Source of the DNA: Clostridia bacterium
GTDB taxonomy: Bacteria > Bacillota > Clostridia > RGIG6154
DNA length: 64,000 nt
NCBI GenBank assembly: GCA_017410375.1
Contig: JAFQQW010000013.1
Span: 1 to 64,000, forward strand
Direction: 5' to 3'
A program made the translations under genes and the position numbers. Shown here one piece after another: positions 1 through 64,000 of this stretch. The notes under the pieces are model-generated. The model did not search any database. It worked only from the letters and a program-made list of their open reading frames with translations, and was not told where the DNA came from. The first letter of the stretch is position 1; each line of letters begins with the position of its first letter.

Positions 1-14
1 CTCCGCAAAACCCA

Positions 15-34
15 CCTTCCCCTCAAGGGGAAGG
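15..34. repeat. Perfect intergenic hairpin near the left edge
   Basis: An 8-base arm (CCTTCCCC) is followed by a TCAA loop and its exact complement (GGGGAAGG). No T-run follows on either strand and no gene is visible between position 1 and 168, so it is not a plain terminator. It resembles small dispersed palindromes seen between genes in Clostridia, but one copy in this window cannot show that it is repetitive. Confidence 0.45.
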
Positions 35-168
35 CTTCACAACGATTTGGTTTGTATCATTCTACAATGTTGCTTAACAATTTACGTTTGTTATATACTT
101 TAGTTTCCTGTCTGTTCATCGGTAAACCTCTATTGAACCACACGAACATCGCGAGATTTTCGTTGCAC

Positions 169-200
169 AAAAAACAACACCCGTAAGGGGTGTTGTTTTT
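169..200 (-). terminator. Rho-independent terminator after the SLH protein gene
   Basis: Read on the minus strand, a 10-base stem (AACAACACCC paired with GGGTGTTGTT) closes a short loop and is followed by a run of six T (complement of A 169-174). It lies about 10 bases past the stop codon of the SLH gene. Confidence 0.85.
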
Positions 201-210
201 GTAATTTGAA

Positions 211-3200
211 TTAGTCTTCGAATGTGCCGTCGTCGATGTACATCAACTGGAGGCAAACTTCATTGTTACCATGGTTTTCTGCACGCATTACAATTTTCGG
301 GCAGAGATAGTAAGCGCCATCAACTTCGAATACATTTTCGGGTAAGTTATCAGGATCTTCAACAGTGATTTCTTCCGGAATCGGAATATCTGCTGCATCG
401 ATTTCCTTCAAGGTACCCTTGTCAGCATCTAATTTGTAAACAGCCTTGAAATCAGTGAGTTCATATTCTCTGGTTCCGGTAATGCCGGGAACAGTAATTT
501 CGAAGATTTCACCGGATTTCTTAACTTCATAAGAGGTCATGTAACCTGCATAGTAGTCAGAAATTGTACCGTATTCACCATTAAACTTAGTATAATGGGT
601 CAAAGCGTTACCACCGTTCATTGCAGTATAGTAACCGTAGGTTTCACTATCTGTGCTGAACAACAGGTTCCACTTGTAAACTTTACCGTTAGGCATCTGA
701 GAGAAGGTGATGATATCGCCGGTCTTCAACTGAGCAGCGGATTTATCGCCAACAATTTCAGGTGCAGAATGTGCCTGGGTTGCATCCAAGGTAATGGTGA
801 TTTCGCTCAAGCCACCGCCACGGTATTTGTTACCATAACCGGTTACCTGGTATGCTTTACCATCTTCATTCTTAGTCAAAGCAACGTCGGTAATGAACAT
901 ATAAGTACCACCACGAGAGTTGGAGTATTCGCTGGAGCTTTCGGTATCCAAGTAAGCAACAATCAAAGCAGGAACACCATTTTCGTCTGCATCATACCAT
1001 GTAAAGTCTGCAGAAATATGGCTGGAGTACTGATTGCTGAAGAAAGAATCAGGCTTGGAAATCGCAATATCGTCTTCAATGATATCGCCATTGGTATGCG
1101 GAACGAACAGCATATCAACACCCTTCCAGATAAAGAGCTGTCTCATATCACTCTCAGAGCCAGAACCCAATCTGCCGCTGCTACATGCGTAGAATGCACT
1201 TCCGGGCGGTGTGGTCTTTCTGAAGAGCTTAAGATCTTCATCGCTGTAGTCAGCAGGATCTGCTGTACCCATGTTCTTAGCAACTTCGATTGTGTCAATC
1301 TTATCGCTGGAATCGGTAGAGAATTTGAAGAGCTGGGAAACAACTTCGCCATCTTTCTTCAAACCATATTTGGTCCAAACAGCATCTGTGATTTCTTCAG
1401 ATTCATAAGGTTCAGAAGCTTCGCCTTCTTTAATAAAGGTTACATCGTCAGCAACGTTAATAACGCTAATGCCTGCATCTTTGGTGTAAACCTTTAAGCA
1501 GTAAGTATCGCCTTCCATAACATCGTTTTCAGTACCGATGTCGAGGAGATATGCATAATCTTCTGCGCCTGCAGTAGTGGTTGTTACGTATGCAATCTTA
1601 CCATAAACGTCGAGGTGCAAGGTAGCATTGTCGCCTACTTCGCATTCGTCAACATTTACGATTGTGCTGTATTCATACTTTTCATCATCGATAACAACTT
1701 CGCCGTCACCGGTAATTCTCTGAACAACACCGCTTACATTTTCTGTGCAAGCTTCAAGATTGTAGGTGTTACCTACGATAGAATAAGAAACTACATCGTT
1801 TTCTTCAAGATCAGAATATCTTGCTTCTTCACCGTCTTTAACAATGCTGATTCTTACATCATCATCTTCCAGGTCGATTTTGCCGGATTCAGGGAATCTT
1901 GTGCCGTCTTTAGCAAGAATGTAGAAACCGCCGTTGGTCTTTACAACTCTGTCAACAACCATGGTCTTCATGATATCAACGAACAAAACGTCAATGATTT
2001 CGTTCTGGTCAATATCAATGATAAGAATCTTACCGTTGAAGGAAGGATCGCCATCTTCCTGCGGATCCAATGCAGTTACATCAAAGCTTCTGTCACCAAC
2101 ACCGTTTACAAAAACAGGAGCGGTAGCAGGCAACTGATAAGAAATCTTCTTGGAACCATCTTCATTTGCATATACTTTGATTTCATCATAGTCTGCATTA
2201 ATGATATCTTCGGGAGCATATTCGATGAAGTCGGTCATTTCATCATCAATTTCATAATGAACGATGAACTTATAATCTTTATCTACTTTTTTGTCTTCCT
2301 TAGCATAGATAATTACAGGGTAACCCATGTAACCATCAATACCTTTGCTGGAATCCGTAATCCAATAGATGGTATCCTCTACACGAACCTGATTGGACTT
2401 CAAAGTACCTTCGCCAACCAAAGAAGCTGCATAGGTTTCGGTTACAACAACATCTTCAACCTTTTCAACCTTCAGCTTTTCGCTGAGCAAGGTTCTGCCA
2501 GGATAAGACATGTAGGTTTCGGTTTCACCGTAACCGGTCTTTTCGAGGTATTCAACGTCAATTGCGTTTGCAACCAATTTAGCTACAGTTTCACGGGAAG
2601 CATCACCGGAGGTGGTAATTACGTTTTTGGAGATATCCAAGTCGTTTGCAACTACCAGGTAACCTGTCGGCCAGCCGCCTCTTTCATTTGCTTCTAAACC
2701 ATAGCCTACTACGCAAACGAGCATTTTAACTGCTTCGTTGTAAGTAACTTTGTCATCGGGTCTGAATGTGCCGTCACCGTCACCGTTGATAACACCGAGA
2801 CCGGAAGCAATATTGATATAGCCTGCAGCCCAGTGAGATTCGGGAACATCGGTAAATTCAGTAGTACCGGAGCTGGTGTTTACAGAAGATTCCATGCCAT
2901 AGATACGAACGATGATTGCAGCCATTTCCGCTCTGGAGATGGTGTCGTTCGGACGGAATGTACCAGCAGGATCGCCAGCGAGTACAGAGATTGCATTCAA
3001 AAGATTGATTTCATCTTTGTACGGGCTTTCTGCGATATCCGTAAAGCTTGTTCTTTCAACAGATACAATATTGTTTTCCTGCTTGGGAGTATCCACTACC
3101 GGAGCGGAAGGGGTTACTACCGGAGCAGCAGTACCTGCCGGATGTACAGTTAATTTGAATGTGTGCTTCGGAGTAGCTGCAGTTTCATCTTTCCAGTCTG

Positions 3201-3525
3201 CTACCTTTACAGTTTCGCAACCCGGAACGATCAAAGTGAAGTTACCGTCACCACGATCTTCAACAGATTTAATTGTGCTGTTGAACGGAGCAGAACCGCC
3301 ATCATGTTCTAATGTACCGGAAATAGCTGCACCGGCAAGAACAGTTGCAGGATTTTCAGGAAGATTTTTTCCTAATACAACAATGCGGAACTGGTCGTTG
3401 GCAGAGCCATGATATTCGTACTTTAATTCGAATGCTTCAAAGTCTGCCGCAAATGCCGAAAAGGGTGCCAAGCAAGAAATAAGCAAAGCCACCGTGAGCA
3501 CTAAGGCCCATGTTTTTCTAAACAT
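211..3525 (-). CDS. SLH-domain surface (S-layer-like) protein with signal peptide
   Basis: Large secreted protein of about 1104 residues. The chosen start gives a classical signal peptide (MFRKTWALVLTVALL, then an AFA-A cleavage site) and sits 8 bases after AGAGAGG; a second start at 3558 with GGGAG upstream would add 11 residues. After a short N-terminal beta-rich domain come two clear SLH repeats (about residues 160-210 and 223-276, each with FTD...FRP.D...RAE-like signatures) and a degenerate third (about 277-328). SLH domains normally bind pyruvylated secondary cell-wall polymer. The remaining roughly 770 residues are acidic, Thr/Asp/Tyr-rich and not recognised. Own promoter and terminator make it monocistronic. 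It is probably a major envelope protein; the function of the C-terminal part is unknown. Confidence 0.85.
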   Translation of the reverse strand: MFRKTWALVLTVALLISCLAPFSAFAADFEAFELKYEYHGSANDQFRIVVLGKNLPENPATVLAGAAISGTLEHDGGSAPFNSTIKSVEDRGDGNFTLIVPGCETVKVADWKDETAATPKHTFKLTVHPAGTAAPVVTPSAPVVDTPKQENNIVSVERTSFTDIAESPYKDEINLLNAISVLAGDPAGTFRPNDTISRAEMAAIIVRIYGMESSVNTSSGTTEFTDVPESHWAAGYINIASGLGVINGDGDGTFRPDDKVTYNEAVKMLVCVVGYGLEANERGGWPTGYLVVANDLDISKNVITTSGDASRETVAKLVANAIDVEYLEKTGYGETETYMSYPGRTLLSEKLKVEKVEDVVVTETYAASLVGEGTLKSNQVRVEDTIYWITDSSKGIDGYMGYPVIIYAKEDKKVDKDYKFIVHYEIDDEMTDFIEYAPEDIINADYDEIKVYANEDGSKKISYQLPATAPVFVNGVGDRSFDVTALDPQEDGDPSFNGKILIIDIDQNEIIDVLFVDIMKTMVVDRVVKTNGGFYILAKDGTRFPESGKIDLEDDDVRISIVKDGEEARYSDLEENDVVSYSIVGNTYNLEACTENVSGVVQRITGDGEVVIDDEKYEYSTIVNVDECEVGDNATLHLDVYGKIAYVTTTTAGAEDYAYLLDIGTENDVMEGDTYCLKVYTKDAGISVINVADDVTFIKEGEASEPYESEEITDAVWTKYGLKKDGEVVSQLFKFSTDSSDKIDTIEVAKNMGTADPADYSDEDLKLFRKTTPPGSAFYACSSGRLGSGSESDMRQLFIWKGVDMLFVPHTNGDIIEDDIAISKPDSFFSNQYSSHISADFTWYDADENGVPALIVAYLDTESSSEYSNSRGGTYMFITDVALTKNEDGKAYQVTGYGNKYRGGGLSEITITLDATQAHSAPEIVGDKSAAQLKTGDIITFSQMPNGKVYKWNLLFSTDSETYGYYTAMNGGNALTHYTKFNGEYGTISDYYAGYMTSYEVKKSGEIFEITVPGITGTREYELTDFKAVYKLDADKGTLKEIDAADIPIPEEITVEDPDNLPENVFEVDGAYYLCPKIVMRAENHGNNEVCLQLMYIDDGTFED

Positions 3526-3624
3526 TTTTTTTACCTCTCTTTCTTTATTAAAGTTCATCAAAACAACTCCCTTCAATAATAAAAAATATTTTTTTATCAG
3601 CGTTGCCGATGTAAATATACTATT

Positions 3625-3652
3625 ATTATAGCATATTTTCAGATAATTTCAA
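3625..3652 (-). promoter_or_regulatory. Sigma-A type promoter of the SLH gene
   Basis: On the minus strand TTGAAA (3652-3647) and TATAAT (3630-3625) are separated by 16 bases, with TGC just before the -10 (extended -10). Transcription would start near 3618, giving a leader of about 90 bases. The surrounding 300-base gap (3526-3837) holds only this promoter, AT-rich sequence and the rpmE terminator. Confidence 0.7.
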
Positions 3653-3794
3653 GTACTTTTTTAAAAAAATATACTCGTATACATTATCCTTTAAAAATTA
3701 TACTATAACTTTTTGGAAATTTCCATGTGTTTATATTAGATTCTTAGTGTTTTTTTTGTTTTTTTCCAATATAAATCCATTTTTAAAAAGAAAG

Positions 3795-3825
3795 AAAAAA
3801 GGCAATCCGAAAGATTGCCTTTTTC
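3795..3825 (-). terminator. Terminator after rpmE
   Basis: AAGGCAATC and GATTGCCTT form a 9-base stem around a CGAAA loop; the minus-strand transcript then runs into a run of T (complement of the A-run 3794-3800). It lies 13 bases past the rpmE stop. Confidence 0.85.
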
Positions 3826-3837
3826 ATTCAAAATTCA

Positions 3838-4044
3838 TTATTTTGCAGCTAAACCAAAACGTTTTCTGAACTTATCAACCTGACCGCCAGCATCTACCAA
3901 TTTCTGCTTACCGGTAAAAAACGGATGGCACTTGGAGCAAATTTCAACATTGATCTGATCCTTGGTGGAGCGGGTTTCAAAAGTTTCGCCGCATGCGCAT
4001 TTAACTACGCAAGTTTTATATTCGGGATGGATACCTTCTTTCAT
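3838..4044 (-). CDS. rpmE: Ribosomal protein bL31, zinc-binding form
   Basis: A 68-residue protein starting MKEGIHPEY, the usual size for bL31 of the large ribosomal subunit. It has the CxC and CxxC zinc-ligand pairs (KCACGE and CSKCH) of the C+ form, so it also stores zinc. The ATG at 4044 is chosen because AGAGGTG lies 6 bases upstream; an in-frame GTG three codons earlier lies inside that ribosome binding site. It has its own promoter (4089-4117) and terminator and is a single-gene unit. Identification rests on the length, HPxY opening and the HPF(F/Y)TGKQK segment. Confidence 0.95.
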
Positions 4045-4088
4045 GGTTTTCACCTCTTTCTTCTCAATAACAAATCTACAACAGTAAG

Positions 4089-4117
4089 ATTATAGCACAC
4101 ATTTTTTCAAAATGCAA
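4089..4117 (-). promoter_or_regulatory. Promoter of rpmE
   Basis: On the minus strand TTGCAT (4117-4112) and TATAAT (4094-4089) are separated by 17 bases, with TGC before the -10. The predicted start site is about 4082, giving a leader of roughly 38 bases. Confidence 0.7.
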
Positions 4118-4139
4118 GTGCTTTTTTTAATTTTTTTGA

Positions 4140-4181
4140 AAAATTATGAAAATTTCGGGCAAGCGGTTCCCCGCTCGCCCG
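4140..4181 (-). terminator. Terminator of the hydrogenase operon
   Basis: An 11-base GC-rich stem (4156-4166 with 4171-4181, one G-T pair) closes a 4-base loop; on the minus strand it is followed by a T-rich tail. It starts 13 bases after the hndD stop codon. Confidence 0.8.
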
Positions 4182-4193
4182 ATAAATCTGATA

Positions 4194-5933
4194 TTAGAAC
4201 TTGTTTCTCTTGGTGTAGGTGGTGTGCAACAAGTCATGTGCCTTATGAGAACAGGGTTTTTCAAAGTATTCATCATAGAGCTTCTGAATAACCGGGTTTT
4301 CATGCGACTTTCTGATTGCTGCGCCTCTGTCTTCAGCATACAGTGCCTTTGCACGTTCTGCACGAATGTCAACGCCTACTCTGTCTTTTGCAGAAACGAT
4401 AGGCTGACCGCCACCGTTTACGCAACCGCCGGGGCAAGCCATAACTTCGATGAAGTCATATTTAGCTTCGCCTGCTTTAATCTTTTCGAGCAATGCTTTT
4501 GCGTTCTTAGTGCCGTGAACAACTGCAACCTTAACAGGTTTACCTGCGATGGTAAGTTCTGCTTCTTTAATACCTTCAACGCCACGGATCGGTGCGATTT
4601 CGAGGTTTTCAAGAGGCTTACCTTCTAAGATTTCGTATACAGTACGGATAGCAGCTTCCATAACACCACCGGTAGCACCGAAGATAACGCCTGCACCGGT
4701 AGCTTCACCAAAGGGAGCGTCGAATTCTTCATCAGGAAGTGCATTGAAATCAATACCTGCTTCACGAATCATCTTCGCAAGCTCTCTGGTGGTCAGAGAT
4801 GCATCGATATCCTGCTTACCGGAGCTGCTCATTTCGGGTCTCTGTGCTTCATATTTCTTGGAAGTACAGGGCATGATTGCTACAGAGTAGATATTATCCT
4901 TATTAATATTCTGCTTTTCAGCATAATAAGATTTGATTACTGCACCGAACATTTCCATCGGAGATTTTGCAGAAGAAAGGTTTTCTGTAAATTCAGGATA
5001 GTTATGTTCACAATATTTAACCCAACCGGGGCTGCAGGATGTGATAAGCGGAAGCTTTTCCTGCTTGGTGAAGCGTTCAATAAATTCTGTGCCTTCTTCC
5101 ATAATGGTAAGGTCAGCAGAGGTATCTGTATCAAATACTTTATCAAATCCAAGTCTTCTGAGTGCTGCAACCATTTTACCGGTAACAGGTGTACCCATGG
5201 GCAGACCGAATTCTTCACCGAGTGCTGCACGAACAGCCGGAGCGGTCTGTACAACAACATGCTTTTCAGGATTGTCAATTGCTTCCAATACCTTCGGAAC
5301 ATCGTTCTTTTCGTACAATGCACCAACCGGGCAAGCTACGATACACTGACCACAGAAGATACAGTTTGTATCCATAACGGGAGTGTCGAATGCACAACCA
5401 ACGGTTGTTGCAAAACCACGGTTCTGTAAACCAATTACAGAGATTGCCTGATTTGCACAAGCAGCTACGCAACGACGGCAGAGGATACATTTGTTATTAT
5501 CACGCACATAAGATGCAGAAGAAGTATCTAAAGCAAATTTCGGATCGTTTTCACCGCTGTAACGAATTTCTTCGATACCGAATTCGTCAGCCAATTCGCG
5601 AAGTTCGCAGTTTTTGTTTCTGGGGCAAGTGAGACATTTCTTTTCATGGTTGGAAAGAATAAGCTCTAAGTTTGCCTTTCTTGCTTTACGAACAGCAGGA
5701 GAATTTGTGAAAACTTCCATACCTTCGTTTACAGGATATACGCAAGCAGGCTGCAAAGTTCTTGCACCTTTAATTTCTACCATACAAATACGGCAAGCAC
5801 CAATTTTGTTAATCCCTTCCAGATAGCAAAGAGTCGGGATATGAATGTTTGCCAATCTTGCAGCTTCCAATACAGTGGAATTTGCGGGAACGCTGAATTC
5901 CATACCGTTAATTTTAATATTTACGTTTTCCAT
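4194..5933 (-). CDS. hndD: [FeFe] hydrogenase catalytic subunit (HndD/HydA type)
   Basis: A 579-residue catalytic subunit that makes or uses H2 in the cytoplasm. The start at 5933 follows AAGGAGG by 8 bases. Domains in order: plant-type [2Fe-2S] (C36, C47, C50, C64), His/Cys-ligated [4Fe-4S] (H96, C100, C103, C109), two ferredoxin clusters (C149-C159 and C191-C201), then the H-cluster domain with TSCSPGW (298-304), MPCTSKK with C355, and MACPGGC with C500 and C504, and the small-subunit tail. The first signature has Ser in place of the second Cys of TSCCPxW, a variant I recall in other multimeric hydrogenases of this type. It is last in hndA-ATPase-hndB-hndC-hndD and should act with them as an NAD(P)-linked, possibly electron-bifurcating enzyme. 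Confidence 0.95.
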   Translation of the reverse strand: MENVNIKINGMEFSVPANSTVLEAARLANIHIPTLCYLEGINKIGACRICMVEIKGARTLQPACVYPVNEGMEVFTNSPAVRKARKANLELILSNHEKKCLTCPRNKNCELRELADEFGIEEIRYSGENDPKFALDTSSASYVRDNNKCILCRRCVAACANQAISVIGLQNRGFATTVGCAFDTPVMDTNCIFCGQCIVACPVGALYEKNDVPKVLEAIDNPEKHVVVQTAPAVRAALGEEFGLPMGTPVTGKMVAALRRLGFDKVFDTDTSADLTIMEEGTEFIERFTKQEKLPLITSCSPGWVKYCEHNYPEFTENLSSAKSPMEMFGAVIKSYYAEKQNINKDNIYSVAIMPCTSKKYEAQRPEMSSSGKQDIDASLTTRELAKMIREAGIDFNALPDEEFDAPFGEATGAGVIFGATGGVMEAAIRTVYEILEGKPLENLEIAPIRGVEGIKEAELTIAGKPVKVAVVHGTKNAKALLEKIKAGEAKYDFIEVMACPGGCVNGGGQPIVSAKDRVGVDIRAERAKALYAEDRGAAIRKSHENPVIQKLYDEYFEKPCSHKAHDLLHTTYTKRNKF

Positions 5934-5946
5934 TCTTTTCCCCTCC

Positions 5947-7740
5947 TTACTTGCTGATTGCGCCAAACTTACAGGTGGATTCGCAGACACCGCACTTGAT
6001 ACACTTGGTGGTATCGATTACGTGTGCTTCCTTAACCTGACCGGAAATAGCGCCAACAGGACATTTTCTTGCACAAAGGGTACAACCCTTACATTTATCT
6101 GCATCAATTGTATAGGAAAGAAGCGACTTACATACGCCTGCACGGCACTTCTTTTCAACAACGTGTTCAACATATTCGTCACGGAAGTATCTCAAGGTAG
6201 AAAGTACCGGGTTCGGTGCTGTCTGACCCAAACCGCACATTGCGCTGGTCTTGATGGTGTTACTGAGTTCTTCCAGTTCGTCAATGTCTTCCAAAGTACC
6301 TGTACCGTCTGTAATCTTATTTAAGATTTCAAGCAGACGCTTTGTACCGATACGGCAGGGAACGCACTTACCGCAGGATTCATCCACAGTAAATTCAAGG
6401 AAGAATTTCGCGATGTCAACCATACAGGTATCTTCGTCCATTACAATCAAACCACCGGAACCCATCATGGAACCGATTTTGATTAAGGAATCGTAATCAA
6501 TGGGAGTATCAATCAAATCAGCAGGGATACAACCGCCGGAAGGACCACCGGTCTGTGCTGCCTTGAACTTCTTGCCGTTCGGGATACCACCACCGATTTC
6601 GTATACAACTTCTCTCAAAGTAGTACCCATCGGAACTTCAACCAAGCCGGTGTTGTTGATTTTGCCGCCAAGAGCAAATACTTTAGTACCCTTACTGGTT
6701 TCGGTACCGAGTTTTGCAAATTCTGCTGCACCGTTTAAGATGATAACAGGGATATTTGCATAGGTTTCTACGTTGTTCAGTACGGTAGGCTTTTCCCAAA
6801 GACCTTTAACTGCCGGGAAAGGCGGTCTCGGACGGGGTTCACCACGGTTACCTTCAATAGAAGTAATAAGCGCAGTTTCTTCACCGCAAACGAACGCACC
6901 TGCACCAAGTCTGATATCCAAATCGAAATCAAAGCCGGTGCCAAAAATATCTTTACCCAATAAGCCGTATTCTCTTGCCTGATCGATAGCAACCTGCAGA
7001 CGGTGTACAGCGATCGGATATTCTGCACGAACGTAAACATACCCCTGGTTTGCACCGATTGCATAACCTGCAATAGCCATAGCTTCGATTAAGCTGTGGG
7101 GGTCACCTTCCAGAACCGAACGGTCCATGAATGCACCCGGGTCACCTTCGTCGGCATTACACAATACATACTTCTGGTCATTTACAGACTTAGAAGCGAA
7201 ATCCCATTTCATACCTGTGGGGAAGCCACCGCCGCCTCTGCCACGCAGACCGGAATCTTTAACTTCCTGGATAACCTGTGCGGGAGTCATTTCGGTCAAA
7301 ACCTTACCGAGTGCCTTATAACCGTCACAAGCGATGTATTCGTCGATTTCTTCAGGGTTGATAACACCGCAGTTTCTTAATGCTACACGGTGTTGCTTTT
7401 TGTAGAAGTCAACTTCGTTTAAGGACTTAACATTGTTTTCGTCCACAACGGTTTCCTGATACAATAAACGTTTAACAATTTTACCCTTCAAAAGGTGCTG
7501 TTCTACGATTTCAGCAACGTCATCTTTCTGAACCATGCTGTAGAAAGAACCTTCGGGATAAACGATAACGATCGGGCCTAAAGCGCAAAGGCCGAAGCAA
7601 CCGGTCTGGATAACCTTAACTTCTTTGTCGATATCGAAATTTTTGAGCTGCGCTTCAAATTCTTCAATAATCTGCTTAGAACCGGACGAAGTACAACCGG
7701 TACCGCCGCAGACAAGAACGTGAGATCTTACGAGTTCCAT
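5947..7740 (-). CDS. hndC: NAD(P)H-binding flavoprotein subunit of hydrogenase (HndC/HydB, NuoF-like)
   Basis: A 597-residue NuoF-like subunit that carries electrons between NAD(P)H and the hydrogenase. It begins with a thioredoxin-like [2Fe-2S] domain (C11, C16, C48, C52), then the NADH/FMN fold with the Gly-rich loop GRGGGGFPTG (167-176), a [4Fe-4S] site (C456, C459, C462, C502) and a C-terminal pair of ferredoxin clusters (C550-C560 and C580-C590). The C-terminal clusters distinguish it from plain complex I NuoF. Good GGAGG site before the ATG. The gap to hndD is 13 bases and to hndB 21 bases, so they are surely co-transcribed. NAD versus NADP preference cannot be read from the sequence. 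Confidence 0.95.
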   Translation of the reverse strand: MELVRSHVLVCGGTGCTSSGSKQIIEEFEAQLKNFDIDKEVKVIQTGCFGLCALGPIVIVYPEGSFYSMVQKDDVAEIVEQHLLKGKIVKRLLYQETVVDENNVKSLNEVDFYKKQHRVALRNCGVINPEEIDEYIACDGYKALGKVLTEMTPAQVIQEVKDSGLRGRGGGGFPTGMKWDFASKSVNDQKYVLCNADEGDPGAFMDRSVLEGDPHSLIEAMAIAGYAIGANQGYVYVRAEYPIAVHRLQVAIDQAREYGLLGKDIFGTGFDFDLDIRLGAGAFVCGEETALITSIEGNRGEPRPRPPFPAVKGLWEKPTVLNNVETYANIPVIILNGAAEFAKLGTETSKGTKVFALGGKINNTGLVEVPMGTTLREVVYEIGGGIPNGKKFKAAQTGGPSGGCIPADLIDTPIDYDSLIKIGSMMGSGGLIVMDEDTCMVDIAKFFLEFTVDESCGKCVPCRIGTKRLLEILNKITDGTGTLEDIDELEELSNTIKTSAMCGLGQTAPNPVLSTLRYFRDEYVEHVVEKKCRAGVCKSLLSYTIDADKCKGCTLCARKCPVGAISGQVKEAHVIDTTKCIKCGVCESTCKFGAISK

Positions 7741-7761
7741 TTCTTATCCTCCATTTCCAAA

Positions 7762-8130
7762 TTATTCGGCTTTACCAATTGTGTATTCGTCAACAACCTT
7801 GCCGTTTACAATGTGATCGCTCACAATTTTTGCTACTTTTTCTGCTGTCATTTTAACATATGTAACTTTTTCCTGACCGGGAACATAAACTTCAACAACA
7901 GGTTCCAAACGGCAAACGCCGATGCAACCGGTCTGGGTTACAAATGCATTGGAAATATTTCTCTTCTGCAATTCTTCCACAAAAGCCTGCATAACAGGTC
8001 TTGCGCCTGCTGCGATACCGCAGGTAGCCATACCTACAACGATACGGGTTTCTTCTGCACCTTCTTTACGAAGACCAACCTTGTTTACAGTTCTGTTTCT
8101 GATTGCTTCCAAATCTGCTAAACTTTTCAT
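7762..8130 (-). CDS. hndB: Thioredoxin-like [2Fe-2S] hydrogenase subunit (HndB type)
   Basis: A 122-residue thioredoxin-like ferredoxin, the small subunit usually found between the NuoE-like and NuoF-like genes in Hnd operons. Signatures are ATCGIAAGAR (C37) and TGCIGVC (C69, C73). Only three cysteines are seen in the cluster-binding positions, so binding of a standard four-Cys cluster is uncertain. Its ribosome binding site GGAGGTG overlaps the end of the upstream ATPase gene (2-base gap), indicating tight coupling. It probably helps electron transfer or assembly in the hydrogenase complex. Confidence 0.88.
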   Translation of the reverse strand: MKSLADLEAIRNRTVNKVGLRKEGAEETRIVVGMATCGIAAGARPVMQAFVEELQKRNISNAFVTQTGCIGVCRLEPVVEVYVPGQEKVTYVKMTAEKVAKIVSDHIVNGKVVDEYTIGKAE

Positions 8131-8132
8131 TA

Positions 8133-8681
8133 CTATACACCTCCGTGAATTGATAAAATACCATCATTTATGTATTCCTGCATCCATAGAACCACCTCAG
8201 GCTCGTTGAACGGAACACCTGCCAAAACCTCCCGGATTTGCTTTGTATCAAACACAAACTCTTCTCCGTCCGAAACATGTCGGTACAGAAAATCAATGTG
8301 CTCGTTACAGGACGCGAGCGACGACATGGTCTGGGCGATATCCCCTAAAGGTACCCGGTCGATGTGGTCAAGCTTAAAGGTTGCGGTAACCACAGTCCCT
8401 ACCCCAACCTCCGATTCGATATTGAGCTTTCCTTCCGCCTGCTCTGCCGCAAGCTTCAAAAGCGGAATGCCCATCCCCACCTTTCGGGGGGTTCTCGTCG
8501 TGGTAAAAGGGTCTGTCACATTTTTCAAAAACTCGGGTGCCATACCCTTGCCGTCATCCTTGATGGTTAAGGTAAGCAGATTCTGCTTTGTGTCCTTGAC
8601 CACCGATATTTCCACCAAACTTGCGTTTGCAGAAATAGAATTCTGTGCAATATCCAGAATGTTTAAAGATAACTCTTTCAT
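8133..8681 (-). CDS. GHKL-family ATPase (histidine-kinase-like) inside the hydrogenase operon
   Basis: A 182-residue protein consisting almost only of a GHKL (HATPase_c) domain: N-box LDIAQNSI near residues 9-16, G1 box DDGKGM near 42-47 and G2 box KVGMGIPLLK near 67-76. There is no dimerisation/phospho-acceptor domain, no sensor domain and no membrane segment, so it is not a conventional histidine kinase. It sits 4 bases after hndA and 2 bases before hndB, a position I recall as conserved in many clostridial Hnd/Hyd operons. A regulatory role, for example as a protein kinase or anti-sigma-like switch linked to the hydrogenase, is an inference; the substrate is unknown. Confidence 0.85.
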   Translation of the reverse strand: MKELSLNILDIAQNSISANASLVEISVVKDTKQNLLTLTIKDDGKGMAPEFLKNVTDPFTTTRTPRKVGMGIPLLKLAAEQAEGKLNIESEVGVGTVVTATFKLDHIDRVPLGDIAQTMSSLASCNEHIDFLYRHVSDGEEFVFDTKQIREVLAGVPFNEPEVVLWMQEYINDGILSIHGGV

Positions 8682-8685
8682 GGTA

Positions 8686-9174
8686 TTAGTATTTTGCTAA
8701 GATATCATCAACATCATCAACGGTAAGACGTCCGTGAACATCTTCGTTTACGGTCAATACCGGTGCAAGACCGCATGCACCGATACATCTGGAAGCTTCC
8801 AGAGAGAATTTACCGTCAGGTGTACATTCCCCAACGTCGATGCCAAGTCTTTGCTTCAATCTTTCCAAGATTTCGCCGGAACCCTTTACATAGCAAGCGG
8901 TACCAAGACATACTGCAATTTTGTATTTTCCCTTCGGATACAGAGAGAACTGTGCGTAGAAAGTTACAACACCGTATACTTCTGCCAGGGACAAGCCCAG
9001 ACCTTCAGCAATTATGGTCTGTACTTCAATCGGAAGATAGCCGTAAATTTCCTGCGCTTCATGCAGAACAGGAATCAAAGCACCGCGGGAATCCTTATGC
9101 TTTGCGATTACTTCCATGAGCTGATTTTCCTGCTCTTTTGTGCCATTAAAAGCAGGTACTTTTTTTTCTGCCAT
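8686..9174 (-). CDS. hndA: NuoE-like [2Fe-2S] hydrogenase subunit (HndA/HydC)
   Basis: A 162-residue thioredoxin-like [2Fe-2S] protein of the NuoE family, with ligands C89, C94, C130 and C134 in the expected C-x4-C ... C-x3-C pattern. It passes electrons to or from the NuoF-like flavin subunit HndC. The ATG at 9174 is chosen because AAAGGAGG lies 7 bases upstream; the in-frame extension to 9243 lacks such a site. It is the first gene of the hydrogenase operon, and a probable promoter lies at 9258-9263. Confidence 0.93.
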   Translation of the reverse strand: MAEKKVPAFNGTKEQENQLMEVIAKHKDSRGALIPVLHEAQEIYGYLPIEVQTIIAEGLGLSLAEVYGVVTFYAQFSLYPKGKYKIAVCLGTACYVKGSGEILERLKQRLGIDVGECTPDGKFSLEASRCIGACGLAPVLTVNEDVHGRLTVDDVDDILAKY

Positions 9175-9257
9175 TTTACTGCCTCCTTTATTTTTGAATA
9201 CAAAAAGTATTACATATAGTTTTAAGTATGACGCACGTATCACATCATACCTTATAG

Positions 9258-9263
9258 ATTATA
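9258..9263 (-). promoter_or_regulatory. Possible extended -10 promoter of the hnd operon
   Basis: On the minus strand TGTTATAAT forms an extended -10 element, about 85 bases before the hndA start. No good -35 is seen at 16-18 bases, so it is weaker than other promoters here; a regulator may be needed. The 140-base gap upstream of hndA otherwise shows nothing distinct. Confidence 0.4.
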
Positions 9264-9314
9264 ACACAACTTTTGACTAAAATCTACATTTTTATAAAAT
9301 ATAATGATTTTATT

Positions 9315-10013
9315 TTATATTTTCTTTTTCAAATACGAAATCAGTGTTTTTGCAGATTTTTCAGGAAGTTCAAGATAGTTTTCCGGCTCGGAAATATCCT
9401 CTAAGTAATGCGCATCCGAATTCTGTATAATTTGTTTTCGCAAATACGCAAAGCTTTCAGGCAATGCTTTTTTGGAAACTTCTACCGTTTCAAAGCCGAT
9501 ATCCGGCAACAAACCTAAGTTTGAAAGCACACTATATGAGCTTCTGTCCACATGGGCAGGCACTGCTACCCCACCGCATGCATCAGCATATTCTTTGATT
9601 TTTTCAAAGTCCAGTGTTGTGGCGGTTACCAAGAGCTTTTCTTCTGTACCGACAACCTCATCTTCTTCGTTCATGTATTGCTGATCACCGAAAATTTCAG
9701 GTCGGTTCAAAACAGGACCCATGTGATTTTTTACAATCTCCCCCATTTTCTCCGCACTTTCGATATCCGGAAACAAACACAACACATGTACTTCTTCTTC
9801 GCTTTCCACTTCCATACCGGGCACCACTACCAAATCCGTCCCTTCTGCCACCTTCATGGCAGACCGCACATTTCCAATGCTGTTGTGGTCTGAAATTGCA
9901 ATGATATCCAAGCCCTTCAGAATAGACATATTCACCACATTATTCGGTGTCATGTCTGCATCACCGCAGGGCGAAAGTGCCGTATGGATATGCAAATCGT
10001 AAAAACACTTCAT
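9315..10013 (-). CDS. PHP-domain metal-dependent phosphoesterase
   Basis: A 232-residue PHP (polymerase and histidinol phosphatase) domain protein. The opening DLHIHTALSPCGD carries the HxH metal motif (H8, H10); ISDHN, PGMEV and SDAH supply the further His/Asp/Glu ligands expected in this superfamily of phosphatases or nucleases. The start at 10013 has GGAG upstream and overlaps the stop codon of the DRTGG gene by 4 bases (ATGA), showing translational coupling. As the last gene of the sensor-hydrogenase module it could hydrolyse a phosphorylated or nucleotide signal, but that is inference. Confidence 0.88.
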   Translation of the reverse strand: MKCFYDLHIHTALSPCGDADMTPNNVVNMSILKGLDIIAISDHNSIGNVRSAMKVAEGTDLVVVPGMEVESEEEVHVLCLFPDIESAEKMGEIVKNHMGPVLNRPEIFGDQQYMNEEDEVVGTEEKLLVTATTLDFEKIKEYADACGGVAVPAHVDRSSYSVLSNLGLLPDIGFETVEVSKKALPESFAYLRKQIIQNSDAHYLEDISEPENYLELPEKSAKTLISYLKKKI

Positions 10014-10339
10014 AACAGCTCCTTTATCGCGCAAGCTGCCTCAAAGGAAGAAAGCGATGTTTTTAAGATAGCAACCTCCTGCTGAACGGCTTTTTCCAAA
10101 GTCGCAGGCTCCGGGTCTACGCCTTCGCTCAGCACGATGCACGCCACATCCGTCAGCACCGCCACAGCCACAATATTTGTGTTGGACATAATGGTCACCC
10201 ACGCATCGTCCTGCTGTGCTTTGGACATCACCCAGCTCAAAAGGTCACCCACATAACCGTTTTTCACATCTCTGTCCAGATTGATTTCTCCGGTTAAAAT
10301 TTCAGCATTCAGCTTTTCAGCCAATTCTTTTACTTGCAT
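10010..10339 (-). CDS. DRTGG-domain protein (second copy)
   Basis: A 109-residue protein resembling the DRTGG domain that accompanies CBS domains, phosphotransacetylase and HPr-kinase-type proteins. It shares its layout with the protein encoded at 12117-12455: opening VKELAEKLNAEILTG, a central G.LLSWV segment and a conserved Asn/Val-rich strand. Start 10339 follows TAGGAG. The spacing to the upstream sensor hydrogenase stop is 10 bases and it overlaps the downstream PHP gene. DRTGG domains are thought to bind small ligands or mediate protein contacts; its ligand is unknown. Confidence 0.75.
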   Translation of the reverse strand: MQVKELAEKLNAEILTGEINLDRDVKNGYVGDLLSWVMSKAQQDDAWVTIMSNTNIVAVAVLTDVACIVLSEGVDPEPATLEKAVQQEVAILKTSLSSFEAACAIKELL

Positions 10340-10349
10340 AAAAACGCTC

Positions 10350-11639
10350 CTATTCATCCAGTTGATTCATTTCGTTAATCAAGAAATTCAGTTTTTCGCG
10401 GAATTTAAAGATACAGTCGGATTCTTTAGCATACCCTTTTGCAATATCCTCCGAAAGTGCTTCGCAGGAGGGTGCACCGCACGATCCGCAGTCCAGACGT
10501 GGCATATTTTTGTAAATTTCATCCCGCTTGTTCATGATTTCCATGGCTTCTTTAAAGGTTTTGCCAAGGCTCATAACCGGAATGTATTCTACCTCTTTAT
10601 CAAACATCAGATCTTCCAGTTTAACATCGCCCATGTCCACAGGTTGATTGTCAAAGGTTTTGGAAAGCTTTGCAATACGCGAGCTTGCCACAAAAGAATT
10701 TTCTACCGCCAATATGCCGCCGACACAACCGCCGACACAAGCTAAGCACTCTACAAAATCCACTTCGTCCAGCTTTTCGTCGTCCACTTCTTCCAGAACC
10801 TTAATGACATTGTCAATGCCCGAAACCGAAATACTGTTTTCCAGCTCAAGTCCGCCCGTTTCACCGCCCGACAACGCCCAGGACAACCCGGACGAGGTAA
10901 CTTTGGACGCATTTTCCACATTCTGCTGTTTAAACAGGAAGGGTGCAATTTTTGCATACACCTCAGTCATGGAAAGCACGCCGTCCAAAGCGGTGCTTTC
11001 AGTGCCGACAGGTGAAATATATGTAGCCATTTTTGCCGCACAGGGAGAAATGAAGAAAATGCCGATTTCTTCTGACTTCAAACCCGTCTTTTTTATAGTT
11101 TCCTTACGGGCAACCCTTGCTATGCATTCCATTGGACTGATAATGGGCAGAATGTGATCTACCAGATTCGGAAAACGAATCTGAATCAGCTTCACCACTG
11201 CAGGACAAGCAGAATTGATAACCGGTTTTTTCACATCTTTCCGCTGTAAATAAAGCTTTGTAGCTTCGGTAATCAAATCTGCACCGGTTGCCACGTCATA
11301 CACTTCATCAAAGCCGATTTCTTTCAAAGCCGCCAAGACCAGATTCACGTTTTTGAGCATTTTGAACTGCCCGTAAAGTGTCGGTGCCGGCAACGCGATT
11401 TTATATTTATAATTATTTATTTTTTCAAAAGGATCCGTCACTGCCTTTTTTGCATGATACGGACACACACGGATGCATGCACCGCAATCCACACAGCGTT
11501 CCTTTACAATTTTTGCTTTTCCGTTCCGGACACGGATTGCTTCGGTCGGGCAACGCTTCAGACAGTTCGTGCATCCCTTACACGCATCTCTTTCCAAAGA
11601 AACAGAATGAAAATATGTATTTATACTCTTGTTTTCCAT
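10350..11639 (-). CDS. Sensor-type [FeFe]-hydrogenase homologue with ferredoxin and C-terminal Fe-S domain
   Basis: A 429-residue iron-sulfur protein: two N-terminal ferredoxin clusters (C20-C30, C49-C59), an H-cluster-like domain, and a C-terminal 4-Cys Fe-S domain (C384, C387, C392, C409). The putative H-cluster ligands C145, C200, C301 and C305 are all present, but the motifs are divergent: NSACP instead of TSCCP, SPCAAK instead of MPCxxK, and ECLACVGGC. Alanine (A144) replaces the cysteine that carries protons in catalytic enzymes, as reported for the sensory hydrogenase HydS. It lies between an anti-sigma-like ATPase and DRTGG/PHP genes, directly upstream of the catalytic hydrogenase operon. 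An H2 or redox sensor is the best guess; a low-activity hydrogenase is possible. Confidence 0.85.
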   Translation of the reverse strand: MENKSINTYFHSVSLERDACKGCTNCLKRCPTEAIRVRNGKAKIVKERCVDCGACIRVCPYHAKKAVTDPFEKINNYKYKIALPAPTLYGQFKMLKNVNLVLAALKEIGFDEVYDVATGADLITEATKLYLQRKDVKKPVINSACPAVVKLIQIRFPNLVDHILPIISPMECIARVARKETIKKTGLKSEEIGIFFISPCAAKMATYISPVGTESTALDGVLSMTEVYAKIAPFLFKQQNVENASKVTSSGLSWALSGGETGGLELENSISVSGIDNVIKVLEEVDDEKLDEVDFVECLACVGGCVGGILAVENSFVASSRIAKLSKTFDNQPVDMGDVKLEDLMFDKEVEYIPVMSLGKTFKEAMEIMNKRDEIYKNMPRLDCGSCGAPSCEALSEDIAKGYAKESDCIFKFREKLNFLINEMNQLDE

Positions 11640-11670
11640 TTCTTTTTAATCACCTCTTTTGATATGCTTT

Positions 11671-12102
11671 TTAAGCAGGAATATTCACAAATATTTCTAT
11701 TGTGGTTCCTTTGCCAAGCTCAGAACTGATATTCATTCTGTCGGCATATTTTTTAATATTCGGCAAACCCATGCCTGCGCCAAAGCCCAGCTCACGAACC
11801 CCTTCCGGTGCAGTGGAAAAGCCCTCCTGCATCGCCTGATTGATATCCGCAATACCGGGACCTTCGTCAGCCAGAATAACATGTACATATTCCGGAGAAA
11901 TTTCCACATCAATCTGTCCGCCGTTGGCATGAATAACCATGTTGATTTCTGCCTCGTACATGGAAATCGCCACTTTCCGGATAACCTCGGGTGGCACGCC
12001 AAGCTTTCTTAATGCTTTTTTCACTTCACTGGATGCTTCTCCGGCTGCCTGGAAATCGGTCGGACTTACCTTGTAGCTTAATTTTACTACATCACTGTTC
12101 AT
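11671..12102 (-). CDS. Anti-sigma-factor-like GHKL ATPase (RsbW/SpoIIAB family)
   Basis: A 143-residue single-domain GHKL ATPase of the serine-kinase/anti-sigma type. It has the N-box YEAEINMVIHA near residues 49-59, G1 box DEGPGI near 79-84 and G2 box GFGAGMGLPNIK near 101-112. Family members phosphorylate an anti-anti-sigma protein or bind a sigma factor. No STAS partner is encoded next to it, so its target may be the neighbouring DRTGG or hydrogenase-like protein. GGGAGG precedes the ATG; gaps to neighbours are 14 and 31 bases, consistent with one operon. Confidence 0.85.
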   Translation of the reverse strand: MNSDVVKLSYKVSPTDFQAAGEASSEVKKALRKLGVPPEVIRKVAISMYEAEINMVIHANGGQIDVEISPEYVHVILADEGPGIADINQAMQEGFSTAPEGVRELGFGAGMGLPNIKKYADRMNISSELGKGTTIEIFVNIPA

Positions 12103-12116
12103 AAGCTACCTCCCTG

Positions 12117-12455
12117 TCAGCGAACCAGTCCGCCGCTATAAAGCTTACCGCAAGCAGAATAGAGAGGCTCTTCGGTCGTCATAATAATCATATCTTTTTT
12201 CTTTGCCAGTTCAATAATTTCATCCTCGGGCATTTTACCGCGCACAAAGCAGATGGCACGAATGTCCATCATTTCCGCAGTGCGAACCACCTGCAGATTA
12301 TTAAGACCGGTAAGCAGCAACCCCTGATTCTTTACATATGCCAGAACGTCACTCATCAGGTCGCTGCCGCAGGCAGAAAAAACTTCCTCGTCCAGCATAT
12401 CCTCACCATTTAAAATTTGTGCATTCAAAATTTCTTTTACTTCACTGATTTTCAT
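12117..12455 (-). CDS. DRTGG-domain protein (first copy)
   Basis: A 112-residue DRTGG-like protein and first gene of the sensor operon. It begins KISEVKEILNAQILNGED and contains a CGSDLMSDVLAYVK segment comparable to the second copy at 10010-10339, though the two have diverged strongly. No enzyme motif or membrane segment is seen. An AAGGTG site lies upstream of the ATG and a 17-base-spaced promoter lies at 12488-12516. Role unknown; probably a ligand-binding or docking component. Confidence 0.75.
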   Translation of the reverse strand: MKISEVKEILNAQILNGEDMLDEEVFSACGSDLMSDVLAYVKNQGLLLTGLNNLQVVRTAEMMDIRAICFVRGKMPEDEIIELAKKKDMIIMTTEEPLYSACGKLYSGGLVR

Positions 12456-12487
12456 ATGTTCACCTTCTCATAAAGATTTATATAATT

Positions 12488-12516
12488 AGTATAGCAAATT
12501 TTGCAAAAAAATGCAA
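12488..12516 (-). promoter_or_regulatory. Promoter of the sensor-hydrogenase operon
   Basis: On the minus strand TTGCAT (12516-12511) and TATACT (12493-12488) are separated by 17 bases, with TGC before the -10. Start near 12481 gives a leader of about 25 bases. Confidence 0.65.
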
Positions 12517-12541
12517 TAAGCAATTGTTGGGCACAAAACAC

Positions 12542-12571
12542 AAAAAAAGAGCCTGTTTAGGCTCTTTTTTA
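12542..12571 (-). terminator. Terminator after the GH28-like gene
   Basis: AAAAGAGCC pairs with GGCTCTTTT around TGTTTA; on the minus strand a run of T follows. The hairpin begins at the stop codon itself. Confidence 0.85.
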
Positions 12572-13891
12572 TTGGATATTCAGTTCAAGTCCTTCACGCA
12601 TCAGCTTGATGGGGACACCCTCTTTTACAAACACATCCCGTACGATCACATTTTTCAGAAAATCGGATTCACGCATACAACGGAAATCCAGGCCGCAGCC
12701 GATATAATTTTCATCCGGATCATTAATGAATTTTTCCATACGGTAATCCGCTGTTCCATTGAAATGGATGTTTTCCAACAATACATTTTCCAAAGACGCA
12801 CCGCCCGAAACCACACAACCGTTTTCCCAAAACACGCCGGAGGACTGATATGTGGATATTGCATACATAGATTTTCCTTCCGCATACACATCACGGATCA
12901 CAGAATCCTTTAAGGTTGCTGCCAAATATACAGTTCCTCTGAACAAAGAACGCACATTTGTTACCGTAATGTTGAAAATTTCTCCATGTATTGCCGGACG
13001 ATTTCTGTAATAATTATTTTCCCCGATACGCACAACACCCCAGGGACCGTATTCCTGATTGTCCGGATAAATTTCTTCCGAAGTAGAAATGTTATCAATC
13101 CGTATATTATAAAGCTTTGCGCCATCCGAACAACGAAGCGCAACCACCGTTGCCGCCGTTCTGGTACAAACATCCCGAATGGTAACATCATGTATGTCAC
13201 AATTTCTGTCTTTACAAAGATACGCACCATCAAACTCTGCAGGAAATGCCGAAAGTGCCACAGAGTCATCTCCTGTTCTTCCCTTGATGCGCTCAATCAA
13301 AATTTCCGAACAACCGATTCTTAAATTGATGCCATCCTGATTCGGAACATGCGCTCCGTTATAAAAAGTAATGTCAGAGAGTCTGCCTCGCTTGCAACCA
13401 ATTTGATTGATTGCCCAATAACGCATATTTACGCATTTGATACCTTCTATCACATAGTCAACAACGTTGCACAGAAAAATCAAATGGCTTGTTTGCATGG
13501 GAATGCCCATTTTCTGATAGGTTTGCTCATGCAGACCATTTTCATTGTTTCCGCCATCCAGAACAGCGTTTCCTCTGCCGAGAATTTGGATATGGCTTTG
13601 TTCTTCACCCAAATACGACCTTGATTCAAAACAAATATTTTTGTTTCGGAAAATATTTTCATAAACACCGTCTGCCAATGTCAGATGACAGTTATCTAAA
13701 ATGATCGTGATGTCCGAGGGTAAAAGAATGGATTTTTCAATCACCCATTCCGTTAAACCGGTTCGTTCCGACAGTTTGGGAATAATCACAGTGTTAATAT
13801 TTTGTTCAATCGCATAATCAATGGCGTTTTGAATGGACTCGGAGTCGGATTTCCCTATAATGTTTTTATCATTCGGTGTTACGCAGCGCAT
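12569..13891 (-). CDS. GH28-like right-handed beta-helix protein (polygalacturonase family)
   Basis: A 440-residue protein with the Asn/Ile/Val-rich repeating strands of a parallel beta-helix. The segment NQDGINLRIG followed by GRTGDDSVAL resembles the NTD and DD catalytic motifs of GH28 polygalacturonases and related rhamnogalacturonan hydrolases. No signal peptide or transmembrane segment is seen, so it probably acts in the cytoplasm on imported oligosaccharides. It stands alone with its own promoter and terminator. The exact substrate cannot be told from sequence; GH28 in the broad sense is the firmest statement. Confidence 0.75.
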   Translation of the reverse strand: MRCVTPNDKNIIGKSDSESIQNAIDYAIEQNINTVIIPKLSERTGLTEWVIEKSILLPSDITIILDNCHLTLADGVYENIFRNKNICFESRSYLGEEQSHIQILGRGNAVLDGGNNENGLHEQTYQKMGIPMQTSHLIFLCNVVDYVIEGIKCVNMRYWAINQIGCKRGRLSDITFYNGAHVPNQDGINLRIGCSEILIERIKGRTGDDSVALSAFPAEFDGAYLCKDRNCDIHDVTIRDVCTRTAATVVALRCSDGAKLYNIRIDNISTSEEIYPDNQEYGPWGVVRIGENNYYRNRPAIHGEIFNITVTNVRSLFRGTVYLAATLKDSVIRDVYAEGKSMYAISTYQSSGVFWENGCVVSGGASLENVLLENIHFNGTADYRMEKFINDPDENYIGCGLDFRCMRESDFLKNVIVRDVFVKEGVPIKLMREGLELNIQ

Positions 13892-13928
13892 ACTAAAAGC
13901 CCCTTTTACAAAAAAATTATATGCGTTA

Positions 13929-13956
13929 ATTATAGCATTTTCAATCTTCTTGTCAA
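13929..13956 (-). promoter_or_regulatory. Strong promoter of the GH28-like gene
   Basis: On the minus strand TTGACA (13956-13951) and TATAAT (13934-13929) are both consensus with a 16-base spacer and a TGC extended -10. Start near 13922 gives a leader of about 30 bases. Confidence 0.8.
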
Positions 13957-13989
13957 GTTAAAAGTTGCATTTCGAAAATTTTTCGTAAA

Positions 13990-15156
13990 TTATTTCAGCA
14001 ACGCCGCTTTATCTGTCTTTTCCCATGCAACGCCTAAATCTTCACGACCCATATGACCGTAAGCTGCGAGTTGTTTGTAGATAGGTGCTCTTAAACCCAA
14101 CTGTTTGATGATTGCCGCAGGACGCATGTCAAACACTTTGTTTACGCGGTTTGCAATTTCTTCTTCGGAAATTAAACCGGTACCAAAGGTATCAATCATA
14201 ACCGAAACGGGTTTTGCCACACCGATCGCATAGGCAAGCTGAACCTCACATTTTTTAGCCAATCCTGCCGCAACAACGTTTTTAGCGATGTAGCGTGCAT
14301 AGTAAGCTGCGCTTCTGTCTACTTTCGTCGGGTCCTTGCCTGAGAAAGCACCGCCACCGTGACGTGCATAACCGCCGTAGGTGTCAACAATAATTTTTCT
14401 GCCGGTAAGACCGGTATCTCCCATAGGACCGCCGATTACAAAACGACCGGTGGGATTTACATAAATCTTGGTATCAATATCCAAAAGTTCAGAAGGAACA
14501 ATAGGTTCAATAACAAGGCTTATAATATCTTTACGGATTTGTTCTAAGGATACGTCTGCTGCGTGCTGTGTGGAAACAACCACCGCATCAACGCGCACAG
14601 CCTTATCGTCGTCATATTCAACCGTAACCTGTGTTTTGCCGTCCGGTCTTAAATACGGAAGTGTGCCGTTTTTACGCACTTCTGTCAGGCGTTTTGCCAT
14701 CTTGTGTGCAAGCATAATGGGAAGAGGCATCAGCTCAGGGGTTTCGTCGCAAGCATAGCCAAACATCATACCCTGATCCCCTGCACCGATGGAAGAGCTG
14801 TCTTCGGTATCACCGTCTTTCGCTTCTGCCGCCATATCTACACCAAGCGCAATATCTGCAGACTGCTCATGGATAGCGGTCATAACACTACAGGTGTTGC
14901 CGTCAAAACCAAAATCACCGTTGTTATAGCCGATTTCATTTACAGTATCGCGCACAATTTTCTGTACGTCCACATAACAATCGGTGGAAATTTCACCCAT
15001 AACCACAACAGAGCCTGTAGTTGTAAAGGTTTCGCAGGCTACACGTGCAGCAGGATCGTTGGTATAAATCGCATCAAGCACCGCATCCGAAATGAGGTCG
15101 CACATTTTATCGGGATGCCCCTCAGTAACAGATTCGGAAGTAAAGAGTTTTCTCAT
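13990..15156 (-). CDS. metK: S-adenosylmethionine synthetase
   Basis: A 388-residue protein that makes S-adenosylmethionine from methionine and ATP. Family signatures are all visible: [12 protein letters not shown] near the N-terminus, [12 protein letters not shown], and [18 protein letters not shown]. Length is normal for bacterial MetK. GGAT-type ribosome binding site upstream. It follows the small exporter gene after about 40 bases, too short to hold a SAM riboswitch, and none was found. Confidence 0.97.
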
Positions 15157-15196
15157 AGTATAATCTATCCTTTCTCAAAAACGTAATTATATCGGT

Positions 15197-15721
15197 TTAA
15201 GCAAATGCCATAAGTCCCAAATGGCTCAAAGCAAGCATAACCAGCCCCGCAGTAACAACACCCAGTGCGATTGCAGGAAAAGAATGCTTAAGACGCATCC
15301 CCATAACAGATGCAATCAAAGCACCTGTCCAGGCACCCGTACCGGGAAGCGGAATGGCAACAAAGGCAAATAATGCCCAAAAAGAAACTGCATTTTTACG
15401 GGAATTTCTTTTCCTGGCATCTTCCTTTGCATTTGCCGCTTCAGCCTTTTTCTTCGCACGGTTTTCCAGGCGAATCACAAGACCTCGCAACAGCTTTGTT
15501 TTCTTCATCCATTCAAAAATCGGACGTAAAAACCAGATAATGAAAGGAACCGGAAGCAGATTTCCAACCACGCAAAGCAAAAGTGCTTCCAGCCACGGCA
15601 TATTAAACGCAACGACCGCAACAGGCAATGCTCCGCGTAATTCAATCACCGGAATCATAGATATTAAAAGCACAATAATTTCATTCGGAACCGATGAAAG
15701 CAAATCTAATAAATAATCCAT
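15197..15721 (-). CDS. Small multidrug-export family membrane protein (COG2426)
   Basis: A 174-residue membrane protein starting MDYLLDLLSS, chosen because GGGAGG lies 4 bases before this ATG; the upstream ATG at 15733 would place that site inside the gene. It shows hydrophobic segments with the family signature IPVIELRGALPVAV and FVAIPLPGTGAWTGAL, typical of the Sm_multidrug_ex family. The family name is historical and transport substrate is unproven. A lysine/arginine-rich loop lies in the middle. It has a good promoter and is followed by metK. Confidence 0.85.
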   Translation of the reverse strand: MDYLLDLLSSVPNEIIVLLISMIPVIELRGALPVAVVAFNMPWLEALLLCVVGNLLPVPFIIWFLRPIFEWMKKTKLLRGLVIRLENRAKKKAEAANAKEDARKRNSRKNAVSFWALFAFVAIPLPGTGAWTGALIASVMGMRLKHSFPAIALGVVTAGLVMLALSHLGLMAFA

Positions 15722-15751
15722 ATGTCCTCCCATTTTTTATAAATCATATAG

Positions 15752-15780
15752 ATTATACTATAAAAAACGACAAAAAGCAA
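15752..15780 (-). promoter_or_regulatory. Promoter for the COG2426-metK pair
   Basis: On the minus strand TTGCTT (15780-15775) and TATAAT (15757-15752) are separated by 17 bases. It abuts the 3' end of spoIIE. Confidence 0.65.
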
Positions 15781-15783
15781 GTT

Positions 15784-18099
15784 TTATTTTTCAGAGATTT
15801 TCACTAAGATGACCGTCATATCATCTTTACAGCCTAAAACCCGTCTTACCGCCTCCTCCATTAGTTTATCCGCACCATGCTGCGCACTGCAGTCCCCAAG
15901 ATTTATCAAGAAATCCTTAATCCATTTATCATCGATACTCACGTCGGTCACGCCATCCGAAACCAGCAAAATCCAGTCCCCCGAACAAAAGGCAAGTCGG
16001 CGGTTTGCAGTCTCAATTTCGCCTACAATGCCGGCAGGCAGAGCCTGTGCCGCCAACACCCCCACCTGATTTCCTCTGCATAAATACGAGCAGGCGCTGG
16101 CGTTTTTAATAATTTCTCCCTCTCCGCTGAACAAATCCAGTACAAGCAAATCCAATGTGGCAAAATTCTCATCATAAGACTTAAGTACAAGCACGGAGTT
16201 AATCAACCGCACCGCCGTTTCCCGGGCAATGCCTGCCATGAGCATATGCTCTAAAAGACCGACCGTCTCCCGGCTTTCCTTTGCCGCCCGGTTGCCTGTT
16301 CCCATGCCGTCGCTTAAAGCAATCACCAGTTTCCCCTCTTCGGGGTACATAATAGCATAGCTGTCTCCGCACGCCTGCTCTTTTGACGGGCGTATCCGCG
16401 AAATACCAATCTGCGCTTCAAAATTCTCCTTTTCGCGATATGTAAAGATACTTCTTTCTCTGTTCGTGTTTTCCTGCAACAATGAAAAATTCCTGCCGGT
16501 CACTTTGCTCAAAACAGCCTTACTGTCTCTTATACAAGCCTCCTTCGATTTACAGTCAAGCACCGAAATCTCCGCCTCCAGACGATTGTTCAACCCTTTT
16601 GTAACCGACACATTTTCCACATACATTCCCAGCCCATCCAGCAAAGTAATGATCCTTTTTTCACTCTCCTCTTCAAAAACAACCGTCTCTGTTATTTCAT
16701 TTGCCAGACAACGCACTACGCCCGAAACCTCACTGAGCTGCTTTGATACCAGTTCGCGGTTTTCTGCAATACGGTTTTCCCAGACACGGTTTACCCGAAA
16801 CACCTCGTACACCTTATTGCATTCCGAAAGCATTCGTTCATTTTGCAGACATCGGTTTTTTATATTTGCCGACAAGTCTGTCCGCTCTGCCCAGCCCCGA
16901 TGTATTGTTTTTTGCAAAAGTCCTGCAATTTCTGATCTCGCTGTCTCTTCACGCAGAATGCATCTACTCCTTTGTTCGCATTTTCCGCAAACCCTTTCGT
17001 ACACATCCGCAGTCAGCAAAGCTGCTGTTTCTTTTTCCCCTTCTTTCCTGATTTTCCCTGCGTTTCCCATGGATGCCGCCAGTACGGAAAAAGCATCCGC
17101 AATACGGTTCAATCGTTTTACTGCCATTTTTTCAAACGCCTCTCTTTCGTTTTTTTGGTATATTCCTTGTCTTTGTGTCAAAAGCAAAATGCTTTGTTTT
17201 ATTTTTAAAAGCCTCTTTTTCGGCATCAAAAGAAAAACTACACCTGCAATAAATATTTCCGGCAAACCAATCAGGAATCCCTCCGGATTGCCCGTATAAA
17301 ATGTCATCAGCACGTCCGAAAGAACCATACCTGCAACAATACCCGGCTTACCAAGCCTTTTACACACACAGCAAAAAAGTGCCGCCACCGAATATGCACC
17401 CACCGCATATAGCATAGACGGACTTAAAAGACTCACAAAAAAACCAAGCACCGTTCCCAAAACAACACATGCTCCAACGGAAAAGCTATATGCCGAAAAC
17501 AATACTATAAAAACAGAAAAGGTCTCTGCCAGATACAACCCCTGCGTCGGTTGCAGACGCGTAAGTCCTGACAGACAGATACAAAACACTGCAGCAATGC
17601 AAAAAAGCTCCTCTGCAGTTGCGCTTCTGCGCAGCTTAGGGGCAGACAAAAAGCGGAACACCGTTATATACGCATGCACCGAAAAAAGTCCCACAACAAG
17701 CTCTGCGCCTGCAAGAATCCAGAAGTAAAGATTTTTTTCTGCAAAACCGCCATAAATCAAATCCGCAAGAAATAAAGCTATGCAGTAAAACACACAGCCT
17801 GTCCGCTCCGTTACAAAGCCCCGTCTGCCTGCAGATGCAGCAGTCAATAAAAGAACTGCAATCCAGTATTTAAGTGCAGATATCCCGAAGCCGCCAAGCC
17901 CGATTCCCAATGCGATCCAGAGTGCCGACAATCCGCATGGCTCAAGACAGTATACTGCCGCAGCACAAGCCACGCCAAAAGGGGAAAGTGTTTGCAAAAC
18001 ACATCCCATGCCGGACAGCACCAGACAGCTTGTCCTTAAAATCTGAGCGACCGAAAACATTCCGATTCCCTTCCGGAATATTCTCCGAAAAGTCTCCAT
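15784..18099 (-). CDS. spoIIE: Stage II sporulation protein E (SpoIIE-type PP2C phosphatase)
   Basis: About 771 residues, close to the usual SpoIIE length. The N-terminal 300 residues are a chain of hydrophobic segments (a polytopic membrane domain, about ten helices), followed by a central Cys-containing region (VCGKCEQRSRCILREE) and a C-terminal PP2C phosphatase domain with the metal-binding segments CGDSYAI, ALSDGMGTG and LLVSDGVTD. In Bacillus SpoIIE dephosphorylates SpoIIAA to release sigma F in the forespore; the spoIIA operon is present at 34040-35464, so the same switch should work here. ATG at 18099 follows AAGGAGGGG by 5 bases. A TATAAT lies upstream (about 18151) without a clear -35. 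Confidence 0.93.
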   Translation of the reverse strand: METFRRIFRKGIGMFSVAQILRTSCLVLSGMGCVLQTLSPFGVACAAAVYCLEPCGLSALWIALGIGLGGFGISALKYWIAVLLLTAASAGRRGFVTERTGCVFYCIALFLADLIYGGFAEKNLYFWILAGAELVVGLFSVHAYITVFRFLSAPKLRRSATAEELFCIAAVFCICLSGLTRLQPTQGLYLAETFSVFIVLFSAYSFSVGACVVLGTVLGFFVSLLSPSMLYAVGAYSVAALFCCVCKRLGKPGIVAGMVLSDVLMTFYTGNPEGFLIGLPEIFIAGVVFLLMPKKRLLKIKQSILLLTQRQGIYQKNEREAFEKMAVKRLNRIADAFSVLAASMGNAGKIRKEGEKETAALLTADVYERVCGKCEQRSRCILREETARSEIAGLLQKTIHRGWAERTDLSANIKNRCLQNERMLSECNKVYEVFRVNRVWENRIAENRELVSKQLSEVSGVVRCLANEITETVVFEEESEKRIITLLDGLGMYVENVSVTKGLNNRLEAEISVLDCKSKEACIRDSKAVLSKVTGRNFSLLQENTNRERSIFTYREKENFEAQIGISRIRPSKEQACGDSYAIMYPEEGKLVIALSDGMGTGNRAAKESRETVGLLEHMLMAGIARETAVRLINSVLVLKSYDENFATLDLLVLDLFSGEGEIIKNASACSYLCRGNQVGVLAAQALPAGIVGEIETANRRLAFCSGDWILLVSDGVTDVSIDDKWIKDFLINLGDCSAQHGADKLMEEAVRRVLGCKDDMTVILVKISEK

Positions 18100-18204
18100 C
18101 CACACCCCTCCTTCCCTGCAATACGCTTACATTATACGCATTTAAATAAAAAAATCTTGTAGACTTTTCTGTTTTATGCACATTTCCCGCCAACATTTCC
18201 AAAC

Positions 18205-18236
18205 AAAAAAGCATACCGCAAATGCGGTATGCTTTG
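18205..18236 (-). terminator. Terminator after the Cys-rich protein gene
   Basis: AAGCATACCGCA pairs with TGCGGTATGCTT, a perfect 12-base stem with a 2-base centre; the minus-strand transcript continues into a T-run. Confidence 0.9.
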
Positions 18237-18239
18237 ATT

Positions 18240-19094
18240 TTATCTGCAGCCTCTGTTACAGTTCCCGTCCTCCGCATCACTGAAGAAATCGTGCTTCTGG
18301 GGCGGGTAAAATTCGTCCACAGGGAATTCGATGCGATCAAACAGCTCGCAGGGGTTTTCCGCAGAAGTACCCACGCATTCGCTTTCCGGTACACAGAAAT
18401 CATAAACCGGAATGAGAAGCTGTACATTTCGTTCAAGCTTTACAATGGAGAACAAGCCTAAGGTTACATATACCTGTCTGCCTGCATCCGGTTCTGCAAA
18501 CACATCATCAAAGCACTTGCAGATAAAGTCGGGCGCGCCGGCAATATCATACTGGTTGCAGCAGCAATGATTGTTGCAGCAATTTTCAGGCTCTACAATT
18601 TTTGCAGACAAGCTAATGGGTTCTACAACCTCAACGACCGCCTGGGGCATATTGGTTTTCATAAGCATCTGCGGATCTAATTCATCGTAGGCAAAAGTAG
18701 AACGGAAAATCTTGGATTTACCTTCGGAGCCGAACAAAACAACCTTTTTGTCATAAACCGCAAGCCCCTCTACCCGCTTGGTTTTCATTAAACCGCAGAA
18801 TACATCTAATGTAACTTTAAAAAAGAATTTAATGTCAATGGTATAATAGCCCGAATTGAAAGGCACCGGTTCTACATCCTGATGTACATACAAAATTTGC
18901 GCATTGCTGACTTTAACGGACAATGCGTTTTCAATCAGCTCCTGCCCTTCACGGCAGAGATACACCCGCAAATCTTCGAGACATTCCTTGTCACGGCAGG
19001 AATCATACACCTTGTCTGTATGGATACAAACCGCTTCACGGATACCGTTGCAACCGTCACCGCAAATCGGACCCGGCACTACTTCTCTTCCCAT
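18240..19094 (-). CDS. Cysteine-rich conserved protein of unknown function
   Basis: A 284-residue soluble protein with many cysteines, including CGDGCNGIREAVC and SCRDKECLEDLRVYLC near the N-terminus, a central CCNNHCCCNQ cluster and a Cys-rich tail. I recall the N-terminal pattern from other clostridial genomes but know of no assigned function. No signal peptide or membrane segment. The ATG at 19094 is chosen because AGGAGG lies 7 bases upstream; two in-frame ATGs further up overlap or precede that site. It lies next to spoIIE and opposite a propeller-like gene. A spore-coat or mother-cell role is possible because Cys-rich proteins are common there, but the sequence does not prove it. Confidence 0.7.
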   Translation of the reverse strand: MGREVVPGPICGDGCNGIREAVCIHTDKVYDSCRDKECLEDLRVYLCREGQELIENALSVKVSNAQILYVHQDVEPVPFNSGYYTIDIKFFFKVTLDVFCGLMKTKRVEGLAVYDKKVVLFGSEGKSKIFRSTFAYDELDPQMLMKTNMPQAVVEVVEPISLSAKIVEPENCCNNHCCCNQYDIAGAPDFICKCFDDVFAEPDAGRQVYVTLGLFSIVKLERNVQLLIPVYDFCVPESECVGTSAENPCELFDRIEFPVDEFYPPQKHDFFSDAEDGNCNRGCR

Positions 19095-19216
19095 ATCCAT
19101 TCCTCCTATTCTTATTTCGGGTTTCCCCATTTACATACTATGTGAAAAAACAAATAATGTGCCAAAAAACTCATGCGGGGACACTTTTTCCAAAACACAG
19201 ATTGAATGATTTTATT

Positions 19217-19245
19217 GAATAACCACTCTTTCTCCCGCATATATT
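19217..19245 (+). promoter_or_regulatory. Possible sigma-E-like promoter of the propeller-like gene
   Basis: GAATAACC and CATATATT are separated by 13 bases, resembling the mother-cell sigma-E pattern (ATA-containing -35 and CATAyAnT -10). The predicted start is about 24 bases before the start codon, with GGAG in between. The match is partial; no convincing sigma-A promoter is seen here. Confidence 0.3.
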
Positions 19246-19275
19246 GAAACAAAAACCGGATAAGGAGAAAAAACT

Positions 19276-20433
19276 ATGAAGCAAGTTCTGTACACACCGC
19301 AAGGACTCTGGAAATTTTACCACGACGAAAAAAAGGGCATCTGCTTTTATGCCCCGAAAAGCACAACACCCATGCTGTTATTCGAAAAGGGATGTGCTGA
19401 TTTTGATACCGCCTGCGACGAAAAAGGCAATCTCTTTCTAATCAGCCAGGACGACAAAAACAATCTGTATTTATTCTATTATGATAAAAAACGTTGGAAC
19501 CGCCAATGCATTTTAGAATCTAAAAGTGTTGTTCCGTATGACAAAAATTTCCGTCTTTTTTGCACAAACGGCTGGGTGCATGCCTTTTACAATATCCGCC
19601 ACGAAGCCCAGTATCTTCTGGTGCACCATATGTTAAACGAAAACACAAAGCCGGAGGTCATTGAATCCAGAAGTTATCCGTTTTGTTATGCCGTCACGCA
19701 GGACAGCAAACAAAACATACATGTATTCTATGAAAAAAGCGGACTGATGCAAAAAACATTTTTCTGGCAGAACAAAGCCTGGGTAGAACCGAAGCTTCTT
19801 ACCGAAATCAATGGCGACTTGATTTCTCTGCAGGGTATTTTTGATGAAAATGATGCGATGCATCTTGTGTACAGCCGTCGCAACAAGCAGGAATATTCGG
19901 TTTGTTATTTAAGCGAGCGGGGCACGCAAACTTTGCTCAGCGGTCTTGAAAACGCACCCGAGCCGATTATTTTGCAGTTTAAAGAGTATCACATTCTGTT
20001 CCGCATGGCAGGAAGATTGCTCCAAAGCAGTGCCATCCGTCCCGAAGAAGGCTTTTTAAAACCACAGTACTATTTCCCCGGAAGCTTTAATCCGCACAGC
20101 CTTTTCCGCATCAAAACCTCACAGACCTTACGTCGACACCATATTTTCGTCGATACTATTTACGGCACCGAGGCGCGTCCCGACCGTTTTGATGCGACCT
20201 TAATCGGAGAAGCTTTAAATGCCATTGATTTTGCTCTGCCCGAAAAACCCGTTGAGCAAGAAAGTGACCTTACACAGTATATGCAGGAGGTTTCGGATTT
20301 CCAAAAGGAAGAACAAAAAGAAACCGTCTATGATTCTCCTGCCCCCGAAGTGACGCCCCTCGATTCCAAATTAGATGCCTTTGAGGCACGCATCTCCGCC
20401 TTAGAAAACCAATTTAAAAAAGCAGATTCATGA
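19276..20433 (+). CDS. Unknown soluble protein, probable beta-propeller with C-terminal coiled coil
   Basis: A 385-residue protein I cannot assign to a family. It has repeating segments of the form (N/H)xLYLFYYDK, WVHAFYNIR, NIHVFYEKSG and AMHLVYSRR, spaced roughly 40-50 residues, as in beta-propellers built from hydrophobic strands. The last 30 residues (LDSKLDAFEARISALENQFK) are a heptad coiled coil, after an acidic linker of about 40 residues. No signal peptide. It is one of the few plus-strand genes, transcribed divergently from the Cys-rich gene, with AAGGAG upstream. Possible envelope or spore-associated protein; uncertain. Confidence 0.65.
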   Translation: MKQVLYTPQGLWKFYHDEKKGICFYAPKSTTPMLLFEKGCADFDTACDEKGNLFLISQDDKNNLYLFYYDKKRWNRQCILESKSVVPYDKNFRLFCTNGWVHAFYNIRHEAQYLLVHHMLNENTKPEVIESRSYPFCYAVTQDSKQNIHVFYEKSGLMQKTFFWQNKAWVEPKLLTEINGDLISLQGIFDENDAMHLVYSRRNKQEYSVCYLSERGTQTLLSGLENAPEPIILQFKEYHILFRMAGRLLQSSAIRPEEGFLKPQYYFPGSFNPHSLFRIKTSQTLRRHHIFVDTIYGTEARPDRFDATLIGEALNAIDFALPEKPVEQESDLTQYMQEVSDFQKEEQKETVYDSPAPEVTPLDSKLDAFEARISALENQFKKADS

Positions 20434-20449
20434 AGAATCTGCTTTTTTT
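20416..20449. terminator. Bidirectional terminator between convergent genes
   Basis: AAGCAGATTC and GAATCTGCTT form a 10-base stem flanked by A-run and T-run, so it can end both the plus-strand propeller-like gene and the minus-strand cyclophilin gene. The stop codon of the plus-strand gene lies within the hairpin. Confidence 0.85.
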
Positions 20450-20451
20450 GA

Positions 20452-20922
20452 TTAGTCGATTGTTACTTCTTTCATAACCTGATCCACTCTGGGTCTGTCC
20501 ATATAGTCTGTGGGGATGCCTGCGATTTCATCAACCACATCCATACCCTCTACAACCTTGCCGAACGCGGCATACTGACCGTCTAAGTGCGGAGCATCCT
20601 GATGCATGATAAAGAACTGCGAGCCGGCAGAATTAGGATCCATTGCACGTGCCATGGAAAGCACACCTCTTTCATGCTTCAAATCATTCTTAAAGCCGTT
20701 TGCTGCAAATTCACCTTCAATTTGATAGCCCGGGCCACCCATGCCGTTGCCGTTGGGGCAACCGCCCTGAATCATAAAGCCCGGAATTACGCGGTGGAAA
20801 ATTAAACCGTTATAAAAGCCTTCTTTAACCAGCTTTTCAAAGTTTGCCACGGATTTGGGTGCGATTTCGGGATACAGTTCAATTTTAATCTGCTTTCCGT
20901 TTTCCATTGTAATTGTTACCAT
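20452..20922 (-). CDS. Peptidyl-prolyl cis-trans isomerase, cyclophilin type
   Basis: A 156-residue single-domain cyclophilin that speeds proline isomerisation during protein folding. The hallmark [13 protein letters not shown] (active-site Arg and Phe), the GSQFFI segment and [10 protein letters not shown] are all present. No signal peptide, so it is cytoplasmic. Good ribosome binding site (AAAAGGAG). The gene upstream on the same strand (PHP/metallophosphoesterase) ends 21 bases away, so the two may share a transcript. Confidence 0.95.
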
Positions 20923-20943
20923 TGTTCATTTCTCCTTTTATGT

Positions 20944-23121
20944 TTATTTATGGTTATTACCATTATAATTTTTTAATTCTGCGTATTCACCGTTCTCTAA
21001 AAAGACAGCCGGCGCAAAATAGGCGTTGGAATACACACTTCCGTCTTCTTTCTTATAAAAGCTGTGTTCGTCCCCTGTCGGTCCGTGACCATACAGATAC
21101 ACATCTGCCTTTCCCTCAAGGTCAATTACCCGATGACACAAAAGAAAGTCTTTTCCGAAGAGCGTTACGATTGTGTTTGATTCCACCACCTTGCTTTTAT
21201 CTGCAATTTTCTGAACATATTCAGGTAAATCGTTATTTCCGCGAACAATAAAAACTTGTTTTGCATGGTTTTCCATACATTTGATCAGTGTCGGAATGTA
21301 GTCTTTGTATAAAGGAATGTCTTCCTCTTTCCGACCTGCCTTTAAATTGTCGCACAAATCACCCGTATGCACAATAATATCTGCCTTAGCTTTTCGAATC
21401 AGCTTTTTAATAAACGGATATCCGTCTAAAGGAATATCACCGATATGCAACAGCTTTTCCCCTTTGTAATTTAAAAGATGTGCAGGAATTTCAACCGCTC
21501 TTCGTTCGTTGGGAATGGTGCTGTATATGCTTTCATCTGCGGTATAATAAATCGGATTGGACAAAAGGATACATCTGTCCTCTTTATATACACTTACGCG
21601 CACAAAGTTTACCTTATCGGTCATAGAAACAGATATTTCGCCCGTGTAGTCGTTTTCAACGTTTTCGGTTTTAACATCCTTGCCGTTCACCGTCCACACG
21701 ACCCTTGATTTTTCAGGCAGTCCTTTTACGGAAGTATATACCGTTTTGGCTTCGTTGGTAAACACAACATTCCCCATGTCGTTTCCGTCTTGGTCGTAAA
21801 AACAAAAATCCACATGTTGCAGATATACAGGGTCACCCGTGTAGAGATTTCCCGCTTTCATGCTTTCAATAAATTCGTTTTCACAAGGGTTTTCTGCCGC
21901 TATATACGCACAGAAATTATTACGATCAAACCAGTTTAAGCTGTTGGAGTGATTGTCGCTGTCGCCATATCCACTGATAAAAATTCCGTTCGCGGATAAA
22001 GTATCCCAAAGCTTTAAAAAAGTTGAAAATTTTGTGTTGTTTCTGCCAATCGGAAAGCCTACCTCCAGCATGGTTGCACCATACGCACGGTTTGAAACGT
22101 AATCGTCAATCACCTCGGGTGCAAGCTCGTCTGCAAGTTCGGGATTTAACCGCAGTCTGTCTTTTAAAGCATCAAACGGATGGTTTCTTGCATAGATTCC
22201 GCCGTACGCCTTTACATGCTCGATTGCCTGTTGTTCGGTTACATTATAATTGTGTTTCTGATAGTCAATCACAGGCACTTTTGTGGAAAAACAGATTTTA
22301 TGCGGTCCTGCCGCTGTAATTTCATAGGTTACAATAGGTGTTACGCCATATTTTTTGCCGATTTCATCCGCAAGCCGTTGTTGCTCAATTCTGCCCTCTT
22401 CAAAGGCAAGCGCCCAGTCGATGGAAAGACTTTTTAAGAACAAAGTAGCTTCCGCCCCACATCGTGCAGACACGGAAAAGGTAATCTGGGCTAAAATATT
22501 ATCGCCACCGCCTATTTTTTCTGCATCCGTCAAAAGATTTAAATCAATGGTATCCGCTTCAAAAGATAATGGTTTTACAACGCGATATGCGTTTTCCAGT
22601 CCTTCTGCGTTGCCCGCCACATATAAAATATGACCGTTTTCAAATTCAGGCGGTCGCTGAGAAAGCTTTACATCTACCATGACTCTTGCATTTTCTCCAA
22701 ATCCCTTAGCATGCATAGCAAGATGAAGCATGGTTTTTGCAAGCAAAGCATATTCATGACGTTTTTGCGAAGAACCGAAGGCAAGGCTTACGGTTGACCA
22801 TTCCTCCGTTTTTCCCTTTGCCGTTATATTTAATATTTTGTTATCATCAATAAACCATGTGCAATCTTCGTCTTGCTTCTCCACCGTAAAACCCTTATGT
22901 CTTGGTCTTAACGGATCATCTGACGGCTCATGAATCATAATTTCACCTTGGGAAAAATCAAAGTATGAAACCTGATTTTCTCTCGGACCCATGCGACTGT
23001 CATGATCGGTTATATACATATGTTGCATCCCAAGCTTTTGGGCATTGTAAAAATGCCCCTCCATGCTCGCCTGACTTTCCCAGGCAGAATGCATATGTAA
23101 ATGTATCGGCCAATATTTCAT
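20944..23121 (-). CDS. PHP-like domain joined to a calcineurin-like metallophosphoesterase
   Basis: A 725-residue soluble protein. The N-terminus has the PHP-type metal motif HLHMHSAW and ITDHDSR; a later YARNHPFD and GYGDSDNH segment extend it. The C-terminal 150 residues are a separate metallophosphoesterase: LLHIGDIPLDG, VHTGDLCDN, IVRGNNDLPEY, LLCHR and YLYGHGPTGD, matching the GD...GDxxD...GNHD-like...GHxH series with N for H in GNND. Two metal-dependent phosphoesterase modules in one chain is unusual. ATG at 23121 follows AAGGAGGGG; longer in-frame starts overlap the upstream SGNH gene. It lies in a group of carbohydrate-related hydrolases, so a sugar-phosphate or capsular substrate is possible. 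Confidence 0.8.
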   Translation of the reverse strand: MKYWPIHLHMHSAWESQASMEGHFYNAQKLGMQHMYITDHDSRMGPRENQVSYFDFSQGEIMIHEPSDDPLRPRHKGFTVEKQDEDCTWFIDDNKILNITAKGKTEEWSTVSLAFGSSQKRHEYALLAKTMLHLAMHAKGFGENARVMVDVKLSQRPPEFENGHILYVAGNAEGLENAYRVVKPLSFEADTIDLNLLTDAEKIGGGDNILAQITFSVSARCGAEATLFLKSLSIDWALAFEEGRIEQQRLADEIGKKYGVTPIVTYEITAAGPHKICFSTKVPVIDYQKHNYNVTEQQAIEHVKAYGGIYARNHPFDALKDRLRLNPELADELAPEVIDDYVSNRAYGATMLEVGFPIGRNNTKFSTFLKLWDTLSANGIFISGYGDSDNHSNSLNWFDRNNFCAYIAAENPCENEFIESMKAGNLYTGDPVYLQHVDFCFYDQDGNDMGNVVFTNEAKTVYTSVKGLPEKSRVVWTVNGKDVKTENVENDYTGEISVSMTDKVNFVRVSVYKEDRCILLSNPIYYTADESIYSTIPNERRAVEIPAHLLNYKGEKLLHIGDIPLDGYPFIKKLIRKAKADIIVHTGDLCDNLKAGRKEEDIPLYKDYIPTLIKCMENHAKQVFIVRGNNDLPEYVQKIADKSKVVESNTIVTLFGKDFLLCHRVIDLEGKADVYLYGHGPTGDEHSFYKKEDGSVYSNAYFAPAVFLENGEYAELKNYNGNNHK

Positions 23122-23152
23122 AGTACCCCTCCTTGCTGTATCAAAGTACAAA

Positions 23153-23770
23153 TCATACAGGCAGACCCGTAAGCTTTTCATCTGCTCCGCAATTGGATTT
23201 TTGCTCTGCACCCGCTAAAGCTTCTGCCGTTTTTTTAATAATATCAACAATCTGTTTTGCACATACTTCCGAGCCCTCATCCGTTAAGTGGATATTGTCA
23301 TCATTTCTTATATACCGATTAATGTCTTTCGCTACGGTACTGTACAAATCGTTTATAATAACACCTTTTTCTTCAAGCAAAGGAACAATCATTTTATTGT
23401 ATCTATCTATTACTAAATTTCTGTTATACATATTTTCTCCCGAAACAGGGGTCGTTGTTGCAAAAATAACCTTATCATATTTTGAGAGCAATATGTCGGC
23501 TACTCTGAGCATATTTGTTCTATATTCATCCTCTGTGGAAAAAGACCCGTCCCCAAACAAATCACACGTATCCCACAAACCGTTATTCCAATGCACAATT
23601 CTGCTGCCTGCCATATCCGCTCTCCAGTCGAAAAGACCTCGCAAGGTATATTTGGCAAACCGACAATTATCTTTTGGCTGAAAGACTTCGTATACATCGC
23701 CTAAAAGCTCCGGCACAAGGCACCCGTAACCGATTAGTCTTATAGAATCTCCTATCAATGTTACCTTCAT
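23153..23770 (-). CDS. SGNH/GDSL-type hydrolase (esterase)
   Basis: A 205-residue protein of the SGNH fold. The nucleophile block LIGDSIR is at the N-terminus and the catalytic Asp-x-x-His block is DNIHLTDEG near residue 163; TTTPVSGEN is a likely block III region. Such enzymes remove acetyl or acyl groups from carbohydrates. No signal peptide, so it should be intracellular. AAGGAG precedes the ATG. It sits between the metallophosphoesterase and an alpha/beta hydrolase, consistent with a role in deacylating imported oligosaccharides. Confidence 0.88.
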   Translation of the reverse strand: MKVTLIGDSIRLIGYGCLVPELLGDVYEVFQPKDNCRFAKYTLRGLFDWRADMAGSRIVHWNNGLWDTCDLFGDGSFSTEDEYRTNMLRVADILLSKYDKVIFATTTPVSGENMYNRNLVIDRYNKMIVPLLEEKGVIINDLYSTVAKDINRYIRNDDNIHLTDEGSEVCAKQIVDIIKKTAEALAGAEQKSNCGADEKLTGLPV

Positions 23771-23798
23771 TTTTTCTTCTCCTTACCAAAGTATTTTT

Positions 23799-24521
23799 TT
23801 AGTTGCAATGCTTTTCAATAAACTCTATGATTGCTGTATTGTCCGTAAGTCCATGGGGGTGATGTCCACAATTTTCTTTCCCGAACACAACGATATTGCC
23901 ATTGTTTTTCCGATAGTATTTTTCAAGAATCTGTCCGTTTTCATCATAAGGTACAACCTCGTCCGAATCACCGTACACCATAACAACCGGAATATTGTTT
24001 TGAATGAGTATATCCAGCTTATCCACCGGATTTTCTCTGTAATTGATTAAATCAATAAGATTCATGCCCGTTGCATCTACAAATTCCTGCATCATGCTGT
24101 TTCCTGCTTTACCAATACCTGCAGGACAAGACAGAAAATTCATAACCGGCGCATCAAGGTAGAGAACCTGCACATACGAAGGATGCCTTGCTGCAAATTT
24201 AGATGCAATCAATCCACCACAGCTCATGCCGATGGGTACACACTTTTTATGCAAACCAAATTCGTTAGCCACATACTCTGCAAACCGCTTTTTTAAATCA
24301 AGGTCTTCATCTAAACACCAACGCGTAATATTTTTTATGTAAGCCAAATGCCATCCGCGTTTAAGCATTTCAATCTCAAGATTGGGAAACGCATCAAAAT
24401 ATTCGGTTTTAATCATCCAGTTTTTGTTCTTGTTCGGCTTCAAAGGAAAAACCAGTATTGCTTCTCTTCCCTCAAATTCAAAATCAATTCTTTTAAATCC
24501 GTTCCACAAAGATTCTTTCAA
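23799..24521 (-). CDS. Alpha/beta hydrolase
   Basis: A 240-residue alpha/beta hydrolase. The nucleophile elbow is GMSCGG (Ser near residue 99), the acid is in YGDSDEVVP (Asp), and the catalytic His is in NCGHHPHG near the C-terminus. The start is a TTG at 24521 preceded by AAGGA at 7 bases; no better ATG is available. No signal peptide. Likely an intracellular carboxylesterase acting on acylated sugars, judged by the neighbouring SGNH hydrolase and GH28 genes; the substrate cannot be read from the sequence. Confidence 0.85.
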   Translation of the reverse strand: MKESLWNGFKRIDFEFEGREAILVFPLKPNKNKNWMIKTEYFDAFPNLEIEMLKRGWHLAYIKNITRWCLDEDLDLKKRFAEYVANEFGLHKKCVPIGMSCGGLIASKFAARHPSYVQVLYLDAPVMNFLSCPAGIGKAGNSMMQEFVDATGMNLIDLINYRENPVDKLDILIQNNIPVVMVYGDSDEVVPYDENGQILEKYYRKNNGNIVVFGKENCGHHPHGLTDNTAIIEFIEKHCN

Positions 24522-24595
24522 TCTTAAATCCTTCTTTCTTTTTTGCCAAGTTTCAAATAAAAGGCAAATAATTCAGACACTGTTTCCAGGTATAT

Positions 24596-25444
24596 TTAAT
24601 TCTCGCTTCGTCTTGGCTTTTCGCCTTTTTCAATATCCATCGGTGTTGAATGCTGCAGCTTAATGTTTCCGTCACTACAAGCTACAATTCGAGGCGCATC
24701 AAACCCAGAAACAGTTACATTTTCAAAAATTATATCTCTGAAATTCAATGCTTTGGCAACAGGCAAATCTCTTGCACCTTCCCTTGCCGTAATGATACAG
24801 TTTTTCATTTTAAAAGTCAGCGGTTCGTCTTCAGGACAACAGATATTTATAGGCAAGCATACGTCATTAAAAACACAATCTTCAAACATAATGTTATCTA
24901 ATGCTCTGTTACATGCCCACACATGCCCGAAAGCTTGCGAAAATACCGAATCCACATTTTCAAATCTGCAATTTTTAATTAAAATGTCGCCCGGTATTCT
25001 CCTGATTTTCGCACGGTAGTCACAGTAATACAAAAACGCGTTAAGACAATTGTGTCGACAATTTTCATCGGTAGCTGCTCTGTTTTTTTTCTGTTCCGGA
25101 GACAAATTACCACGAAAACCGTATTTGTTCGGTGCAACAACCGCACAATTTTCAACCAACACATTTGTACCTCCAAAGCGCAAAGCACTACAGGATGAAT
25201 TCAGCACAGAGTTTCGCACAACTACATTGATATTATCGAATCCTGCAATGGCATCATCCCCCGAATAAAACACAGTATCTTCCACAACCACATCGTCGCA
25301 GGTTCTTATGTCAAAACCATCGTGCCCACCAAGCACAGTAATACCTTTAACATGTATATTTTTACTGTTCTGAATGGCGTGCGCCCAGTTGGCACTGTCT
25401 TTCATCGTATAGCCTGAAAGTGTTACATTTTCACAAAACCACAT
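24596..25444 (-). CDS. GH28-like protein, C-terminal part (separated by frameshift)
   Basis: A 282-residue open frame that is the main part of a GH28-like beta-helix protein; its first residues MWFCENVTLSGYTM match the interior of such enzymes, not a start. The active-site region HDGFDIRTCDD and YSGDDAIAGF resembles the NTD and DD motifs. No ribosome binding site lies at a normal distance from its ATG. If one A is added to the A6 run at 25518-25523, the upstream frame continues as NATISGQNCYDELGEEKY and joins this frame, giving one protein of about 435 residues. So this is half of a broken gene, or of an intact gene with a sequencing or assembly error. Confidence 0.8.
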   Translation of the reverse strand: MWFCENVTLSGYTMKDSANWAHAIQNSKNIHVKGITVLGGHDGFDIRTCDDVVVEDTVFYSGDDAIAGFDNINVVVRNSVLNSSCSALRFGGTNVLVENCAVVAPNKYGFRGNLSPEQKKNRAATDENCRHNCLNAFLYYCDYRAKIRRIPGDILIKNCRFENVDSVFSQAFGHVWACNRALDNIMFEDCVFNDVCLPINICCPEDEPLTFKMKNCIITAREGARDLPVAKALNFRDIIFENVTVSGFDAPRIVACSDGNIKLQHSTPMDIEKGEKPRRSEN

Positions 25445-25446
25445 AT

Positions 25447-25899
25447 TTATGCCGTGCGGTCCTCTGTATTTTTCTTCACCCAGTTCATCATAGCAGTTTT
25501 GCCCGGATATGGTTGCATTTTTTCACCGATTATGGCGACATTTTTCGCATTTATCGCCCGGACTATCGCATTATTCCAACGACTGTATGGCTTTACGGAT
25601 CGAGACTGACTTATTGATGTATCAACAACTTTCTCAAGGTCTTCCGGATTTACGGGTTCTATCTTATCATCAAGATACGCACAATAATCTTCAGGATCTG
25701 TGCTTCCTGTCAAAATCGCCCCTTCCATAAGATGCAATGTAACATTAGACCTTATTCGTAATCCACCAGTCAAAAAATTTCCACACGGAATAACAACTTC
25801 TCCTCCGCCTGCCAAAAAACATTCATCAATCGCTTTTTGAATTTGCTTTGTACAAATCTCATTTCCGGCTTTTGCACCAAAATCAGTAATATAGTACAC
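25447..25899 (-). CDS. GH28-like protein, N-terminal part (ends at frameshift)
   Basis: A 150-residue frame starting MYYITDFGAKAG (GTG at 25899, 8 bases after GAGGAG), which is the normal N-terminus of GH28-like enzymes: ITDFGA, then QKAIDEC and GGGEVVIPCG. After residue VAIIGEK the sequence becomes unlike the family (MQPYPGKTAMMN) and stops, because the reading frame shifts at an A6 run (25518-25523). The true product should continue into the 24596-25444 frame. Together with the SGNH and alpha/beta hydrolases and the isomerase upstream it forms a small glycan-use cluster. Confidence 0.78.
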   Translation of the reverse strand: MYYITDFGAKAGNEICTKQIQKAIDECFLAGGGEVVIPCGNFLTGGLRIRSNVTLHLMEGAILTGSTDPEDYCAYLDDKIEPVNPEDLEKVVDTSISQSRSVKPYSRWNNAIVRAINAKNVAIIGEKMQPYPGKTAMMNWVKKNTEDRTA

Positions 25900-25957
25900 G
25901 ATGCCCACTCCTCATTTTGTAACACTATTTAACTTTCCTAAGTAAAAATCGCATAAT

Positions 25958-26794
25958 TCAAAACCCGTTTTTCATATACGCCACTTTACATGCACGGGCA
26001 TAACATTGCGAAACATATTCTTCAATTGTCATTTGGGTATACATATCATTGTCGTGTCGGTTTGGCTTACTGGTTTTATTCAGTTCAAATGTAAGAATAT
26101 CGTTATAAGCGTATCTGTTTAATCTTTCAACAACGCTTTCCCAGGACGTAATGCCATCAAAGGGAAGCAGATGTAAATCGTCTGTCCAGATAATATTCCC
26201 GTCAAAATCACTGACCCCTAAATTGTCATTTAAATGGGTCGCAATGAGTCTGTCCCCGTACAAGCTTAGCATATCTTTTCCTCTGTTATAGCAAAGCTCA
26301 TGCCCCGTATCCCAGCAAAATCCAACATTTTTGCATGTAGAAAAGGCATTCATCAATGATGCAAGGTATGCTTCGCCCTCGGTGTTCTCAAAGGCAATTC
26401 TGACATTTGATTTTTCAGCCTCCCGAACAACCCGTCCGAAATTCTCAATTCCTGCCGAATTTGGTCCGTCGCTCGGCTCAAAACCGATGTATGTATGGGC
26501 AACCATAATCGGAACACCCGATTCCGCACAATCTCTAACACACTCTAAAAGCTCATTTACGGCTTTTTCCGCTTCGGCATCACGCTTCCACATCTTTGCT
26601 GCATTTATAAAAGGTGCATGGACAGACTGATATATCATTCCGATTTCATCGGCTAATTTACGATAACTTTTTGTTTGTTTATCCCAATTTGTAAAAAAGG
26701 CATCAAATCCCGTTTGTTTGAAAAGAGAAATCTGTTCTTCTATACTGATTCCATACTGTGAACTTGTTCCCAAGCACAACTTTGTTTTATACAC
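25958..26794 (-). CDS. Sugar phosphate isomerase/epimerase (xylose isomerase-like TIM barrel)
   Basis: A 278-residue TIM-barrel protein of the AP-endonuclease-2/xylose-isomerase-like superfamily. Metal-ligand segments are FENTEG (Glu), WDTGHE (Asp, His), THLNDN (His, Asp) and a late FELNK (Glu). These enzymes isomerise or epimerise sugars or related ketoses with Mn or Zn. The start is a GTG with AAAGGGG upstream. It is likely the first gene of the glycan cluster running to 20944; specific substrate unknown. Confidence 0.88.
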   Translation of the reverse strand: MYKTKLCLGTSSQYGISIEEQISLFKQTGFDAFFTNWDKQTKSYRKLADEIGMIYQSVHAPFINAAKMWKRDAEAEKAVNELLECVRDCAESGVPIMVAHTYIGFEPSDGPNSAGIENFGRVVREAEKSNVRIAFENTEGEAYLASLMNAFSTCKNVGFCWDTGHELCYNRGKDMLSLYGDRLIATHLNDNLGVSDFDGNIIWTDDLHLLPFDGITSWESVVERLNRYAYNDILTFELNKTSKPNRHDNDMYTQMTIEEYVSQCYARACKVAYMKNGF

Positions 26795-26818
26795 AACAAT
26801 CAGCCCCTTTCCATATCA

Positions 26819-28051
26819 TTACTTATACGACAAAATACGTTTTCTGACAAAATTGATTGCATGGCAAGCAGTCAGTTCGCGGTTTTTGTTGCGGTTGTAC
26901 TTTAAATTAAGCTTAAAGTACTCGGTTTTATTTTTATCCGAAACACCGATATAGACAAGCCCCACAGGTTTTTCAGGCGTACCACCGTCGGGACCTGCAA
27001 TGCCGGTTGCGGAAACACCGATGTCCGCATTTGCCGCAATGCGTGCCCCCTCTGCCATTTCCATAGCCGTTTCCGGACTTACTGCACCATACGCCTCTAA
27101 GGTTTCATGCTTTACACCAACCAAGGCTTCCTTGGCGGAATTGGCGTATGTAACATAGCTTTGGTCTAAAATGGCAGATGCGCCCGGCACACCACCTATT
27201 TTGGAGGCAATTAAACCTGCTGTACAGGATTCTGCCGTTGCAATTTTAAGCTTCTTTTCAATCAAAAGCTTTACAGTTACCGCTTCTAAGGTATCCTCAC
27301 CCGTGCCGTACAAATCTTCGCCAAACACAGCATACAGCTTGTCGGCAGTTTTGGAAATCAGCTGCTTAGCTTCATCTAAATTCTTACCCTTGGCAGTTAC
27401 CCGAAGCAAAGCCTCTGTTGCCTTGGCATAAGGTGCAATGGTAGGGTTGGTCTGGTTGTCAATCAAATCCTTTACCATTTGTGCTGCCTTTGACTCACCT
27501 ACACCGAAAATATGATAGAATTCGGATTTTAAAACGCTGTCGGATTTTTTGAGCAGATATGGCTTAACAAAATTTTCAAACATCACGGTAAGCTCTGCCG
27601 GAGGTCCGGGAAGCACCACAATGATTTTTTCGCCGTTATCATATAAAAAGCCCGGTGCTGTGCCGTTTAAATTTTTAAGTGCCAAAGCCCCTTTGGGAAT
27701 TAATGCTTGCTTTTTATTGCTCTCGGGCATTTCTCTGTCTCTAAAATAGTAAAGCAAATTGTCAAGGCTTTCTTTATGCATTTCCATCTCGAGTCCCAAT
27801 GCTTCTGCCACCGTTTCTTTGGTGATATCGTCCGCAGTAGGTCCTAATCCGCCCGAAAAGATTACCATATCCGAACGGTCGATTGCCATTTTTGCATATT
27901 CTAAAAGTCTGTCATGGTTATCCCCCACAACGCCCTGATAATACACATTGATGCCTAAAGCAGAAAGCTCCTGTGAAAGGTACTGCGCATCGGTATTTAA
28001 AATGTCGCCCAAAAGAATTTCGGTGCCGACGGCTATAAGCTCACAAACCAC
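26819..28051 (-). CDS. cinA: CinA family protein (competence/damage-inducible, NMN deamidase domain)
   Basis: A 410-residue two-domain CinA: an N-terminal MoaB/MogA-like domain (GTEILLGD, FSGGLGPTADDIT) and a C-terminal nicotinamide-mononucleotide amidohydrolase domain (TAESCTAGLIA, GVSATGIAGPDGGTPEKPVG). It recycles NMN and pyridine nucleotides and in some bacteria also takes part in competence. GTG start directly after the thiI stop region, with AAGGAG 9 bases before; coupled to thiI. Confidence 0.95.
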   Translation of the reverse strand: MVCELIAVGTEILLGDILNTDAQYLSQELSALGINVYYQGVVGDNHDRLLEYAKMAIDRSDMVIFSGGLGPTADDITKETVAEALGLEMEMHKESLDNLLYYFRDREMPESNKKQALIPKGALALKNLNGTAPGFLYDNGEKIIVVLPGPPAELTVMFENFVKPYLLKKSDSVLKSEFYHIFGVGESKAAQMVKDLIDNQTNPTIAPYAKATEALLRVTAKGKNLDEAKQLISKTADKLYAVFGEDLYGTGEDTLEAVTVKLLIEKKLKIATAESCTAGLIASKIGGVPGASAILDQSYVTYANSAKEALVGVKHETLEAYGAVSPETAMEMAEGARIAANADIGVSATGIAGPDGGTPEKPVGLVYIGVSDKNKTEYFKLNLKYNRNKNRELTACHAINFVRKRILSYK

Positions 28052-29236
28052 TTATGCATCCACTCCTTCGATATACATGGTTTCGGTTTCCGCAATACAT
28101 TTTTCAATAATGGCAGGAATATCCAGTGCTTCCTCCGCATATTCCACAAATTTCAACACCGGCTTTGTTTTGGGGTGCTTGGGTACAAATACCGTACAGC
28201 AATCCTCATAAGGCAAAACCGAGGTTTCGAGTGTACCGATTTTTCTTGCAATTTCAATAATTTCGTTTTTGTCCATACCAATTAACGGACGCATAACGGG
28301 CATGGATGTAGCGCAATCTGTAACGCTTAAGCTTTCTAAGGTCTGGCTTGCCACCTGACCGATGCTCTCACCCGTAATGAGTGCCGCGCTCTTGCCCATT
28401 TGTGCAATTTTTTCGGTGACCATCATCATCACTCTGCGCATAATAATGGTCAGCAAATCCTCAGGACATTTTTCATAAATTTCAAGCTGCGGCTCGGTAA
28501 AGGGTACGATATGCAAGGTAAAGGGACCTGAATATTGTGCTACAATTTTTGCAAGCTCGATGACCTTTTCCTTTGCACGCTCTGAGGTGTACGGAGGCGA
28601 GAAGAAATGCACCGCTTCTAATGCCACACCTCGCTTGGTTACCATATAGCCTGCAACGGGGCTGTCAATACCGCCCGACAAAAGCAGAGTTGCTTTGCCG
28701 TTGCTTCCCACCGGCATTCCGCCTGCACCCTTAATTCTGCCGCCATGCACATACGCCGCAAAATCACGCACTTCAGCCGTTACGGTAAGCTCTGGATTTT
28801 TTACATCCACCTTAAGGTGTGGAAACTTACTTAAAATATATCCACCCAAATCTCTGCAAAGCTCGGGAGATTGCATGGGGAATTTTTTATCTGCGCGCTT
28901 GGCTTCACATTTAAAGGTTTTCGCATTTTTCAGCTGGTCGCCAAGATATGCCACCGCTGTTTCGCAGATGGCTTCAAAGGTCTTTTCGCAAGGGGCTGCC
29001 GGCACAACCGAGGCAATACCAAACACTTTTCCTGCTGCTTCAATAGCGCGGTTAATATCAAAGTTTTCTTTTGGGGTAATCAAAATGGTAGACTGCCCCT
29101 TTTTCATATCAAATTCACCGGCACATTTTAATGCCGCCTTTGCGTTTTTCATCAATCTGTCTTCAAAAGCACGGCGATTCAATCCTTTTAAAACAATTTC
29201 GCCAAGCTTGAGCAAGAGAATTTCTTTCATGTTCAT
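28052..29236 (-). CDS. thiI: tRNA 4-thiouridine synthetase ThiI
   Basis: A 394-residue ThiI: N-terminal ferredoxin-like and THUMP domains, then the PP-loop ATPase motif LSGGIDSPVAG. It adenylates U8 of tRNA and transfers sulfur; in some bacteria it also feeds thiazole synthesis. The length shows the short form without a C-terminal rhodanese domain, so sulfur must come directly from a desulfurase, and a cysteine desulfurase gene lies 9 bases upstream. Downstream cinA starts right at its stop. The three form one operon. Confidence 0.96.
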   Translation of the reverse strand: MNMKEILLLKLGEIVLKGLNRRAFEDRLMKNAKAALKCAGEFDMKKGQSTILITPKENFDINRAIEAAGKVFGIASVVPAAPCEKTFEAICETAVAYLGDQLKNAKTFKCEAKRADKKFPMQSPELCRDLGGYILSKFPHLKVDVKNPELTVTAEVRDFAAYVHGGRIKGAGGMPVGSNGKATLLLSGGIDSPVAGYMVTKRGVALEAVHFFSPPYTSERAKEKVIELAKIVAQYSGPFTLHIVPFTEPQLEIYEKCPEDLLTIIMRRVMMMVTEKIAQMGKSAALITGESIGQVASQTLESLSVTDCATSMPVMRPLIGMDKNEIIEIARKIGTLETSVLPYEDCCTVFVPKHPKTKPVLKFVEYAEEALDIPAIIEKCIAETETMYIEGVDA

Positions 29237-29245
29237 AAATCCTTT

Positions 29246-30376
29246 CTATCTTCGTTTAAAGCGCTTTAAGAATGCAACCTGCTTTGCCATTTCTTCTGCC
29301 GCTAAGTCCAGTTCTTCGTATGTGGTATCATTACCAAGGCTTATGCGCACAGAGCCTTGTGCCAATGTACGTCTTACACCCATACTTTCCAAAACATGGC
29401 TGATTTTTGTAGACTTTGATGTACATGCAGAGCCTGTGGAAACATAAACGCCCACATTTTCAAGGGCATGAAGCAAAACTTCTCCTCGCACACCGTCGAA
29501 TCCGACATTTACAATGTGTACCGCTTCTTCTCCGTTTATTACCGCTTCGGGAATTTTTTCAAGCAGTTTTTCTTTTAAATACTCTCTTTTTTCTTTGAGG
29601 TCTGCCATAAGACGTGTACCGTCTTTTGCGATGCGCTCCGCTTCTAAACCAAACGCCACAATTCCGGGTGCGTTCATGGTGCCTGAGCGGATTCCTTCCT
29701 GGTCACCGCCAAAGCTTTGTGGCGAAAGTTTAATACCTTTTTTTACATACAGCGCACCAACACCCTTTAAGGCATGTACTTTATGTGCCGAAAAGCTCAT
29801 TAAATCCACCTGCATTTTAGAGGGGTTAAGGGGTATTTTTCCCAACGCTTGCACACAATCGGAATGAATTACAGCTTTAGGTGCAATTTCTTTTAATTTT
29901 TCTATAGGTTGTACGACCCCCGTTTCATTATTAACCGCCATCACCGAAATGAAAACCGTATCGGGGCGTACCGCTTGCTTTAATTCTTCTAAGTCCACTT
30001 CCCCGTTTGGCTTTGTGCCGATGTAAGACACCTGCCAGCCATTCGCTTCCAGATGTGCAAAGGTATGCAAAACTGCATGATGCTCCATCTTTGTGGTAAT
30101 AATGTGTCTGCCCTGATGCTTTAAAGACTGCACCGCACCTAAGATTGCTAAGTTATCACTTTCTGTTCCGCCCGAGGTAAACACAATTTCAGAGGCGTCA
30201 CAGCAAAGGGCGCCAGCGAGTGCCTGCCTTGCTTTTTTGATTTCCTTTTCGGCTTTTAAGCCTAGCCCATGCAATGCCGATGCATTACCGTAGCATTCGG
30301 TTGCTACCCGGTTAAACGCATCCAATGCCTCTTTGGAAGGTCTGGTGGTTGCCGCATTATCCAAATAAACTTCCAT
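29246..30376 (-). CDS. Cysteine desulfurase (NifS/IscS-like)
   Basis: A 376-residue pyridoxal-phosphate enzyme that takes sulfur from cysteine. EVYLDNAATT opens the protein, the PLP lysine is in SFSAHKVHALKGVGALY, and the catalytic cysteine is in STGSACTSKSTK. The ATG at 30376 follows AAGGAG by 6 bases. It directly precedes thiI (9-base gap), so it is probably the sulfur donor for s4U formation, a NifZ-like role known from Bacillus; general Fe-S or other sulfur supply is also possible. No IscU-like scaffold gene is next to it. Confidence 0.95.
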   Translation of the reverse strand: MEVYLDNAATTRPSKEALDAFNRVATECYGNASALHGLGLKAEKEIKKARQALAGALCCDASEIVFTSGGTESDNLAILGAVQSLKHQGRHIITTKMEHHAVLHTFAHLEANGWQVSYIGTKPNGEVDLEELKQAVRPDTVFISVMAVNNETGVVQPIEKLKEIAPKAVIHSDCVQALGKIPLNPSKMQVDLMSFSAHKVHALKGVGALYVKKGIKLSPQSFGGDQEGIRSGTMNAPGIVAFGLEAERIAKDGTRLMADLKEKREYLKEKLLEKIPEAVINGEEAVHIVNVGFDGVRGEVLLHALENVGVYVSTGSACTSKSTKISHVLESMGVRRTLAQGSVRISLGNDTTYEELDLAAEEMAKQVAFLKRFKRR

Positions 30377-30435
30377 GTAAAACTCCTTAAAATAAACTCT
30401 CATTATAGTTTACTATAAATTTTAAAATTTTTCAA

Positions 30436-30468
30436 TAAAAAAGTGCGGAAAATCCGCACTTTTTTGTT
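30436..30468 (-). terminator. Terminator after the GH78-like gene
   Basis: AAGTGCGGA pairs with TCCGCACTT around a short A loop; the minus strand then has a T-run. It ends the spoIIA-esterase-rhamnosidase transcript. Confidence 0.88.
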
Positions 30469-32542
30469 ATTTTTCCAAACATTTATGCAATACAACACCC
30501 ACATAAGAGGCAAACCCGTGATTTAAGCTGTTGCTTACATCCTTGTGCTCCCATAAGGTTCCGGATTTTTCAACCATATCCGCAAAGAAATCCTTTATTT
30601 CTTTCAGCAACAACTCGGTTTCACCAAGCTGAAGCAGAATATCCATGCGCAGGTAAATACCGTTCATTGCGTTAGAGGGCTCATACGGAACAACAAAATC
30701 ATGTGTACCATTCATACCGAACACTTTCAAAACGGTTTCCTTAAGTTCTGCATACATAGCATCATTCAAATCTGCAACACCGCACCATACAGCATAATAC
30801 TGGCAGGTTTCGGACACGTTGTCGGTGTTTTTGGCAATGCCGTTCTCATAAACTGCGTTTTCTTCAAAATACTTGCCGTTAAAGGATTTTTCGATAATTT
30901 TTGCTTTTAAAGCTTCCGCTTTGCCCTCCGGAATCATTTCCGGGAACAGAGCAGTCACACAATTTAAAAACTTATAGTAAAGCATATTGGTGGGATAGTT
31001 AATATCTTGTGTCCAATCATTACATTTGGACCATTCCACAAAGTTCCAGTTTTCTAATTTTTCAACCAATCCATCCGCATTTTCTCTTTTGGCAAAGAAA
31101 TCCACCAAATCCTGCACACGTTTTCTGTATTTTTCGGGGTTCTGCCCACTTCTTTCGATTTGCTCATAAATCTGCACAACAAACCACATAGACCATTGCG
31201 GAATGTATTCGCCCTTTAAAATAGCTGCCGGATAACACATGGGAATCATGCCCTCAGGCAAGTCATCAAAATCGGTTGCCACCACAAAGTTATTCAGCAT
31301 CATCTCGTTGATGGTGGTTTTTCCAGTCAGGAAATATTCGGTTCGTGCCGTAAACATTGCATCCATCAGCCAACCTGCCCGTTCTCTTGTGGGGCAATCC
31401 ATAAACACATCCACCGCATTCTGACGGAAGGTGTTTGCAGCAGCTTGATATATACCATGCAATGCCTTGTCGTCCGTGTGCAGTTCCGGAATTTCTTCCA
31501 AAGGATAGCAGTACTCGCGTACCGAAGCATCTTCTAAAACAAGCTCACCCTCGGTTACAAAGACGTAAAGATAACGGAAACCGTATACCTCCATGGTTTC
31601 GCCTTCATATTCGCCGTCTGACATGTGGTAATCTATTACATTTGTGATGTTGTTTTCTAAAATCGGGAACACACCGTCAAGACTTCTTTCGCTAAAGCCG
31701 ATAATCAAACGGGCATTTTTGGAAACATTGACTCTGTGACGGATAAAACCTGTCACATTCTGACCAAAATCCAACACAATATACTGTCCCTTAGAAACGG
31801 TATACGGGAATTTTAAATCAGACTTCTGCTCTGTCACCTGATAGTCATAGCCATACATATCATAAAGCGGCCTGTACTCAATTTCTTCCAGCTTAAAGCC
31901 GTCTTTACCGTTATACCCAACAGGGTTAATAAATCTTTTTTCCGGGATTTCCGGCGTTACGGGAACGAGATTTCCTTTCCATGCACAAGAAACAGGATTA
32001 ACAATGTCATAGTTCGGAAAAGGCGCTTTACGAATCATATAAGAAAGCTTAGGCTGAACTTCTTCCACCGGCACTTTCAGCATGCTACCACCTTTACGCA
32101 CATACACTTCCGAGAACTGTCTCTGATAAGAATAGCGCATAACTTTCTGAATGCGTTCCACATCTGCAAAGCCCACAAAGTTATAACCGGTTGCCGCAAC
32201 AGGCTTGCCCTCGGCAGTAATTTCCGCCTGCAGAAAGCCTGGTACATTGATGCATGCAAAATTATCACAGTTATAGCTTGCAACCTCAATCACAATCTGG
32301 TTTAACCCCCAGGAGGTGTGCTTTGTGATATCCATAGTATCAATTCTGGTAAACCCTTTGGGTGCACGGGCAGGACCGTAGCCTGCAAATTCACCGTTTA
32401 CCGTAATTCTGTAGTAAGTCGCACCGGTGATTTCCAAAATTACATTTTCGCCGTTACATTCGAAATTTGCCGCAAAAAATGCGGTAATGTTCATCTCTTT
32501 ACTTAAGTCTTTTAAAAAGACGGGTTTAGAAATTTTAAACAT
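30467..32542 (-). CDS. Alpha-L-rhamnosidase-like glycoside hydrolase (GH78 family)
   Basis: A 691-residue protein with N-terminal beta-sandwich domains (about residues 1-350) and an (alpha/alpha)6 catalytic domain. The GH78 signature is FMDCPTRERAGW (about 380-391) with candidate acidic residues D382, E387 and D394, and a later LWEHKD segment near the C-terminus containing the likely catalytic Glu. It would remove terminal rhamnose from pectin-derived or other glycosides. No signal peptide, so it is intracellular. AAGGAG site before the ATG; gap to the esterase gene upstream is 14 bases. The unusual fact is that it is downstream of sigF with no terminator between. Confidence 0.85.
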   Translation of the reverse strand: MFKISKPVFLKDLSKEMNITAFFAANFECNGENVILEITGATYYRITVNGEFAGYGPARAPKGFTRIDTMDITKHTSWGLNQIVIEVASYNCDNFACINVPGFLQAEITAEGKPVAATGYNFVGFADVERIQKVMRYSYQRQFSEVYVRKGGSMLKVPVEEVQPKLSYMIRKAPFPNYDIVNPVSCAWKGNLVPVTPEIPEKRFINPVGYNGKDGFKLEEIEYRPLYDMYGYDYQVTEQKSDLKFPYTVSKGQYIVLDFGQNVTGFIRHRVNVSKNARLIIGFSERSLDGVFPILENNITNVIDYHMSDGEYEGETMEVYGFRYLYVFVTEGELVLEDASVREYCYPLEEIPELHTDDKALHGIYQAAANTFRQNAVDVFMDCPTRERAGWLMDAMFTARTEYFLTGKTTINEMMLNNFVVATDFDDLPEGMIPMCYPAAILKGEYIPQWSMWFVVQIYEQIERSGQNPEKYRKRVQDLVDFFAKRENADGLVEKLENWNFVEWSKCNDWTQDINYPTNMLYYKFLNCVTALFPEMIPEGKAEALKAKIIEKSFNGKYFEENAVYENGIAKNTDNVSETCQYYAVWCGVADLNDAMYAELKETVLKVFGMNGTHDFVVPYEPSNAMNGIYLRMDILLQLGETELLLKEIKDFFADMVEKSGTLWEHKDVSNSLNHGFASYVGVVLHKCLEK

Positions 32543-32556
32543 AGTTATGTATCTCC

Positions 32557-34035
32557 TTATAAAAGTTCTTTTTCCATAAAGGGCATTGCAGGAAGCCCCA
32601 GACTGTTAAACAAATGTGCATGCACAAAGTTGTGTTGCAGATAGCGCACTTTTTTCGCATTTTTACACGGTTCCTTGCTCCACGCCACATTGCCTGTCGC
32701 CGCAAACAGAACCTCTTCCCAACCCTTTTCGGTTTCCACTTCAAAACCACCGATGGCAACATTATCGCCTATCAAGTAGTCATATGAATTTGTAAATTCT
32801 ACACATACTGTGCCGTCTTTTCTTATGTAAGCCTTTTCAAATTCCGGATACCGCCATAAAAGGTCATGTCCGTAGCATTCCGAAAGAGCACAGCCTGCCA
32901 TACGTTCACCGATTGCCTGCTTTTCAAAGGGATGAATGTTATGCTTTTCACCGCAATCAATGGCATTTACACAGTACACATTTTCGTTTTCCTTTTCAAA
33001 ATCAATCAATGCCTGACGCACAGCGCACCAACCGTTTTCTGCGCCGTTGTCGTATCCCGGAAGAAGGGTTGTGATAAAGCAAAGGTCATCGGCTTGTAAA
33101 TCCCGCATCCAGGTTTTCCGAAGCAAATTCATGCCTGCCATATATCTGTCGTAGCATTGTGCTGTCTCATGGGCATCCGACTCACCCTGATACCAGATTA
33201 CGCCCTTTACACTATACGGGCAAATAGTCTGAAACATGGTTTCGTTGGTGCCGCCAAAACGGGAAAACAATTCGGGGTTTGCATAATGGTCCACGAAGTC
33301 ATACCCCTGACCGACAGGATGTGTAGGTCCACGGAATTCCAGGTCATCTATGTACGCCTTATTAGAGGGTCTGTAATCCTCGGGCTTCATACTGTCTAAG
33401 GATTCAAAATGGTCTTTTACAAACGGATAAACTTTTTCATCTTCCATCATATCCTTACGGGGAATCCAGAAAAATACCGAGCTTCCGCCCCAGTTGCAGG
33501 AAATGATACCAACCGGCACATTTTCCTGCTCAGCAACACGTTTTGCAAAGGTATAGGCTACGGTAGAAAGCTCTCTGCCCACCGTACCGCCTGCAATTTT
33601 CCATGGGGTATCACAAGCCTTTTGAGATATAAACGGCCAACCCCAGCAGTCTTGTCCCACCTGATGTCTTCGTGCAACCGTAATGAAACGCACATCATCA
33701 TTTTTATGGAACTGTAATTCGTACATACCATTTTTCGAAACCGCAAGAGGCATTTCCATATTAGACTGTCCGCCTGCAATCCACACTTCCCCGACAGCGA
33801 CGTCCTTTAAAACAATCTCTTCTGTACCGCTTTTGACAGAAAGCTCATATCCCTTACCTGCTTCAAAAGACGGAAAAAGGAGCATAAATGAACCGTCCTT
33901 GCCAACTGTTTTCGCAGTTGCACCGCGGAAAGTTCCGACAACCTCCGCACCGGTTTCACATGCTCCCCAAACTCTGATTTCTTTATTTCGCTGCAATACC
34001 ATAGAATCGGTAAAAATAAATGCAAGCTTTAACAT
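32557..34035 (-). CDS. Sialate O-acetylesterase-like SGNH hydrolase
   Basis: A 492-residue protein with an N-terminal beta-sandwich and an SGNH domain. Family marks: VWIAGGQSNMEMP (catalytic Ser), NWGGSSVFFW and IWYQGESDAHETAQCY. The domain architecture fits the sialate 9-O-acetylesterase family, which also includes general acetyl esterases for plant polysaccharides. No signal peptide. Its ribosome binding site (AAGGGG/AAGG) lies within the last codons of sigF and its start is 4 bases after the sigF stop, so it is co-translated with the spoIIA operon. Function paired with the rhamnosidase downstream seems likely. Confidence 0.88.
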   Translation of the reverse strand: MLKLAFIFTDSMVLQRNKEIRVWGACETGAEVVGTFRGATAKTVGKDGSFMLLFPSFEAGKGYELSVKSGTEEIVLKDVAVGEVWIAGGQSNMEMPLAVSKNGMYELQFHKNDDVRFITVARRHQVGQDCWGWPFISQKACDTPWKIAGGTVGRELSTVAYTFAKRVAEQENVPVGIISCNWGGSSVFFWIPRKDMMEDEKVYPFVKDHFESLDSMKPEDYRPSNKAYIDDLEFRGPTHPVGQGYDFVDHYANPELFSRFGGTNETMFQTICPYSVKGVIWYQGESDAHETAQCYDRYMAGMNLLRKTWMRDLQADDLCFITTLLPGYDNGAENGWCAVRQALIDFEKENENVYCVNAIDCGEKHNIHPFEKQAIGERMAGCALSECYGHDLLWRYPEFEKAYIRKDGTVCVEFTNSYDYLIGDNVAIGGFEVETEKGWEEVLFAATGNVAWSKEPCKNAKKVRYLQHNFVHAHLFNSLGLPAMPFMEKELL

Positions 34036-34039
34036 CCTT

Positions 34040-34702
34040 TTAAATCCCCTTTTCGCATCGTTTTCTTAAAGTTTCCAGCACTTTTTTCTCTATCCGGGAA
34101 ACCTGCACCTGAGACACACCAAGCCGATTTGCGACCTGCTGTTGTGTCTCTTCTTTAAAGTATCTTAATAATATCACTTTTTGACTGCGCTTGTCAAGGG
34201 AATCTAACAATTCTTTTAAAAATATCCGCTCTACTGTTTTTTCCTCTTCATTCTCCTTTACAATAATTTTATCCAGCACAAAACCGCTGTCGTCATACTG
34301 TTCATAAATGGATGTACATGGTTTGACTGCATCTAAGGCTTCGGCGATTTCTTCTTTGGAAAGTCCCGTCGCTTCCGACAGCTCCGAAACGGTTGGCGAC
34401 CGTTGCAGTTCTTTGAAAAGCTTTTCTTTCGCGTACCCGATTTTCCCTGCATTCTCCTTAATGCTTCTTGAGATTTTCACCGACCCGTCATCCCGCAAAT
34501 AACGCTTGATTTCACCGATAATCATGGGCACAGCATAGGTAGAAAACTGAAAGCCCTTGCTTTCATCAAAGTTTTTTACCGCCTTTATCAAGCCCATAGC
34601 ACCAATCTGCACCAAATCCTCGTACTCGACGCCACGTCCCAAGAATCGTTTAACCACCGAATACACAAGTCCCATATTCTGTTCTACGCGCCCGTTGTCC
34701 AT
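34040..34702 (-). CDS. sigF: Forespore RNA polymerase sigma-F factor
   Basis: A 220-residue sigma-70 family factor with regions 2, 3 and 4. Region 2 (VEYEDLVQIGAMGLIKAVKNFD, then FSTYAVPMIIGEIKRYLRDD) is typical of SigF/SigG, and region 4 ends with QQVANRLGVSQVQVSRIEKK. The gene order SpoIIAA, SpoIIAB, sigma factor identifies it as SigF, not SigG. It is held inactive by SpoIIAB and released by SpoIIE action in the forespore. It is a little shorter at the N-terminus than the Bacillus protein. GAGGG precedes the ATG; the gap from spoIIAB is 1 base. Confidence 0.95.
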   Translation of the reverse strand: MDNGRVEQNMGLVYSVVKRFLGRGVEYEDLVQIGAMGLIKAVKNFDESKGFQFSTYAVPMIIGEIKRYLRDDGSVKISRSIKENAGKIGYAKEKLFKELQRSPTVSELSEATGLSKEEIAEALDAVKPCTSIYEQYDDSGFVLDKIIVKENEEEKTVERIFLKELLDSLDKRSQKVILLRYFKEETQQQVANRLGVSQVQVSRIEKKVLETLRKRCEKGI

Positions 34703-34703
34703 T

Positions 34704-35123
34704 TTAAGCCCTCAATGTCTTTCGCATAATCACCTTGGTTCCTTCACCTATTTCCGAAATCACGTCCACCATATCCATAAAAGACTCCATTACAGTAAAG
34801 CCCATACCCGACCGCTCCAGCTCAGGCTGGGTGGTAAACATGGGTTCTCTTGCCTTTTCCACATCGGGGATGCCCACGCCTTTGTCACGGATAATGATTT
34901 CGAGCTCGTTTCCGTCATATGTAGCAGACAGCACCACTGCGCCGTCCTCATTTTTGTAGCCGTGAATAATGGCATTTGTAACCGCTTCGGAAACTGCAGT
35001 TTTGATGTCGCAAAGCTCTTCCACCGTTGGGTCGGCATCCATTAAAAATGCCGTTATCACCTGCCTTGCCAGTCGTTCATTTTCTCCGATTGCAAGAAAT
35101 TTTATCTCCATACTGTTTCTCAT
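34704..35123 (-). CDS. spoIIAB: Anti-sigma-F factor SpoIIAB
   Basis: A 139-residue GHKL-fold serine kinase and anti-sigma factor. The N-box VSEAVTNAIIHGY, G1 box DKGVGIPD and G2 box RSGMGFTVM are intact. It binds sigma F and phosphorylates SpoIIAA. The ATG overlaps the spoIIAA stop (ATGA), as in other spoIIA operons. Confidence 0.96.
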   Translation of the reverse strand: MRNSMEIKFLAIGENERLARQVITAFLMDADPTVEELCDIKTAVSEAVTNAIIHGYKNEDGAVVLSATYDGNELEIIIRDKGVGIPDVEKAREPMFTTQPELERSGMGFTVMESFMDMVDVISEIGEGTKVIMRKTLRA

Positions 35124-35464
35124 TTAATCACCCCGCAAACTCTCTTTTCCGCCTTTTCCATGGTTTCATAAAGCGGAATAATCTTATGTAATCCTGAAAG
35201 ATTAATTACCCGCTCCACCTCCGGCTTTGCGGCGGCAATAAACACCTTACCTTCCATCTCACGGATTCTCTTGTACCGCCCTAAAATCAATCCGATACCT
35301 GAGCTATCCATAAAATCCAGATTGCTTAAATCAAACACCAGATTTTTTATGGGTTTTTCCCGGATTTCTTTATCTATGGCAGAGCGCATCGGCCCCACAT
35401 TATAATGATCCATATCGCCCGTGATTGCAACAATTAACGTATTGCCATTTGTTCTGATTTGCAT
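35120..35464 (-). CDS. spoIIAA: Anti-anti-sigma factor SpoIIAA
   Basis: A 114-residue STAS-domain protein. The phosphorylated serine is in the conserved FMDSSGIGLILGRY segment. In the dephosphorylated form it frees sigma F from SpoIIAB. The start at 35464 has AAGGAT upstream; the in-frame extension to 35500 is not needed. It is first in the spoIIA operon. No clear sigma-H or sigma-A promoter was seen upstream. Confidence 0.95.
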   Translation of the reverse strand: MQIRTNGNTLIVAITGDMDHYNVGPMRSAIDKEIREKPIKNLVFDLSNLDFMDSSGIGLILGRYKRIREMEGKVFIAAAKPEVERVINLSGLHKIIPLYETMEKAEKRVCGVIK

Positions 35465-35517
35465 GCTTACCCATCCTTTCTTACTATCAGCATACTGCAT
35501 TCAAAAGTATTTTTAGG

Positions 35518-35560
35518 TAAAAAAAAGTCGTAAACTTCAAAAAAGTTTACGACAATTTTT
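35518..35560 (-). terminator. Terminator after valS
   Basis: GTCGTAAACTT pairs with AAGTTTACGAC (11 bases) around CAAAA; on the minus strand eight T follow. It separates valS from the spoIIA operon. Confidence 0.9.
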
Positions 35561-35567
35561 TTAAGCT

Positions 35568-38195
35568 TTAAAGTTTTGCAAGGCTTTCTAAAACCTTATC
35601 TAACATTTCCTGATATTTAATACCCTTCTGGCGTTCTTCCTCTACCAGATGAGCAGGTGCCTTTGCGGTAAAGCCCGGGTTATTTAACTTGCCCTGAACA
35701 CGCTTTACTTCCGCTTCTAAGGTCTGCTTTTCTTTGGTCAGACGTTCTCTTTCCTTTTCGATGTCAACCAAATCACCAACCGGGAGATAGATTACCGCGC
35801 CGTTGGATACAACCGATACGGTATTTTCTTCCACATCCGCTTCCACAAATTCCACTTCGGAAGCAGAAGCCAGCTTCTTAAAGTAATTCTGACCGTTTGC
35901 AAAAATTTCTTTGTCCTCGGTCTGGATATAAAGCTTTGCTTTTCTGGAGGGCGGAACATTCATGCCCGCACGGGTATTTCGAACCGCTTTGATGGCATCC
36001 ATAATCATGCTCATCTGCTTGTCTTCTGTTTCAAAGGTCAGCTTTTCATCAAATTCCGGCCAGGTAGTACGCATAATGGTTTCCCCTTCATGCGGTAAGT
36101 GCAACCAAATTTCTTCGGTGATGAACGGCATAAACGGGTGAAGCAGTACCAAAGTGTTGGACAAAACATGTACCAATACCTTCTGTGCGGTTTTGTTTGT
36201 GGGGTCTGTTTCTTCATACAGTCTGGGCTTAACCAGTTCAATGTACCAGTCGCAGAATTCGTCCCAGATAAAGTCATACAGCTTTGCAACCGCAACACCT
36301 AATTCAAATTTATCTAAGTTTTCAGTAACTTCTTTTGCCAGACGGTTGAATTTGTTCAAAATCCACTTATCTTCCAGACAAAGTTCTCTTGCATCCGGTA
36401 AAGTTACATCGTCAATGTCAAGGTTCATGAGTACAAATCTGGATGCATTCCAGATTTTGTTGGCAAAGTTTGCACTTGCCTGTACGCGTTCTTCATAGTA
36501 ACGCATATCGTTTCCGGGCGAGTTGCCGGTTGCTAACATAAAGCGAAGTGCATCCGCACCAAACTGCTCGATAACCACCAACGGGTCTACACCGTTGCCC
36601 AAAGACTTGGACATCTTTCTGCCCTGGCTGTCGCGTACAATACCGTGAATAAATACATGCTCAAAGGGTGCTTTGCCGGTGTGTTCCATACCGGAAAATA
36701 CCATTCTTGCAACCCAGAAGAAAATGATGTCATAGCCGGTAACCAACGTGCTTGTGGGATAGAATTTTTCGAATTCTGCAGTCTTTTCAGGCCAACCCAA
36801 TGTAGAGAAAGGCCAGAGTGCAGAGCTGAACCAGGTATCCAGCACGTCGTTATCCTGCCACATTTCTTTACCGCAATCGGGACAAATTTTCACATCTTCT
36901 TTGGAAACAACCATTTTTCCGCAATGGTCGCAATAATATGCAGGAATTCTGTGTCCCCACCAGAGCTGACGGGAAATACACCAGTCACGAACATTTTCCA
37001 TCCAGCCAAGATAGGTCTTGGAGAATCTGTCCGGAACAAATTTAACGGTACCGTTCTTTACAACCTCTACAGCAGGCTCAGCCAAAGGCTTCATCTTAAC
37101 AAACCACTGCAAAGAGGTAATCGGTTCAACGGTTGTACCGCAACGGTAGCAGGTACCTACATTGTGGGCATGCTTTTCAATTTTAACCAGATAGCCCTGT
37201 TCCTCGAGGTCTTTAACCATCTGCTCTCTTGCTTCATAACGGTCCATACCTTCGTATTTACCGCCATACGCATTCACTCTTGCTTCATCATCCAAAATCT
37301 TAATGATGGGCAGGTTGTGGCGCTGACCCACTTCAAAGTCATTCGGGTCATGTGCAGGTGTGATTTTAACCGCACCGGTACCGAATTCCTTTTCAACATA
37401 TTCGTCCGCAATCAGCGGAATTTCTCTGTCGGTAAGCGGAAGCTTTAACATTTTACCAACCAGGTGGGTATAACGCTCATCCTCGGGATGTACAGCAACA
37501 GCAGTATCGCCTAAGAGTGTTTCGGGACGGGTGGTTGCAATAATTACATACTCGTCAGTGCCTACTACAGGGTAACGGATATGCCAGAAATTACCTTCCT
37601 GTTCCTCATACTCTACCTCTGCATCCGAAAGTGCGGTGATACAATGGGGACACCAGTTGATAATTCTGTCACCACGATAGATTAACCCCTTGTCGTAAAG
37701 GTTTACAAACACTTCTTTTACGGCTTTGGAGCAACCTTCGTCCATGGTAAAGCGTTCACGGGACCAGTCGCAGGAGGTACCCAGCTTTTTAAGCTGTTTA
37801 ATAATGGTACCGCCATACTTTTCCTTCCATTCCCATACAAGCTTTAAAAATTCTTCACGGCCAAGGTCATGACGGGTTAAATTCTTTTCTTTACGGAGCA
37901 CTTCCTCTACCTTAATCTGTGTTGCAATACCTGCATGGTCGGTACCGGGCACCCATAATGCTTCATATCCCGAAAGGCGCTTATAACGAATGAGAATGTC
38001 CTGCAACGTTTCGTCCAAGGCATGTCCCATATGTAACTGGCCGGTTACGTTCGGAGGCGGAATCACAATGGTATACGGTTCTTTTTCAGAGGATGCATCT
38101 GCCTTGAAATAACCGTTTTCCTCCCATTTTTTATACAGACGTTCTTCTATTTCAGAAGGCTGATAAGATTTATCTAAATTCTCATACTTGCTCAT
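35568..38195 (-). CDS. valS: Valyl-tRNA synthetase
   Basis: An 875-residue class I aminoacyl-tRNA synthetase that charges tRNA-Val. The HIGH motif appears as [12 protein letters not shown] near residue 50 and the KMSKS motif as [11 protein letters not shown] near residue 530; the editing domain contains [14 protein letters not shown], and the C-terminal 60 residues form the usual coiled coil. Length is normal. It overlaps the end of pgsA by 14 bases, so it has no leader of its own and no T-box. Confidence 0.98.
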
Positions 38196-38751
38196 GATTT
38201 GTTTCTTCTTCCTTTCCTTCTTTTAAAACTTTAAAAAATATTCTTGCATAAGAAAACATGGCATAAAACGCAGCGACCACTGCAATTCCCGACAAAAGGG
38301 TTGCCCAGAATATCAGTTCCGCTTTATTAAACACATTAAAAAATGTCAGCAGGAATATCACAAATGCCGTGCTGTAAAAGACAACTGTTGCAAATTTGCC
38401 CGAAATATTTGCCTTTATCACAATATCTTTACGAAGCAAAATAAACGTGCCTACCGCCATCATGACCTCTTTTACAAAAAGCAATGCCACCAGCCAGGGT
38501 GGAATCAGCTTTGCAATGAAAAGGCACACAAAAACCGTAAACTGGGTCAGTTTATCTGCAATGGGGTCTAAAATGGTTCCGAGTCTTGAAACCATGTTAA
38601 ACCGTCGTGCAATCCATCCGTCCATCACATCCGAAAGTGCTGAAATGCAAAGCAATATAAAAGTTACAATGTATTTGCCTTTCGCAAAGGTCGTCGCCCA
38701 GACAGGAACCAATATAATTCTTATAATTGTAATTATATTCGGTAGTGTCAA
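38182..38751 (-). CDS. pgsA: Phosphatidylglycerophosphate synthase (CDP-alcohol phosphatidyltransferase)
   Basis: A 189-residue membrane enzyme with the CDP-alcohol motif D-x2-DG-x2-AR-x8-G-x3-D-x3-D, here [11 protein letters not shown] then [10 protein letters not shown]. It makes phosphatidylglycerol phosphate from CDP-diacylglycerol and glycerol 3-phosphate. Several hydrophobic segments follow. The start is a TTG preceded by GGAGGG at about 5 bases. It is second in an operon (small DUF2007-like gene, pgsA, valS). Confidence 0.93.
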
Positions 38752-38765
38752 AAAAATCCCTCCAA

Positions 38766-38948
38766 TTACATATCTGCCAGAATTTCCAATGCGACACCTG
38801 TTTCTGCCGCCGGAACCAGGATCTCAAAAAAGTACCGGTCATCATCTAAAAAGGATTTACATTTGGTCAGGATGCCTGCTTTTCTGAAATTTTCCAAAAC
38901 CTGCGTAACCCGCTCTGCTTCAGCAGTTACCCAGATACTATTCCACAT
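38766..38948 (-). CDS. Small DUF2007-like protein
   Basis: A 60-residue protein with a strong ribosome binding site (AGAGGTG, 7 bases) and its own consensus-like promoter, so it is a real gene. Its pattern (VTAEAERVTQVLENFRKAGI, then CKSFLDDDRYFFEILVP) resembles the small ferredoxin-like DUF2007 putative signal-transducing domain; a related domain occurs at 53827-54231. No function is known. It is first in the operon with pgsA and valS. Confidence 0.8.
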   Translation of the reverse strand: MWNSIWVTAEAERVTQVLENFRKAGILTKCKSFLDDDRYFFEILVPAAETGVALEILADM

Positions 38949-39000
38949 AATAACACCTCTTATTTATCGCAAAAAATATGCTTTTACGCAATATAATAGT

Positions 39001-39029
39001 AGTATACCACATTTTTTTTACAAATGCAA
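39001..39029 (-). promoter_or_regulatory. Promoter of the DUF2007-pgsA-valS operon
   Basis: On the minus strand TTGCAT (39029-39024) and TATACT (39006-39001) are separated by 17 bases. Start near 38994 gives a leader of about 46 bases. Confidence 0.68.
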
Positions 39030-39058
39030 CAATAAATTTGCACACTACGCAGCACACT

Positions 39059-39472
39059 TTAATCCAAATGAAGCTTATAAAAAATGATAAGATAGGTTGC
39101 AAGAATTGCAATCATTGTCATCAAGAATACAATCAGGAGCGTTGCCGAAACCGGAAAGCTTTTTTGCTTCCTCGAATGTTCTTTATAATAAATCAAATTT
39201 TTGATGGTTTCGTTCTCATAAATCATATCATCCCGTTTAAATATCTGCCACAAAATATAAACACCCGATATGGTAATGGTAAACTGCGCTGTAAGATGAA
39301 TTAAATCCCCGAGCAGATTGGTTTGTCCGTACGGAAAAAATGTAGTTGCAACCACACTTGTGAGCATTGCGGCATAAAAAACGCCAATCCAGACATTTAT
39401 GATTTTCACGCCCGACTCCGGCTTATAGTTCGGAGACTTTTTTACATAATCGGGCACTTTGTTCTTCTTCAT
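39059..39472 (-). CDS. Small membrane protein of unknown function
   Basis: A 137-residue protein with three hydrophobic segments (about residues 24-46, 55-77 and 108-132) and a charged N-terminus. The family is not recognised. Its start codon overlaps the methyltransferase stop by 4 bases (ATGA), so it is translated together with it. No terminator is seen after it. Confidence 0.7.
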   Translation of the reverse strand: MKKNKVPDYVKKSPNYKPESGVKIINVWIGVFYAAMLTSVVATTFFPYGQTNLLGDLIHLTAQFTITISGVYILWQIFKRDDMIYENETIKNLIYYKEHSRKQKSFPVSATLLIVFLMTMIAILATYLIIFYKLHLD

Positions 39473-40317
39473 AATGACTCCTTTTCAAACACACAAACCA
39501 CCATTTTTACGAAATACTCGCGCAAAAACCCTTTGCAGAACGGCTTTAAGAATCCGCGAAGCGGTGCTTCATTGTAATACACCGATTTAAAGTCTGCATT
39601 TTTACGGATTTTGTTGAACCTCTTGATGGTCATTTTATTTAAGTACGAAAAATACTCTTTACCGTTTTCATCTAATCCGATACGGAAGGAAATACGCTCA
39701 TCCCCGTCCGGTTTGTCTTTTACAAGGTCTTTGTACACTGCGATTAAAGTTTCATCCGAGAAAAAGGTCTGCACCCACGGCATACCGATAACATCACTTA
39801 AATGTGCACCATATGGATGATTGTAGGGCGGAAAATTCACATACAGTCTGCCGCCCGGCTTTAAAATCCGCTTCATTTCGCGAAGAACCGCCTCAGGTTT
39901 GGACACATGCTCCATCGCGTCATTCATAATAATGGTATCAAAGCTGTTGTCCGCAAAATCTGTTTTCGCGGCATCCTGACAGGAAAATGTAAAGCCTGAA
40001 AGTCCGAGTTCATCTGCGAGTGCTTCGGATTCCTCTTTATACTTTTCCACCACGTCAATACCAACAACTTTTTCAGCGCCCTGACTTAAGTAGTAAAGAG
40101 ACTTTCCGCCTGCACCACATCCCACATCCAGAACCGCTTTATCCTTAAACATAGTTTCCACATCAGTAAATGCAAGATAAAACTTAATGGTTTCCTTTCC
40201 TTTTTCATACTGCCAGCGGGAATAACGCATACCGCCCTCCGCCTGTGTATTAAACGGATGTACGGGCAACGGAAAACACTTATTCAATGCTTTTAAAGTA
40301 CTTGCTGCAAATCCCAT
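39469..40317 (-). CDS. Class I SAM-dependent methyltransferase
   Basis: A 282-residue methyltransferase with motif I VLDVGCGAGGKS, an acidic post-I segment VVGIDVV, and motif II NSFDTIIMNDAMEHV typical of UbiE/Coq5-like enzymes. It methylates an unknown, probably small or glycan-linked substrate. The ATG at 40317 is used because AAGGAG precedes it; an in-frame TTG at 40338 lies before that site. It lies between nagA and the small membrane gene, in the same direction and with overlapping ends. Confidence 0.88.
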   Translation of the reverse strand: MGFAASTLKALNKCFPLPVHPFNTQAEGGMRYSRWQYEKGKETIKFYLAFTDVETMFKDKAVLDVGCGAGGKSLYYLSQGAEKVVGIDVVEKYKEESEALADELGLSGFTFSCQDAAKTDFADNSFDTIIMNDAMEHVSKPEAVLREMKRILKPGGRLYVNFPPYNHPYGAHLSDVIGMPWVQTFFSDETLIAVYKDLVKDKPDGDERISFRIGLDENGKEYFSYLNKMTIKRFNKIRKNADFKSVYYNEAPLRGFLKPFCKGFLREYFVKMVVCVFEKESL

Positions 40318-40334
40318 TTTCCAATCTCCTTTTT

Positions 40335-41423
40335 TCAATAAGCCGAATAGACAATCTGTCCGTCTTTTACAGTTTGTACAACTTCAAAATCCTTATCCAG
40401 AATCACAAAATCCGCCCGCATACCGGGTTTTAAGATGCCGATATCCGTTTCATTTACAGATTTTGCCGGGGTTTCGGTTGCCATGCGCACCGCCTCTTCC
40501 AACGGAATACCCATCTTTGATACAGAACGCACCATATCATAAACCGTAGAAGTACTGCCTGCCAAGGCACCGTCATCGGTACGGGCAATACTGTCCTCTA
40601 CCGTTACATGCATATCGCCAAGCATATATTCTCCGTCTTCAAGACCGGTTGCCGCCATACAATCCGAAATCAGAATCATACGGTCACTGCCAAGCAGTTT
40701 ATACGCCATGCGTACCACCTCGGGCACCACATGAATACCGTCTCCGATAATTTCCACATAAAAAGGCTTGTCAAAGGCAGCACCGATTAATCCGCTTTTT
40801 CTGTGATGTAACGGATTCATTGCATTAAAAAGATGTGTAACATGGTCTGCACCTGCATTAAACGCGGTAACTGCCGTTTCATAGTCGCATGCCGTATGTC
40901 CCAATGATACTTTGATACCCATTTCCGAAGCCTTTGCAATAAACTCCAGATTCTGTCCGATTTCAGGTGCTACCGTAATCAGTTTAATCTTATTTCCCGA
41001 AAGCTCCTGTAACCGGTATAAAAAGCCGATATCCCCTTCACGCACCAGAGACTCCACATGTGCACCGCGCATTTTTGCATTAAGATATGGTCCTTCGATA
41101 TTCAGTCCTTTTATTTCCTTTTTATCCTTGAAGAAAAGTACCATTTCTTCCATATCCGCATCGGTTGCAGTAACCGATGTGGGATAAAAGGTTGTGATGC
41201 CTTTAGAATACATGTAATAAATGTATTCTTCATAGTTTTCTATTATCATGGCATCCTGCCCGACTACACCGTGTGTATGCACATCCACAAGACCCGGAAT
41301 AATATACCCTTTAAATTCTTGCGTTTCTTCAGGTTCCATTCCGATAATTTTGTCTTCATATGTAAGTGTCAGCGGGACAAAATGAAAATTTTCATCCAAA
41401 ACCTTGTATCCGGAAAGTATCAT
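40335..41423 (-). CDS. nagA: N-acetylglucosamine-6-phosphate deacetylase
   Basis: A 362-residue amidohydrolase that removes acetate from GlcNAc-6-phosphate, feeding amino sugars into glycolysis or recycling cell wall. The metal motif is GLVDVHTHG near residue 47, followed by NIEGPYLN, SLGHTACDY, HLFNAMNPLHHR and a conserved ISDCMAATG with the catalytic Asp. The ATG at 41423 follows AAGGAG by 8 bases. No nagB is in the window. It is driven by a consensus promoter (41470-41498) and overlaps the methyltransferase start region. Confidence 0.95.
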   Translation of the reverse strand: MILSGYKVLDENFHFVPLTLTYEDKIIGMEPEETQEFKGYIIPGLVDVHTHGVVGQDAMIIENYEEYIYYMYSKGITTFYPTSVTATDADMEEMVLFFKDKKEIKGLNIEGPYLNAKMRGAHVESLVREGDIGFLYRLQELSGNKIKLITVAPEIGQNLEFIAKASEMGIKVSLGHTACDYETAVTAFNAGADHVTHLFNAMNPLHHRKSGLIGAAFDKPFYVEIIGDGIHVVPEVVRMAYKLLGSDRMILISDCMAATGLEDGEYMLGDMHVTVEDSIARTDDGALAGSTSTVYDMVRSVSKMGIPLEEAVRMATETPAKSVNETDIGILKPGMRADFVILDKDFEVVQTVKDGQIVYSAY

Positions 41424-41469
41424 TTCTTCTTCTCCTTTTTGATTTTTCGTGTATATCATAATTCATATT

Positions 41470-41498
41470 ATTATAGCATATGCACTCTTTTTTGTCAA
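41470..41498 (-). promoter_or_regulatory. Consensus promoter of nagA
   Basis: On the minus strand TTGACA (41498-41493) and TATAAT (41475-41470) are both perfect, with a 17-base spacer and a TGC extended -10. Confidence 0.85.
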
Positions 41499-41532
41499 TT
41501 CATAAAAATATTTTCTTCTTATATAAAAATAG

Positions 41533-41561
41533 TTGCTTTTTTTAAAATTTAGGTGTATAAT
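41533..41561 (+). promoter_or_regulatory. Promoter of the PBP1A gene
   Basis: TTGCTT (41533-41538) and TATAAT (41556-41561) are separated by 17 bases on the plus strand. It diverges from the nagA promoter. Confidence 0.68.
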
Positions 41562-41590
41562 ATATAATATCTTGAGTTATGGAAAGGTAA

Positions 41591-44053
41591 ATGCTTATGT
41601 TCAAAAGAAAAACATCCTCTGCTGAAACCCCAAAGCCCGAAAAGAAAAGAAGCAAGTGGTCGCCCGTATGGCGTTTTATCCGCAACTTTATCATTTTTCT
41701 TTTTGTTTTTTCCGTGCTTGCGGTTTTAATTATCGGCACGCTGTTATATAACCATGCCATTGACACCATGCCCTTTGACTACGCATCTGTTTCCACCCGT
41801 GAGCTGGACTACTCCTCCATCATTTATGCTCTGGACGAAGACGGCAATCCGGTTGAATATGACCAGATTCACGGCGAAGAGAACAGGCTCTGGATTAACT
41901 TTGATGACATTCCGCAGGATCTTTTAAATGCATTTGTGGCAATTGAAGATGAGCGTTTTTACGATCACAGCGGGTTTGACTTACCCCGTACCTTCAAAGC
42001 AACCTATAACTTCATTTTTAACAAAAGCTCCTCTTACGGCGGCAGTACCATCAACCAACAGCTGGTTAAAAACTTAACCGGCGAAAATGAAAAATCTGCA
42101 GAGCGAAAAATTTACGAAATCTTCCGTGCAATTGATATGGATAAGCACCTGAGTAAAGATCAGATTCTTGAACTGTATTTAAACACAATCTATCTCAGCC
42201 AGGGCTGTAACGGTGTTAAAACCGCTGCCGAAAAATATTTCGGCAAGGAAGTAAAGGACCTGACCCTTGCGGAATGTGCTTCTCTTGCAGGCATCACACA
42301 GTTTCCTTCCCAGTACGATCCTATTTTAAATCCGCAGAACAACAAAGACAAGCAAGAGGTTGTTCTGATGAAAATGCTGGATCTGGAAATGATTACAAAA
42401 GAACAGTATGATGAAGCTGTAAACGAAAAGCTCAACATTCAGAACAATGAGATTTCCAAAACCTCCAGCCAGTCTACTTTTGCAGACCATATGCTTAATG
42501 AGGTTATCGCAGACATTCAGACTGAGCTTGGCGTAAGCGAAACTGTTGCCACTAACATGGTATACAGTGGCGGTCTTCAGATTTACACCACACTGGATTT
42601 AAGTGTTCAGGATGCTATTGATGAAGTGTATGACAACCCTTCAAAATATCTTTCTTCCTACAATCCTGACAATCCGGTTCAGTCCTCCATTGTAATTATA
42701 GACCCCTCCACCGGTGCTATTGTCGGCATGCGCGGTGAATTAGGCGAAAAGGAAGGCGCGTTTACTTTAAACCGTGCAACCCAGACTCTGCGTCAGCCCG
42801 GTTCTGCCATAAAACCGTTATCCGTTTATGCGCCCGGCTTTGAATACAAGAAATTTACACCCAACAATATGTTTGTGGACGAACCTTTGGTTGTTGACGG
42901 GCACAGATTCCGCAACTCCTCCGGTGGACACAGCGGTCCCATTTCGGTAAAAGCCGCAATTACCGTTTCTTCAAACATTGTTGCTGTAAAAGCCTTACAG
43001 AAGGTTGGCTATGAAAACTCTTTTGATTTCATGGTAAACAACTTAAACTTTACAAGCATGCATCCAAACGACAAGGCTGCAGCGCCCTTGGCCTGCGGTG
43101 GCCTGACAAACGGTGTCAGCGTACTGGAAATGACAGCTGCCTACACCACCTTTGCAAACAGCGGTATTTATGTAAAGCCTTACTCTTATAGTAAGGTTAC
43201 CGACAAAGACGGAAACGTAATTCTGGAACGCCGTAAAGACAGCTCGGTTGCCATGTCGGACGAAACCGCATATTCTATGCTCAATTGTTTAAGAACTGTT
43301 GTAACCGGTGGTACCGGCTATGGTGCAATTTTCTCTTATGATTACTATATCGGCGGCAAGACCGGCACGACCGACGACTACAAGGACCGTTGGTTCATGG
43401 GTATTACCCCTTATTATGTCGGCGGTGTTTGGTTTGGTTATGACATTGCAAAAACCATTAACGGCTATAGTTCAAACCCCGCAATGATTTTGTGGAAAAA
43501 TGTTATGTCGCGCATTCACGAAGGATTACCTCCGAAGCAGTTTGATGCGCCCGAAGGTGTGTCTGCAGTCCGCATTTGTATTGACAGTGGTCTGCTTGCA
43601 AGCGATTTGTGCTCTAAGGATCACCGTGGTTCCCGTGTTGAAACACAACACATGAGCAAAGCGGTTGCACCTACAGAAACCTGCGACGGTCACAAGTCCG
43701 TTCAGATTGACACAACCACCGACATGATTGCATGCAGTGCATGTCCGTCAGACGCTTTGGAAACACGCGTAATGTTCGTGGATTCAAACACCCCAACCTG
43801 CTCAACACATGGTGACGGAACTGTATATTCTGACGCGCAGAAACGAAAACCGACTACCGGAGATGACACAACAAAGGATAAGACCCCCGGCAACAATGAC
43901 GATTCCGCGGAAAAAACAGACAAACCTGAAAATGCCACTATAGAAAAACAACAGAGTTCGGAAGCTGATGAGAAAACAACAACATCTTCGAACACGGAAA
44001 CAAAAAAGGAACAGGGAAATAACCCAACGCTTCCCGCTCCTGAACAACATTAG
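41591..44053 (+). CDS. Class A penicillin-binding protein (PBP1A type)
   Basis: An 820-residue bifunctional peptidoglycan synthase anchored by one membrane segment (about residues 30-55). The glycosyltransferase domain (GT51) has the catalytic EDERFYDHSG (E119) and GGSTINQQLVKN; the transpeptidase domain has SAIK (S405, K408), SSN (460-462) and KTGT (590-593). After it a Cys-containing segment (CSACPSDALE) and a long Thr/Glu/Lys-rich disordered tail complete the protein, longer than the core of the family. The start may be 41591 or 41597. It is a lone plus-strand gene between nagA and queA. Confidence 0.95.
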   Translation: MLMFKRKTSSAETPKPEKKRSKWSPVWRFIRNFIIFLFVFSVLAVLIIGTLLYNHAIDTMPFDYASVSTRELDYSSIIYALDEDGNPVEYDQIHGEENRLWINFDDIPQDLLNAFVAIEDERFYDHSGFDLPRTFKATYNFIFNKSSSYGGSTINQQLVKNLTGENEKSAERKIYEIFRAIDMDKHLSKDQILELYLNTIYLSQGCNGVKTAAEKYFGKEVKDLTLAECASLAGITQFPSQYDPILNPQNNKDKQEVVLMKMLDLEMITKEQYDEAVNEKLNIQNNEISKTSSQSTFADHMLNEVIADIQTELGVSETVATNMVYSGGLQIYTTLDLSVQDAIDEVYDNPSKYLSSYNPDNPVQSSIVIIDPSTGAIVGMRGELGEKEGAFTLNRATQTLRQPGSAIKPLSVYAPGFEYKKFTPNNMFVDEPLVVDGHRFRNSSGGHSGPISVKAAITVSSNIVAVKALQKVGYENSFDFMVNNLNFTSMHPNDKAAAPLACGGLTNGVSVLEMTAAYTTFANSGIYVKPYSYSKVTDKDGNVILERRKDSSVAMSDETAYSMLNCLRTVVTGGTGYGAIFSYDYYIGGKTGTTDDYKDRWFMGITPYYVGGVWFGYDIAKTINGYSSNPAMILWKNVMSRIHEGLPPKQFDAPEGVSAVRICIDSGLLASDLCSKDHRGSRVETQHMSKAVAPTETCDGHKSVQIDTTTDMIACSACPSDALETRVMFVDSNTPTCSTHGDGTVYSDAQKRKPTTGDDTTKDKTPGNNDDSAEKTDKPENATIEKQQSSEADEKTTTSSNTETKKEQGNNPTLPAPEQH

Positions 44054-44062
44054 CAGCAATTT

Positions 44063-44098
44063 AAAAGGTCAGATGCCTTAGGCATCTGACCTTTTTTT
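44063..44098. terminator. Bidirectional terminator between PBP1A and queA
   Basis: AGGTCAGATGCC pairs with GGCATCTGACCT around TTA, with A-run before and T-run after. It ends the plus-strand PBP gene and, in reverse, the minus-strand queA gene, whose stop codon touches it. Confidence 0.9.
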
Positions 44099-45134
44099 AT
44101 AGAATAAGCATTGCATCTCCAAAGGAAAAGAATCTGTATTTCTGCTCCACCGCCTGCTTGTAAGCTTCCAGGACCTTTGTACGGTCATACAACGCACTGA
44201 CCAGCATCAGAAGTGTGGATTCGGGCAAATGGAAGTTGGTAATCAGGCAATCCACCGCTTTAAAGCGATATCCGGGATAAATAAAGATATCTGTCCAGCC
44301 ATGGGATGCGGTAATTTCACCCTTTTCGGACGCAACCGTTTCCAGTGTTCTTGTAGAAGTGGTTCCTACCGCAAAAACACGTCCACCATTCTTTTTTGTG
44401 CTGTTGATTACATCTGCCGTTTCCTGTGTGATTTCATAAAATTCACTGTGCATTTTGTGGGTTGTGATATCCTCTACTTTCACAGGACGGAAGGTGCCTA
44501 AGCCCACATGCAACGTCAGATACGCAATTTTAACACCCTTTTCTTCGATTTGCTTTAAAAGCTCGGGCGTAAAATGCAAGCCCGCCGTGGGTGCTGCTGC
44601 TGAGCCGGTATTTTTTGCATATACCGTCTGGTATCTGTTTTTGTCTTCCAATTTTTCGGTTATATAAGGTGGCAAAGGCATGTGCCCCAATCGGTCAAGC
44701 ACCTCTTCAAAAATGCCGTCAAACGCAAAATTTACGGTTCTTAGACCATCTTCAGCAACACCGTCCACCGTACAGCGTAAGCTACCATCACCAAATACGA
44801 TTTTTGCTCCGGGACGGGTTTTCTTGCCGGGTCTTGTCATAACCTCCCATCGGGTATCAGTCAAACGCTTTAAAAGCACAACCTCCACATGAGCACCCGT
44901 TTCTTCTTTTACACCGTACAAACGTGCCGGCAGTACTTTTGTGTCATTTAAAACCAGACAGTCCCCTGCCTGCAGAAAATCCAATAAATCTTTAAAATGC
45001 TTATGGGATATACCGTCGGTCTGTCTGTCAAGCACCATAAGGCGCGAGGAGCTTCTGTCCTCAAGCGGCGTCTGCGCAATCAGTTCTTCCGGCAAATCAT
45101 AGTAATAATCCTTTAACTGAAATCCTGTTTTCAT
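44097..45134 (-). CDS. queA: tRNA preQ1(34) S-adenosylmethionine ribosyltransferase-isomerase
   Basis: A 345-residue QueA, which adds a cyclopentendiol group to preQ1 in tRNA to form epoxyqueuosine. The opening [28 protein letters not shown], the [11 protein letters not shown] segment and GLHFTPELL are diagnostic. Length is normal. No tgt or other queuosine gene is next to it. AAAGGAC ribosome binding site; spacing to the SpoIID-like gene is 13 bases. Confidence 0.97.
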
Positions 45135-45147
45135 TTTTGTCCTTTCG

Positions 45148-46440
45148 TTACGGAGTGATGGTCACTCCTGTATAATAATGCTTGATAATCTGATCATAGG
45201 TAAACCCGGACATTGCCATACCTTTTGCACCATACTGGCTCATACCAACACCGTGCCCGTATCCGGTGCCTTTTAACGTATAGGATTCAACCTTTGCACC
45301 CGCATTGGCATCCACCTTTCCTGTAGCACCTAATATACGGCTTACACCACCAAGCACGCCGTTTTTGTCTAAACTGCTAGGGTTACCCGCAAAGGTTTTC
45401 CCGCTGGCACCGAGCACGGTAACACCGCCACCCGAGCCGGGAGCATAATTTTTAATAATTTCATAGCTTTGGCTTCTTAAACCAAGCTTATTTCTCGTAT
45501 CAATGTTTTTAAACGTATATGTACCGTTTGTACCTGCAAAGGTCAGCTCCTTCACAGCCCCATCATCCGAATAGATGCTGACGTACAAATCGGTAAACGT
45601 TCCGATGTTCATGCCATTGCGGTCTGCGATACTCTGCAATTCTGCAATGGTGAAATTCTCCTCCCATGCATGGCTGTCCGGCTTGGCAATCGCCTGATAG
45701 GAATCATCTACACTCACAAGATAGTCAAACGGATATCCCCAGACATTTTCTACATTGAAGGTTCTGCAATTAGAGCTTGCAGAAGAATACAGTGCTTCAA
45801 TCAGCGCACCATTATAAGTAATTACCTGCCCTTTTGTTTCATTTACAGCCTGATTGGTATCTGCCTTTTCCACATCTGCACCGCCATATACCTGCGACAT
45901 GGTGGTATTGTACACGTCAAAGCCCTGAGACTTATATTTATCCTTACTGCGCGCCACGAAGGTTCTGGCACAAACTGCCTGCACCTTTAACGCCTCCATG
46001 GGCCATCCTGTGGACATTTCCAGCGGAACCACGCCATACAAATATTCTTCAATATTCAAGTGGTTTACAACCGTTATAGCCGAGCCCTTAGGCACAAGCT
46101 CGATTTCACCGCGGTAATGCTTGTTTTTTACCGTCAGTAATCCACCTGCGCTCATGACAGTCATTTTTTCGCCATAAAAGGTTACAGGCTGTGCTCCACC
46201 GGTAATGTACCAGTTTTTATCGGACTGGGAAATGGTTGCCGATGCCAGCCATCCCAAGTCTGTACCATCACACCGCAGATACACACCGCCGTCCGCGGAA
46301 ACCGTAACCGAGCTTAACGCCGATGATCCGAAATAGATGCCCACGCGAACCATTTCGGGCACGGTAACCGCAAAGCTTTGTATACTGCAAAAACTGCAAA
46401 GCATAACAATCAAAAGTAAAAAGCTGACTGTTTTTTTCAT
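45148..46440 (-). CDS. Secreted SpoIID/LytB-domain protein
   Basis: A 430-residue protein with a signal peptide ([16 protein letters not shown], then FAV). The SpoIID/LytB domain follows: [30 protein letters not shown], and a C-terminal [15 protein letters not shown]. SpoIID is a lytic transglycosylase that trims septal peptidoglycan during engulfment; proteins without the spoIIIG operon context are often paralogues, so the symbol is withheld. A perfect Spo0A-box sequence lies 33 bases before its start. It is followed by queA. Confidence 0.88.
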
Positions 46441-46472
46441 AAAAGTACCTCTTTTTTCATCCGTTTCTCTTT

Positions 46473-46480
46473 TTCGACAA
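46473..46480 (-). promoter_or_regulatory. Possible Spo0A box upstream of the SpoIID/LytB gene
   Basis: TTGTCGAA (minus strand) is an exact match to the core Spo0A-binding consensus, about 33 bases before the start codon. A weak -10-like TAAAAT lies upstream of it. Such an 8-mer occurs by chance about twice per 64 kb counting both strands, so only the position makes it notable. Confidence 0.3.
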
Positions 46481-46500
46481 CAACTGTCAGTTTTATTTTA

Positions 46501-46932
46501 TCACGAATTTACTTCTTTTTCAAGTTCTTTCTCTGTTTTTACTGCAATTCCCATTTTTAAAAGCTTTTCAGCAGTAATGCCGTTCCCCGCTATAAGTGTA
46601 CCCGAAAACGTGCCGTCATAAATGCTTCCTGCTCCACAGCTTGGACTGTTTGCCTTTAAAATTGCAAGCTTTACATTATATTTTTCCGCCATATCTGCCA
46701 CTTGCTTTGCACCGGCTTCAAAAAAGGCGGTCACATCTGTGCCGTCTTTTTGAATTACCTTTTTGTCTACAATTTCCGAGGGTAAACGAGGTGCAGGCAA
46801 TCCGCCCATCATTTCAGGACACACCGCCACATACCTTTTCCCTTTCAGAAACTGTATAACCGCATCGTTTTTATTGTCAGAGCCATTGTATTTGCATTTT
46901 TCGCCCAACAGACAAGCACTGACTAAAATCAT
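46501..46932 (-). CDS. DUF523 protein, TudS-like (thiouracil desulfidase family)
   Basis: A 143-residue protein of DUF523. Three conserved cysteines, in SACLLGEKCKYNG and SPSCGAGSI, match those that hold the [4Fe-4S] cluster of the characterised 2-thiouracil desulfidase TudS. Family members salvage thio-modified uracil; the activity here is inferred. It overlaps the DUF624 stop by 4 bases and ends the long pncB-to-DUF523 operon. Confidence 0.85.
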   Translation of the reverse strand: MILVSACLLGEKCKYNGSDNKNDAVIQFLKGKRYVAVCPEMMGGLPAPRLPSEIVDKKVIQKDGTDVTAFFEAGAKQVADMAEKYNVKLAILKANSPSCGAGSIYDGTFSGTLIAGNGITAEKLLKMGIAVKTEKELEKEVNS

Positions 46933-47798
46933 GCCTTTTTCCCCTTTTTCTTTGTTTTCTTTTGCTTTTCCTTCAGCAATTCATAATCCTTTTCGTTTTC
47001 TTCATCCATATTCTGAAGCAACACTCTGTCTATGTAAAAGATATGTGTATACCCCACAAACGCCATACCGCCAAAAGCAGTAAGGAAGATGCCGATAGTC
47101 GGATAAATCGCAAAGGCAAGTGCAATCACAGCTGCCGATGCCAGCTGTAACAGCAGATTTTGCGGAAGCTTTATGAATACAAGTGCCATAGAATATCTGT
47201 ACAAATCCTTTAAGCTTACCTGATAAGACACCGCCATAGGATACAAGTAGCTTCGCATCATCAAAAACAAACCCATAAGAACAAGAATGATGTAGTTTAC
47301 AATGGTTAGCTTCATTTCACCGTTCATGCTGCCGTAATAATAATACATCCAAACCATAAAAAGCACAAAAACACTGTTGATTAAGCCAACCCAAAAGCCC
47401 TGCTTATAGTTTTTCGATGCCTTTTCCAGCATATCGCTGAATCCCCAGGAATGCTGTTCACGGGCATAGTTTCTCAAAACATATGTAACACCCATGGTAG
47501 CAGGTCCCGAAATTAAGGCAATCAGCGGTATACAAATCAGCATAAACTGCAACATGTTACCATATACAATCGCACCGTCAACCGGTCTGGTGTGAAATGC
47601 ATACATTCCAAAAAGTGCAAACACAGCAAATGCCAGTACCGGAAGGGATGCCACAAACTGCGTTGCGCCCAATGCAATCATGCGTCCCCATTTTCTCTGT
47701 ATAACGCCAAAATACACCTTAATCGGTGCTTCTTTTTCTTTCGATACCCCTTTGCCTTCCGGCATCGGTTTTGGTTTTACCCAACTGTATAAGCCCAT
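46929..47798 (-). CDS. DUF624/YesL-like polytopic membrane protein
   Basis: A 289-residue protein with about six hydrophobic segments, a short N-terminal cytoplasmic tail (SWVKPKPMPEGKG) and a Lys-rich C-terminal tail (KEKQKKTKKKGKKA). The GPATMGVTYVLRN segment and overall plan fit the DUF624 (YesL) family, often near carbohydrate genes, of unknown function. AGGAGG precedes the ATG. It lies between cobO and the DUF523 gene. Confidence 0.78.
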   Translation of the reverse strand: MGLYSWVKPKPMPEGKGVSKEKEAPIKVYFGVIQRKWGRMIALGATQFVASLPVLAFAVFALFGMYAFHTRPVDGAIVYGNMLQFMLICIPLIALISGPATMGVTYVLRNYAREQHSWGFSDMLEKASKNYKQGFWVGLINSVFVLFMVWMYYYYGSMNGEMKLTIVNYIILVLMGLFLMMRSYLYPMAVSYQVSLKDLYRYSMALVFIKLPQNLLLQLASAAVIALAFAIYPTIGIFLTAFGGMAFVGYTHIFYIDRVLLQNMDEENEKDYELLKEKQKKTKKKGKKA

Positions 47799-47807
47799 AT
47801 TTTCCTC

Positions 47808-48302
47808 CTAAAACTCAATACCGCGTCTTGCAGAAATACCCCGATCATAGATGTGCTTTACCTGCTGCATTTCGGTTACATAATCCGCTGCTTCAATCAA
47901 TTCTTCCGATGCATCTCTACCGGTCAGAACCACTTCGCAATGTGCATTCTTTAAAAACTGCAATAATTCCTGTTCTTCAATAAATCCGCAAGCAACTGCA
48001 CCCAGAATTTCATCCAGCACCAGCATGTCACATTCGCTGTTGCATGCCGCAAAGAAAAGCACTCGTGTTTTTTCTTTCAGTTCTTCTTTTTCAGAGTCAG
48101 TCATGTTGCAAACAAATCCGAATTTTTCTTTTACACAATGAAATTCAACCGCCTCAGCCAATGTAATACATTCGCCCGACGGCTCACATTTTAAAAACTG
48201 ATAAAACAGCACCTTTTTACCGTATCCGGCACACCTTGCAGCCAATCCTGCGGCGCAGGTGGTTTTTCCTTTACCATCACCGGTATAAATGTGAATTGCC
48301 AC
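47808..48302 (-). CDS. cobO: Cob(I)yrinic acid a,c-diamide adenosyltransferase
   Basis: A 164-residue P-loop protein (YTGDGKGKTTCAAG at residues 7-20) of the CobO/BtuR family, which adds the adenosyl group to cobalamin. LVLDEILGAVACG and EVVLTGRDASEELIEAADYVTEM are family marks. GTG start with AAAGGGG upstream. No other cobalamin genes are nearby, so it probably processes imported corrinoids. Confidence 0.93.
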   Translation of the reverse strand: MAIHIYTGDGKGKTTCAAGLAARCAGYGKKVLFYQFLKCEPSGECITLAEAVEFHCVKEKFGFVCNMTDSEKEELKEKTRVLFFAACNSECDMLVLDEILGAVACGFIEEQELLQFLKNAHCEVVLTGRDASEELIEAADYVTEMQQVKHIYDRGISARRGIEF

Positions 48303-48316
48303 GATAATTATCCCCT

Positions 48317-49192
48317 TTAATTATTTCTGTTTTCCATTTGTCGTGCAAGCGAAATCAGGAACGAAGCCTTTTCGCCGAACGCATCGCTTAGTGCTTTTGC
48401 CGCATCTTTCGTACAGGATGCAATCAATTCTTTGCACTTTTCAGCGCCATACACAGAAAGGTAAGTACTCTTACCACTTGCGATGTCGCTCCCCTTGGTT
48501 TTTCCGGTATCTGCATCCGGGTCATTGTCCAGTAGGTCATCCACCAACTGGAACGCCATACCGATGTTATCACCATACACTTCACCTGCACGGATTTCTT
48601 CTTCTGAACCGCCTGCAAGCGCAATCCCTGCACAAACCGAGGCTTTAAAGAGTGCACCGGTTTTTAAACGGTTCAATTGCGAAATCACATCCGCATCTGC
48701 TTTTTTGCCCTCGTAGTACAAATCAATCATCTGTCCGCCACACATGCCATGCAAGCCTGCGCTTTCCGCAATGATAGAAATAGCACGCACCTGCTTGATA
48801 TCGGTAACAGACTTTGCCATCAGCTCAAAGGGATATAGCAGCATGGCATCCCCTGCCAAAAGCGCTGTCGCTTCGCCGTACACTTTATGGTTGGTCGGCT
48901 TACCACGTCTTAAATCATCATTATCCATAGCAGGCAAATCGTCATGAATCAGCGAGCTTGTGTGAATCATTTCCATCGCTGCCGCAAAGGGTAATGCCTT
49001 TTCCACATCTCCGCCTGCCATTTCACATGCCGCAAGAAGCATGACAGGACGGATACGTTTTCCGCCTGCCTTTAAGCTGTAGCACATGGAATCAGTCAGT
49101 TCCTTGTAATACCCCGATTCCTCCAACATCTGTTGCTGAAGCTTTAAGAGATAAGCTTCGATTTTGCTTTTATATTGCTCAAAGCGTTTCAT
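48317..49192 (-). CDS. ispA: Polyprenyl synthetase (farnesyl/geranyl diphosphate synthase, IspA-like)
   Basis: A 291-residue trans-isoprenyl diphosphate synthase. The two Asp-rich metal motifs are DDLPAMDNDD (first) and DDLLDNDPD (second), with LRRGKP after the first. Size and motif pattern fit the farnesyl diphosphate synthase, which supplies undecaprenyl phosphate and quinone precursors. It overlaps xseB by 4 bases (ATGA), the usual xseA-xseB-ispA arrangement. Confidence 0.95.
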   Translation of the reverse strand: MKRFEQYKSKIEAYLLKLQQQMLEESGYYKELTDSMCYSLKAGGKRIRPVMLLAACEMAGGDVEKALPFAAAMEMIHTSSLIHDDLPAMDNDDLRRGKPTNHKVYGEATALLAGDAMLLYPFELMAKSVTDIKQVRAISIIAESAGLHGMCGGQMIDLYYEGKKADADVISQLNRLKTGALFKASVCAGIALAGGSEEEIRAGEVYGDNIGMAFQLVDDLLDNDPDADTGKTKGSDIASGKSTYLSVYGAEKCKELIASCTKDAAKALSDAFGEKASFLISLARQMENRNN

Positions 49193-49419
49193 CCGTTTTC
49201 TTCTCCTTCAAAAACTACTTCTTCCAATCCGTTTTCGCCTTTGGAAAGAACGGTTACCTTCTGCTGTGCATCATCTAACATTTTGTTACAGATTTTAGAA
49301 ATTTTTACGCCCTCTTCATAAAGAGACAGCATTTCATCCAAATCTCCCGTACCGCTTTCCATCTTCTGTACAATTGTATTCAAGCGCTCCATATGCGCTT
49401 CAAATTTCTTTTCTGCCAT
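49189..49419 (-). CDS. xseB: Exodeoxyribonuclease VII small subunit
   Basis: A 76-residue helical protein. The patterns FEAHMERLNTIVQKME and LDEMLSLYEEGVKI are characteristic of XseB, which binds XseA in the single-strand-specific exonuclease VII. AAAGGA lies upstream, the ATG is 3 bases after the xseA stop, and it overlaps ispA. Confidence 0.95.
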   Translation of the reverse strand: MAEKKFEAHMERLNTIVQKMESGTGDLDEMLSLYEEGVKISKICNKMLDDAQQKVTVLSKGENGLEEVVFEGEENG

Positions 49420-49422
49420 TTT

Positions 49423-50628
49423 CTATTTCCTTTCCACCTTAGTAACTTTCGAACAAACCAAGCCGTCTGTCAGCACCGTTTCCAAGGCATCACCTACACA
49501 AACATCCTCTGTTTTCCGAACCACGTTTCCCGTATCAGTCCTAGTTACGCTGTAACCACGGCTTAAAACGCCTAACGGGCTTAAAGATTCCAGCTTTGCC
49601 ACATTTTTTGCGAACTGCTCTTTTTTGTTTGCCAATGCATTTTCTAAAGCACGCAAAGCCCGTTGCATATCGGCATCAATAATCAGTCTTTTTTTATCGT
49701 ATGCCGAAAGCACACCGTCTTTAGAGATTCTGCCTGCCAGCTGTTGCACAAGTGCACGGTTTAAATCAATTTTGCGCAAAGCACTTCCGCGCATCCGTTC
49801 AAGAAAACCTGCCAGCACACCCGAAATTTCTGTCATGGATGGGGTTGCAAGCTCTGCCGCTGCTGAAGGCGTTGGTGCCCGCAAATCTGCTACAAAATCG
49901 GCAATGGTAAAATCCGTTTCATGACCGACCGCCGAAATGATGGGAATCTCGGAAGCATAAATGGCTCTTGCCACAATCTCTTCGTTAAACGCCCACAAAT
50001 CCTCAATAGAACCACCGCCACGGCCTGTGATGATTACATCTGCAAGGGCATTGGCGTTGACATACGCAATTGCTTTTGCAATTTGCTCTGCCGCACCGTC
50101 CCCCTGCACCAAAACAGGACAGACCACCACATCTGCTAGCGGAAACCGCCGATTCAGTACATTTAAAATATCCCGGATTGCTGCACCGGTCGGAGAAGTT
50201 ATCACCGCAATTTTTTGCGGAATATACGGAATTTCAACCTTATGCGTTTCTGAAAACAAGCCTTCCGCTTCCAGCTTCGCCTTAAGCTGTTCGTATGCCA
50301 CATAAAGGGCGCCTACGCCATCGGGTTGCATTGCCTCGATGTACACCTGATACTGTCCGGCACTTTCAAAAACCGAAACGCGCCCAAACACCACGACCTT
50401 CATGCCGTCCTCGGGCTTGAATTTCAAACGCATTGCGGCATTTTTAAACATGACTGCACGCACAGCACCGCCTGCATCCTTCAACGTCATGTACAGATGC
50501 CCTGACGTATGGTGCTTAAAATTTGAAATTTCACCTTTGACCCAAAGACCCGAAAGTAAAAGATCGGTGTCTAAAACGCGTTTGATGTATCCGTTTAATT
50601 CAGAAACACTTAAAATGCGCTCACTCAC
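49423..50628 (-). CDS. xseA: Exodeoxyribonuclease VII large subunit
   Basis: A 401-residue nuclease subunit with an N-terminal OB fold (VKGEISNFKHHTSGHLYMTLKD) and the catalytic domain (ITSPTGAAIRDIL, GRGGGSIEDLWAFNEE, SAVGHETDFTIADFVAD). It cuts single-stranded DNA in repair. The GTG at 50628 is chosen: it gives MSERILSVSEL and overlaps the nusB stop by 8 bases. A longer in-frame start lies fully inside nusB. Confidence 0.95.
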   Translation of the reverse strand: MSERILSVSELNGYIKRVLDTDLLLSGLWVKGEISNFKHHTSGHLYMTLKDAGGAVRAVMFKNAAMRLKFKPEDGMKVVVFGRVSVFESAGQYQVYIEAMQPDGVGALYVAYEQLKAKLEAEGLFSETHKVEIPYIPQKIAVITSPTGAAIRDILNVLNRRFPLADVVVCPVLVQGDGAAEQIAKAIAYVNANALADVIITGRGGGSIEDLWAFNEEIVARAIYASEIPIISAVGHETDFTIADFVADLRAPTPSAAAELATPSMTEISGVLAGFLERMRGSALRKIDLNRALVQQLAGRISKDGVLSAYDKKRLIIDADMQRALRALENALANKKEQFAKNVAKLESLSPLGVLSRGYSVTRTDTGNVVRKTEDVCVGDALETVLTDGLVCSKVTKVERK

Positions 50629-51040
50629 TCTTTGCTTCCTCTTCCTTCTTGCGGAGCACACCGCGAAGCAAACCGTTTACAAACCCGCCCGCTTTGGGAG
50701 AATCGTAAATTTTTGCCAATTCTACTGCTTCAAATATAGAAATGCTGTCCGGAATATCCTCACGGAAATAGATTTCATATACCGCAAGACGCAACAACGC
50801 CTTGTCTACCTTTGAAATGCGGTTTAAGGTCCAGCTTTTCACCGCACCTGAAAGAATACCGTCAATTTCCTCTTTTTTTGCAAGCACGCCGTTTACCACG
50901 TCTGCAATATATTCCTTATCACCTTTTGTATAATTGTATTCCGCAAAGAAATCTTCCATTGCTTTTCCCGGTTCGTTGCTGTTAATATCCAGCTGATAAA
51001 GCATTTTAAACGCACCGTCTCTTGCTTCCTTACGACCCAT
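50621..51040 (-). CDS. nusB: Transcription antitermination protein NusB
   Basis: A 139-residue all-helical protein. REARDGAFKMLYQLD, LLRLAVYEIYF and SISIFEAVELAKIYDSPKA are family marks. NusB with NusE binds boxA RNA in rRNA operons. AGGAGG precedes the ATG; pncB ends 9 bases upstream and xseA starts within its end. Confidence 0.95.
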   Translation of the reverse strand: MGRKEARDGAFKMLYQLDINSNEPGKAMEDFFAEYNYTKGDKEYIADVVNGVLAKKEEIDGILSGAVKSWTLNRISKVDKALLRLAVYEIYFREDIPDSISIFEAVELAKIYDSPKAGGFVNGLLRGVLRKKEEEAKSE

Positions 51041-51049
51041 AATTTCCTC

Positions 51050-52489
51050 CTAATTCTCTTCCAGTAATTTATGCTTCATATTCCAAAGCTTTTGGCTTAA
51101 ATCCACATAGTATTTGTGGGGATTTTCAAACCGCATCACTTCATCCCAAAGGCTATCCACCTGCTGTTTGCAGTATGTGCGGATTTCCTGCAGAGAATAT
51201 TCCGGGTACACGCAGTCCCCTTTATCAAACGCCTGCACCAAAAGCTTGCGGGCTGTAAAATCCGTTAAGGTTTTCTTTTTCCATGTGTACTCAGGATCAA
51301 AAATGGTATAGGGCTTGGTGTCATCAATCTGCTCACCAAACAAGGTTACCACATCCGCAATCGCCTTGCCCGAATCCTTTTCGTACAGTCTGTATAGCGT
51401 TTTAAAGCCCGGAGTTGTGATTTTTGCCACATTTTCACTCTTTTTGATTTTTGGAATTTCCACGCCGTCCTTTTCTACAGACACCAGCTTATACACGCCT
51501 CCGAAAACCGGCTCGGATTTTGAGGTGATTAGCCGTTCGCCTACACCGAACGCATCAATTTTCGCCCCCTGACGTAATGTTCCGCGGATGATATGCTCAT
51601 CCAGGGAATTGGATGCCATGATTGTGCAGTCTGAAAAACCTGCCTCGTCCAGCATCACTCTTGCCTTTTTGGAAAGATACGTAATATCACCGCTGTCAAT
51701 ACGAATACCTTTTGGTCTTGCACCCAAAGGCTCTAACACTTCTTTAAACACTTTAATGGCATTGGGAACACCTGATTTTAAAACATTAAAGGTGTCTACC
51801 AGCAACACACAGCTATGCGGATACAGCGAAGCATATGCCTTAAAAGCTTCGTACTCACTGTCAAACGCCTGAATCCAGCTGTGTGCCATAGTTCCTACTG
51901 CCGGAATGCCGTATAATTGTTCCGCCACCGTACATGCCGTACCGTCGCAACCGCCAATATATGCCGCTCTGGCACCAAGCACCGCCGCGTCGGGACCTTG
52001 GGCGCGTCTGGAACCGAACTCCACAACACGTTTTCCCTCTGCTGCCCTTACGATACGGTTGGTCTTGGTTGCAATCAGGCTCTGATGATTAACGGTCAAC
52101 AAAATCATAGTTTCCACAAACTGCGCCTGAATCATAGGACCGCGTACAATCACAATAGGCTCCTGCGGAAAAATCGGCGTCCCTTCCGGCACAACCCATA
52201 CATCACAGGAAAACTTAAAATTCTTTAAATACTGCAAAAATCTTTCTGAAAAGATTTTTTTACTCCGCAAAAATTCTATATCCGCATCAGTAAAATGCAA
52301 TTCTTTAATATAATCACAAAGCTGTTGCACGCCTGCCATGATTGCAAAGCCGCCATCATCGGGAATTTTGCGGAAAAACATATCAAAACAACCAATACGA
52401 CTGTCCATACCATACTCAAAATAGCCGTTTGTCATGGTCAATTCGTAAAAGTCTGTCAACATGGTCAGATTTATTTTAGAATCAATCAT
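51050..52489 (-). CDS. pncB: Nicotinate phosphoribosyltransferase
   Basis: A 479-residue enzyme that converts nicotinate to NaMN for NAD salvage. TDFYELTMTNGYFE is the N-terminal mark, GTMAHSWIQAF carries the catalytic His, and RIDSGDITYLSKKAR is the phosphate site. Length fits the longer clostridial form. Ribosome binding site AAAGGA. It is the first gene of the run to DUF523; no distinct promoter was seen between the terminator at 52515-52545 and the start. Confidence 0.95.
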   Translation of the reverse strand: MIDSKINLTMLTDFYELTMTNGYFEYGMDSRIGCFDMFFRKIPDDGGFAIMAGVQQLCDYIKELHFTDADIEFLRSKKIFSERFLQYLKNFKFSCDVWVVPEGTPIFPQEPIVIVRGPMIQAQFVETMILLTVNHQSLIATKTNRIVRAAEGKRVVEFGSRRAQGPDAAVLGARAAYIGGCDGTACTVAEQLYGIPAVGTMAHSWIQAFDSEYEAFKAYASLYPHSCVLLVDTFNVLKSGVPNAIKVFKEVLEPLGARPKGIRIDSGDITYLSKKARVMLDEAGFSDCTIMASNSLDEHIIRGTLRQGAKIDAFGVGERLITSKSEPVFGGVYKLVSVEKDGVEIPKIKKSENVAKITTPGFKTLYRLYEKDSGKAIADVVTLFGEQIDDTKPYTIFDPEYTWKKKTLTDFTARKLLVQAFDKGDCVYPEYSLQEIRTYCKQQVDSLWDEVMRFENPHKYYVDLSQKLWNMKHKLLEEN

Positions 52490-52514
52490 TTAAAATTCCT
52501 TTCTGCCTCAACAA

Positions 52515-52545
52515 CAAAAAAGGCGAGATTTCCTCGCCCTTTTTC
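52515..52545 (-). terminator. Terminator after the 138-residue membrane protein gene
   Basis: GGCGAG pairs with CTCGCC around ATTTC; on the minus strand it is followed by a T-run. Short stem, so some read-through into pncB is possible. Confidence 0.75.
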
Positions 52546-52960
52546 ACTGTTTTTTATTATTGTCTACTTTGTTTACGCGTAAAAAATACACAATAAGCTC
52601 GTAAATATACAGCAAGGCAAGCACTACCCCTATAATCATAATACGATGCGACATGTTGTTAATGCTTGCAGGAAATTGTCCGTTTAATCTCAAAAACAAA
52701 CCGGAAAGTGCAATTACAGCAAACATCACCGGATAGTACCATGTAAGCTTTTTACGCAGAATGAGTCGGACTGCAATGAATGCAACAAAACCAACTATGC
52801 CACCCCAGAACATAAATCCGAAGATGTTCCATGCCAAAAGCACATTCTGATAAGTGGCGAGTGCATTTAAATAATAAAGCCCCATCGCTGCAATAATTGC
52901 ATATACTGTTGATAACAAAAAGCGGTTTACCACTTGCTCATTTTCAGGTTTCTTCGCCAT
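52544..52960 (-). CDS. Small four-helix membrane protein of unknown function
   Basis: A 138-residue protein with four hydrophobic segments (about residues 13-34, 42-67, 74-90 and 106-128) separated by short basic loops, plus a charged C-terminus (RVNKVDNNKKQ). Family not recognised. AAGGAGG lies 10 bases before the ATG. It lies 18 bases after rsmE and should be co-transcribed with it. Confidence 0.7.
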   Translation of the reverse strand: MAKKPENEQVVNRFLLSTVYAIIAAMGLYYLNALATYQNVLLAWNIFGFMFWGGIVGFVAFIAVRLILRKKLTWYYPVMFAVIALSGLFLRLNGQFPASINNMSHRIMIIGVVLALLYIYELIVYFLRVNKVDNNKKQ

Positions 52961-52978
52961 TTAAGATAGTCCTCCTTG

Positions 52979-53701
52979 TCAATCTAATTCCCCGAAACAA
53001 TGCATAACAACCGTGAGCATCACAATTGCCGCCGTTTCGGTTCTTAAAATACGTTTACCCAACGAAACCACAGATATTCCGCCGTCTGAAAGCTTTTCGA
53101 TTTCCTTTTCGGAAAATCCACCCTCGGGACCGACAAATATACCGCAGGTCCCACCCGGCTGAACTGTGTTTAATACCTCTGTTATACCTACTGTCCGTTC
53201 CTTTTCGTAAGCACAAATGCCTGCATCACAATCCTGAAGCATTTTTAAAGCCTCATCAAAGGATACGGCATCATAAATTTTCGGAACTGTAGGTCTTTTG
53301 CACTGCTTTGCCGCTTCAAACGCAATCCGTTGCCAGCGCTCGGGCTTGCCCTCTTTTGCAACCGCAAACTCGGTTTCTACCGGCACAACTGCCGTGATGC
53401 CAAGCTCTACGCTTTTTTGAATAACAAGCTCCATTTTAGCGCCCTTAGAAAGTCCCGCAAACAACATAACCTTTGTTGCAGGCTCCGAGTCGTCTTTTAC
53501 AGCCTGCCCTACTTTAACAGTAACGTCGTTTTTGGTTACGACCGTAATCGTTCCGGGATAGGTATAGCCCGATCCGTCGCAAACCTCCACCGAATCACCC
53601 GGCTTGAAGCGCATCACGCGACTCATATGCTTTCCTTCGTCGCCCGAAACTAAAATCTCTTTGTTTTCATAAATTTGAAAATCAACAAAACATCTATGCA
53701 T
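52979..53701 (-). CDS. rsmE: 16S rRNA (uracil1498-N3)-methyltransferase
   Basis: A 240-residue SPOUT methyltransferase with an N-terminal PUA-like RNA-binding part. Family marks are HMSRVMR, LSKGAKMELVIQKSVELG, GPEGGFSEKE and SLGKRILRTETA, the knotted SAM site. It methylates U1498 in 16S rRNA. AAGGTG precedes the ATG and a consensus-like promoter lies at 53714-53742. Confidence 0.95.
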   Translation of the reverse strand: MHRCFVDFQIYENKEILVSGDEGKHMSRVMRFKPGDSVEVCDGSGYTYPGTITVVTKNDVTVKVGQAVKDDSEPATKVMLFAGLSKGAKMELVIQKSVELGITAVVPVETEFAVAKEGKPERWQRIAFEAAKQCKRPTVPKIYDAVSFDEALKMLQDCDAGICAYEKERTVGITEVLNTVQPGGTCGIFVGPEGGFSEKEIEKLSDGGISVVSLGKRILRTETAAIVMLTVVMHCFGELD

Positions 53702-53713
53702 ATTACACCTTAA

Positions 53714-53742
53714 ATTTTACTATTTTCTGACGAATTTGTCAA
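53714..53742 (-). promoter_or_regulatory. Promoter of rsmE
   Basis: On the minus strand TTGACA (53742-53737) and TAAAAT (53719-53714) are separated by 17 bases. The start site would be about 8 bases before the start codon, giving a very short leader that barely includes the AAGGTG site. Confidence 0.65.
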
Positions 53743-53770
53743 CCTAATTTTTAAAATTTCTCAAAAATAC

Positions 53771-53799
53771 TTGAAACTTTCACTCTTTTGGGATATAAT
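53771..53799 (+). promoter_or_regulatory. Promoter of the DUF2007-like membrane gene
   Basis: TTGAAA (53771-53776) and TATAAT (53794-53799) are separated by exactly 17 bases. It diverges from the rsmE promoter. Confidence 0.8.
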
Positions 53800-53826
53800 A
53801 AAAACCCGAAAGGTGGTTTGATTTGT

Positions 53827-54231
53827 ATGATGGATGAAAAAAACGTAAACGATACTGCTTTTGAAGATCTGGGTGATGCAGTAGAAATTCTTTGCACCAA
53901 CAATGAATTTGAAGCAGACATTTTCATATCCAAATTGCGTGCTTTCGGCATTCCTGCCTTTTTATCCTTCCCCGGAGAAAGCGGTGCCGCAAAAACCATG
54001 TGTGGCAGAAGCAATCTGACCATCCGGATTATGGCGCCCTCTTCTAAGGCGGAAGAAGCCAAAGAAATTCTGGCAAAAACTGAGGAAGAATACGATTTTT
54101 CCGAGGCAGAAAACTTTGCACCGCCCGAAGACGAAATGTCTTATTTTAGTTTTCTTGCAAAAGGTTTTATATACGTTTTGGGTATCATCCTTTTGTTTAT
54201 CATTCTGACCATCGTCGCTTCTTACAATTAA
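53827..54231 (+). CDS. DUF2007-like protein with C-terminal membrane anchor
   Basis: A 134-residue protein: an N-terminal alpha/beta domain (VEILCTNNEFEADIFISKL, then IRIMAPSSKAEEAKEIL) resembling DUF2007, an acidic linker (EEEYDFSEAENFAPPEDE) and one hydrophobic helix at the C-terminus. The ATG at 53827 follows AGGTGG by 10 bases; the frame upstream to 53788 lacks a site and overlaps the promoter. It probably exposes a small ligand- or protein-binding domain at the inner membrane. Function unknown. It is one of three clear plus-strand genes. Confidence 0.8.
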   Translation: MMDEKNVNDTAFEDLGDAVEILCTNNEFEADIFISKLRAFGIPAFLSFPGESGAAKTMCGRSNLTIRIMAPSSKAEEAKEILAKTEEEYDFSEAENFAPPEDEMSYFSFLAKGFIYVLGIILLFIILTIVASYN

Positions 54232-54239
54232 AATACTTT

Positions 54240-54275
54240 AAACGTTTGCGGAATTTCTGCAGACGTTTTTATTTT
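54240..54275 (+). terminator. Terminator of the DUF2007-like gene
   Basis: AAACGTTTGC pairs with GCAGACGTTT (one G-T pair) and is followed by TTATTTT on the plus strand. It overlaps the 3' end of the convergent HAD phosphatase gene. Confidence 0.7.
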
Positions 54276-55054
54276 GCTTCGCAGGTCATGATTTCACCCA
54301 CACCGTTTAAAACATAGGTCGGTGTATACGGAAAATCCGGCAGCATTTCAAGGGTCGTAACACCGCTTAAAACCAGCACCGTATCAATCATAGATTCAAG
54401 TCCCGATACAATATCGGTGTCCATGCGATCGCCCACAAACGCGGTTTCTGCACTGTGACAACCTAAACTTTTTATAGCGTGGCGCACCATCAGCGGATTG
54501 GGCTTACCCACAAAATAAGCTTTTTTACCGGTTGCAATTTCAATGGGTGCAATCAGCGAACCGACTGCCGGCATGATGCCGTTTTCGGTAGGTCCCGTGA
54601 TATCAGGATTTGTACCAATCAGTTTTGCGCCGTTGTTCACAAGCGCAATTGCTTTTTCAATTTTTTCGAAATTATAGGTACGGGTATCCCCCATAACCAC
54701 ATAATCGGGATTCACGTCGTTCATGTAGATTCCCTGATCATACAGTGCATTCATCAGACCTGCTTCCCCAATTACATACGCACTGCAATTCGGCTTCTGA
54801 TGAGCTAAAAATTCTGCTGTTGCCAACGCACTGGTATAAAAATGCTTTTCAGGCACTTCCAAGCCCATGCGCTTTAGCTTTTGACTCAGTTCTGTCGGTG
54901 TACGTTCTGCACTGTTGGTCAGAAAAATGAATTCCTTTCCGCTTTCCTGCAGCCACTTTACAAATTCAGTCACCCCGGGCAACAGATTGTTGCCATGATA
55001 GATGACACCGTCCATATCACAAATAAAGCCTTTTTTCTCCTGTAAAACGCCCAT
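54269..55054 (-). CDS. HAD-superfamily hydrolase, subfamily IIA (NagD-like phosphatase)
   Basis: A 261-residue HAD phosphatase. Motif I is CDMDGVIYHG (nucleophile Asp), motif II FLTNSAER, motif III the Lys of VGKPNPL and motif IV FVGDRMDTDI. The large C2 cap between motifs II and III and the size fit subfamily IIA (NagD, AraL, phosphoglycolate or 4-nitrophenyl phosphatases). Exact substrate unknown. A consensus promoter lies just upstream, within the end of the neighbouring gene. Confidence 0.92.
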   Translation of the reverse strand: MGVLQEKKGFICDMDGVIYHGNNLLPGVTEFVKWLQESGKEFIFLTNSAERTPTELSQKLKRMGLEVPEKHFYTSALATAEFLAHQKPNCSAYVIGEAGLMNALYDQGIYMNDVNPDYVVMGDTRTYNFEKIEKAIALVNNGAKLIGTNPDITGPTENGIMPAVGSLIAPIEIATGKKAYFVGKPNPLMVRHAIKSLGCHSAETAFVGDRMDTDIVSGLESMIDTVLVLSGVTTLEMLPDFPYTPTYVLNGVGEIMTCEAK

Positions 55055-55089
55055 ACAATTCCCTCTCTCTGCTTAGCGTGTTTCTATAT

Positions 55090-55118
55090 ATTATATATCA
55101 AACTCAATAGAAAGTCAA
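55090..55118 (-). promoter_or_regulatory. Promoter of the HAD phosphatase gene
   Basis: On the minus strand TTGACT (55118-55113) and TATAAT (55095-55090) are separated by 17 bases. Its -35 lies inside the last codons of the upstream gene (55104-55769). Confidence 0.75.
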
Positions 55119-55769
55119 CCAATTCAGACGGCTGACATAGACTCTTTTGGCAAATTTCCCCACAAAGCCAGCCGTGTGCTTGACTTCCGCATAAAAACCG
55201 CGTTTTTCCATAAAACGCATATCGGTTGCCGTCCGGGTTAAGAAAACGCCGGGATAAGCTTTGTACTCGCCCTCATACACAATGTATTGTGCAAGCTTTT
55301 GGCGCACACCGTCTAAGGTGCGCTCGGAGCGAATATCCTTTGCCGCCTTAATTCCCGCATAATGCAAAGCATCCTTACAAAACTCAATGCAAGTGTAACA
55401 CTTGTTTACACGGATTGGCTTTCGGAAAACTGTTCCCAAAGCATCCGCCAGATTATAAAGGTAACCGTCTGAATCATACATCACATCCCGTATGAAATTA
55501 CGCACCTCTTCATACTGCTTACGGGTAACCGGAATACGGAACACGCAAAGGTTTACAGGGGAAGCACCGCCTAAAGACAACGTATAATAGCTCTCCCGTA
55601 TAAACCCTGCCGTGATAAAATTTTTAATGGATACTCTGCCAAAAGAATACAGCGCACTTAAATCCTTGTTCAGACTGATAGACATATGATTGTATTCATT
55701 ATGTAACACGCCCCGAATCATTTTACCGACTACAGAGGGTGTCCTAGTCACAGTAACATAAATGTACAC
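55104..55769 (-). CDS. Probable permuted papain-like hydrolase (YiiX/NlpC-P60-like)
   Basis: A 221-residue protein with a GTG start after GGGGGAT. A His near the N-terminus in EYNHMSISL and a later Cys in CYTCIEFCKDAL, in the order His then Cys, fit the circularly permuted papain-like (YiiX/YaeF-type) fold of NlpC/P60 hydrolases. No signal peptide is seen, so it works in the cytoplasm or has another anchor. It is upstream of the HAD gene and downstream of gpsA (14-base gap). The assignment rests on the motif order only; a peptidase or lipid-linked amidase role is a guess. Confidence 0.6.
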   Translation of the reverse strand: MYIYVTVTRTPSVVGKMIRGVLHNEYNHMSISLNKDLSALYSFGRVSIKNFITAGFIRESYYTLSLGGASPVNLCVFRIPVTRKQYEEVRNFIRDVMYDSDGYLYNLADALGTVFRKPIRVNKCYTCIEFCKDALHYAGIKAAKDIRSERTLDGVRQKLAQYIVYEGEYKAYPGVFLTRTATDMRFMEKRGFYAEVKHTAGFVGKFAKRVYVSRLNWLTFY

Positions 55770-55783
55770 CTGTCTATCCCCCG

Positions 55784-56764
55784 TTATTCTTCTTTTTTCT
55801 TGCGCATCATCAGCTCAGAAACCGCTTCTTTTGCGCTTTTCCCTTCATAAAGTACCGCATAAGCCGTTTCAACAATAGGCATTTCCACGTTGTGCTTTTT
55901 TGAAAGTGCGAATGCCTCTTTACAGGATTTAACCCCTTCTACGACCATGCCCACCTCGGAAAGCGCCTCCTCTAAAGATTTACCCTTTCCGATTAAAATA
56001 CCGGCTCTGCGGTTACGGCTGTGCATACTGGTACAGGTTACAATCAGGTCCCCGATACCCGTAAGTCCGCTGAACGTATCGGCTCTTCCACCCATGGCAA
56101 TGCCGAGTCTTATAATTTCTGCCATGCCGCGAGTCATAAGTGCCGCCTTTGTGTTATCTCCAAAGCCCGAGCCGTCAGAAATGCCGGCACAAAGAGCAAT
56201 AACGTTTTTCAATGCACCGCTGACCTCTGCACCAATCACATCGGTGTTGGTATATACCCGGAACATGGGCGAAATAAACAAATCCTGCACAATTTCTGCT
56301 TTTTTAATATCCTCACAGGAAGATACGATGGCTGTCGGCAAGCCGATTGCCACTTCTTCCGCGTGGGTCGGACCGGTTAAAAGCACAGTGTTTTCTGTTT
56401 CCAATGTGTTTGAAATTACAACCGTTAACCGCTCCAGTGTGTTTTCATCAAAGCCCTTTGCTACACAAATTACAATCTGGTTTTTATAAAAGGGCTTTAA
56501 CTGCGTGCAAACAAGTTTTACCACATGTGACGGTACGGCAATCAGTATAAAATCTGCATCCTGAACGGATTGCTCCAGATTGTCGGTCAAATCCACCGAT
56601 TCGGGCAGAACCGCCTGAGGCAAGAGTTTATTCTTTCTCTCTTTTTTCATTTCCGCAATTTCCTGCGGGAATGCCGACCACATGCAAACTGAATGGTTCT
56701 TTTGTGCCAGCTGTACGGCAAGAGCTGTTCCCCAGCTCCCGGTACCTAATATCGCAATTCGCAT
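55784..56764 (-). CDS. gpsA: Glycerol-3-phosphate dehydrogenase [NAD(P)+]
   Basis: A 326-residue enzyme that makes sn-glycerol 3-phosphate for phospholipids. ILGTGSWGTALA is the nucleotide-binding loop, GPTHAEEVA and the catalytic Lys in EVSGALKNVIALCAG follow, and SMHSRNRRAG is the substrate Arg region. Its start overlaps the plsY stop by one base (TAATG). Order der, plsY, gpsA is the common Gram-positive lipid set. Confidence 0.97.
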   Translation of the reverse strand: MRIAILGTGSWGTALAVQLAQKNHSVCMWSAFPQEIAEMKKERKNKLLPQAVLPESVDLTDNLEQSVQDADFILIAVPSHVVKLVCTQLKPFYKNQIVICVAKGFDENTLERLTVVISNTLETENTVLLTGPTHAEEVAIGLPTAIVSSCEDIKKAEIVQDLFISPMFRVYTNTDVIGAEVSGALKNVIALCAGISDGSGFGDNTKAALMTRGMAEIIRLGIAMGGRADTFSGLTGIGDLIVTCTSMHSRNRRAGILIGKGKSLEEALSEVGMVVEGVKSCKEAFALSKKHNVEMPIVETAYAVLYEGKSAKEAVSELMMRKKKEE

Positions 56765-57372
56765 TATTTACTCTCCTGTTTCTTTTTTCCGAACTTATTT
56801 TCAGTTCCGTTTAAAAGTCTTTTGATGTTTTCTCTGTGCTTCACAAACGTAATAACCGTTAAGATAAAGGACGCCACAATTAAGTGCAAGTTTCCAAAAT
56901 GCAAAACCGCAAAAAGAATCGTCGCCAACAAAATACCCGAAAGGGTGCTTACCGATACAATTTTGGTAAGCAAAATCATCACACCCATGTAAATGGCAGC
57001 AATCAGGAAAATGCGCCAGTCCCAGATGGCGATTACCCCTAAAATAGTCGAAATCCCTTTACCGCCTCTGAAACCATAGTACAACGGAAAAACATGACCG
57101 AGTACCACAAAAAGACCGGCATAAACCGCTTCGGTATCGCCAAACAGCAATTTACAAAGAACACACGCTAATATGCCTTTCACGAAATCCAACAGGAACA
57201 CAACATAACCTGTTTTCTTGCCTAAAATGCGTACTGCATTGGTCGCACCGGCATTACCGCTGCCTTGTGTACGGATGTCAACACCCTTGATTTTACCGAT
57301 AACCAGCGCGCCGTTTAAGCTTCCCAGCAGGTAGCCGATTAATGCGGATAACACAATGTATAATACGTTCAT
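56764..57372 (-). CDS. plsY: Acyl-phosphate:glycerol-3-phosphate acyltransferase
   Basis: A 202-residue membrane enzyme with several hydrophobic helices and the conserved GSLNGALVIG, GSGNAGATNAVR and FRGGKGIST motifs. It makes lysophosphatidic acid, the first step in phospholipid synthesis, using acyl-phosphate. GGGG ribosome binding site. It lies 14 bases after der. Confidence 0.96.
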   Translation of the reverse strand: MNVLYIVLSALIGYLLGSLNGALVIGKIKGVDIRTQGSGNAGATNAVRILGKKTGYVVFLLDFVKGILACVLCKLLFGDTEAVYAGLFVVLGHVFPLYYGFRGGKGISTILGVIAIWDWRIFLIAAIYMGVMILLTKIVSVSTLSGILLATILFAVLHFGNLHLIVASFILTVITFVKHRENIKRLLNGTENKFGKKKQESK

Positions 57373-57386
57373 AGTTATTCCCCTCT

Positions 57387-58709
57387 TTACTTCTTCTCAT
57401 TCTTTTCGCGGACAATGAAGCGCAGAGGCGTTCCCTCTAAGCCAAAGGTGTCACGCACCTGATTTTCAATATAACGCACATAGGAAAAATGTGCCAGCTC
57501 GCTGTCGTTTACAAACAGAATAAAGGTAGGCGGCTGAATAGCTGCCTGGGTCATATAATAAATCTTTAAACGTCTGCCCTTGTCGGACGGAGGCTGTACC
57601 CGAAGCACCGCTTCGTTTAAAACATCGTTCAAAACACCGGTTGCCACGCGCATTCTGTTCTGCTCATATACATAGGCAATCTGCTCAAAAAGCTGCGGCA
57701 AACGAAGACCGGTTTTAGCCGAAATAAAGATAATGGGTGCATACATCATAAAGTTTAAGCCTTCCTTTACGGTCAGCTTATACTGTGCCATGGTGTTGGT
57801 TTCTTTTTCAGGCAGATCCCATTTGTTTACCGCAACCACAATGGCTTTGCCCTGGTCATGGGCATAGCCTGCAATTTTGGTATCCTGCTCGGTTACCCCT
57901 TCCATGGCATCAATCATCAGCACAACCACATCCGAACGGTCAACCGCCATTAAGCTACGGACAACCGAATAATGTTCAATATTTTCGTTGATTTTGCCTT
58001 TTTTACGCAAACCTGCGGTGTCGGTAAACATATATTTTTGACCGTTCACCGTGGTTAAAACGTCCACCGCATCACGGGTTGTACCGGGAATGTCACTTAC
58101 AATCACACGGTTCTCCCCTAAGATTTTATTAATCAGAGAGGATTTGCCGGCATTTGGCTTACCCACAACCGCAACCTTGATGGTATCGGTATCCTCTTCC
58201 TTGTCATAGTCTTCCGGGAAATGGGAAACAATTTCGTCCAGCATATCCCCAAGCCCTAAGCCGTTCACCGCAGAGATTGCCATGGGGTCTCCGATGCCTA
58301 AGTTATAGAATTCATAAAGTTCCATGGGTGCAGGACCTGCATGGTCTGCTTTATTGCACACAAGCACAATGGGCTTACCGCTTTTCTGAAGCATTGCCGC
58401 CACATCGTGGTCGGATGAAGTAAGACCCGTTTTGATATCCACCACAAACACAATAACGTCTGCGGTTTCAATAGCAATTTCTGCCTGACGCTTCATCTGC
58501 TGTAAGATAGTATCATCACTTTTAGGCTCAATACCGCCTGTATCAATCATCATAAAGGAATGGGTCAGCCATTCGCAGGGCGCGTAAATACGGTCGCGGG
58601 TAACACCGGGCGTATCCTCCACAATGGAGATACGGCTTCCCGCAAGCTTATTAAAAAGTGCCGATTTACCTACGTTCGGTCTCCCAACTATCGCAACTAT
58701 CGGTTTCAT
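57387..58709 (-). CDS. der: Ribosome-assembly GTPase Der (EngA)
   Basis: A 440-residue protein with two GTPase domains in tandem, the hallmark of Der: GRPNVGKS near residue 8 and GKPNAGKSS near 183, NKAD and NKWD specificity motifs, and a C-terminal KH-like domain. It acts in 50S subunit assembly. The start is well supported by GGAGG 7 bases upstream, although the first 44 bases overlap the preceding DUF512 gene. Confidence 0.97.
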   Translation of the reverse strand: MKPIVAIVGRPNVGKSALFNKLAGSRISIVEDTPGVTRDRIYAPCEWLTHSFMMIDTGGIEPKSDDTILQQMKRQAEIAIETADVIVFVVDIKTGLTSSDHDVAAMLQKSGKPIVLVCNKADHAGPAPMELYEFYNLGIGDPMAISAVNGLGLGDMLDEIVSHFPEDYDKEEDTDTIKVAVVGKPNAGKSSLINKILGENRVIVSDIPGTTRDAVDVLTTVNGQKYMFTDTAGLRKKGKINENIEHYSVVRSLMAVDRSDVVVLMIDAMEGVTEQDTKIAGYAHDQGKAIVVAVNKWDLPEKETNTMAQYKLTVKEGLNFMMYAPIIFISAKTGLRLPQLFEQIAYVYEQNRMRVATGVLNDVLNEAVLRVQPPSDKGRRLKIYYMTQAAIQPPTFILFVNDSELAHFSYVRYIENQVRDTFGLEGTPLRFIVREKNEKK

Positions 58710-60030
58710 AATATCCTCCGTTTCTGCTGTTTCTTGTTTCGTCTCCGTCTACCCCTGCTATTTTTTCAGCCAGGTCATACCCGTTATACGAAACCAGTAC
58801 CTTGCAATTTAATTTCTGTTCCACCTCGGGAACGGTTACATCATCTAAAAATACATCTGTGTCGGCTCGAAGCATGTTGCTTGGAATAATCAATGCTTCG
58901 CCCAAGTCCTTGCCTTTTAAAGCATTAATCAAATCATTTCCCGTAATCAAGCCCGAAACGGTAACCGTTTCGCCGAAAAATTCGTTTTTAATAGCGTATA
59001 CGGTGCAGTTGTTATCGGGAAGCCTGTCAATCAGCTTTCGCAGGAAATTTCCGCAAAGCTTTCCGGTTGCAACCGTTACTTTTTTGCGTGTACCCCTTTC
59101 AATGCTTTGCAATGCATCTGAAAATTCATCTTCTGTGACCCGAATCATGCCTACCCCGTTTTCCAGCTGCGGAAAATCCTCGTACGCATCATATTCAGGA
59201 AGCTCTACGCCTGCATTTAAGTAAAATTCATCCGATAGGTAGACAGTACGTCTGCCGTATTTTTTTAAGAATTTTTCCTGCCATGCAGAGACCTGTGCAA
59301 TAACAGCTTTGCATTCTTCTCCATCAAAAAGCTCAATGGGATACAAATTTTCTCTGTACTTGGTTGCACCAAAGGGCACCACCGAAATGCTGAACACCGC
59401 AGGAATCAGTTCTTCTAAATCCGTTAAAGTTTTATCTAAGTATGCACCGTCATTGATATCTTTACACAAAACCACCTGACAATTCATTACAATGCCCGAC
59501 TCTTTAAAAAGACGCATCCGCGGAAGTAAATTGTCCGCTTTTTTGTTGCCCAACATAAACTTGCGTTTTTCAGGGTCTGTAACCTGTACCGAAATGTTAA
59601 TAGGCGACATGCGCATAGATGCAATATTTGCAATCTCCTTATCCGAAAGATTGGTTAAGGTTACATAATTGCCCTGCAAAAAGGAAAGGCGTGAATCATC
59701 ATCTTTAAAATACAGCGATTTGCGCATGCCCTTGGGCATCTGATCAATAAAACAGAAAATACACTTGTTGGCACAGCTTTTCGCTTTGGTCATGAGCGGA
59801 AACTCAAAAGTTATTCCCAAATCCTCGCCATATTCGTTGTATATTTCAAGCACTTCAATCGAACCGTCCGCTTTTTGGATTTCCAGCTCAAAGCTTTCAT
59901 CTGCAGTCAGATATTTAAAGCGCAATATATCGTTTATTTCCTCGCCGTTGACCGAAACCAGATAATCGCCCGGAACAATGCCGCCCTCTTGCGCGATACT
60001 GCCTTCTTCAACCTGCACAATTTTTGTCAT
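58666..60030 (-). CDS. DUF512 protein with PDZ and radical-SAM-like Fe-S motif
   Basis: A 454-residue protein of DUF512: an N-terminal PDZ-like domain (VEEGSIAQEGGIVPGDYLVSVNG), then KSCANKCIFCFIDQMPKG with a CxxxCxxC cluster motif typical of radical SAM enzymes, and a C-terminal domain (VTVATGKLCGNFL). Function unknown; genes of this family often lie beside der, as here. The ATG at 60030 follows GGAGG. The last 15 codons overlap der in another frame, so the tail (GGYYETDSCDSW) may be fortuitous. The promoter is at 60075-60103. Confidence 0.9.
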   Translation of the reverse strand: MTKIVQVEEGSIAQEGGIVPGDYLVSVNGEEINDILRFKYLTADESFELEIQKADGSIEVLEIYNEYGEDLGITFEFPLMTKAKSCANKCIFCFIDQMPKGMRKSLYFKDDDSRLSFLQGNYVTLTNLSDKEIANIASMRMSPINISVQVTDPEKRKFMLGNKKADNLLPRMRLFKESGIVMNCQVVLCKDINDGAYLDKTLTDLEELIPAVFSISVVPFGATKYRENLYPIELFDGEECKAVIAQVSAWQEKFLKKYGRRTVYLSDEFYLNAGVELPEYDAYEDFPQLENGVGMIRVTEDEFSDALQSIERGTRKKVTVATGKLCGNFLRKLIDRLPDNNCTVYAIKNEFFGETVTVSGLITGNDLINALKGKDLGEALIIPSNMLRADTDVFLDDVTVPEVEQKLNCKVLVSYNGYDLAEKIAGVDGDETRNSRNGGYYETDSCDSWETERR

Positions 60031-60074
60031 ACAGCCTCCAAAGTACATAAAATCTCAAACTACTCTTAACTTAT

Positions 60075-60103
60075 ATTATCGCATAAAAACTAAAAAATGT
60101 CAA
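60075..60103 (-). promoter_or_regulatory. Promoter of the DUF512-der-plsY-gpsA operon
   Basis: On the minus strand TTGACA (60103-60098) and GATAAT (60080-60075) are separated by 17 bases, with TGC before the -10. Confidence 0.75.
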
Positions 60104-60118
60104 TAAAAAACAAGAAAT

Positions 60119-60145
60119 AGGCGGACAAAAGTCACTGTCCGCCTG
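60119..60145 (-). terminator. Hairpin after the AllA-like gene (weak terminator)
   Basis: AGGCGGACA pairs exactly with TGTCCGCCT, a 9-base GC-rich stem; the minus strand after it is ATTTCTTGTTTTTT, an imperfect T-tract. It starts 19 bases past the stop. Confidence 0.6.
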
Positions 60146-60163
60146 TTTTAATCTTTATTCTTT

Positions 60164-60655
60164 TTATTTTACGATTTCAAACTGCTCTTCCGGCTTTAAA
60201 TCTACTACGGTGCAGTCGTTTGCATATGTGCATTCCGGCAGAATAATCATGGCAGTAAGACTGTCGCTGTTTACCGGAAGCGGTGCTAAATGCCAGATGG
60301 CAGAGTTAATCTTAATAAGTGTGTTTTTCGGCACAACAAACGCCTGCACATGGTCTGTAACCACTGCTCCGCCCGACGCAGGCGCACAATGGACAATCAT
60401 GTCGTCATTCAAGGGCAAAATCATTTCCCAGGTGGTAGTGTGATACTCCTGCTGTGTGATAATCATTCTGTCCGGTTTTTGCACCACAATAGGCGAATAC
60501 CCCACTCTGTGGTTGCTGTCGGCTACAATTCTGTCCGGAAAAAATTTATGGATTTCGCCGCAAAGCGGATAGCCGTCCGGCTTATCCATGGCATAAAACT
60601 GCCCGAAAGGCGCAAACGCCTCTTTGGTAATCGGTTGTGCTTTTATAATTTTCAT
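60164..60655 (-). CDS. Ureidoglycolate lyase-like (AllA family) protein
   Basis: A 163-residue cupin-like protein. Opening IKAQPITKEAFAPFGQF and the segments IVVQKPDRMIITQQEYH, PLNDDMIVHCAPA and INSAIWHLAPLP are typical of the ureidoglycolate lyase (AllA) fold. No other purine or allantoin degradation gene is nearby, so a different small-acid or sugar-acid substrate is quite possible. AAGGAG ribosome binding site; it follows the aldo/keto reductase after a 45-base gap. Confidence 0.75.
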   Translation of the reverse strand: MKIIKAQPITKEAFAPFGQFYAMDKPDGYPLCGEIHKFFPDRIVADSNHRVGYSPIVVQKPDRMIITQQEYHTTTWEMILPLNDDMIVHCAPASGGAVVTDHVQAFVVPKNTLIKINSAIWHLAPLPVNSDSLTAMIILPECTYANDCTVVDLKPEEQFEIVK

Positions 60656-60700
60656 CTTCTCTTCTCCTTTTCATTTTTATATACACTTTATTTTACATTT

Positions 60701-61615
60701 TCAAGGAAGCATATGACCTGCCGCGCGGTAAATTTCATACCATTCGGAGCGCGAAAGCTTCACGTCCGATGCTTTACAGATTTCCGTAAGATGCTCAGGG
60801 TTCATGGTGCCAGCAATCAACTGAATGTTCGCCGGATGTCGTAAAATCCATGTCGCCGCAACGCCCGTTTTGGGAAGACCGTATTTTTCACCGATTTCAG
60901 CAAGCTTTGCATTCAGTTCCGGGAAATCATCGTTGTCAACAAAATTGCCTTTGAAAAAGCCGTACTGGAAAGGCGACCACGCCTGAATGGTTATGTTTTT
61001 TATTCGGCTGTATTCCAGCAAAGCTCCGTCATGCATAACCGACTCGGCATTTTTCATGTTCACATTCATGCCGGATGTCACTAAACCCGCTTCGGTCACC
61101 GAAAACTGAAGCTGATTGATAATTAGCGGTTGTTTCACCGCAGTTTTCAAAAGCTCGATTTGCATCAAATTATGATTGGATACGCCAAAATGCTTAACCT
61201 TTCCTGCATTTTGTAGCGCATCAAAGGCTTCAGCCACCTCTTCAGGCTCCATAAGCGTATCAGGACGATGAAGAAGCAATGCGTCAACATAGTCTACGCC
61301 AAGACGGGATAAGCTTCCGTCCACCGCTTCTAAAATATGCTCTTTTGAAAAGTCATACTGTCCGGGACGGATGGCACATTTGGTCTGAATTTTCATTTTG
61401 TCCCTCTGTCCTTTATGCCGTTTCAGATACTCGCCAAAAACCGTTTCCGCCTGACCTTTGCCGTAAATATCCGCATGATCAAAAAAGTTAATGCCCTGCT
61501 CCAAAGCCGTATCCATAATGGCATCCACTCTTTTTTCGTCCAGTCCGCCCATGCGCATGCACCCGAGCGAAACCGCCGATGCCTGAAAGGCATTTCCGAT
61601 TTTTATTGTTTTCAT
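60701..61615 (-). CDS. Aldo/keto reductase
   Basis: A 304-residue NADPH-dependent oxidoreductase of the aldo/keto reductase superfamily, YdhF-like subgroup. FFDHADIYGKGQAE carries the catalytic Asp and Tyr, CAIRPGQYDF follows with YVDALLLHRPD carrying His, and the C-terminal KLSRSEW motif ends the fold. GGAGAGGG precedes the ATG. A nearby TTACTGTAA dyad (about 61664-61673) could be a regulator site. Physiological substrate unknown. Confidence 0.93.
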   Translation of the reverse strand: MKTIKIGNAFQASAVSLGCMRMGGLDEKRVDAIMDTALEQGINFFDHADIYGKGQAETVFGEYLKRHKGQRDKMKIQTKCAIRPGQYDFSKEHILEAVDGSLSRLGVDYVDALLLHRPDTLMEPEEVAEAFDALQNAGKVKHFGVSNHNLMQIELLKTAVKQPLIINQLQFSVTEAGLVTSGMNVNMKNAESVMHDGALLEYSRIKNITIQAWSPFQYGFFKGNFVDNDDFPELNAKLAEIGEKYGLPKTGVAATWILRHPANIQLIAGTMNPEHLTEICKASDVKLSRSEWYEIYRAAGHMLP

Positions 61616-61714
61616 TTTCCCTCTCCTTTTTTTCTATCTTTGTTTTAGTCAATACGCAACACCTTACTGTAAAGACTGTATAATTTAAATGCCAATATTT
61701 TTAGCATTGCGAGT

Positions 61715-61735
61715 CATAAGGTTTAGATGCAACTT
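61715..61735 (+). repeat. Direct repeat, left copy, bounding the array
   Basis: A 21-base stretch identical to 61940-61960, part of a longer 38-base match (61706-61743 against 61931-61968) with three differences. The two copies lie 225 bases apart and flank the palindrome modules like ends of a unit. Confidence 0.8.
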
Positions 61736-61939
61736 GTTTTAGCTAAATTTTGCAACAAGTTGCAAAGCTAAATTATTTCATCTTACTCCATAGCTAAATT
61801 ACTCCTTTGGAGTAGCTAAATTAAATTCGCTTTAAGCGTGCGAAGCACATTTAGCTGCCATAGGCAATTTAGCTGAACTTGTTCAATTTAGCTCGCGATA
61901 GCGAATTTAGCTGCGTTGCTATGCAACGCAATTGCGACA

Positions 61940-61960
61940 CATAAGGTTTAGATGCAACTT
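61940..61960 (+). repeat. Direct repeat, right copy
   Basis: Identical over 21 bases to 61715-61735. It follows the longest palindrome (GCGTTGC/GCAACGC) and precedes the last module variant. Confidence 0.8.
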
Positions 61961-62038
61961 ATTTTAGCGAATTTAGTTGCGGTCGCAGGTCGCATATGGT
62001 CAATTCAAGTTGTTCAAAACAAAATCACTTATTCTGAA

Positions 62039-64000
62039 CTATAACTTTTTCTTTGACATATCATCACGGATAATTAAGTATGCTGTCAATCTCAATATAA
62101 AATCCTGAACCTCTTCGTCCGAACAATATAGCAATCTGTCCCTCTTAAACACTCCAAGTTGCACTATATTATTTTCTATCAATTCACCGCATACAGAATC
62201 GACATAATCAATGGTATCCTGTGTTTTCTTTTGAGAGCGAACACCATTGTGAAAAATTCTGATATGTTCAGTTTCTTCTTTTATACAAACATCAAGCCTC
62301 ATCTCTAACCTTGCAATGGGAAGATTCGCCCTGTTAATTCCACAGATTAATGATGTATAACCACCACTTTTTTCACTTTTTGCCCATGTACCTAATACTG
62401 CATAATAGACAAGAAGTTCTTTTCCCTCTGTATCTTCAACAAGGAACTGTCTATATGTTCCTGGAAAGCTACCACCGGATGCATTCGTTACTTTAGTATC
62501 CACAAGACCATTATCTCGTTTTATCTTTATACCATATCCACTTATATTTTCAACTTTATTTTCCGTATCAAAAAAAGTCCAAAGTAAATTAAGTATATGC
62601 GGTGCGACATCATTTTTTGTATTTACACCTAAATACATTCCATCATTTCTGTATTGCTCAATTAATTTTTTCGAATTAATTTCTTTTATACTTGGTCGTT
62701 TCAGCTCGATTACACTAAAATTAGCAACAGGAAGCTCTCCATCTAACATTACCTTAAACTCAGGTATAGATAGAATTGCATCATATTTTCCTTCATTATT
62801 TCTTTGAAACACAAATGAATCTTTTCCGTTAGTAACACATAAGAATTTACTTTTCATTATGTTGTTGTATCCAAACAGTTGTCTGACAGGCTCTCCTTCT
62901 ATAGTAATTTGCGGAGCCTTACATTCGATAATGAGTAATGTGTCATTGCCATTTCTTACTGTAATATCAGCTCTTATGGTTGCGTTTTTTTCATAATGAG
63001 CCATCGAGTCCTCACTAGCAATATTTTTTTCTGGAATATGACACACATCTAACAAATATCGCAAAACTTGCTGTCTTATTGTTTCTTCAGGTGTAACGGG
63101 TATCCCCTTTTTTCTTATCGGATCATAATATTTTTTTCCGCCACTATACTTTACAACTTCAGGTAATGGCATAGTAGTAAATCCTAAATCAATTTTATGT
63201 TTCACGAATTTGTTTCCAGCTACCTCATCTCCGTTTATAATCAATGGTGCGGACTGCATTAAATAATCATAATCATACATCCAGTCTTCGAGAAAATGTC
63301 TATCCTTTATCAATTCCAATATGTTTTTCATTTCCATATGATAGCCGTCTATGAAATAACAAATAGCTAGTTTTGATAAATAAAAATCATCTTCTTTTAT
63401 ACTCTCAAATACTCTTAAATACAAATGCACTGCCTCTTTTGTCTTATAGCTGTCCATATAAGAATCTGCAAGCATAAGAATTGTATCAATATTATTTGGA
63501 TTTTTCTTGTATTCTTTTTCCCATATTGCAAGTGCTCTTTTATGCTGAAAATTCTCATCAAAAGATGTTGATACTTCTTGCAATTCTTCAAAAGTCTTCG
63601 CGTTTGCAAGTTTTTTATCTAACGCAGATGCGTCAAAGCTTACACAGTTTTCCTCACTACATATCTCTCTAATATAGTTATACACATCGTTGCTGGCATC
63701 AAAGGTGTAATCCTTTAAACTATAAAACCTATTTCTTTTATTCTTTGGAACAATATAAGCATCAGTAGCATCGCATATTATTTGCTTCCTACAATTAAGC
63801 CAATCATAGTTAACATGTTTTCTTAGCACCTCAGCATTTTTCATACATCCCACAACAACACATTTGTCTTTTGTTGTTTCTTGACAAATTAACACTGTTA
63901 CATCCTTAATTACTGTAATCAAAGGAGATACATCAAAATAATCTTCAAGACAAATATCCGAATTATCATTAGTTATATGTGTAGCATCAAAGTATGCTTT
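62039..64000 (-). CDS. TPR and PD-(D/E)XK nuclease-like protein, 5' end beyond the window
   Basis: At least 653 residues; the reading frame stays open to the right edge, so the true start is outside and the TTG at 63922 is not it. Residues near 135-205 of the visible part form helix pairs like TPR repeats (NPNNIDTILMLADSYMDS). The middle has NATIRADITVRNG followed by LLIIECKAP, the D...E-x-K core of the HSDR_N-type restriction endonuclease fold. The C-terminal 200 residues are not recognised. No helicase or methylase motif is seen. Base composition is AT-rich relative to the neighbours. It resembles stand-alone Type I restriction N-terminal-domain proteins found in accessory regions; a defence role is inference. 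Confidence 0.75.
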   Translation of the reverse strand, partial: KAYFDATHITNDNSDICLEDYFDVSPLITVIKDVTVLICQETTKDKCVVVGCMKNAEVLRKHVNYDWLNCRKQIICDATDAYIVPKNKRNRFYSLKDYTFDASNDVYNYIREICSEENCVSFDASALDKKLANAKTFEELQEVSTSFDENFQHKRALAIWEKEYKKNPNNIDTILMLADSYMDSYKTKEAVHLYLRVFESIKEDDFYLSKLAICYFIDGYHMEMKNILELIKDRHFLEDWMYDYDYLMQSAPLIINGDEVAGNKFVKHKIDLGFTTMPLPEVVKYSGGKKYYDPIRKKGIPVTPEETIRQQVLRYLLDVCHIPEKNIASEDSMAHYEKNATIRADITVRNGNDTLLIIECKAPQITIEGEPVRQLFGYNNIMKSKFLCVTNGKDSFVFQRNNEGKYDAILSIPEFKVMLDGELPVANFSVIELKRPSIKEINSKKLIEQYRNDGMYLGVNTKNDVAPHILNLLWTFFDTENKVENISGYGIKIKRDNGLVDTKVTNASGGSFPGTYRQFLVEDTEGKELLVYYAVLGTWAKSEKSGGYTSLICGINRANLPIARLEMRLDVCIKEETEHIRIFHNGVRSQKKTQDTIDYVDSVCGELIENNIVQLGVFKRDRLLYCSDEEVQDFILRLTAYLIIRDDMSKKKL

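Follow-up and report, generated by a model that had tools for sequence, protein, structure and literature searches.

The array near the end of the window, the whole 64,000-nucleotide stretch of Clostridia DNA that was analysed here, is as a whole probably best explained as a solo, non-coding copy of a mobile element. We also consider it likely that this array element and the four-helix-bundle protein S23 (PF05635) form a two-part system that would work as REPs do with RAYTs, with an unrelated protein in the place of the RAYT.

Within the region 61706–61987, the array consists of four AGCTAAATT modules followed by four AATTTAGCT-type modules, with self-complementary spacers between them. Exact copies of AGCTAAATT lie at 61741–61749, 61766–61774, 61792–61800 and 61814–61822, and exact copies of AATTTAGCT at 61866–61874, 61885–61893 and 61904–61912; the first AATTTAGCT-type module, at 61848–61855, is 8 bases long and reads ATTTAGCT. 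The window contains 8 exact 9-mer matches compared with 0.86 expected (0 of 100 shuffles had as many), one of which, at 2576, is unrelated to the array. The longest fully paired stems of the seven spacers and the terminal hairpin were 7, 2, 5, 5, 3, 4, 3 and 7, which sum to 36, whereas shuffling gave 19.2 on average and never as much as 36 in 5000 trials; RNA folding of the two strands gave z = -4.0 and -4.7. The sequence-only reading had described 9-base modules alternating with palindromic spacers and had proposed comparison with shuffled sequence and folding of both strands; the alternation is real by these measures. Its order of four modules followed by four or five flipped ones holds with a flipped set of four, one of them short. 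Its claim that nearly every spacer is a perfect palindrome was too broad: palindromes are systematic overall, but the spacer at 61775–61791 (ATTTCATCTTACTCCAT) has none in the window copy (P 0.97), and several short spacers are individually unremarkable. Its exclusion of CRISPR, REP and simple repeats is upheld on the anatomy of the array, by which we also ruled out CRISPR and a plain tandem repeat, the spacers being homologous self-complementary hairpins.

All parts of the element lie on the minus strand; full copies read in this direction into the S23 gene. The array itself (61741–61912) is a solo copy of family A, subtype I, with four AGCTAAATT, a centre, four AATTTAGCT and hairpins between. 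Its terminal (5') hairpin at 61913–61929 (GCGTTGCTATGCAACGC on the plus strand) marks the GCGTTGC end class, and its tail (3' end) at 61706–61735 is of class 1 (AAGTTGCATCTAAACCTTATGACTCGCAAT on the minus strand). A second class-1 tail, at 61931–61960 on the minus strand, belongs to a neighbouring degenerate element, so that the two tails form a flanking direct repeat; the 21-base direct repeat CATAAGGTTTAGATGCAACTT (61715–61735 and 61940–61960) is part of these tails and lies outside the array. The window copy, of class GCGTTGC/CCTTATGTGTCGC, is thereby flanked on both sides by tails of its own class, with the neighbour's remnant beyond: from its sequence, 61956–61995 (minus strand, AACTTATTTTAGCGAATTTAGTTGC..) is probably what is left of a second element. 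A class-3 tail remnant (GGCATTTAAATTATACAGTCTTTA on the minus strand) lies at 61670–61693. Hairpin 2 (61775–61791, minus strand) is degenerate here, and the corresponding hairpin of other long copies has a purine internal loop on that strand. The array sits in the 5' region of a 304-aa ORF outside the element (60701–61615, minus strand), aldo/keto-reductase-like by inspection.

The array is one of 10 copies in its genome, a 2.77 Mb draft (96.4% complete) in which genome-wide counts rest on searches; the nine others are at 73–97% identity. The finding of a lone copy, which the sequence-only reading had named as a refutation, is thus not borne out. A degenerate left-arm pattern matched 92 stretches in 84,980 bacterial and archaeal species genomes. 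Among the 80 matches listed, all were in Clostridia/Oscillospiraceae/Eubacteriales MAGs, with hosts that were mostly ruminants (goat, sheep, deer and buffalo gut). No family-A copy was found among the few other genomes of its own genus and order, and a three-module pattern matched only unrelated sequences in viral contigs. Family-A copies share a common architecture with two right-arm subtypes, and some are shortened.

Pairing is conserved across these copies while sequence is not. In the left arm, the genome's own 10 copies have standard pairs in 96.6% of paired cells and show 28 two-sided changes, versus 0–6 with slid partners; in 84 distinct sequences, 97.4% are standard pairs and two-sided changes number 271 versus 18–42 in slid controls. 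Each spacer position therefore has its own hairpin, which retains its pairing as its sequence drifts, and a free choice of spacers is not supported. Such strong covariation, together with the purine internal loop on the transcribed strand and the placement of many arrays between a -10 box and a ribosome-binding site, would suit a cis-acting structured RNA: a 5' leader, transcribed on the window's minus strand, that regulates S23 and, where copied, other genes. We consider this rival reading unlikely, as an RNA helix would be expected to show more G-U on one of the strands and the stem mismatches are strand-symmetric (13 G-T versus 13 A-C), many copies lie behind terminators, the downstream genes are unrelated, and Rfam covariance models gave no match up to E=1. 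A looser count of 12 G-T versus 4 A-C in the gene direction was not upheld as a strand bias (strict count, 1 versus 1). The symmetric mismatches fit a DNA-level constraint, or template switching, better than an RNA helix, and the purine-rich loop of hairpin 2 points the other way, toward RNA. Correction of imperfect palindromes by template switching during replication is an established mutation process, and with strand-symmetric mismatches as its mark it could keep any hairpin perfect in an array without function. As a full account this is very improbable, since it leaves unexplained the invariant modules, the recurrent 4+4 layout, the matched ends and the pairing of modules with S23 clades described below; template switching may still help keep the stems perfect.

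The mobile-element reading draws on element ends and insertion sites. In genome G008, the paralogous loci L223 and L247 differ by one family-A element of about 229 bp with ATAT at both ends. At the empty locus (L223), CTAACTTGATAAAATCATAT is joined directly to AAAGAATGTCGAATTTTGG; at the filled locus (L247), CTAACTTGACAAAATCATAT is followed by the terminal hairpin GCGGTGCATAGCACCGC, the array, a tail ending in ..CAGTCTTTATAT, and then AAAGAATGTCG. The pair thus fixes the element ends, with a hairpin at the 5' side and a tail containing GCATCTAAA-like sequence at the 3' side, and its sequences indicate that the family-A element moves. It came from a flank comparison among all loci and is the single clean pair, from a draft MAG and from paralogous loci that each have other elements nearby, with loss from L223 as the alternative. 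For an S23-bearing copy, the upstream flanks differ between G021 and G031, which were compared for an empty site. The sequence-only reading had also suggested a MITE-like family growing by hairpin duplication. Dispersed copies and insertion agree with the first part, but growth by hairpin duplication is unsupported, as the 4+4 layout is largely constant among copies, whose differences are compensatory changes.

Many copies come immediately after a promoter -10 box or a terminator, in several cases that of a tRNA gene, and the kind of insertion site (-10 box, terminator or TATAT) varies by end class. Directly behind a -10 box, the tail is GTTCACTGATT (13 copies; one exception); behind a terminator it is of the CATCTATT../CTCTTCC kind (6; one exception); and a GCGTTGC/GCGGTGC hairpin is paired with a CCTTATGTGTCGC or a TATACAGTC tail (6 of each). 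In many family-A copies no tail can be recognised, or the sequence continues into S23. ATAT on both sides of the element in L247, like TATAAT at both ends of copies, may reflect target duplication, but in some other copies the 5' hexamer is unlike the 3' one. By inspection there are no terminal inverted repeats, with a hairpin at one end and an unlike tail at the other. The tail ends in the same short sequence that precedes the element's own hairpin, so elements can land side by side and form tandem sets.

Tails also occur apart from arrays. At L053 (G000:C59:116000-128000, 5750–8300) and L102 (G001:C89, 1–1810), class-1 tails alternate in one orientation with single unrelated genes (GrpB-like and others), cassette-like without an integron integrase. 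Along with the cargo gene carried by S23 copies, this layout would fit a gene-cassette system of integron type, with the tails serving as recombination sites and the arrays located inside or between them. We give that possibility very little weight: the window genome (draft, 96.4% complete) yielded no integron integrase above cut-off, the weaker matches also occur in all 14 control genomes, and the tails differ by class, match the 5' hairpin and have no common core, with no canonical attC core by inspection. Class-1 tails were also found in front of another palindromic repeat family (CTTCTCCTTGAGGAG..CACCTCATCCG; L036, L037, L040 and L041 in G000) and at the edge of a phage-like contig (L133, IMG/VR contig IMGVR_UViG_3300029305_010879, 61–78), upstream of a signal-peptide protein gene.

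The partner proposed for the mobile element is the gene that full copies carry. In about 18 of 83 scanned loci, a four-helix-bundle gene begins 24–27 nt behind the array (some copies truncated). Its product is a PF05635 protein (23S rRNA IVP / S23 / Avd-like; E=1.2e-28) and matches the solved structure 2rld (E=5.6e-31). The order of the full element is terminal hairpin, module/hairpin array, S23 gene, cargo gene in several copies, and tail with GCATCTAAA-like sequence; at L200, L218 and L228, and as a fusion at L207, one unrelated cargo ORF comes after S23 and ends near the tail. The S23 gene of full copies is under strong purifying selection (median dN/dS 0.063 in 16 A-type genes). It was not part of the sequence-only reading because it lies outside the window. 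No A-type S23 was found in the window genome, where the sole PF05635 gene found (L388, G000:C48, about 1097) is of B type, directly behind a B array, with one in-frame TGA. No mobilising enzyme for the family-A element was found. The genome has two Y1 matches, with no family-A array within 1.5 kb on either side; one, a RAYT-like gene (L117, G000:C66 near 27644), has its own palindrome GTAGGGCAGGGGCTTGCTCCTGCC inside the reading frame, and RAYT/Y1 was rejected as the family-A mobiliser.

S23 clades and array modules go together. A PF05635 search in 36 genomes gave about 100 matches, and different arrays lie upstream of different S23 clades. Scored by the best 7-mer plus complement in 340 nt, without naming a module and with a threshold of at least 5 copies, arrays occur upstream of 52 of 89 S23 genes; the downstream controls had them in 4 of 87 cases and shuffled sequences in none of 89. 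The upstream arrays often have four forward and four reverse module copies. On a tree of 85 S23 proteins with 11 label groups (ten modules plus unassigned), the labels change 13 times, close to the minimum possible of 10 and far below the shuffled mean of 58.5 (0 of 200 shuffles as low). This test of the association is strong but not blind, as labels were set by the analyst after viewing the arrays, some pool related words, and near-identical genes aid clustering. Families B (ATGAATT) and D (TCGATAT), first met beside family A, each have their own S23 clade, and 18 of the 85 genes are without an assigned module, several of them near the classical IVS type.

How such a system would operate can be outlined. 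An S23 oligomer would recognise its own module (in DNA, single-stranded or cruciform, or in the leader RNA) and would promote copying of elements that bear it; solo arrays would be derivatives carried along, by analogy with REPs and RAYTs. We know of no catalytic activity of S23, and cutting and joining are assumed to fall to a host or trans-acting enzyme. The element would probably be copied as DNA: with the 5' end immediately after the -10 box, transcription is expected to begin inside the element, and a transcript copy would lose that end. The Xanthomonas S23 protein is a pentameric ring of four-helix bundles, as cited in PMC4990558, and a ring of this kind might bind several modules simultaneously, which could be why they come as an array. 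Proteins of PF05635 occur widely, with no known function according to PMC4990558; a cognate array for each S23 clade suggests a directly testable one, the recognition of a short word. Elements at -10 boxes and terminators may also reshape transcription in gut bacteria.

If correct, this suggests a second protein/repeat partnership that works like RAYT/REP and derives from an unrelated protein. Likenesses to REP/REPIN and RAYT (PMC3733652) are dispersed structured repeats, one protein family, and solo copies that outnumber coding ones. In contrast, the partner here is PF05635 and not a Y1 transposase, and the repeat is a 170-nt AGCTAAATT module/hairpin array in which the 20–40-nt GTAG- or CGTC-footed hairpin is absent. 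MITEs are likewise short, dispersed, structured, non-coding insertions with an empty site (one pair here), whereas family-A ends are a matched hairpin and tail of different kinds and the partner gene is no known transposase. The 23S rRNA intervening sequence (IVS) with an S23 ORF, as in Coxiella (PMC4990558), shares an S23-family ORF (present in full family-A copies, absent from the window copy) in a selfish element with hairpin ends. Family-A elements differ in lying in promoters, terminators and intergenic DNA and not inside 23S rRNA, in having numerous solo copies, and in the module specificity of their arrays; selection on S23 is strongly purifying in these elements, whereas the Coxiella ORF is in decay (PMC4990558). 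Avd of diversity-generating retroelements resembles PF05635 (PMC10053308), but no template or variable repeats were seen. The open-access papers searched contain no description of an array/S23 partnership, and our claim of novelty is limited to those.

Beyond Clostridia, bacterial heptamer repeats (TAACTGA, PMC4679880; cyanobacterial STRR) are also 7-nt words in intergenic arrays upstream of genes, and S23 genes adjoin such repeats, which are plain tandem words without hairpins, unlike the Clostridia arrays. S23 is not mentioned in the TAACTGA paper, which gives no partner protein for the repeats (PMC4679880). Short tandem repeats, mostly 7-nt, flank plasmid S23 genes of Cyanobacteria, Bacteroidota and Treponema (L411–L423), including those of Bernardetia (ATTAGTG x15) and of most cyanobacteria examined (Aulosira, Nostoc, Dolichospermum, Planktothrix and Euhalothece), upstream or downstream of S23; with 16 loci and no matched-gene control, this sample counts as a lead. 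In the Coxiella rRNA IVS, tandem heptamers stand directly before S23p (PMC4990558). A link between the plasmid repeats and the unexplained heptamer repeats is possible. We suggest tentatively, at a little less than even confidence, that S23/IVP/Avd-like four-helix-bundle proteins are general repeat-pairing factors, each clade recognising its own 7–9-nt word, with elements that carry such words spreading through genomes, as chains of hairpins in Clostridia and as arrays of plain heptamers in Cyanobacteria, Bacteroidota and Spirochaetes. If so, PF05635 would gain a function, and heptamer repeats that were described without a partner protein may be explained by gaining one.

A peptide-pattern search confirmed no S23 in viral contigs; in two human-gut phage contigs, S23 lies behind hairpin chains of other modules. 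S23 also occurs inside defence-type operons (L412, L423 and L424), flanked by HsdS and HsdR in Monoglobus, by DrmD and PglX in Planktothrix, and by a helicase and an N-6 methylase in Chlorohelix.
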